Positions 1-38,146 of a stretch of DNA of 38,146 bases are shown one piece after another. The translations under genes were made by a program, and so were the position numbers. The stretch comes from Fragilaria crotonensis (lineage: Eukaryota > Bacillariophyta > Fragilariophyceae > Fragilariales > Fragilariaceae): NCBI GenBank assembly GCA_022925895.1, contig JAKSYS010000606.1, forward strand, positions 1 through 38,146, in the 5' to 3' direction. A model generated the notes under the pieces. The model saw only the letters and a program-made list of their open reading frames with translations, had not been told where the DNA came from and searched no databases. Every line of letters starts with the position of its first letter. Positions within the stretch are counted from its first letter, which is position 1.

Positions 1-131
1 AGTGGTTCCTTACAATTAAAAAGTCTCGGATTAGGTTACATCATTGGACCAGCTGGGCTTACCTTTCAAAGGACCGTGTCAAACATGTGTCGTGAAGTTG
101 TCGCCAGCAGAAAGAGTAAGTCGACAATAGG

Positions 132-391
132 TACTACTGGCGACGAGATTTTGCGATCGATCCTCTCCCAAGCTTCCAGTTTAAGCTCCTTCAAGTCATC
201 AAGATCCGTGTCCACGAAGGAATCGCGTCAAGAAGAATGGCGGCAACGCGATCCAGCAGTAACACGGTGCTCGCCCGTTGCGGAGCAGTCACTGGAATTG
301 AATCAATACGATGAGACGTTCTTGTACTGATTTGAGTTTAGTTCGTCAATTGTTTCATAGAGCGTCTGGATTTGTAAGTTTTGGAGGCCAT
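132..391 (-). pseudogene. decayed small gene, copy A of a diverged pair
   Basis: On the minus strand an ATG at 389-391 begins MASKTYKSRRS and stops after 17 codons, but other frames continue with residues matching the copy at 1800-2082. Shared blocks are the start MASK, then IDS, then ASTV-x2-LD-x2-AAILL-x-AI, then a charged stretch with DLDDLKEL in a shifted frame. Nucleotide similarity between the two copies runs over about 250 bp in the same orientation. I do not recognise the family. Different stops and frame changes in the two copies suggest both are decayed, or that one is decayed and the other mis-sequenced. Copy A has lost its reading frame earlier than copy B. Confidence 0.4.
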
Positions 392-1799
392 TGTGGAATT
401 CATGGGGTTACACACAGAAACGAGAACACCTGCGGCGTTCCTTTGTCACAAAGAATGCTTTGCGGATGCCTTTCCTTAAATGGATGTGAAACACATCATT
501 TTCGTTCCACCCTATGTATGTGAGTTATCTACGAATGTGCATGCGTGCATGCCACGCATGATGAGATGTCGACAGTCGAGCCATGTCACACTCGTTCAAC
601 TTGCAGGTTGATGTCGGATTCAGTGGCTCGACATAAAACGGACATGATGTTTATGGGGATTGGTTCTGCATGCAATGCAGCAAGCACATTATTTGCGATA
701 TCCTAAGTCACTCGAAAGGCGATCAAACATTATCTCGGAACTATATTGCAATTGCAAACGGCGTGCGACTAATACTTTTCTACATTAGTTTGCTTAGCAA
801 TTGCTACTTGTACTCAGCACACTCACACTAAAGCAGTAAAGACTAACGTGATGGGACATTAAATGGAATGATACAAATTCGAGCAGTTGTGTACTCGCAA
901 GACATCCTCTGTACTCTAGTATCACATTTAATTGAGAATGTTCCTCCACGCCTTAACGAGCTTGAGGTAAACAGAATAAGGGATGCTGCGATGGGCCTCT
1001 TTTGACGAACGCCCTCAGGGCAAAGTACAATATGCAATACCGATGCGTGAAGTGAGAGCCCACGTTCGTTTTGTACACGTTTAACATTTTGTGTTTGTAA
1101 CAAAGAACTCATTACGTATGCCTTTCGTCGTCATTTTTCACGCGCTTGTCGCGCTGTAGACTGTAGACTGACGAAGGTCTGATAGGGAGGTTGATGCCAC
1201 GTGTGTTGAAGTATAGAAAACAAATGACAAATTCAAATGCTTGAAAGACTGAAGTGCTGAGTTCGTCTTGCTTATAAACCAAGTACTGCATCGGAAAGGC
1301 GCCTAGAGTAAGCGGCACAGGGTTGGCATAGAATGGGGGCTCTGCCTTTGCCGGACCAGACGGCTGCCTCATGATATACAAACTTCCTAACATTTATGTC
1401 TGGGGTACTTGTTCCCTCTCCACAGTTTCCTGGTTCTGGTCCTTTTTCTCCTGGTGGGCATAGCATCACGGGCATGGCACCGTGATTCTTGGCCTTGCAA
1501 CCTTGTCAAAGTAGAACAGTCATCCCTTCCTTTGATCAGTCGCTGAGTTTCCCCGTATTTCTAGAATCGCATTTGCACCTACCGGTAGTAGCATCTACAA
1601 GGTGCCGTGTCACTCAGCCCTTTCATTTTCGAGGAAATATGATATTAGAAGATTAAACTTCACTTCATGGAGAACCGTGATGCCTTCCAAGGAAAAGTCA
1701 CGGACTGAGTCCCATCATTGGACTATCTGAAATGATCTGATGAAGAACCCTATTAGGAGGAGTCGTTGGCAGCCTCGCGGGAACAGGGCGATAACGCGT

Positions 1800-2082
1800 T
1801 ATTTATGGTGACCAGATTTCGATTGGTCGTCGCGCAAGCTTTCAGAATTAGTCTCCTTCAAGTAATCAAGGTCCTCATCCACTAAGGCAATCGCTCTAAG
1901 AAGAATGGCGGCAATGTGATCCAACTGTGACACGGTGCTCGCATGTTGTGGAGGAACCCTTGAAATGAATCAATTCCTTGAGACGTACTTATTCGACCTT
2001 CTTCCCGTGTTCGTTCCCCTTGTTTTCGGTTCGTCAATGCTGATGTGAGAGCTTCTGGAGATGTAGGGTTCTTGGAGGCCAT
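1800..2082 (-). pseudogene. decayed small gene, copy B of a diverged pair
   Basis: An ORF from the ATG at 2080-2082 runs 66 codons on the minus strand (MASKNPTSPEALTSALTN...). After about 40 residues another frame carries the part that matches copy A: QHASTVSQLDHIAAILL, then ALVDEDLDYLKE. The conserved frame therefore switches near 1960. No domain is recognised. The pair could be remnants of a short diatom-specific gene or of a repeat family. The 1.4 kb between the copies (392-1799) holds only short ORFs, for example minus-strand ones at 1112-1475, that I cannot connect to a family. Confidence 0.4.
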
Positions 2083-3417
2083 GGTGATTTCCTTGATTCT
2101 TGAATTTCGGTGATGGTGAAAACTTATGGAACTGCAAACAAAATGAGTAGTACCATACTCAACCTCGTAGTTGACGTCGGTCGAGTTCCGTTACCAGTAC
2201 CATATTTGCTCACAAAGAACAAAGAATGCATTCATGTTCGCTGATTCTTTCAATTGTATACTGCGTATGAGTACTCAATACTGGTACCTGGTATGTCCAG
2301 TTTGTTTACTGCTCGTGTAAGGGATTACTCCGGAGTCCGGGTAATTTATGCTCGGAATACAGTACTCTAGTACTACATTTACAATGACATACGTACAGTA
2401 GGACCTGGACATAACCCTTTGAGTCGTGAGTAATACCGATAGTCCGATAGAGTAATCCACTACTAGTAGTCCGAGTACTTGAATACTACATCTACTTGTT
2501 CGCGGTACTGAAACCACAGCTTTTGGCTGTAAGCAGTATCGGGTTTGTCAATTGCAGTGTTTCATCCCGTCGTTATGTACGACACGCTGTACAGGACCCT
2601 ATGGTAACGGTAGATACGTGTCCCAGATACTCCGAGATCCGTGTCCTCCAGCCAGAACAGCACGTTTTACATAGCGGAGTACTAGTAGCTAGCTGCCGGT
2701 ATGCATAGTATGGTGACGACGGATCAATCCTGTCTGGAAGAGTTGGCGGCGCACAGTATCCGGGATCAGAGGCGAGTATACGTATATGCATAGTTTTATT
2801 CGTACTGAGATTGTAGTGCGTAGCGGACGTATTTACAAACGCAGAAATGCACAGGACACCCTACTCGACAGTGGACAGTACCGGTACACCAGAGAAACGG
2901 AACGAATCCGATTTATGAAACAAACGATTCGGCCTCTATCCTATGCATGGTCGTACAGTACCATACCAGAACTCTAAGGACAAGTACTGGTACCGGTAGT
3001 ACCGGTATGGTGCATCAATTCTGGAACTAAAAGTACGGTACAGTACTTGCCATGCGGTTTGTATGCATACTTGGGCGTATTCTAAGGTACAAGTACTGAG
3101 TACTCAGTACGGATTACGACACTCCGTAGTAGTAGCTGGTACTTGTAGGCCAAATCTACGCGCTGTCTATGATCTTGTGTGATCTCCCAGTTTTGGCTCA
3201 TGGAATACTATACCGGTCGTGTATATAAATATATGGATTGAAAGTGTACAAAAACAAAACGTTTTCTTGTATTCCAGTATTGTTTTATTTGTTCGGAGTA
3301 CTCAGTGCTCATTTTCTCTTTTCTTGACTTCCATTTTTGGACAGATGGGACACGTCGTGTTGATCACCAATTGTGACAAGTACAAGGTAGTTGTAGCATA
3401 GCTTGGAGCAAATATCA
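2083..3417. other. gene-free GTAC-rich intergenic stretch
   Basis: No gene is supported. From about 2270 onward the DNA is rich in the words GTAC, AGTACT, GGTACC and TACCGGTA, for example around 2986-3010, where overlapping palindromic words follow each other. Just before the KAS gene, 3310-3340 is a pyrimidine-rich run ending in CAG, like an intron 3' end, so an unseen upstream exon encoding a targeting peptide is possible. Confidence 0.5.
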
Positions 3418-4685
3418 ATGGTTAGTTCGATGCGTCGTGTCGTCGTGACCGGCATGGGTGCCATAACTCCGCTGAAACACACTAACAAGCTCCTGGAAGT
3501 CGCTGGTTGCAAATGAATCGGGGTGACGACTCTCGAGGAAGCCCTCAGACATCAGTTCCTGAGTGACGAGAGCTTTTCTCGAAGTGGAGACTGCAGAGGC
3601 GTTGCCCTGTCATGTGGCCGCTCCCGTCAAGGAGTTAAACAGAATCCAGAACTGCAAGATTTGTTGAATTTGCCCTCAAGCAGGTGCTGAAGCAATGGCA
3701 CAAGCCGACTTGGAGAATTATCTCAATGAGACTGGCTACAACGACCGAGTCGGAGTTTGTGTTGGAAGTGGCATGTCGAGCGTCCGAGAAATTGTCGAAG
3801 CTGCGCGATGTGTGGACCACAACGGCCTTCGAAGATTGACGCCGCACTTCGTTCCGAGGTCTTGACCAATTCAGCAGCTGGGAGACTAAGTATGGAGTAT
3901 CACCTTCGAGGACCGAACCTCGCGCCGTCGACAGCATGCGCCGCAGGTGCTCACGCCATTGGGGACGCTATGAGGTGCATACAATTCGGCGATGCTGATG
4001 TTATGCTAGCAGGTGGTGCCGAGGCCTGTATCGATCCTCTCAGTATGGCTGGTTTTACTCGACTACGAGCACTTTCGTCAAACCCCGCCCGAACTCTGCC
4101 TCTAGGCCGTTTGATTCTGCACGTGATGGTTTTGTGATGGGAGAAGGTGCAGCAATTTTGATTCTGGAAGAATTAAACCATGCGCAACAACGTGGTGCTC
4201 ATATCTTTGCCGAACTGTGCGGTTATGGCAAGTGGAGATGCCCATCACATTACATCTCCAGACCCAACGGGTAGCGGTGCAATTCGTGCCATGACCATGG
4301 CCCTCCAAAAGCTGATATGCTACAAGATACGTCAACCGTCGACTACGTGAATGCGCACGCAACATCGACCCCAATTGGAGATGAGATTGAGGCCCGTGCC
4401 ATTAACTCCTTGTTTGGGTCGAATTTGTTAGTGAGTGGAACTAAGGGTGCAACAGGGCATCTACTTGGCGCTGCAGGAGCAGTGGAAGCCGCCTTTACCG
4501 TTCAGGCACTGTCCACTAAGGTGATTCCTCCGACACGGAACTTGGAAGTCATTAGCGAGTCTGAGAAAGCAATCTTTCAACATGTGACAGAAGCAATGCC
4601 GAAAGATGATATGGTCGTCGCGATGACAAATAGTTTCGGATTTGGAGGAACGAATGTGTCTCTCGTCTTCAGGGCATGGCGATGA
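3418..4685 (+). pseudogene. beta-ketoacyl-ACP synthase (KAS II/FabF type), multiply frameshifted
   Basis: KAS II condenses malonyl-ACP with acyl-ACP in type II fatty-acid synthesis, in plastids or mitochondria. The start MRRVVVTGMGAITPL is diagnostic. The active-site Cys lies in STACAAGAHAIGDA (about 3930-3975), followed by [26 protein letters not shown] (near 4125), the first His in VNAHATSTPIGDE (near 4345-4385) and the second His in GATGHLLGAAGAVEAA (near 4450). The C-terminus NSFGFGGTN...FRAWR ends normally at 4685. These blocks lie in different frames: I see about nine frame changes, near 3473, 3522, 3575, 3645, 3679, 3860, 4100, 4228 and 4312. All stops are by-products of frame changes; I found no in-frame nonsense substitution. 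Five changes fit loss of one base and four fit gain of one or loss of two, unlike the other genes here. It is either a young pseudogene or a poorly resolved consensus. No clear transit peptide precedes it. Confidence 0.85.
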
Positions 4686-5885
4686 GGTTAGCTCAGACGA
4701 GTGTGTGATCTCACTTTTCCCTTTCCTACCTTCTTCTCAGTGATCACTCCTTGTACTGATGCCCAAGTATACCCTCATAGGTGGGGTTGATGTACTGGTT
4801 CGGCGTGAATTCTTGCCGGTTCCCTTCCATAGCTAGGTGAATGATTGCATTTGCGATCATTTGCCAGGGCGGTGGAGACTATTCTGCCTTTCGAACCCCG
4901 CATTCTTCACTGCAGAGGATTGCATGGAATTTTATTAGGTTGACAACGCGTAACCTTAAAGGGTGGTTGCTAACTTGTTACCACTCAAGGATGCCGTGGG
5001 ACACGAAGTCCGACGACAGAACAATGCTTAGATGAGCCGATGGATTGAATTATAACCCAGCAGAGGACCCATGTGCACGGCTCTAGCTCTAGTTTCATCA
5101 CTTGACTCAGCTGGCACATTCTGCACTTGGGAAACATGACTTTGAAGCAATGACATGATAGTGGCTTCCAAGCGAGCCCATCTTCTCGTACTATGGGAGG
5201 GGCATAGTCGCGTTAAGCACCAGTAGCCATAATCCTGGATAGCACCTGTCGGACTGACGTGGATATCTCATACAATACATCATACCGCCATCATGCCAGC
5301 ATCCCATAAACCAGCAGATCAGGTCGAGGCATGTACATTCAACCAGGCTGCAGTTTCACATACCCATTAGACTTCACATCATCGTTCGAGAAAACATCTT
5401 AGTGTGCGGTTTTGGGAGAGTACAAGTACTGCTTTTCGTCGCTCTGTTGCTATGACTCTCATGACTCATGTGAGGACTCAGGTGCGCGAGTGCAGTATTA
5501 TGGTACTGCTATCATAGTATTGATATTTACTGTACTGTACACATAGTACTGTTGTAGTCTTAAGACAGTCTACCCCACATTACCGTTGTCACCGGATACC
5601 ATGAGTCCGGCGTCTGGCGTACTTGGACTATTCCATTTGTTAGGGAAGCATGCATACATAGAATTGATACAAAGTATGCATACACGTAGAAAAGGAGGAT
5701 TGTTGGATTGGTTAGTCGCTGGAGGTCAGCGCGCCATTTTCGTTTGCACATACGTAAAAGTGGATAGTGCAGATTTCATTTCTGCTCCGCCTGGAAGGAC
5801 TTCATCATTCGCCGGTATTACAAGCCGTACATCAGTCATTAAAGTCGTCGTCGATCAATAGAATCAGCTCAGACTTTGATCATGA
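4686..5885. other. intergenic region, no gene seen
   Basis: Between the KAS gene and the HD-domain gene I find only short ORFs without recognisable domains. About 5420-5560 contains GTAC and TACTGTAC words like the other intergenic stretches. The promoter of the HD-domain gene must lie in its 3' part, but no specific element is evident. Confidence 0.4.
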
Positions 5886-7916
5886 ATGGCCATCAACACA
5901 ACGATGCTGCTTTTGTCATTCAGCATCACACAGACGCAAGATACAGAGCCAACACCAAAAGATAAAGGCAAGACTTGGACCGAACCTCAGGTACGTTCTC
6001 GCTTCCAGCACTTCGCGCCATAACAATGCCATGGAAGCTGACCTCTACATCCTTCAACATCAGATTCCTGCCAGTCGATCCCAGTCGTACTAACGATGAG
6101 ATTCACACGACGATCGAATTTTGTCCAGTCATGAGGACGATCGTAGATACTCCTCAGTTCCAGCGTCTTCGAGGGTTGTGTCAACTTGGAACAAGCGAGC
6201 ACACGTATATGAATGCCAATCATCGGCGCTTCGAGCACTCCATCGGGGTTGCGCATCTCGCCAAAAGAATGGTAGAGCGCATTAGAACCAGGCAGCCAAA
6301 GTTGAATATCACTGACAAAGACGTCCTTTGTGTCAAGTTGGCTGGGTTGTGTCACGACCTCGGACATGGTCCCTATTCGCATGTATTTGATAGCACCTTC
6401 CCAAATCGACTGGAGAAACATCTCAAGAGGAACCCAGAACTTTTGAAGTATGAAGGATTACCCGAAAAACCGCATGGATGGGAGCATGAAGACGGTTCTT
6501 GCATGATGATTGATGCCATGCTTGCCGGACTTGGTTTGGCGATTGATGAAGATAATCTCGATGAGCCTCTGAAACAAATCGGAGATGGCGTCGCTGCTTC
6601 GTCTTTTCGCGTCTACGATGCGCTTGATGTCAACGACAACGACTCGTCGCGTAAAACCCCGAACACCGACTTAGTCATGACATCTCGAGATTGGATCTTC
6701 ATAAAAGAAATGATTCTCGCCAAACCCCATTGGTATTCACCGCGACACCCACTGCCAGATGAATCGGGCTTTGTTGGTCGTCCTAAACGATATCAGGAGT
6801 TTTGTATGACATCGTTTCGAATCGACATTCAGGTTTGGATGTCGACAAGATTGACTACTTTGCAAGGGACCATCGACGTGCCTTCAGAGGCAGCGGTGAA
6901 ATTGATTTTAGGTTGATAGAAGAGGCGGTGGTTGCGTGGGGCCTTTGTCCTCGTCCAGACATGTGTTTCTGCTGCGACAAATACCCTCAACAGCACTTGA
7001 TGATTTGCTATCCAGAAAAGTGCGCCGGTGTGTATCATTCTTTCATCATCGCTTCAAACTACATTCCACCGTTTACACCCACAAGACAACACAAGCGTCA
7101 ACATTCATGATTGCAGATATCATGGCCTTGGCCGATCCATACTTTCGATTGCCGCCATTTGCTTTCGGACAACCTCTGCCTCTCAGTCGTGCCATGTGTG
7201 ACCCTCAAGTCTATGTGAGAATGCGAGATTCAATCATTGATTTGATTGAGTTCAATCCTGACCCTCGACTCAGGCCTGCACAGGACTTGATTCATCGATT
7301 GCGCAAACGTGATCTCTACAAGTGTGTAGCAGCACGAAAGATTGATTTGGACAATGAATTGGATGCTATCCTGTGGGCGAAGTCGGAGGAAGACATAGAG
7401 CAGGAGCTCCTTCAAGTCCGTGGCATTTACGAGAACGGTGTCGGCCTGGTAAGAAATGACGTTCTCGTGGAACGGAGAAAGATTCATATGGGCGCGAAAG
7501 ACTGCAATCCGCTGCTCCTCATGCGATTTCTACCGAAACGAGACCTGCGTTTGCTTGTCAATCCGTTCGATGACCTACCAGAAGCGCTTGAGGCCTCACC
7601 GGCCGAGTACGCCGCGCACCTTCCCAAGGTCTACCAAGAAAACAGCATACGTATCTTTTGCCGCGGTTCGGAAACGAAGTGCCAACTGCTTTGTCATGTT
7701 TTCGAGGCGTGGGTGTCAGAGTGTGAGCAGCAGTACACCGGAATGATTCATACCTTCGACGAGCAGCCTTTTGCTGCAGTCCAAATCGATGATGCTGAAG
7801 CATTGACGCAGGAAGAACCAGACCCAATGCTCAGTCCTCAACCGTTGTCAGAAACATGCAGCATACTAGTCTATCCACTGGCAGCGCGCGCGAGCAGGCT
7901 GAGTCTACGATACTAA
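5886..7916 (+). CDS. SAMHD1-like HD-domain dNTP triphosphohydrolase (two apparent one-base frameshifts)
   Basis: The predicted product hydrolyses dNTPs to nucleoside and triphosphate, limiting the dNTP pool. Exon 1 (5886-5990, 35 codons, MAINTTMLLLSF...KTWTEPQ) splices in phase to exon 2 at 6101 (IHTTIEF...). Metal-binding H-HD-D residues are visible: the His in NHRRFEHSIGVAHLA (near 6220), HD in GLCHDLGHGPYSHVF (near 6350) and the Asp in GLDVDKIDYFARDHR (near 6860). Further family blocks are TPQFQRLRG, LMICYPEK and THKTTQAS. The reading frame slips twice, near 6796 (in TTTT, between YQEF and LYDIVSN) and near 7045 (between CYPEK and FFHHRFKLHS), each consistent with one missing base. With those bases counted the protein is about 640 aa, close to human SAMHD1 (626 aa). 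No N-terminal SAM domain is seen. The start is the first ATG in the exon-1 frame; an intact gene with consensus errors is likelier than a pseudogene. Confidence 0.85.
5991..6100 (+). other. intron 1 of the SAMHD1-like gene
   Basis: The donor is CAG|GTACGT. The acceptor is GATGAG|ATT, with a TACTAAC-type branch point (6088-6094) immediately upstream. This is the only nearby AG that joins exon 1 in phase 0 to the HD-domain frame. Length is 110 nt. The branch-to-acceptor spacing is short, but the resulting junction KTWTEPQ-IHTTIE aligns with the normal start of this family (DPIHG-x-IEL). Confidence 0.7.
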
Positions 7917-8133
7917 GCTTTCGTGATGCTGTCAACGACCGCACTGCTGCAGAACTATCATCGTATTAGGACATGCTAGGACCGTTGTCTAGTCGTAAAG
8001 TGATCGTAACTATGACAACAAGAGCATAACCACACATGATGGTACCACTTTGTAGCGGTGCAGTGCTCGCATTCACGACGACTTCATCCTTAGTGCATTC
8101 ACCTCAATGACTAGCAATCCCTGGCACAACGCA

Positions 8134-9050
8134 CTAACTGTACATGGCCTCGAACGCAGATTCTTCGGTTTCGTGATGCCTGTACGACCTCTTCCTAAAG
8201 AAATCGTAAATCATTTCCGTCGTAGATTTTGTTTCTTCATTGGCTTCATCCTCCGAATCTATGCTTTCCCAGGAACCTTCGTCATCATCATCATCATCAT
8301 CATCATCGTCTCCCTGTACTTCACTTTCAATCTCTTGAGTTGCTTGAGAAATTCCAGTGACGATTTCTCCTTTTAATTTGGCGTCAATGATTTGACAAAA
8401 TCTCTCCTCCGCGGGACCTGGAATACACAAAGGTATCGATTGACACCATTTGCGGTGCTGGCCTGAATCCCTCTTTCTGTGTTCATTGTTTCTGTACATG
8501 GCGACCTTGCAATCACACAATTTCGTCACTTGCAGTTTAGGTTTTTGCTCTTCCACCTTTCCACTGAGCTTCCACATCATGAGCGACACCGAGTTGTCGA
8601 CAGAGCAATCATCACACCAACATCGCGCTCGTTCATCAGGCCAAAATGATCGAGGGAGAAATTTCGCAATGTGACCAGCAATATCTTGAGGCAAACCAAG
8701 ACGATTCGAGCAAAGGAACAATGTTTGCACAGCGGCTCGAAATTGAGATTGAAATGAATGGTGGCGTCCGGGACTCCAAGGAGCATTCCAGGCCTGAACA
8801 AGCTTGAGTAGCGTGAAATCGTAACGCGCCGATAGATGCACAGAAGAAACAGGTTTTTTATCCTATGTGCAGAGTCAGACAATGCAAAAAAGGATTTCGA
8901 GATGCGAGATAGAGACAGTACCCTTACCTCGTCATACACCCACACAAGCGATGCCTCGTCATCGTCGTCGTCGTCGTCGCCCACCGGGTAGTTATGCGTA
9001 TCACTGAAAAACAAAAACGGATCGTGTCCAGTTATTTCACCCCCAACCAT
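8134..9050 (-). CDS. diatom-type Cys/His-rich acidic protein (MYND-like finger?), function unknown
   Basis: Two exons: 8928-9050 (41 codons) and 8134-8862 (242 codons plus stop), joined across a 65-nt intron (8863-8927, donor GAG|GTAAGG, acceptor CACATAG|GAT), about 283 aa. The middle holds a Cys/His-rich block, CWCDDC then LCDCKVAMYRNNEHRK and GQHRKWC, resembling the spacing of MYND-like zinc fingers. The C-terminal third is acidic with a run of ten Asp encoded by GAT/GAC repeats (8282-8310). A second Asp run lies in exon 1. Alternative start: an ATG upstream (MATAW...) could splice over a 49-nt intron with a strong pyrimidine tract (TTTTTGTTTTTCAG) ending before THNYPVG. No enzymatic motif is seen. 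It is followed downstream in convergent orientation by the SAMHD1-like gene, 217 bp apart. Confidence 0.65.
8863..8927 (-). other. intron in the Cys/His-rich protein gene
   Basis: GT-AG intron of 65 nt on the minus strand, donor GAG|GTAAGG and acceptor CACATAG|GATAAA. Splicing joins ...VWVYDE to DKKPVSSVHLSARY in frame and removes the stop codons that otherwise close the upstream frame. Confidence 0.75.
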
Positions 9051-9176
9051 ACCAAGCAGTCGCCATAGCCGCAGCCTGCTCTATCAACCGAGGCCAGATC
9101 TCTAGCAAAAACTTTGATAACGTCAAACACATCGTTTGGAACACGAGGGTAGCCGCTATAGATGCCTGATCGGTTC

Positions 9177-10480
9177 TCACCGATTCCCACCTTGCCAAGT
9201 TCCGATTCCCTCCAGGTAAAAACCTATCTGTTGCGTAGTTGATAGCGTTCGCATATCTGTCTGGAGAAATGACAGAGGAAGACCCGGCGATATGAAGTAT
9301 GGGCTGTCAGCTTCTTGATAATCCCAATCGTGTACGTACGCCCCAATGAACGATGCGACAATCTGGCTGCAGAACTCGACAGAATCGTACTTCGCTGGCA
9401 GCCTTCGTACTGATGTCTCTCCAATGAATACAAGGGTGCCGATTGAGTTGCAAAATGAGTTCATAACTTGGCTCGATTCAAATCTTCGATGCCTATTGAT
9501 CCCAGCTTGTCGAGATAGGGCAACAACAAACTCTCTCATGACCTTATACGGTATGACTTCTTTGATGCTGTTTTCCTCTGAGTCGTCGTCACTGTCGTCA
9601 TCGTCGTAATCCGTCATCTTCCAAAGATAGATTGCCTGCTTCAGCTTGGCCTTGCGTGACTTAGATGGCAACGACCCAATGTTAGTAACTATCTCGTCAT
9701 CCTTCTCTCCGGCACTCGGGTTGGCCGTATCCAGAGTTATCTTGAAAAAGGCGCACAACAGGTATGCATGCTCCAAGGTGAACTCATCCAGACCTGTACA
9801 AAGTGCCTCACCGAGAATGAGCTCTATCCGTTGCCAATCATTGCAGCTGTGGTCATAATGATCATCGACGGATTGGTCTACGCCACGTCTCACGTCGCAG
9901 CGACCGTTGCAGATGACCCTATCCAATAAGAAACAAGCGATGACATCTCTGTAGAAATTGACGTCTTGGAAACACTTCCAGTCTCTAGCATGCTCCAGAA
10001 GTTCTGCTGTCAATTTGTGGTCACGTTGAAAGTCTGCCATGGAGTGTTTCAGCAGTCGTAGAAGAACTGCATCACGTTCTGGAAAGTCCGAAAGACTGAG
10101 CAACGATGTTTTGATCGAAATACTCGTCCAATCGCCCTCATCGGAAGAGTCAAGCGGGCTATCGAGGCCATTGCTAGCAGAATCATCATTGTGTGTCTCA
10201 TAACAGTCCAGCATGGCATAGCAAGCAGGGTGGTATGGGAAAGAGACGTGTCCTCAACTATCCCGGCGTCGTTTACGTAGTTCCGGCGTAGCAAACATCG
10301 TGATTTATCGTCATCTGTTCGAACCATTATGGTTTCTTCATACTTTGCAACTTCTTCGTCCCAACACTTCTCCAATTCACGCATCCCATTCTTGATTTTC
10401 TGTACAGCACGGAGCACCTCGATTTCACGAATGCGTCGATACCCAAACATTGCCTCTTCCTCACTAATTTCTTCGGCCAT
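9177..10480 (-). CDS. acidic hypothetical protein, one apparent frameshift
   Basis: The frame from ATG 10478-10480 (MAEEISEEEAMFGYRRIREI) reads through a charged, helical N-terminus to TTLLAM. It then has to slip near 10213 into the frame beginning LDCYETHNDDSASNG. A single missing C in the CC of ATGCCATG would restore one continuous protein of about 434 aa. An upstream ATG at 10616-10618 would add 46 residues, but that extension is less charged and lies close to the promoter. The C-terminal half is mostly hydrophobic helices with an Asp-rich loop (YDDDDSDDDSEENS). Cys residues do not form a clear finger. I do not recognise the family. It lies 126 bp upstream of the Cys/His-rich gene on the same strand, with similar Asp runs; whether they are functionally linked is unknown. 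Confidence 0.6.
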
Positions 10481-11289
10481 GATATTCGCCTCCAAACTGG
10501 AATGATGCCAACAGACTGGACTAGGGTGACGTGACTCTGCTGAAGCTCGTTTGTTTGTCGCGGAGTAGCAGGCCCTAGCAAGTGCTCGTTGCCAATCTTG
10601 CTTTCGGCCTCGGTTCATATAAAATGGATGTCGTCTTCCTTCTTTTCATCATCAGAAAACGCGTTGCTATCCATCCAATTCGATTTTCATCGCTCGCAGT
10701 ATGCTGCAAAATCAGCAAATAGTAAGTACATGCAGTACTGTACAGTTACCAGTATGTGTCCATTCGTAGTCCCGTAGATGTTGTAGATATAATACTCCAG
10801 TATTGTACTGGTACCCATTTTCTTCTACCGGTAGATCACCATCGTATTGTATTACTGTACCAAAGTTTAGAGAGGGTCTGATGACGGTCTGACTGGTCGT
10901 TATGTGCTCAGCCTATACCCTAGTATACTGTACGTGCAGACCGCCTGCAGATACTCCGACGCACCGTGTAGGCGACCGGAATATCATGGACCATAATACC
11001 ATAATCGAGGACGCTGACTATGCATGTATTCATTTATTCAACGAGCAGACTGGAAGCAAAGGTACATTCTTGATAGTTGAACACGATCGATTGCTACTTA
11101 GCAGTCGACAAGCACTGTGATGGTCTGAGTATTTCGTTACTCGTACCAGTCATCGTTTGACGCATAATGCCATACGCCGTTCGTTATTTTCCGCTTAAAA
11201 TTGCGCCAACTATTGTCTTGACGCTATCTTCCATATCAAAGCTTCAGGTCGGCACTTTGAGTTGATGCAGTTCTTCTCGACAATGTCCT
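10481..11289. other. intergenic region with GTAC-rich island
   Basis: This holds the 5' region of the upstream minus-strand gene. About 10720-10960 is rich in GTAC/TACTGTAC/TACCGGTA words. No further gene is supported. Confidence 0.4.
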
Positions 11290-11830
11290 CAGCACAATTT
11301 AGCCTGTTTACCTTCATGAGTGAACGCTCCGGGACTCAAGGCCTTGAGGTCTTCAACGGGCGAAACAGTAATTTGAAGAGCTCGGGTTGAATCGTAGTGA
11401 TTCGCGCACGATACGCTCAGCTGCCATTTCTCTGCTTCGTATATCCTCCTCCACAAGGTTGACAACAACATCGGCATCGGTCAAGTATCTTCTTGCCAAC
11501 CAAAGTCACCCGACAATATCCGTCATGTCACCACCATCCAATCTCGAATGAAACGTGCGGGCATTCGTCGAAAGGCCTTACCCAACCAAATTGTTCCGTG
11601 ACTCGACTCGGCGTCGATGAAAGGCATTGCGCGCGAGATTATGTGGTGGTCGGAGAGTTGCGCAGCCACGCGTGGCCCAAACGCCCATGCCTCCGGCAAT
11701 CACAATATTAGTGCCGAAAGTCACAACGACTGGTGCACACACGAAACACCAAGAGGAGGATACATTGTTGTCGTGACATCATCATGGTGTGATCAAGTGC
11801 TGGCAGGAAGTCAGGCTGACTGGTAAAAGG
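11290..11830 (-). pseudogene. probable decayed PP2C-type protein phosphatase fragment
   Basis: Read on the minus strand in changing frames, blocks resemble a PP2C C-terminal half: VVVTFGTNIVIAGG (near 11700), PPHNLARNAF...RRRVES, VRPFDECPHVSFEIG (near 11545), DGGDMTDIV, then LTDADVVVNLVEEDI (near 11470) and a last block of the SSDNITVFARL type (near 11360) whose frame is broken. The order matches family expectation: aspartate strand, DHNL region, P-x-VS, acidic 'DGLW'-like position, DxVV helix, DNIT. The key DGLW and DNIT motifs are only partly preserved. Its N-terminal half is missing and the break lies beside the inverted-arm unit at 11862, so insertion may have cut the gene. Identification is tentative; random similarity remains possible. 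Confidence 0.35.
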
Positions 11831-11861
11831 TTTAAGTTGTTGTGTTTTCCCAAACCAGGAT

Positions 11862-11918
11862 AAAGCTTAACGTCTAGATATTTCGATCTATTTAGAATCT
11901 ACATCGAAGATAAAAGTA
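11862..11918 (+). repeat. left inverted arm
   Basis: 57 bp, inverted relative to 12981-13037, 56 of 57 positions complementary. Confidence 0.85.
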
Positions 11919-12980
11919 ACCCTTCCCGAACAGATGATTATAACGTCATGTGAACGTCATCGATACGAACCCCTCGGTTCACTTAAAATCTCATTCCATG
12001 TGCATCGATTAGTCCAAATATGTCATACTTGGGGTACTTTGACTTCTACGTTGGTGCTTTTGAATCATTTGTTCGTTTTAGCCGCGCCCAAATCCGAAGT
12101 TGAAACCAACGGAAGGTCTGGTATACACCTACGCAGGTAAGTAGAAACGGTAGACGATGTACCTGAATGCATTTGGAACGCCAAATGCAAATATCATCAC
12201 AAAATTCCACAATTCAAACTTGGACAATGGACCCTCCACTGCAGACAATCTGCTTGTAATATCTCTGTAGTTCTCCTTCTTTTTACTCTCCAATCTGTGT
12301 CTTTAGCACATGTACCAATTGAGTCAGTAGTAGAGACAATAGGAGTGAACATGTCTGTTTTGATTGACTTTCAAAGCATTGTTTGAGAAGGGCCTCATGA
12401 CAAAGAAAGCTCACCGGCGTACCGGTATCGTGATACCGCCACTGTAGTAGTGGAATCGAGTACGCGGAGCACTTCAGTATTGTAGTGTGCAGTATAAAAT
12501 CTCGACTGTGCCGCTGGAGCACTCAGAGTACTGGGATGCACGTAGAATCTACGATGAATTCCGAACTATCGTTGTTCGATTTTATACTCGCGGGGATGTC
12601 CTATGTACCAGTAGTACCAACGCTAACAGCAACTCGTAGACTTTCAGTATTAAACCGTTGTAGGTTTGTCTCGAAAAATGGGGATGCTCGATTTTGGATG
12701 GAACTTTCGTGTTGTACATGGGTATCGTACTTGTACCTCGTGCGCGGAGTACTACTAGCTTAGCACAACCCACTGGAGGCACAACATGTTTCAACTGTTG
12801 TGGTACCTGGTATTCATCAATTCATCACATGTGATCATCGGATGTGGTGTAACAAAATTTGGCAACCGTGCCAGCGCGCACTTGAACACCCCTTTCAACT
12901 AGCACTCTGATTGGTGAACGAACAAAGCTGATGACGTCCATGGGGCTGAAGGACAAATGAAGATGAATGTATACAAAATA

Positions 12981-13037
12981 TACTTTTATCTTCGATATAG
13001 ATTCTAAATAGATCGAAATATCTAGACGTTAAGCTTT
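12981..13037 (-). repeat. right inverted arm
   Basis: Reverse complement of 11862-11918; the only difference is the base that reads CTACATCG in the left arm and CTATATCG in the right. Confidence 0.85.
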
Positions 13038-14088
13038 CTCTTCTCCCGAAGCCGAGAGTCAGATAGAAGATACAAAATCCTACTCGGAGTTCGGAGTAGT
13101 CCTAATAATTATGTACTATGTTTCCTTTCATCTCTATTATATGCTCCGAGTATATCACACACTCATGACGTCTGGCCGCGGCTGCAACGCACCTCTACTG
13201 TACAGTATTAGTCTACTATTCCTACACGTACCTTGTGCCTACTACCTACACAAGTACAATGATTCACCCAGTGGCACCACAACAGCCCGTAGCACATGTT
13301 CCAGTACCTTACCAGTAGTAGTACCATTTCGCACTCTATAATATAAGGTTTGCCTGCGGATGGTCTAATGGATACCATCACAGTGGTAGTCAGAATTTGA
13401 GGCGATGACCTTGATGTTCCTGCATAATCTTGTTGGAAGCTGAATAGCCAAATGGAATCAATTGATGGGCAGTAATATGTACATTAAATGCACCAAGCAA
13501 GTGTGGATGCATGGATGTCAGTGATCGTGAAAAGACATACAATAGTCAAAAAGAGCAAAACAAAATCTGATCTAATCAGAAGCTTAACAACATTCCAGTC
13601 CTTGACTAAAATCCCAGATTTCTAGCTCTCTCCTTCTGCTCATCCACATCGACTGCAAGTGGTACAAGGTCTTCAGGTGTTCTTTCTCACCGGGATCAAA
13701 CTCTCGACCTAACCACTGAGATATCCTAATAGTGCTGGAATAGCCAACTTCACTATGTACCATCTGACAGCAACAAGAACACAAACATCGAAGTAGTTAG
13801 TCGGACTACTCTATAAGAATAAGGACGGTAAGAGCAAAACGGAACGACGAAAGAGACAAAGGGAGTGTAAGGTAAGGAGCGTAATGATAAGTTCGCTGAA
13901 AAACATTTGTCACGCCGATTTGAGGCTGGCTTTTCAATATATTTATAAAGGGCCACCGTTACGTGAAAAATTCACCAAAACGAGAAGTTTTGACTTCTCA
14001 TTCATGTAAATTCTTGTCCCCAGCTTTACGTAAGCAGTCCACAAATACATAAACATCAAGTCAACTGAGTCAAAATAGGAATCTTGAT
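13038..14088. other. intergenic region, no gene seen
   Basis: About 13090-13340 is another GTAC-rich stretch. Around 13361 a segment resembles a tRNA A box (TGGTCTAATGG), and around 13690-13720 another resembles fused tRNA boxes on the minus strand, but neither has a cloverleaf. They may be tRNA-derived (SINE-like) debris. Confidence 0.3.
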
Positions 14089-14703
14089 GTGAAACACAGA
14101 TGTGTTCCAATCGTTCCATCCTGGTCGTACTGTGTACTGGGTACGTCTACAGATACGGTAAAGTTGTACAAATCGGAACCAAAAATTTTATGTCGTCGCT
14201 CTTCCGAATGCGACAATGATGACCATTTTGGCAATGTTCCTCATGTGGAACCACCACACAACACCGCACTAGCATCGATCGTTTCTACGGCGCATGCAAC
14301 GGTAGAAATGACGTCTTCATCTGATGATTCTCTGGCGAGAAAACCACGTTCATGTTCGATGCCAGCAGTGAGGACAGTGAACAGTAGCATCTGCCTGTCA
14401 ACAGGGCGAATCAAACGCACACATGAGAGGCATAGAGTACACCTGCCAGAAGGAGATCATTCTTCTCATGGAAATTCTAGAAACAAAATTGACAAATTCT
14501 TCTTACCAACCCATTATTTCTTCTTCCAGGAAACGTCTTTCTCCGGAATTTCTTCTCGGAGAAGATTTTTGTGTGAACGCGACAGTTTACTGTTGTGTTG
14601 CGTTCTGTCCACATGGCTGTATATGTTCATACTTCATAGTAAACAAAAGATTTATCCATACTTAAGGTACATTCATGGTATGTGTGGTAAATGGCTTTCG
14701 TAG
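14089..14703 (+). other. uncertain ORF, possibly decayed coding sequence
   Basis: A 204-codon ORF spans this interval. Its best-looking part lies in two frames: MTSSSDDSLARKPRSCSMP (from about 14308) and, in the next frame from 14423, MRGIEYTCQKEIILLMEILE. The latter resembles the start of Myb/SANT-like helices common in diatom transposon-related proteins. The rest looks random and runs into low-complexity Ser/Arg/Leu codons. I would not call a functional gene. Confidence 0.2.
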
Positions 14704-14825
14704 AACGTTATGTACCTGGTACCATCCACGCTACCGGTAGTTTTCGGTTTCTTGTGCTTTTCGTGAACAACAAATGTCCGTGTGCTTGAGACCATTTTGC
14801 AACAACAAAATTGACAAATTCTTCT
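14483..14825 (+). repeat. 21-bp direct repeat pair
   Basis: ACAAAATTGACAAATTCTTC plus one T occurs at 14483-14503 and again at 14805-14825. A second shared word, TTCTCATGGAA, lies just before the first copy and just after the second. This suggests a scrambled local duplication. Confidence 0.7.
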
Positions 14826-15252
14826 CATGGAATTTTCCTGGATACAATTTCTTCTTATGAGTGACATCAAAATTGTCGGCTGACCGGCTCGCATGCATTG
14901 AGTGACGCCAGCCATATGTCAACGTTACTATTCAAACGGTTGTATAACCGATTATATCTGATCCATATCAACTCTAAAAAGGGGTATCGTTTCCGGTTAA
15001 GAAGAATTCGGATGTCCCTGTTTTGTGGTAAAATGGACCTTGAAAATTGAGGCGGAATCGCGCTAAAAATGCATATACCTTGGGTGCTGAATGAATTTAC
15101 TGTATGCAGCAATTGTACGCCATACACTGGGCAAACACTCACGGTTTCTCGCAAAACTTCCTACAAAAATTCTTGAAGTTCTGAGAAAATCAGTTTCTTC
15201 GTCCGTTAGCATCGGTCCATCATCACTACCTCTACATCAAACCGATGTGACG

Positions 15253-16333
15253 ATGAAGCGAATGAGGCTCGTGTACGCAGCGGCCATATTTGTCGTTAGT
15301 TGGCGAACTTTTGTTGCATTTTTTGGTACCACACAAGTGCCGGTAAGCGTTTCTGAGGACAGCAACCGCCGACAGAGGCAGAGAGTTGTGATATTGGCTG
15401 GACCACACAAAACTGGCACGACAGGTGTTCAGCAGTGTTTGGTGGACTGGACCATTAAGCACAGCTCCTAGACCGGTGGCTATGGGCGCTACCACCCGTT
15501 AGCGAGATGACCGAACTGAAGCTACAGCCATTGGGGCCAGAGAAGAGATTTGCTCCATTGCTGGCTGTTCTGCGAAAACAATTTTTCGTACAGGCCCTGT
15601 CGAGGAAGACTCAGCTGTGGCACTGTATCGAAAGCATACTACGAAGGCCTGGAACGAGGAACGAAGTATCGTAATTGGAGCTGAAGCGATGGATTTTATA
15701 GTCAGTGACAGGCATGATGGGGACCATATTTTGGAAGGCGTCTTGTCCGTATTGCCCTGGAATCAACGCCAACCGTTGACTTATACGGATGTGCAAGTCG
15801 TGGTCAGCTATCGAACACCACGAACTAGTCATCTCAAATCATTATGGCATGAACATGGCTATCTGAATGAATCACTCTCTGCTTTCTCCTTCGACCCCAT
15901 AAATCAAGTCTTCTTTCAATCGAACTCACTCGGTCTGGCTCGAAAATTTCTGGCACAAGGGTTGCCTACAACTATCCTTGATTTAAGTGGTTTGTGGGGT
16001 CAGTCAATCGGTATGTGCGAAGCCATTGCGTGCGACGTGCTGCACGTGAAGTGTACCGACGACTATCAAATCATGTCGCTGAAGAACGAGACACCTTATC
16101 GGAAAAATGAGAAACGAGACAGGGGGGCTTTGGATCTGACTGTGCAACAATTAGACGCTATGGAAAAGATAATGACACTCTATGATTGTGGTCTCCGCGA
16201 GTCCATACTTCGGTTACAACCGCAAATCCTGTTTCAGAAGGCTTTGTTTTCTTCTTGCCAGGGCAGAGAGTTTTCCGAATCCTTCGGCGGGATGGTCAAG
16301 TCCATTCAACGTGTAATTCTTAAAGAAAGATAA
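15253..16333 (+). CDS. sulfotransferase-like type II membrane protein (two apparent frameshifts)
   Basis: The product probably transfers sulfate from PAPS to a glycan or other acceptor in the Golgi. From ATG 15253 a short cytoplasmic tail and one membrane anchor (RLVYAAAIFVVSWRTFVAFF, residues about 4-23) precede VVILAGPHKTGTTGVQQCL, a typical 5'-phosphosulfate-binding loop. The 3'-phosphate-binding region is represented by VVSYRTPRTSHLKSLWHEHG (near 15800). Between them the frame slips twice: near 15467 (before LDRWLWALPPVSEM) and in 15560-15600 (before VALYRKHTTKAWNEE). Each is consistent with one missing base. The rest, to the stop at 16331-16333, is open. Corrected length is about 360 aa, normal for this family. 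An upstream ATG at 15091 is in frame but adds a non-membrane stretch and seems less likely. Substrate cannot be inferred. Confidence 0.7.
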
Positions 16334-16722
16334 CATACTACTTGTTGTATAACGACGATGATCACTGTCAGCTACGCTATCAGTGCCAGAGTTGACGACA
16401 GTGAATTTGGTTGAGGCAAAGAATTAATCCAATGATACTAAAAACTAGATTACTGAATATCTAGGATGGACATCCGCAGCCTCGAGGAGCACTGAAGAAT
16501 CCATTGAGTAGGCAGAAGAGGAGATTCTACGTAGGAGAAACCGATCAACCACCATCAGCAACTTCGGATTGTTGAAGCATTCACAGGTCAACCTGAATCC
16601 GCCAGTCATATTCAGGTGAACAGATGAGAGGCTGACACTCACCGACAAGAGAATGCAACAGTTGGATAATAAGTAGAATGGAACAGTAGCATCGAGGTTG
16701 TAAGATCATGCTTCAACCATAC
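16334..16722. other. convergent intergenic region
   Basis: Lies between the 3' ends of the sulfotransferase-like and the small basic protein gene. A minus-strand GTGAGT donor-like site near 16640 and a short ORF (16445-16648) are seen, but no exon can be linked to a gene. Confidence 0.3.
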
Positions 16723-17100
16723 TCATACCTCTCGTCCAAGCTTGCGTAACTGCTCCTTCAGCCTTTGATCCATTTTCTTCTCCTTTTCTTCCTGCTTGTT
16801 TCTCAATTTTTCCTGTGTTTTCAATTCGTTTTTACCGACTTCCTTCACATCAGTAAGAAAGAAACGGCTTCCACGAGCAATGGCCTTGGCCGACACATAT
16901 GCTTCTGTTTTGCGCGCCAACGCCTTGGAGGTTTCGAAATTTTCCCGGAGTTCCACCGCCTTGCGACCCTTGGGGTTGTATGTCTTTCGTCCCTTCGTGG
17001 CCACGTTGGCGTTCTTTCGTTTCTGAGCAGCACCTCCCGATTTCTTCTTATTCGGGGCAGAGGCTGCAGCCTTTCCGATTTTTGCAAGGCCTTGTGCCAT
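16723..17100 (-). CDS. small Lys/Arg-rich protein, UPF0390/DUF2462-like
   Basis: An intact 125-aa ORF. It begins MAQGLAKIGKAAAS, followed by a strongly basic segment (PNKKKSGGAAQKRKNAN...KGRKTYNPKGRKAVEL), then a helical part with SAKAIARGSRFFLTDVKEVG and a Lys/Glu coiled coil at the C-terminus. The MAQG start, Lys-rich N-terminus and KGRK-x3-PK block resemble the UPF0390/DUF2462 family, whose members are small nuclear/nucleolar proteins. That assignment is by eye. Nuclear localisation and RNA/ribosome association are inferences from composition. The stop overlaps a GAG|GTATGA sequence, so a further 3' exon is possible. It is divergent from RPB10, whose ATG lies 613 bp away. Confidence 0.7.
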   Translation of the reverse strand: MAQGLAKIGKAAASAPNKKKSGGAAQKRKNANVATKGRKTYNPKGRKAVELRENFETSKALARKTEAYVSAKAIARGSRFFLTDVKEVGKNELKTQEKLRNKQEEKEKKMDQRLKEQLRKLGREV

Positions 17101-17713
17101 TGTTCACTATATTTCAATTTGCGGTTGTAGATGATGAGGACGGCTGTTCCACTGGCTGAGAGGAATGAATACTAACCCCTTGGTACAATAGTGTACGCGT
17201 AATTGTGGCAAACTCTGCACGAGAGTCCTACAGTATGTCGTGTACTGCGTTTTCCAGATTAGATCAGTTGCGGCTTGCGGCGAACGCGAAGGAGTTCGTT
17301 GGGTTTCATCCTTTTTTCAATGGATGAGATGAAGGCACCATCCGTACAAGCACCGCGTCTTGCCGTCGACAATGACAGCTGTGCTCCCTCTCTCCGTGTG
17401 AGATACTACCAGATACTACTAGTATGCCATATTTGTAGAGTTGTAGAGTTACCACTAGCCACTAAACTCCAACCAGTACCTGGTAGCATGACATATGCAT
17501 GTGAGATATCAGATATCATACATCATCGGCCTGCCCTCTGCTCGACAGTCCAAAACCCTCGTACAAGTATTGTAGTCGCAGTGTCGCAGTGTCGCAGTGT
17601 CGAAGCGATGTTTTCGCAACCAGACTCGGCCACATCTCACAACACAGCATCACCTACATTCATAACTGCTGCCTTCGTTAGAGTTCCGCCATCCATCACT
17701 TGTTGATAATAAG
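17101..17713. promoter_or_regulatory. shared upstream region of the small basic protein and RPB10 genes
   Basis: The two housekeeping-type genes diverge from this 613-bp region, so it must contain both promoters. No TATA box is placed with confidence. It has an 8-bp tandem repeat (unit GTCGCAGT, just over three copies, 17577-17603) and GTAC words at about 17400-17480. Confidence 0.4.
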
Positions 17714-18014
17714 ATGATCATCCCGTTCGCTGTTTCACGTGTGGAAAAGTTATTGGGAATAAGTGGGAGACCTATTGAGCCTGCTACAAGCAGATTACTC
17801 GGAAGGGTACGTGTTGTTTCGCGTTTCTTCGCGATGACAGGCGTCGTTACTGACATTGATTGCGTTCCTACTTCATCTTCACATAAAGCGACGCTTTAGA
17901 TGAATTGGGACTGAAGAGATATTGCTGTCGACGAATTTGTTGACGCATGTGGATTTGATTGAGAAACTATTGAATTACAATACCGAGGCAACAGACGAAG
18001 TGGAAGCGAGCTAG
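17714..18014 (+). CDS. RPB10: RNA polymerase I/II/III subunit RPABC5 (RPB10), three apparent one-base losses
   Basis: RPB10 is a small zinc-binding subunit common to all three nuclear RNA polymerases. The start MIIP is followed, one frame later, by VRCFTCGKVIGNKWETY, then LLQADYSEG, an 82-nt intron, and DALDELGLKRYCCRR, then THVDLIEKLLNY and an acidic tail ending at TAG 18012-18014. The zinc ligands CxxC and CC are all present. The frame slips near 17723 (CCC), 17775 (TATTG) and 17938 (ATTTG); each is repaired by adding one base to a short homopolymer. Corrected length is 73 aa, against about 67-71 in yeast and human. Because the gene is essential and usually single copy, the lesions are better explained as consensus errors than as pseudogenisation. 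Splicing in phase (GG|C GAC) supports an expressed gene. Confidence 0.9.
17807..17888 (+). other. RPB10 intron
   Basis: 82 nt, donor GAAGG|GTACGT, acceptor CATAAAG|CGACG. It joins SEG to DALDELG exactly where the RPB10 family is continuous. Confidence 0.85.
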
Positions 18015-19380
18015 TTGGACTGGGAGTTTCATTGCAGACACACGCTGGGTTATCTCTCGACATAGTATACGGTTGTGGATACGCTGTGCGCCAACGAAGG
18101 GCGTCTTTTCCAGTTGCTGGTGGAGAGTCCTATTGAGCGGTACAATTGGTGCATCTCTTTAAGTATTGTTAGAGCTCGATTCAACTCGCATTGCCCATTC
18201 CATTATGCTTTGCTTGGATGCGGCACTACAATTGACTGCCACATGCAGTGCTCTATGGTTAATTGTTCATCACGGTGTTCGGTCTTCGTTGTTGACTAAT
18301 TCGAGGGAAACCATACCTCATTCGCCATGTATTGGACAACGGATGGCACCAACGATGCCAGCGTTCGCGACGGGATGTCCTGCAACCTTGTCCTCGTCGT
18401 TGGCAACGTTGATCACTCCATGTTACTCAGTGCCGACTTCGCTTACCCGTAGCATCGGCCGGTGTCAAAACGGGATAGCAGCACTAGACTGTACCACGGT
18501 ATGCATACGGGGTTTTCTATCCACTCGTAGCTCGTTGTAGACTGTGGAGTGTGGAGGGCACTACCGGTAGTATCGTACCGTGCATACCACGTGCTACTTC
18601 ACACTGGTACACCGAGTACTGCGTAGAGGTACACCTTTTCTACAGTATCATACCTCGTAGAATTTTGCATCTACTACAAGTATGGATACTCGATACTGCA
18701 CCGTAACTGTACTGGTACCTTCGGTCATCTGACAGACGACCCTGTTCTTGCATCATGACTCGATGATCAGTACGACTACAGGTGCTATGTACCTACTACA
18801 TGGCACGGTAGACTATTTGCTACTTATCGCATCTACAGGCGGAATCCGGTTTCCGCTGTAAACCAGTACTAGTACTGGAGTACTCGAGTACGATGAATAG
18901 TACTAATGTACCATTTGTACTGTACGCTTTAGAAAATGAATATTTACTGTACATTGTAAGTACTGTATGTTACATTTTCCAGTACTTCCAGTAGTACTGT
19001 CACTTGTTAGTTGTTACTGTAGTAATCATTTCTTTAGTACGCACTGTGAGCGATTTACAGTATACTCTACTACCGGTAGGAGTAGGAAACATCTACTGTA
19101 TACGTCGTTCTACCAGGTACGATAATAGTACTCTTTGTACTTCGTAGACGACCTTGCCAGTAGAAAGCTTCTGGACCGCGCAAATACCAAGAAAATGGAG
19201 TTTTCGGTGACACTCGGAAGGATTGGGCAGTAGAAATCATACCAGAACGGAAACGAGAGGCGTACGAACGACCAGCCCACACACATACAGCAGCAGTGGA
19301 CGGCGGTTCCCACATGCTGGCGGTGCTATCGCTCTTGACCAATACAGCTCTACACGCCCCTCCCCCGTTCCTTTGCCTTC
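18015..19380. other. intergenic region with strong GTAC-palindrome island
   Basis: 18015-18540 has short ORFs, including one of 124 codons at 18166-18540, without recognisable features. About 18550-19110 is the densest GTAC stretch of the window, with perfect palindromes such as CCAGTACTAGTACTGG (18863-18878) and GTACTCGAGTAC (18880-18891). The BET gene begins 3' of it. Confidence 0.5.
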
Positions 19381-22300
19381 ATGCATGATCCGTCAGACGA
19401 CACACAAGATGAAGAGGACCGGACTACAACATTAGCAGCGAACGACGCAAAAGACGTGCACGAAAACGGAACGAACGAGGACAAAGGCGGCGCCATGGAC
19501 ACGGTCGATTTTTGTACGACTGAACCCAGTGCTATAGCGGCGAATGCCGATGGCAAGCCTCAAGCCATGGATGACGATGATAATGATGACGAAATGAATA
19601 ATGATGATAGTAATGACTACGATGATGAAATTCCAGATGACATGGAGGACAATCCACACGACAAAACAAATGAAGGGGCTAAAAATAAGAACGCAACAAA
19701 AACGACGGAGCCAACAAGAACGAATACCGCAGGCTCCGTAAAAATTTCCAACGACACAACAACCACCGTTATTGCCAAATCTGGGAACGGATCCAATGGT
19801 CGCCACGGCAACATCACTAGTAGCAGTGCTGGACCAATAAGTGCTGCTCCTCCTCCTCCACCAGTGCTTAAGGGGACACTATCGTTCAATGTAGAAACGA
19901 GGCGCCACATGATTCGTGGCATGTGGAACTATGAAAATTCTTCCACCTTTCCTCCACAACGATTTGAGCTGCTCCGGAACTTGGATAAGGACGAGGATCC
20001 CACAGTCCTCCCGAGCGATGGAGAATTTCATGGATCCTTCAGTCTAGCTTATTTCCACACAACCTCCAAAGGCAAGCAGAAAGAGCGCAGCAAAGTTATT
20101 CCAGAGAGTGGTGTCAAAATCACATTCACGCCGATTGAGGGGAGCGAGGGAGAATTTGACGTTGATGGCGAAGGAACTAATCAGTTTGGAATTTTCAATA
20201 TTAATGGGAAGGCCACACCAAGCGAGCATGAGGGTGATCCAACCTTTGACATCGTCCTGAGAAAGCGCTACAAGCCTTCAAATCTGCCAGCACCAGTAGC
20301 AGCATTGGTAACCGGGGATTTGAAGAAGAAAAACGACCGAGCAATTTCATTGGAGACGGAAGTGTGGCAGGTATGGAATCCGTGGTGGAGTCTGAGGCAG
20401 GGCCTCTTCCTCCTCCGTCAGAGTCCTTTCCGTCCCGTGTGGTTTGTCTGCGCGGTAAACTCATGCGCGATCAGTCGGATGAACTTGGTGTTAATGAGGG
20501 GATCTACAGAATCAACGGGATGTGGTCGTCTGGATTGGATCTGATTCTGGCTGATCCGCAGAATGTTCGTGGGCTTTGCAATCGCTTCGAGTATGAACAC
20601 AAGAGTTCCCAAACCAGCAATGTCTTCCCCGTTTCGGGTAGATACTCTGGATGGTTCGATCTCACAAGTGAAGACGGCTCTAGAACTCGCATCAATGAGA
20701 AAGATATTACGCTAAAGTTCCGAAAAAATAACGCTGGCTATCACAACGTGGAGGGGAAAGGGTCAAACGCTTTTGGAAAATATAGCATCAGTGGCACTCT
20801 GACGCTTGACAACGTTATCACAATCTTCCGACACTTTCAAGCGCCCAAGAAGAAAGCGAAGGATCCACCCGCAAAACCGGACGGAACGACCACTAGTTCG
20901 TCAATCGGTGCTCCAATAGCGGTGAAGGATGTAGCGCCACCGCCTGACATGAAGTTGAAACTTGAAGACGTTGAAGTCCCTGGTGGTGAGCAAGTGAATG
21001 GAAATCTGCCATCCGTTCCACCTCCACCGCATGGCACGTATTCGGCCGTCTCACGAGGAATCATGCGGCTCAACGAAGACGGTTCACATACATGTTCCGG
21101 AAAATGGGCCATGACACGAGAACACTTCAACAACGGAACCGTGAGCAATTTTTCCTTCCGTCTGGAGGCCCATTTCGCTGCACAGGGAGCAGCAGCAATG
21201 AAGAAAGCCAACGGAGAAACCCGGACGACGACGAACCCGCTGGAGTGTCTCTCTTAGGTGCTCCTCCAGGATCCTTGACATTCCCGGTCGATTCTGCCCT
21301 CTACAAGGGCTCGTTTCAGATGAAGCGGGGAGCCACCAAGTATACATCGGTGATCGATCAACAGATAGTTCTGAAGTTTCGAAAGAATTCCGAGGGGTCA
21401 TTCAATGTTCATGGGACAGGGATCAATTCGATTGGAGTTTTCACTTTGGTCGGAAAATTAATACTTAGCGGAAAGAGCAGTGGACACGTTGAACTTTATC
21501 GAATGTATCCCTTGCCGCCAGCAGCACCTGGTCATCCTGGAGCGGCAGTTGTGCCTACCAAGATACAGTCAACTCCATCGTTGCCGCCACCACCGTCACC
21601 CCCACAAAAGATTAGTGGCGACACGGCGGCTCAAGCGTCGTCTTCTGCGATCCCGTCCGGTCCTGCTCCGCCGAGACAGGGACTGCTTAGGCGAGAATCG
21701 TCAAGACTCGTCAAGCTTCCTTCCCGTTTAGAGGATGATGATCCAGATGCTCAATTGGGCAGGCTCTTGGAAAAATGCGGTCAGCTTCTCAAGTTCATCA
21801 GCGAGAAAGACGTCGCGAGCGGTGCTTTCTTTGCGAACCCTGTTGACCCCGTTGCGCTCGGCCTCCCAACGTACTATCAGATTATCAGCGAACCTATGGA
21901 TCTGGGTACGATCCAAAGCAAACTTGACTCCGACGAGATAGAAACACCCGAAGAGTTTGGAAGGCTTGTTCGCCTCGTCTTCGAGAACGCCATGACCTTC
22001 AATGTGGAGCCAACTCACATCGTTCACCAGTCGGCAAGGCAGCTTTTAATACTTTTCAACCAGAAATTCCGTGATGTTGAACGAATGGCCGAAAACATCC
22101 GACGACAGCACAAGCTGCCGGATACAGTTGTCAAAACTGATCCTATGGGTGTAGGAAAGCAATTGAGTAAATCAAAGAAGCGAAAGGGCGGATCGGATGA
22201 ATTGATGAGCGCAAAGAGAAGGCGACTCTTAGAGGCTCAGACAATGGCCGCGGAGAACGCAAATGCCATGAGTGCATTGGTGGCTGCTGCACCACAAGGA

Positions 22301-23590
22301 ATTACCACTGGTGGCAGCGTGAGCCGAGCTGAATTTAACGCAATGCTTCAGATGATCCAAAAGCTCCAGGCACAAGTGGTACAGACTTACACCGCACTGG
22401 CAGAAATGTCTTCCGACGCTATAGAAGAGCCTCCTGCGCTTACGCAAACGGCCCCTCCACACTCAGTCGAGATGCAAGCCTACGTGCCTTCACAACAGGA
22501 GGAAAATCATGCTCCAGTTCAAGAAAAGAAAAAGGCAGTACCGAAGCGTAAGGAGCCCTCTCCTTTGGATGATGAGAAGTCACTTACCTTTGAGGAACAA
22601 CAAGCGATGACAGAGGCGATCAATCGGCTTCCGCGTGATAAGCTTCCTGGCGTTGTCAAAATTATTCGTGAATCGGCGAACTTAGGTGACGATGACACAA
22701 TTGAACTGGATGTCGATCAGCTTGATACGGTCACGCAACGCAAGCTGCAGCGCTTTGTAATGAAGGTAAGTATGTTCCGGAGAGTGCTAATGATCTTTCT
22801 ATTTGAACGTCTCCCTAACTTTCTGATTGTCATCCAACAGATCGTGAAGCCACCAAGAAAAAAGCCCAAGCTTGTTCCCAAGAAGAATCCGCCAGCGAAA
22901 AAGCCAGAAGCTGTGCCTATGCCAGCTGTCCCGAAGAAGCCTCAGCATACGCCGTCCTCAAAACCGCCTGAACATGGATTCTTTGCCTTTGGTTCGAAAG
23001 GTGGCGAAAGCGACTCAGATTCCGAAGATGGCGAGATCCCGCAAACAGAGGTTGCATCGTCCGAACGTAACAAGGATGACGACTTCAATCTAGGCGACGC
23101 ACATGATGACGACGATGACAACGACGACATGGGCAATAACGAATTTGGAACCAACTGGATTATGGCCACATCGGAACCTGCTGGAGCTGCGGCTGCTAAG
23201 GATGCAGACGATGACGATTGGGGCGCTGCACGAGAGCAAGCCGAAGTCGCCAAGGCCCGCGATGCGGAGCGAAAGGCCCGGGAAGAGAAGGTGCTTGCGG
23301 AAGCCGAACTCGCGAAGAGCCAACGACTGGCTGACGCTGCCGCCCGCGGGGAGGAGGCTCGTGTGCAACGCGATTTAAGAGCAGCGGAGGAGGCCCGTCT
23401 TCGAGAAGAGAAGGAGAAGCTCGCCTCGGAGAGGAAGCAGGCCGCTCGTGATGCCGAGCGAGCCAAGCTTCAGTCTGTGGAACGAACTGTGAATCTTGAC
23501 GAACAACGTGAAATCATGAAGCAATTTGAAACAAACTTTATGGGTGATGAGGCGGATGGTGCCAGTCCTTCGTCCGACTATGGGTTTTAG
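19381..23590 (+). CDS. BET-family bromodomain + NET protein with three novel N-terminal repeats
   Basis: BET proteins bind acetylated histones and regulate transcription in the nucleus. Order from the first ATG after an in-frame stop (residues approximate, corrected protein about 1378 aa): acidic Asp/Asn-rich region 1-130; three copies of an unrecognised beta-rich repeat (about 160-310, 350-490, 540-710), each preceded by a Pro-rich linker; bromodomain 794-905 (FFANPVDPVALGLPTYYQII, EPMDLGTIQSKL, NAMTFN with the acetyl-lysine-binding Asn); Lys-rich nuclear signal KKRKGG; NET domain 1066-1128 (LTFEEQQAMTEAINRLP, IELDVDQLD); KPPRKK; acidic patch; and a long Ala/Glu/Arg coiled coil to the stop. 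The frame slips near 20330 (AAAAA) and near 21215 (AAACCC); both fit one missing base. An in-phase 75-nt intron lies at 22766-22840. Convergent with the aminotransferase gene, 279 bp apart. Function of the repeats is unknown. Confidence 0.85.
22766..22840 (+). other. in-frame intron of the BET gene
   Basis: Donor AAG|GTAAGT, acceptor CATCCAACAG|ATC, 75 nt without an in-frame stop. Removal joins FVMK to IVKPPRKK at the end of the NET domain; retention would add 25 residues with hydrophobic character (MFRRVLMIFLFERL...), which do not fit the domain. Both isoforms keep the frame. Confidence 0.75.
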
Positions 23591-23869
23591 AACTGTTGAG
23601 GGTGAGCTTGGAGGACGATCGGCGCCCTTCCTTGTCTGCGAAAAAAACATAAAAGAAAAACTATAAATGATGTTTTGTGTTGGGGTCGAATCCGAAGGAC
23701 TATGGCATTTCACTGTTTCATGCTTCATGGCATTTCTCCGTTTCATACTTCGTACAATGTCGTGTATCATGTACGGGTGGCGCTTTGATTCAAGGATCAC
23801 AACTGAAGTCGACGATTCTTCCCGTCGAAACGTGCGTCGATTATAATGCGTGCACAGCGTTTCATTAAT

Positions 23870-25131
23870 TTAATACACCTTAAAATTCCATCCATACACA
23901 TCTTCTTCTTCTCCATTTTGAATGGCACGCACTCGATCGTACAGTCGTCTTGTCACGGCTCCAATTTCCTTCGAAAATTGGTATCGTTTGGCATTGCCAT
24001 CAGCATCGAATCGCGTGATGCTGCCCACTGGTGTCATGACGACCGCGGTTCCAACAGCCAAGACTTCTTCAAAGGCTTCCAGCTCCTCCACGGGGATGTC
24101 ACGTGCCTCAACGGTGAGGCCCTCATCCGCGGCAAGGGTCATCAAGCTCTTGTTTGTGATGGATGGCAAGACGGAACCTGATTTGGGAGTGACGAACTTG
24201 TTCTTTTTGATATCAATACCAACAAAGTTACTGGTTGAGAATTCTTCAATAGTGGTTTGGGTCGCAGCATCGAGGTACAAACCCACAGGAAAACCTTTCT
24301 TTTTGGCCAACATGTTGGGCAGCAAATCTGCCGCATAATTTCCTGCTAGTTTGACATTACCGACTCCTCTTGGCGCTGCGCGATCGTAATCATCAATAAT
24401 GATTGCATTCACAGGTTGTGAGAGACCTCCTTTATAATAATCACCAGCTGGAATGCATAAACAGATGAATGTGTATTCATCTGAGGGTTGTACGCCAATG
24501 CGAGGGCCAGATCCAAACAGGAGTGGACGAATGTAAAGAGAGCCTCCCGAACCGTACGGCGGTACGTACTCGATGTTGTCTCTGACAAGATCATTGACGG
24601 CTTGCAAGAAACGATCCATTGGTAGGCATTCCATGAGAGTGCGATCGCAGCTAGTCTTCATGCGTTTGGCGTTCTCGTCGGGTCGGAAGACGTTCACAGA
24701 GCCATCGGCGTGAGCAAAGGCTTTCAGACCTTCGAAGCAGGATTGGCCATAATGAAGGGCAGTTGCTCCGATGTGAATTTTAACGTACGGGTCCTAACGA
24801 ATGATGACATCGTATCAATAAGGTGAGGTTCATCGAATTTGAATTTGTGATAGTTGGTGCAAAACAAACTCACCGCCACAAGTTCCGTCGGGCCCCATTC
24901 CCCATTTTTGTATACAATGCGTACGTGGCTCTTAGTAGGACGGAATTCAAATTCAAGTTCTTCCCACGGTACATCCAGTTGTGCAGTACCTGGCTTTCCC
25001 AGTGCTGTATTCGCAGCTGTCATACTCATTTGCATCCATGATGATCGTGATGGAGCAGTCGTAGTTGCAGGGAGAGGTGAAAAGGCCGCAGCCGTCGTTG
25101 CCCACAATAGTGAAAGAGTCGCAATCTTCAT
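23870..25131 (-). CDS. branched-chain amino-acid aminotransferase, plastid-type presequence
   Basis: A PLP enzyme of fold type IV that interconverts Leu/Ile/Val and their 2-oxo acids. Exon 1 is 24874-25131 (86 codons), exon 2 is 23870-24793 (307 codons plus stop), 393 aa and no frameshift. The N-terminus has a hydrophobic signal with TTAAAFSPL at residues about 13-21, like the diatom ASAFAP plastid-targeting motif; mitochondrial import is the alternative. Family blocks: HIGATALHYGQSCFEGLKAF (about 93-112), YIRPLLFGSG, the PLP lysine in GNVKLAGNYAAD (about Lys234), IEEFSTSNFVGI, SVLPSITNKSLMTLA and VGTAVVMTPVG. The start is the only ATG upstream that gives a presequence. It diverges from the molybdate transporter gene across the Mutator-like insertion, which begins 321 bp upstream. 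Confidence 0.93.
24794..24873 (-). other. intron of the aminotransferase gene
   Basis: 80 nt on the minus strand, donor GTGGCG|GTGAGT, acceptor TTCGTTAG|GACCCG. It joins GPTELVA to DPYVKIHIGAT. Confidence 0.9.
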
Positions 25132-25443
25132 GATGTTGATGGGATTTGCTCCTTTATTTATCGTCAGAGTAACATAAGATTAGTGTGTGACTGCAGCTCT
25201 GATAGCTTGTCGGATGGGCGGTGGGTATTTGAGATGGGATTTCCACCACACACGTCCGTACGTCTGGGGAACGAGAAGCACGAAACAGACAACGAACACC
25301 CTGAAAATCACGATGTGTCCGTGTCCGACTGTGTTACTTGGCTACTCGAGTACTTGGTACTGTGGTACTGTAGCAACAAGAGGTATGTCATCTACCTTCA
25401 GTATGACAGTATGACATATCAACATATCATATGTCATATAATG

Positions 25444-25452
25444 TATTTATAA
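25444..25452 (+). repeat. 9-bp target-site duplication, left copy
   Basis: TATTTATAA directly before the left GGGGAAATTG terminus; identical to 29844-29852. A 9-bp duplication is typical of Mutator-like elements. Confidence 0.9.
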
Positions 25453-26003
25453 GGGGAAATTGCTATCGTACCTGTTATCTATTCCAAAAATTGAAAACAC
25501 CTGTTATCGGCTATAATATACCCCCTCAAATGACAATAATAGCATGCTAACTTTTACTATATCAAAAACACCTATTATCTTTTTGCCATGTTTTCAATAG
25601 CACCATTTATGTTTTACACAACTTGCAATATCACCTATTACAATTTGCAATAACACCTGTTTCGATTATGCCAATTTCAACTCCACGCAAATTATCGTAC
25701 CCCATAACGTAGAATGCCAACACATTGACACACTTTCAAACGTAAGGATCTCATGCATTGCTTAGCATTATCATGTGCTTCTCACTGATGAAATAAGCTG
25801 TGTTATTCCATTGACAATGCTTGGTGTGATGGTGTGAGGAAGTATGTGGTCATCTTGTGTGCTCTTGGGTACATTCTGGTTATTGTCATTTGTCTTCAGA
25901 TTTCTTGGGCTTGAGATGGGTCAGTAACAAAAATCGCTTGTATACAGTGGTGTACAAATGTACAACGACGATCTTTGGACACCAACACAACACAATCTCA
26001 TCA
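25453..26003 (+). repeat. left terminal inverted repeat of the MULE
   Basis: Runs from GGGGAAATTG to AATCTCATCA. It contains five to six copies of ACCTRTTA-like words (25470, 25499, 25570, 25633, 25655, with a weaker CACCATTTAT near 25601), candidates for transposase binding sites. Confidence 0.93.
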
Positions 26004-26109
26004 TGAGTAGCTGTTCTTCATGATCAAGAGCAACACCCAACCCCATATACATGCAACTTGAACTACTTTAAGAGCTACTTTTTCTTGTTTTGTTGTCAGC
26101 AACCTCTGT

Positions 26110-27930
26110 AAGACCACATTTGGTTTCATTCCACATGTTCGGCGATTGTGTCCACTCTCTATTGGGAACACAATTGTGACTTTGATGGGTCAGAGTTCAC
26201 TCCGTCTGCAGTATCTTTCACTTTTGGTCTACCAGGTTGTCTCTTGATTCTTTGTGGAGGAGGCTTTGTTTTCCGTCATAAGCAATTGTGTCTACCACAA
26301 CTGGAACAATGTTCGGTTCATAAAGAAGCTGCAGTGCTTGTACTTGTAAAAGTCTGGTATGCCATCGTGTGATTCAGACAACAGACTTGTGAATTCCATT
26401 CTATCTCAATTTTCGAAAACATGCCATGAAGTGACGGCACGGAATACAATATCTTGCCAGAAGCCACAAGTACACCACTTGTCCCTTGTATGTGTGTTGC
26501 ACGATCCCCGAACTCATTTCTTGTGTTTGAGGTGTTACCTTATGCCCTCCTCCACTTGCCAACTCGTACACATCAAAGCCGGCCGAGCATCCCTTTCATC
26601 TCTAATCCTTGCCAGACATTGCTTAACAACATTATCTGGATTCTTGTCAACATACTTCATTCTATTTCTTGAAATGCGACTGCCCATGATGTCAATAATC
26701 TTCTTGATTGCTTTGAGCCATGGCATGCTGCAGGTGCAAGGAACATGCTATTGGCAGATGCTTGTGTTTGATGTAATGATTCCATACAGGCGGAAGTCTC
26801 ATGTTCTCATCCAGCCAAGATGTATTCTTCCACAATCCATCAATGCTTTCTATGTAGGTTGTCACTGGTCTTAGCTTCCGTACTTGATCAATGAAGAACT
26901 TCTCCTGCCGAGTAGAGAATGTGCGTGCAATCCGAAATACATATGCCGCACATTGTACAAACCTCTGCTACATTGGCTAATGTGCTTGACACACAGCACG
27001 TTTGTGTTGTCTGGGAACACATCATCAGGGCTTGTTGAAGTCCCTTGTCACGATCTGAGATAAAGATGAAAGGATTCAGCTCAGTTGTCGCATCCCTTTC
27101 ACACAAAGAAGGCAAGCCTGTTTCAGCTTTGTCAGAAGTGTGTCCATGTTTCTCGGTCTTCATTTCCGAAGACAGCAGGAAGCCAATCGGATATACCTCG
27201 TTAGCTCCTGACAATACAGAAGCAATGTAAAGAGTGCCAACATGGTCAGCACATTTCATATGCGCCGCATCGAGTGAGATCACGGGCGCGTACAAACTTA
27301 AGGATGCCATCCATAAATCCCGGAATCACCATAGCCTGTAGTAATTCATGATCCTCATTTGTCTCCCACTCGATGACTGAAGCCGCATTGCCTTCAGTAG
27401 CTGTTGCAGGTATGGAATCATTTGCTGGTAGCCTTCTTTTTGCTCTGTGCTTTGACATTAGTGAGTCTTTGTGGAGGCCACGGTAGGCAGCAAAGTAAGA
27501 CACAGAATCTCCTTCAAGATCGTTTTCATCATCACATCTCGGGCAGTTGGTATTCCAACCTTCGTTTGCAGCCTCTTCAATGTATTCCTGAACTTTTCAG
27601 CGCGCACTGTTTCCACTGTCGCCCATCACTTGCTTTGAGTGGACGACGGACCGTTGTGTGACGCAACACAGATTGCTTCTTGATGACATACTTGCCATCT
27701 ATTCGTCTCCTCCCAACATGAACCTTGAACACACAGTTGACGTGCTCAGCGCATTTGTAGACCCGGAACTTGTCCACTTCACTTCGACGAATCGCAACCT
27801 GACATCCCGACTGCTTCTGGTATTGCTCCATGACTGAGTCACATCAGCAAGGCTTTTGAAGGACTCAATTTTGAGTTCCTTCACTAGTTTGGAAAATACA
27901 ACATCTTCAACATGCTCTTTGCGTCGGTGT
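26110..27930 (-). pseudogene. MULE transposase, frameshifted
   Basis: From N- to C-terminus on the minus strand: KELKIESFKSLADVTQ (near 27880), a FAR1/GCM-like DNA-binding part GCQVAIRRSEVDKFRVYKC then EHVNCVFKVHV and YVIKKQSVLRHT (27830-27640), a Cys-pair region NTNCPRCDDEND (near 27530), YFAAYRGLHKDSLMSKHRAK (near 27490), then the MULE catalytic domain VISLDAAHMK (first Asp, near 27275), EVYPIGFLLSSE and FIFISDRDKGLQQAL (second Asp, near 27060). Downstream come MKYVDKNPDNVVKQCL (near 26650), an AT-hook-like KRQPGRPKVK (near 26230) and a zinc knuckle CS-x-ESGHNRRTC (26130-26178). This is the canonical order of MULE transposases. Several frame changes (for example near 27830, 27300, 26165) break it; the third catalytic acidic residue could not be placed. 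Confidence 0.85.
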
Positions 27931-28309
27931 TCATTTTGTTAGGTGCTTGTAGTGGTTGGCATCCTTGTTGTTCCTGACCTTCACTTGGCATGCCCTGAGT
28001 CTGTCTTCTTGGCTTGCACTAGTACAATATTGCTACCGCCAGCCTTCTTCTTTTCAGTATCGTTCTTATCGTTCTTCTCCTCTCCTTCCTCAAATCTCAA
28101 TATCTTGCCTCACACTTCTTCTGGCACGGCTTGCCGGTGAGATCATTTCCATGAGAAGCTTAAGCATGCCAGGCGACTGTGTTGCATCCTTTTTGCTGAC
28201 TCTTTAGTTGCTATTACCATCCACTATACCCTCAATGTTACATGAAGGCCGGATGACTCTGCAACATTAGCAGACACATATTGTTCTTTCCGTCATGATG
28301 ACCTCAACT

Positions 28310-28753
28310 TCAGTAGTTGGGACTCGGCATTGCTGAGTCCTCTGCATTTTGATACTCCAAGAACCACAATGCTGCCATCATCGGGAGTCGTCCATGGTGA
28401 TCAATGCGGAAGCATCCTCTGATGACACTGCAAGAGAAGTGGATACTGGATAAGTTTTCAACAGCGGCAAGGTGAGTTGCCAAATCAGAACTATGTTTTG
28501 TCATATGTTCTTGTTTGGTTTCATTGGTGATTGGAATACTGTCGATGATGTGCAGAACCACACCAATCGAAAAGAGGCCACAATCAATCAGATTACCTTG
28601 AGTCGGACATGGGCAGTGCTTGACCTGAGTTTGAGGGCGACCTATCTTAAACTTATCATCACAGACAAAGTAAAGCAATTTGTGAAATTCAGCAAGAAAT
28701 GCAAATATGACTTGCTGCACCTCGTGTCCTCGTAGGTGCACTGCAAAATCCAT
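28310..28753 (-). pseudogene. ULP1-like (C48) cysteine protease domain inside the MULE, C-terminal part
   Basis: ULP1 proteases cleave SUMO-type modifiers. The ORF includes AEFHKLLYFVCDDKF, then RPQTQVKHCPCPTQGNLIDC and GLFSIGVVLHIID, in which Q-x-N-x2-DCG matches the oxyanion Gln and catalytic Cys of the family. The catalytic His and Asp should lie upstream; minus-strand coding such as PLYIGGLATTFFIEKANELV and KSLEIIRTSLKSYKAT (about 29010-28850) continues in other frames, with no clear His. The domain is thus partial or broken. ULP1-like domains are known from some plant MULEs. It precedes the transposase on the same strand, probably as a separate gene or as an N-terminal part of a longer transcript. 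Confidence 0.65.
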
Positions 28754-29289
28754 CAGTCATGCACTCAATACCCAATAGAATTCACAACCATGCTTTCAGT
28801 CAACTCAATCACGGACAAAGAAATGTGACTTATGAACCATTGGCACAACAAGCTTTGATCCTGGCAAGGGTGGTGGCTTTGTAGCTCTTCAGGCTCGTTC
28901 GAATGATTTCAAGGCTCTTTCGCGACGTTGATTCGAGCACCAGTTCATTTGCCTTCTCAATGAAGAAAGTTGTTGCTAATCCACCAATGTACAATGGTGG
29001 TGCGGATATATCTTCATCCTGAGAGGAAGCAACGGTGGTGTGGGAGATGGAGCTCCTCTTGGATCAAGTAGTCCAACAGGTTTGTACTCAAATACTTATT
29101 CTCCTGCAGCCTGCATCTTCTGCATGTGCCGAGAGAGAGAATAGAGAACCTTGGGCCCTGGAAAAAGCTCTTCTCAACTGCTGCTCTTCTTGGCTTCTCT
29201 TTGGTGGCATAATGAGACAAGAAATCAGTGTCAGGGACTGTCAAAAAGGAAGGGGAGGGAGAGGGTGATGCTGTTGATGATGAAATGGC
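28754..29289 (-). other. decayed coding region upstream of the ULP1-like ORF
   Basis: Minus-strand segments such as LVLESTSRKSLEIIRTSLKS are coherent but not continuous; no family is assigned to them. They probably form the N-terminal part of the ULP1-like protein. Confidence 0.35.
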
Positions 29290-29843
29290 TGATGAGATTG
29301 TGTTGTGTTGGTGTCATAAAGATCGTCGTTGTACATTTGTACACCACTGTATACGAGCGATTTTTGTTACTGACCCATCTCAAGCCCAGAAATCTGAAGG
29401 CATATGACAATGCGACCAGAATGTACCCAAGAGCACACAAGATGACCACATACTTCCTCACACCATCACACCAAGCATTGTCAATGGAATAACACAGCTT
29501 ATTTCATCAGTGAGAAGCACATGATAATGCTAAGCAATGCGTGAGATCCTTACGTTTGAAAGTGTGTCAATGTGTTGGCATTCTACGTTATGGGGTACGA
29601 TAATTTTGCGTGGAGTTGAAATTGGCATAATCGAAACAGGTGTTATTGCAAATTGTAACAGGTGATATTGCAAGTTGTGTATAACATAAATGGTGCTATT
29701 GAAAAAATGGCAAAAAGATAATAGGTGTTTTTGATATAGTAAAAGTTAGCATGCTATTATTGTCATTTGAGGGGGTATATTATAGCCGATAACAGGTGTT
29801 TTCAATTTTTGGAATAGATAACAGGTACAATAGCAATTTCCCC
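29290..29843 (-). repeat. right terminal inverted repeat of the MULE
   Basis: Reverse complement of 25453-26003 with few differences, such as one extra A in GCAAAATTATCG and a C/T change at terminal position 15. It ends CAATTTCCCC. Confidence 0.93.
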
Positions 29844-29852
29844 TATTTATAA
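29844..29852 (+). repeat. 9-bp target-site duplication, right copy
   Basis: TATTTATAA immediately after the right terminus CCCC; identical to 25444-25452. Confidence 0.9.
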
Positions 29853-30276
29853 TTCATCGAAAATCGAAAATACTATGAACATACCAGTATGGTCCCTACT
29901 GCACCCTGTTTTGTTTGCTCGATCTCACTTGTACCGACGTCAGACAGGCGGGCATCCACCGATGGCAAGCTCCACTGTCGTATCCGGCGGAAATTCCAGG
30001 TATGTACTTTTGTACCTTGTACCTGTACTGTACCAGTACGAGTTGGCATTTGGCATCCACGTGTTGAAGATCTTTGACATCCTCGGTCTTGCGTGTTGAT
30101 GGATTCATCCGTGGTCGTTTTTCTGTTTCTTGGCGGCCATATCGGCAATTGTCACAACAAGAAGCCAACACCAGTCAACAACTGATAGGTGTGGGGAAGG
30201 TCGAGGTGTTAGGTCATTCATCAAACCTTACCGAAGAAGCAAGTTCGGTCGGTCATCCTCAGTGTTGATAAAAAGA
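29853..30276. promoter_or_regulatory. upstream region of the molybdate-anion transporter gene
   Basis: 424 bp between the transposon and the ATG. An in-frame ATG at 30130 exists but would place a basic, non-hydrophobic stretch before the signal peptide. GTAC words occur near 30001-30040. No definite promoter element is identified. Confidence 0.35.
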
Positions 30277-31992
30277 ATGAGGCTCACTTGCGTAGTAACG
30301 AGCACTACCGTTGCAATGCTTTGCTCGCAGGCAGTCTCGGCCTTTGCATCCCATTCGGCTAGTGCATTGCGGCCACCACTTAAACTTCACCACAAGCCAA
30401 CGGGTATCCGTGTTGTGGAACAAAAGAATGGTCTCACTATGATGATGGCCTTGCCTCGGGGAGGATCGGCTAACCTCGTGTCTCTTCTTAACTCCAAGAT
30501 AGCTGCGGCCACCAACACCCCATCGAACCTCTTTAATACAGCGCTGGTGACTCTGGCACTCACCACTGCGGCTTTCAAAATCATCCAGAGATCGTCGCAG
30601 AAAAAATCCTCCACTGACGCCGAAAAGCCCGTCACCAAACCCAGTAGCATCACTTCGCTTCAAATGCGATACCTTTCAGTTTTTTGGTTAATTCGATGTG
30701 CCGACTGGTTGCAAGGACCATACTTTTATGAAGTCTACGCCTCCAAAGTTTTTGGTGGCGTCCAGGCATCCATGAGCCTCGTCAGCAAACTGTTTTTGAC
30801 AGGCTTTGCGTCGACTGCGCTCTTCGGGCCACTCGTCGGACGGGCGGCCGATACCTACGGACGCAAGCGAGGGACCCTGGCCTTTTGTCTCATTTATGCG
30901 GTTGGAGCTGCCAGCACCAAGTCGCCCCTCCTATCTATCTTGCTATTGGGACGCATTTTTTCGGGAGTTGGGACAAGTCTCCTATTCAGTGCACCGGAGT
31001 CATGGCTAGTGGGTGAATCGCAAAAAGGAGGTGATGATCCCGATGGAAAGTATTTGGGTGAAACCTTTGGCATGGTACGTTTGGGAACTCCTATTGTTTC
31101 ATCTCGACTACTTTCTTTTTCAAGCAGAACTCAAACATCACATTGTTCCTGGTGATAGGCGTATTCTGGAGATGCCATAGTTGCCATTCTTGCTGGCCAA
31201 TTCGCCGGTGCTGCTGCGGGCGCTCGCGGACCCACTGGTCCCTTCGAGCTGTCTACTGTATTTTTGGCCCTAGGCGGTGTACTCGCCACCTTGCTTTGGA
31301 AGGAGAACGTTGCCGATTCAGCGGGCGGTTCGGATGGAGACAAGAAACCGTCGATTCGTGATGCCATTGATGTCGTTACTGCAGACCCAAAAATCATGCT
31401 GGTTGGTGCCGTCCAATCCTTGTTCGAAGCTGCCATGTACATTTTCGTGTTGCAGTGGCCGCCTGCCATCTCCAGCGCAGTTCAGACTGTCTTCGGTGCG
31501 AGTGCGGTGACTCCGTACGGAACAGTCTTTTCATGCTTCATGGCCTGCTGCCTCCTGGGATCTACACTCTTTGGTCAATTTGCCAAAATGGGTGTGCCCA
31601 CGGAAACCTTTACAACTGGGATGTTGGCTCTCGCCACCATCGCCATGGGTGGATCTACAATCGCCGCCTCTTCCAGCGCCGTTTCGTTGTGGACCATTGT
31701 AGCCGGCTTCTTCGCCTTTGAATCATGCGTTGGCATGTACTTTCCTTCAATCGGGACTCTGCGCAGCAAGTATGTTCCGGATTCTCACCGCGGTGTCATT
31801 ATGAATCTGTTTGGGATTCCACTCAATGCGCTTGTTGTGAGCGTGTTTCTGTCGATGAAACGATTGGGCCTCACGGGTGCCCTGGGAATTTCGACAGGGG
31901 CTCTTGGGGTTGCGACACTGTGTATGATTGCCCTGCAGCGATTGACGAGTTCTCCGAAAGCCGTGACGGTGGCGGTAGTAACTCCTGTGTAG
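30277..31992 (+). CDS. MFSD5/MOT2-type molybdate-anion transporter with plastid-type presequence
   Basis: A major-facilitator protein of the MFSD5/MOT2 family, whose algal member takes up molybdate for molybdenum cofactor. Exon 1 is 30277-31074 (266 codons), exon 2 is 31159-31992 (277 codons plus stop), 543 aa, no frameshift. Family signatures are DWLQGPYFYEVY (residues 143-154), GRAADTYGRKRG (188-199, the MFS loop 2-3 motif) and GRIFSGVGTSLLFSAPESWL (225-244). About twelve membrane segments follow the usual two-times-six layout. A signal peptide with AVSAFAS (19-25, Phe23) and about 100 further residues precede the first conserved membrane helix; this fits diatom plastid import via the ASAFAP-type motif. 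Family members elsewhere act at the plasma membrane, so plastid-envelope location is an inference. Start chosen for the signal peptide. Confidence 0.9.
31075..31158 (+). other. intron of the molybdate-anion transporter gene
   Basis: 84 nt, donor CATG|GTACGT, acceptor GTGATAG|GCG. It joins ETFGM to AYSGDAIVAILAGQFAG in phase 0, as in related proteins. Confidence 0.9.
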
Positions 31993-32082
31993 TGGTAATG
32001 TGCGCTATTTTACTTTCCGTGTGCATGTGTGTGTTGTTGTGATAAAGCATATATGTTGGGTATTGTAGATACTGTACTGGTA

Positions 32083-32449
32083 TTATTGTTGATGGGAACT
32101 GTCCTTTGGATCATGCACTGATGTATCGACAACTTTGTTAGTATTGTCATTGTCAAGATTGAATTTCGACAAGAGCGAATCGACAGTGTCTTTTTTCTTC
32201 GGCTGACAAATCCTTCGGAGTCCCTTCATCCTCAATGTCCCCAACGACGGTACATTTGTACTGCCAGATGTTTGTAAAGAACCCCGTCCCGCAAAGTGCA
32301 TCGTTTCTCTCCTGCAGAGCGTTGACAGCAGGCGCACCCAAACCCCAAATTCCTATAGTCGACACAGCAAAGAAACGCCTCGATGAGCAAGATGGAGACA
32401 ACGCATTCGTGACGGAGCAAATCAGAAGGGACAGAGAGGCAAGGCGCAT
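32083..32449 (-). CDS. thylakoid-lumen protein with twin-arginine presequence, function unknown
   Basis: From ATG 32447-32449 the sequence begins MRLASLSLLICSVTNALSPS, an ER signal peptide. It is followed by SSRRFFAVSTIGIWGLGAPA (Arg24-Arg25) and VNA at 42-44, which looks like a Tat thylakoid-transfer signal with an AxA-type cleavage site. The mature part starts LQERNDALCGTGFFTNIWQY and carries two Cys and an acidic segment (GDIEDEGTPKD). After LSAEEK the frame switches in an A6 run (near 32193) to KDTVDSLLSKFNLDN and ends at 32083. One extra A, or two missing, would explain it. Corrected length is about 121 aa. I do not know the function. The tripartite presequence argues for import through the ER and plastid into the lumen of a secondary plastid. 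It is convergent with the transporter gene, 90 bp apart. Confidence 0.7.
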
Positions 32450-33324
32450 GGTGAGAGTGTCAAGTGCCAACAACGGAGACAGTGTGACACGAAAAGTGTG
32501 ATATTGAAGGTTGATGCACTCACTAGAGTCCTGTCTCTCATCTCTCATCTCACGTAGTCAAAAAGTCAAAAGACAAAAGATATGTACATACATCAATTGA
32601 GAATTCCAAATTCCGATCACGCATGATTTGTGGGTTTTGAAATTTTTAGGAGAAATTCCAATAACACCATTTAAGTTGCGTTTTTCAATTGAAAAACACC
32701 CAATGTGTTACAGAAACGGTTTTTGCTATTTCTCGTTAAATAATTGTAAGGTTATTATTACAATAAACCCGTTGAATACCGGCGTGTTTGTACTTCGTAC
32801 CAGGTACACCTGTTTATGCAGCCTTGCCTGGGACAGTGGTTGACAGACGGTCTGATACACGATACACCACTCACCACACTACCAAAGCCACCATCAAATA
32901 TTAGAAATGCCACCTCATTGTGATGGTCCTTTTCTTCGTAAATACATCATCAATCTATTGACTTCCAAACCATCATCTGCTTGAAACACTATTATCTTCA
33001 AATCTGTATAGTGTTCATAATTTGGTTCAGCAGTCTCTCATTGCATTTTTTCAACGATTGCACGGGCTCATGGTGATGAGTTTCTTGAAATTCAATTGAG
33101 ATGCTAGTATTGTTCACAAATTGAAGATCCAAAATCAGACACAATCAGAACATCAGTGCATTGAAGGCATATATAACCCCATGTCCCTGCTGTCTCAAGC
33201 ACACTCTCAGTCAAAGCGGCCTTGTTGCTGTGAGTATCTTTGAAGCGACATCATAATCTCTAACTTAAGGAATGCTTTGTTGTTCCAAATACGGCGCGCA
33301 AAACAGATCAAGTATCAGGATTTC
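32450..33324. other. intergenic region
   Basis: No gene is supported. It contains the 18-bp perfect palindrome GTTTTTCAATTGAAAAAC (32680-32697) in AT-rich DNA whose wording (AACACC, AATTGAAAA, AGAAATT) recalls the transposon termini at 25453. Confidence 0.35.
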
Positions 33325-35300
33325 TCATACCACTATAATGGAAAGGGGAGGCAATATCCCATTGGCATTTTGATAAAGAATGTTACTTATCTTCCATCCT
33401 GACATGAATTTTATTCTTGGATTGATTCTGTATCTCAAGAGAAGTGCATTTTCCAACCGTTGACAAGTAAAGTAGAAGTTTAGAGTGTCTTTCAGGAAAG
33501 CTTCTGTATAGACAAAAGCCATATTTGTGATGTCAGTCATGGTGATGACCCTCAATTCCATTGTTTGAACAATTTCTGGTATGATGTGCCTCAAAAGCTT
33601 CTCAGCAACCCCCTGACACATCAAAATGTTGTCTCTCTGTCCCACAACTTCCAAGACTTGTTTGAAAATGTTAACTTCAGCAAAAAAGGATGCTGGGTTA
33701 CCTCTGACAGCCTTTACAATTCTTGGAACAACGCCGCTGCTGTCACCGATATCTGCGCTTGCAACATCGAAGACAAATGTACAGGACACGAGATCAGTCT
33801 TCAGATGCCTGCCCTTATTTGAAGGAATGGGGAGCCCCACCTCTAGTACCTAGTTCATCATCAGGCTCAATCTGTTTGCAGAAATGAAGAACTGTCGTCA
33901 ATGTTATCATAATTGCATGTCATTAGCCAGCTATCATGATAGTGTTCAATGCAAGAGATCAGCTGCTGAGAGCTGCTTAAGCCGCGCAAAATTAAGATAC
34001 TGTTAAACGATTCCGGGAAAATTACATAGACTCACGGCGGTTCAGGGCGTTTAATCCAAAACATTGATGCTTTGTCTCTTGGTGATAAAGCGTTATTGAC
34101 AATACATATCAAACGCATAGTAGATTCATATAAAGGAAAATAATAGCATTTCTCAAATGGTTGAGGAGTCTTTCAAGAAAGTCATAAGGGTCCTTAGTCG
34201 CTTTGGCAACAATGGTGGAAAAAGGGACAAATGCTTTGTCTTTCTATTGAGCTTCCAAGAGGCGGAAATGAACCTTTGTGCCCAGCACGCATTTCAAGGG
34301 GAGGAGACCCTGTGCTTCCCATTCTTTTGAATGGTGCAAGCCATGTTCCTTCCATGTCCCTGATGACATGCCAACCAAAATTGTTGTCCTTTCTTTTTCA
34401 AGTCCATCAAGACATTCCTCATACTCCTTCATACACCAGCAGACGCCAGACCACCTAGTAGTGCTAACTTACAAGAAAGGTGACTGGTGCCTCAAAAGAA
34501 ACACACATCATTTTAGTGCTGGTGTCAGCAGCCTCAATGGAACAATGCAAGTATTTTGATATGATTATTTCTGTTTGACTTGTGATGCTTCTAAAAGATG
34601 CAATTACTGGTGTGATCTGGGGTGCTATTACAAGAGCCGGAGACTCCATGTTTTTGTGTGCCTTGATAGACACAATGACGACAGTAGCATCCCATAGTAT
34701 GTTCGGATTGGTGAGAAACTTTGCTTTACTCGTGCGCGATTTGTTTTCAACAAAAGCTTCAGTGACTCACCACAGACAATCCCATTTCAATGATAAATTT
34801 TGGTACAAAGTGTTAAAGGGCATGAGGAAAGTCAGCAAATGCAATCTAACTGCAATCCCAACCTTTTCTAGGGAAGGTCATCAGCTAAACGCAATGATGC
34901 TTCCCCCATGGTCTATCGAACATGACTCTCCTTCAAGATTCAGCAACAAATGCTCTCTTCTCTACTACAAATCTAGACCTGCAATAGTCAAAAGCCTTGC
35001 CACAAATTAGGTCAACTGCTGCGTTGGCATCATTACCATTATGGCTGGTGGCTATATGATAACTCCTGTTACCATCCAAAGCAAAAGGAGCTCCCAAGAT
35101 TTTGGAGACTCGTTCATCTCCTTATATCCAATCAAAGATGCATTCTTCCACATCGTTTGAATCCGTTTTGAGAGCACATCAGAAACAGATTCAATTTTGG
35201 TTGGTTCCTTGTTGAATACCAGTGCCAATTAACCACTAGAGAGACAATTCAAGACGCAACATAGATCTTCATTCTCAACTTGGACAAATTTGTAGGAGAA
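33325..35300 (-). pseudogene. unidentified decayed coding sequence, perhaps a transposable element
   Basis: An open minus-strand frame of 171 codons (33325-33840) begins MGLPIPSNKGRHLKTDLVSC and has natural-looking composition. Upstream on the same strand further coherent pieces occur in other frames: EYEECLDGLEKERTTILVGM (near 34425), NPNILWDATVVIVSIKAHKN (near 34690), GAPFALDGNRSYHIATSHNG then NDANAAVDLICGKAF (near 35080) and SVSDVLSKRIQTMWKNASLI (near 35180). Together they suggest one long protein read right to left and broken by indels. I find no known domain and no terminal repeats. Confidence 0.35.
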
Positions 35301-36611
35301 GCTTCCCTCACTTTTCAATTCAGATATTTATAGAGGAAACATTTCCTTCAATTTCTGCCACAGGAATGTCAAAAAAGTTGACAAATTGAAAGCAACGTTA
35401 CCACTTTCCAATGCGAAACAGTTATTACCTCCTTACTTGGTCGTAGCTTCTATGTTGGGTTTGTTGTCTTTCCCGGGAACAAGCCCTTGATCAGGAGTAC
35501 TTCCTAGTGCGTGTCTAGTACCATTGGCATGACCTTTTATCAAGATCAATCACATTGCCTGTCTGTTTTGACGCAAATTTTTGAGCAGTTTTGTGATTAT
35601 CTGCATTCAACCGTCACCTCTGTTGCTGCGGCGTTAGAAGTAGCCATTGTCTGACTCCACCAGGTCTAGCATGTGATGTACTTAATCTTGCTTGCGAACT
35701 GGTATTTATGCCTTCACTTTCTTCCCCAATAAGAGCCTTTGACATGCATACCATTCCCCGAGTGGTCTCAGAATGCAGCCGCAGCCCTCGTCATATCAAG
35801 AGCTCCTCCACCCAGATAGTATGCCCTGAGCTCAACAGGGACCTTTGCATCAAGAACCATGGGTGCCGAAGTAGCAACCCACAGGGATGCAGAATGGGTT
35901 AGTTTAGGGTTCATAAGAACCCTTCCGTGTTACCAACTACAGATGACCAACACATTTGATTGTCTTTGACCATGATGGGCGTCACACTCAGGCGGGGGGT
36001 GATAAGTCCACCACTTATGTATACATGAAGTGTACTGCCGAAGGGTCTGATAGCAGAAAAGGTGAGTTCATAATTATCAACAGCACGACCCCGTGATGGT
36101 GTCCAACCTACCAGAGCAATCTCATCGCCACGAGGTGGCAACCCTGACGTTCGGTCCAAAAAAACTGCGTACCCGCCGTAGCAAATACACCATGTGATGG
36201 CAATATCAATTAATGGCAAGTGATTAATAGAGCGTGAATAGAGATAACGAATCAAAGTGAAACGTCAGTTCGAAAGATTCGGGTATTCGCAGGCGACAGG
36301 TGACTCAGCAGTTCAAGTGCACCACCGCCGCCGTCGGTACGACGGTAAACTTTAAACTTTCATGGTTTATACAAATAACAGGTATTCCAAACTTGGCATT
36401 ACCTGGCTGCAAGATGACGTTGCGATTCGAGTGCTAGTAGAGAAGTCATCGAGAGCGAATCTTGCCGAACGATGAACCAACGTCGGATGACCATACGGCT
36501 TCTGCGGGTCTTTTCATTGTTGTTCCACCATCTCATTCCTTCGGGAGTTCAAGTTGCCACTAGGAATCAGGTAGACTTGCCGGTTCGATCGCGAGTGATG
36601 CGCTGCCACGC
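35301..36611. other. region without a recognised gene
   Basis: The longest ORF (35911-36255, minus, 114 codons) starts MIRYLYSRSINHLPLID and has no recognisable domain. It could be a small gene or chance. A plus-strand ORF at 35708-35902 looks random. Confidence 0.3.
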
Positions 36612-37073
36612 CTACCGGTAGATGGGGCGATGGCATGGAAGAAGCTCTCCTCCGGAACCCACGTCACTACAATAAAACTCAAGTGGCGTAGGCGTCAGAT
36701 CCCTTGTTGGCGAAGTTGGAATGTCTCCTGACATGTCGTTTATGAGGGGTCCCCTTCTAGCATAGGACATGCAGTCCTGGAGGTGTCTCCAGTTATTGTT
36801 CAGTGCATGCCTCCAAATACTGTATTCAAACACATATTTCTGATATTCTGATGCGGTGATGTGACCAGAAGGGAGTGGGCTTAAATGATAAACCGGGGCA
36901 GCACCAGAACGACGGCAAGAATTGGGCGGGACTGTGCTGTTGGGTTTACGCGTTTCCATGACGTTCTTGATTGGGTCAAGAGCCCTCGTCAGTCCTCGTG
37001 AGGGAACGAGTCGCTCCCCGCTCTCGAGTGCCTGATCGAGGACGCTTGGGCTCGCCGCCTTCGTCCTCGGCAA
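36612..37073 (-). other. 153-codon ORF overlapping exon 2 of the DUF6824 gene in another frame
   Basis: It begins MPRTKAASPSVLDQALESGE and contains a protein-like part, SEYQKYVFEYSIWRHALNNN then WRHLQDCMSYARRG. Over 36976-37073 it overlaps the DUF6824 exon in a different frame. Below 36976 it could be the true C-terminus of that protein if one indel is present, or chance. Confidence 0.3.
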
Positions 37074-37529
37074 TGACTCTCCGACGATCGCGGAGGGCTT
37101 GACCGACCTGGACGAAAATAACGTTACGTTAATTGTCGGTGAACATGGACAGGCATTTCATCGCCATGTTAACAAAATGCCGAAGGCACTTCGGTCAGCT
37201 CGAGTGTGGTGACTTTTGATACGCGATTAACAAACACAAAAGGCAAACTGTACAAGAAGTAAAGGACCCACCTTTATGACGTAAATATCCCGGTCTACCT
37301 CAATCCACGTCTCCGTCTGAGGGACGAATCGCAGTAATCTTACACCATCCTGTCTCAGGTTGTAAACAACACGGGAAACGATAACTCCCCTTTCACGACG
37401 AGTGCTCGCGGAATGGTATTGGTTTCCAAGTTCGGCGATTATCGTTCGAAAACGAATGTTTCCTGGGTGCCTCCAAGCCCAAGGGGTCCGCCCGACGATT
37501 ACGTCCAATGGCATCGGCGACGTGATCAT
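36976..37529 (-). CDS. DUF6824 domain protein (diatom-expanded family)
   Basis: Two exons: 37272-37529 (86 codons) and 36976-37107 (43 codons plus stop), 129 aa. The domain is complete: PLDVIVGRTPWAWRHPGNIR, FRTIIAELGNQYHSASTRRE, then IVSRVVYNLRQDGVRLLRFV, TWIEVDRDIYVIK and, after the intron, VGQALRDRRR. These match the DVLxGRG, HPGNxxFR, GGRFL and KVxQALRD positions of DUF6824. The glycine-rich GRG start is altered (VGRTP). A basic tail RPRSGTRERGATRS follows. Many diatom members are nuclear or regulatory candidates, but no function is established. The in-frame tail is short and an overlapping frame remains open to 36612. Confidence 0.75.
37108..37271 (-). other. intron of the DUF6824 gene
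   Basis: 164 nt, donor CATAAAG|GTGGGT, acceptor TTTCGTCCAG|GTCGG. It joins YVIK to VGQALRDRR, restoring the domain's last helix. Confidence 0.75.
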
Positions 37530-38146
37530 ACTTCAAAGTTCCGTCCACGTCTTGTAGTGTAACCTTCGTGCCTCAGAGGATAAACGCAGTTTCCTTGCAT
37601 GTGGTATTCCTCGCACACATCTCTTGCTTACAACATCCTGGGATCTCTATGTAGGACATCAGAAAATCGCGTCGCTTCGTTCCGCCTCTAGGATGGTGCG
37701 ACGTAGAATCTACACGAAGAACTCCATATTACCAAGATGACCACATCTGTTTATTCGGGAGTTGGCCTGAACACAACGTCGGATGCTGACGTTGATTTCC
37801 AAATACGACTGGTTTTAGTAGCGAATGTAATTTTACCTGGTATGCGCTAACTTCACATACATGGGGAACTGCAACAGTCAGTATGTATAATGGGTACGTG
37901 TACCCATGGATAGAACCCCGTCCGAACGAGAATTTTACTATCTTTTGTAGATTTATGCATAACGTTTTCAGAGTGTCATTCTGTCATACGATCTACATAT
38001 CCTACTATATTATAAATTAATTGTGTGCGTGAGTGCGTGCGTCCGTCTGTTACGGAGTATGACCACTTGGGTACTGATGAAATGAATACTGTCTGAATTT
38101 TTTCACTTCGCCAGGGTTGAGTACTGAAAGTAAACAGTAACAGTAA
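37530..38146. other. right-edge region, no gene seen
   Basis: Holds the upstream region of the DUF6824 gene. No other ORF or RNA gene is supported. Confidence 0.4.

Follow-up and report, generated by a model that had tools for sequence, protein, structure and literature searches.

Three homologous copies of an unnamed, probable beta-barrel domain in a single-bromodomain BET protein of diatoms

The BET family comprises BRD2/3/4/T, yeast Bdf1/2 and the plant GTE proteins. Its members hold a central place among transcription coactivators and serve as drug targets. As a rule they are portrayed as bromodomains joined to an ET domain; the bromodomain works on acetylated histones, the NET domain on effector peptides. 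Two tandem bromodomains define the animal and fungal subgroup, and plant GTEs carry one. PMC7408324 reports that phosphopeptides of TFIID subunit BDF1 (Phatr3_J44399), a Phaeodactylum protein which may correspond to the BET protein of this study, fell in abundance with nitrogen depletion. Our search of titles and abstract beginnings, which covered few subscription journals, found among the papers listed no description of a domain such as the one reported here in a diatom BET protein.

The window analysed is a stretch of 38,146 bases from the genome of Fragilaria crotonensis and holds a BET gene of two exons (Table 1). An earlier note on this DNA had placed three segments of one shared pattern upstream of a bromodomain and a NET domain, and both domains were found downstream of the segments, with the NET domain C-terminal to the bromodomain. 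The bromodomain contains the motif NAMTFN, the Asn of which we take to be the residue that contacts acetyl-lysine, and the pattern NA[MV]x[FY]N was present in 99 of the 120 homologues listed in our protein search. Only one bromodomain match was found in the gene, which therefore falls outside the animal and fungal subgroup.

Table 1. Features of the BET gene in window coordinates; P0001 to P0004 are homologous proteins.
Feature	Position	Strand	Details
BET gene overall	19381-23590	+	coding pieces, two exons
Coding stretch 1, frame 1: acidic low-complexity N-terminus, then D1	19381-20334	+	99% to P0001 residues 1-318
D1, copy 1, 137 aa	19864-20274	+	eight strands in ortholog model
Coding stretch 2, frame 3: linker, D2, linker, first half of D3	20316-21239	+	96% to P0001 residues 313-620
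Frame break 1, run of five A, after D1	20329-20333	+	P0001-P0004 proteins read through
D2, copy 2, 139 aa	20424-20840	+	AlphaFold2: eight strands and one short helix
D3, copy 3, spans frame break 2	21030-21511	+	ortholog model: eight strands and helices
Coding stretch 3, frame 2: second half of D3, Pro-rich linker, bromodomain, NET	21170-22765	+	P0001 from residue 598
Frame break 2, in inserted loop of D3	21214-21220	+	P0001-P0003 proteins read through
Bromodomain, PF00439	21776-22036	+	E 9.1e-15, above Pfam cut-off
BET/NET (extra-terminal) domain, PF17035	22583-22765	+	E 1.7e-17; 65.2 bits, cut-off 24.5
Intron, 75 bases, GTAAGT...CAACAG	22766-22840	+	no in-frame stop; translation absent from P0001 protein
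Exon 2: basic, then acidic/charged tail	22841-23590	+	ends ASPSSDYGF + stop

Further sequence features were noticed in and around the gene. A motif, RRESSRLVKLPSRLEDDDP, lies upstream of the bromodomain at about 21689-21745, and the corresponding pattern R.ES.R..K.PSRLEDD.P was present in 80 of the 120 listed homologues. The tail motif SPSSD[FY]GF, at 23561-23590 in the window, is a conserved C-terminal motif that ends 26 of the 120, and many of the other listed homologues seem to end at an intron or at a contig end. Upstream of the gene, AGTACT and TACT words were seen by eye to be abundant between 18860 and 19160. The neighbouring genes include a Class IV aminotransferase (PF01063, E 1.9e-29) on the minus strand at 23870-24697, convergent with the BET gene, and an MFS_5 transporter (PF05631, E 2.9e-32) at 30130-31155. 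At 5975-7916 an HD domain reading frame (PF01966, E 1.2e-10) precedes a weak HD-associated region (E 0.0019, below the cut-off) that lies in a different frame. The two may belong to one dNTPase-like gene, interrupted either by an intron or by another frame break.

The best match to the gene is P0001, a protein of 1378 residues with 99% identity over the query region and an unbroken reading. Its residues 1-1378 map to 19381-20334, 20316-21239, 21170-22771 and 22832-23587 at 96-99% identity, with no internal stop. Frame breaks in the window, one after D1 and one inside D3, put each copy into a reading frame of its own. Each break fits the loss of one base in the window, as judged by protein alignment since the relatives are known as protein rather than DNA. 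Both one-base breaks are probably assembly errors, because the pieces on either side remain 96-99% identical to the unbroken P0001. Two breaks in a coding sequence could also mark a decaying pseudogene in the Fragilaria crotonensis genome, with the three domains as its remnants. This we consider highly improbable, since the pieces are free of stops and match a protein whose cluster holds 3 sequences from 6 contigs, a single missing base would explain each break (one of them within the A run), and the genome searches found no second barrel copy. In those searches, made with D2, P0001 and the metagenome protein P0137 (described below) as queries and with the best candidates scored, barrels were found on the contig of the window only. 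The genome does hold a second NET-domain gene with a bromodomain nearby, seen with equal score on two contigs (C143:7491-7685 and C382:42974-43168; loci L013 and L014). No barrel was found in the 3.2 kb examined at each of these two loci, flanks of 1.5 kb included, nor at eight other bromodomain loci (L001-L008, of which L005 lies at the second NET gene) with flanks of 1.5 kb.

All three of the segments proposed earlier, together with their quoted motifs, were recovered: DGEGTNQFGIFNINGKA in frame 1, EGKGSNAFGKYSISGTLTLD in frame 3 and HGTGINSIGVFTLVGKLIL in frame 2. Their proposed length of about 130-170 residues is refined to 137, 139 and 161 residues for D1, D2 and D3 of P0001. The shared pattern is a real repeat. 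Profiles were built from 107 D1, 110 D2 and 116 D3 sequences of the homologues, with P0057 left out, and HHalign linked all three pairs far above chance: D1-D2 at 97.7% (E 1.6e-12, score 75), D2-D3 at 98.6% (E 1e-15, score 93) and D1-D3 at 96.6% (E 6.7e-10, score 61), whereas none of the 150 column-shuffled controls, 50 for each pair, scored above 22.4. The same residue was observed in at least 90% of each copy at G11, G32, W34, F55, P69, G76, F78, F99, G111, G113, N115, G118 and G124 (D2 numbering), and every copy has either Phe or Tyr at positions 74, 120 and 138. D1, D2 and D3 are thus three homologous copies of one domain.

The domain was also described as unrecognised, and this holds for the copies scanned, which have no Pfam or NCBIfam match. 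Within the window's barrel region no Pfam model passed its cut-off, NCBIfam gave no match there when the window's own pieces were scanned, and nothing in the PDB was significant by sequence for this region (best E 0.061 for 3f85 and 0.27 for AcrVA1). Thirteen Pfam families, each matching one or two of 29 fragment rows, were rejected as chance; the best of them were Nup98_GLEBS (0.02), SMG1_N (0.033) and CBM77 (0.035). DUF3224 was the sole family of dirigent/DUF3237-like barrels to be matched (E 0.076, one of the 29 rows), and no Pfam model places the domain among the dirigent/allene-oxide-cyclase-like or DUF3237-like barrels.

Disorder or assignment to a known domain was the outcome held to count against the earlier proposal; the AlphaFold2 model of D2 is ordered, with a pLDDT of 89.7, a pTM of 0.81 and eight strands, and no known domain claims D2. 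A model of D1-D3 from the ortholog P0005 (551 residues) predicts eight strands in each copy and places the linkers below a pLDDT of 50, so that the linkers between copies are probably disordered. In the ortholog model of D3, strands 3 and 4 are separated by an insertion that contains one of the helices. An up-and-down beta barrel or sandwich had been suggested, which agrees with the eight predicted strands per copy and with nearest folds that are small barrels, none of them significant. At E <= 0.001, Foldseek gave 0 of 618 matches in the PDB for D2 and 0 of 752 for D1-D3, and none of the 443 matches of D2 to viral folds in BFVD was significant. Among these viral folds D2 was matched best by an uncharacterised phage protein, A0A6J5MHB6 (E 7e-3, probability 1.00, TMq 0.44). 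A VIA-align comparison established no fold family and leaves other named fold families possible. The domain is most likely a beta barrel, where closure is suggested by the fold matches.

The nearest small barrels are those of dirigent, DUF3237, DUF3224 and PloI4 proteins (4rev, 8th2, 9m2y, 2ooj and 7x81), together with the uncharacterised 2q03, 3g7g and 3c5o, and to our knowledge none of those with a known role is a chromatin protein. Their Foldseek E-values are non-significant, no Pfam model passes its cut-off and identity is 5-12%. For avidin/streptavidin and lipocalin-type (calycin) barrels the match is likewise non-significant, circularly permuted forms outrank natural ones and no ligand-site motif was recognised in the domain. 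Barrels that bind ligands and barrels of enzymes are among the closest solved folds. A reading that we regard as unlikely is that the copies are small-ligand sensors of the calycin or dirigent/DUF3237 type, in which a metabolite or cofactor inside the barrel would couple BET-dependent transcription to the state of the cell.

The distribution of the domain was examined in a search of 5.8 billion proteins, which gave 445 homologues at E <= 0.001, 120 of them listed. The query was residues 90-360 of the third reading frame, which take in the bromodomain, the linker ahead of it and the final ~50 residues of D3. The presence of D3 in the matches is therefore partly a matter of selection, and D1 and D2 lay outside the query. 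The order D1-D2-D3 was found in 109 of the 120 listed homologues, with D2-D3 in 5, D3 only in 5 and no copy in 1, as counted with profiles whose D2 and D3 sets each held one misaligned row from P0057. Every copy was at least 75% complete in 106 of the 120, and neither a fourth copy nor an altered order was seen in any listed homologue. Nine of the incomplete listed homologues, which range from 483 to 1027 residues, start in or shortly before the first copy that they hold, and P0006, which holds no copy, is a BET fragment of 524 residues. One D2-D3 call, P0057, was rejected as an ortholog; it is a polybromodomain protein of 1260 residues with several tandem bromodomains and without barrels.

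Co-occurrence with a bromodomain and a NET domain in other diatoms, as predicted by the earlier note, was observed among the listed homologues. Its suggestion that the domain may be lineage-specific agrees with the finding that all seven matches that carry an organism name, within the 120 listed of 445, are diatoms. They are Cylindrotheca closterium, C. fusiformis, Nitzschia sp., Amphora coffeaeformis and a Bacillariaceae MAG, which we take to be diatoms, and Fistulifera solaris and Eucampia antarctica, whose genera belong to two different diatom classes, Bacillariophyceae and Thalassiosirophyceae. All three copies were found in six of the seven named matches, with D2 incomplete in Amphora; the Eucampia antarctica entry, of 761 residues, holds only the end of D3. 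No relative was found among viral contigs with D1 as query or among prokaryote genome contigs with D2 as query, in searches that detect close relatives only.

In conservation, D1 and D2 are roughly on a par with the bromodomain. Across 119 homologues, with 103-119 rows per segment, the mean share of the commonest residue was 0.783 for D1, 0.785 for D2, 0.682 for D3, 0.793 for the bromodomain, 0.757 for NET and 0.42-0.49 for the linkers. A simple cause may be that the homologues are little diverged. Inward and outward strand positions were told apart by the alternation of hydrophobic residues along the D2 strands, a criterion that biases toward shared hydrophobic residues inside. The three copies share a consensus residue at 17 of 43 inward positions and at 3 of 39 outward positions. 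Within each copy, conservation is 0.86-0.88 at inward and 0.77-0.81 at outward positions. This pattern would suit one fold with three private surfaces. Furthermore, the beta4-beta5 loop of D1 forms a Lys-rich hairpin (HTTSKGKQKERSKVI in the window) which is absent from D2 and D3, and its residues K69, G70, K71, K73 and E74 are invariant in alignment A2 (32 rows, 31 proteins).

We favour, at a probability of about 0.55, the reading that the three barrels on the diatom BET protein serve as a multivalent docking arm whose copy-specific outer faces address different partners. We prefer this reading because of the shared interior, the outward residues that are kept within a copy yet change from one copy to the next, and the Lys-rich hairpin of D1. 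Through its bromodomain the protein would be anchored on acetylated histones, its NET domain would recruit effector peptides, and the three barrels would form a flexible arm in which the largely shared interior keeps the fold. The conserved outer face specific to each barrel would bind a different partner, which may be a nucleosome surface, DNA or the transcription machinery, and the D1 hairpin would be the best candidate for a contact to DNA or to an acidic surface.

The same hairpin is consistent with barrels that bind nucleic acid directly and so add sequence or structure recognition to the BET reader. Single-stranded DNA-binding proteins also appear in the top Foldseek rows (2cwa, E 0.09; 3udg, E 0.14), with TM-scores of just 0.10-0.18. 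However, the hairpin occurs in one copy only and is missing in P0130 and P0137, and no such family was matched significantly in Pfam or by PDB sequence (Phage_ssDNA_bind 0.14 and RNase_P-MRP_p29 0.12, each in one of 29 rows), which makes direct binding improbable. The low-confidence, probably disordered linkers would also be expected if the barrels were inert spacers or solubility modules without a specific partner. This seems very unlikely, as D1 and D2 approach the bromodomain in conservation, the outward positions are well kept within each copy, and the order never changes and no fourth copy occurs among the listed homologues.

The docking-arm reading takes the barrels to act on chromatin, an association suggested by their fusion to a bromodomain and NET domain and, once, to a Tudor domain. 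The latter case comes from a profile search of the 5.8 billion sequences restricted to short proteins, which found 19 proteins, all matched by the domain profiles. Eighteen of the 19 have no Pfam domain, and several resemble broken BET N-termini. The exception is P0137, in which a single D1-like copy (E 6e-8) occurs together with a Tudor domain of the PTM/DIR17 type (PF21743, E 1.3e-8). Unlike the BET protein, its 250 residues contain neither a bromodomain nor a NET domain, although the protein is possibly incomplete. P0137 is one metagenome protein from one contig of 2.9 kb, and a search based on it returned only P0137 itself; this search was limited by protein length and insensitive, as it also missed the BET copies. 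Because P0137 carries the domain beside a Tudor domain and without BET domains, the domain may extend beyond BET proteins. We therefore raise, tentatively and as rather less probable than the docking arm itself, the idea that diatoms have evolved a new class of chromatin-associated beta barrel, placed as a triple, copy-specialised arm for nucleosomes or transcription factors on the BET protein and separately beside a Tudor reader. Such an arm could replace the role of the second bromodomain in animal BET proteins.

With a conserved three-barrel arm, one of the major lineages of phytoplankton may have extended its BET coactivator by an interaction surface that is as yet unstudied, and the new domain family has clear boundaries that are suited to expression, pull-down and structure work. 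Like the members of the BET family (BRD2/3/4/T, Bdf1/2 and GTE), the protein has PF00439 followed by PF17035, with charged linkers and a charged tail, and it resembles the plant GTE proteins in having one bromodomain. It differs from the family in its N-terminal half, which consists of three domains absent from Pfam and NCBIfam. It is thus a single-bromodomain BET protein of a diatom type, with three flexibly linked, unnamed, eight-stranded N-terminal domains.
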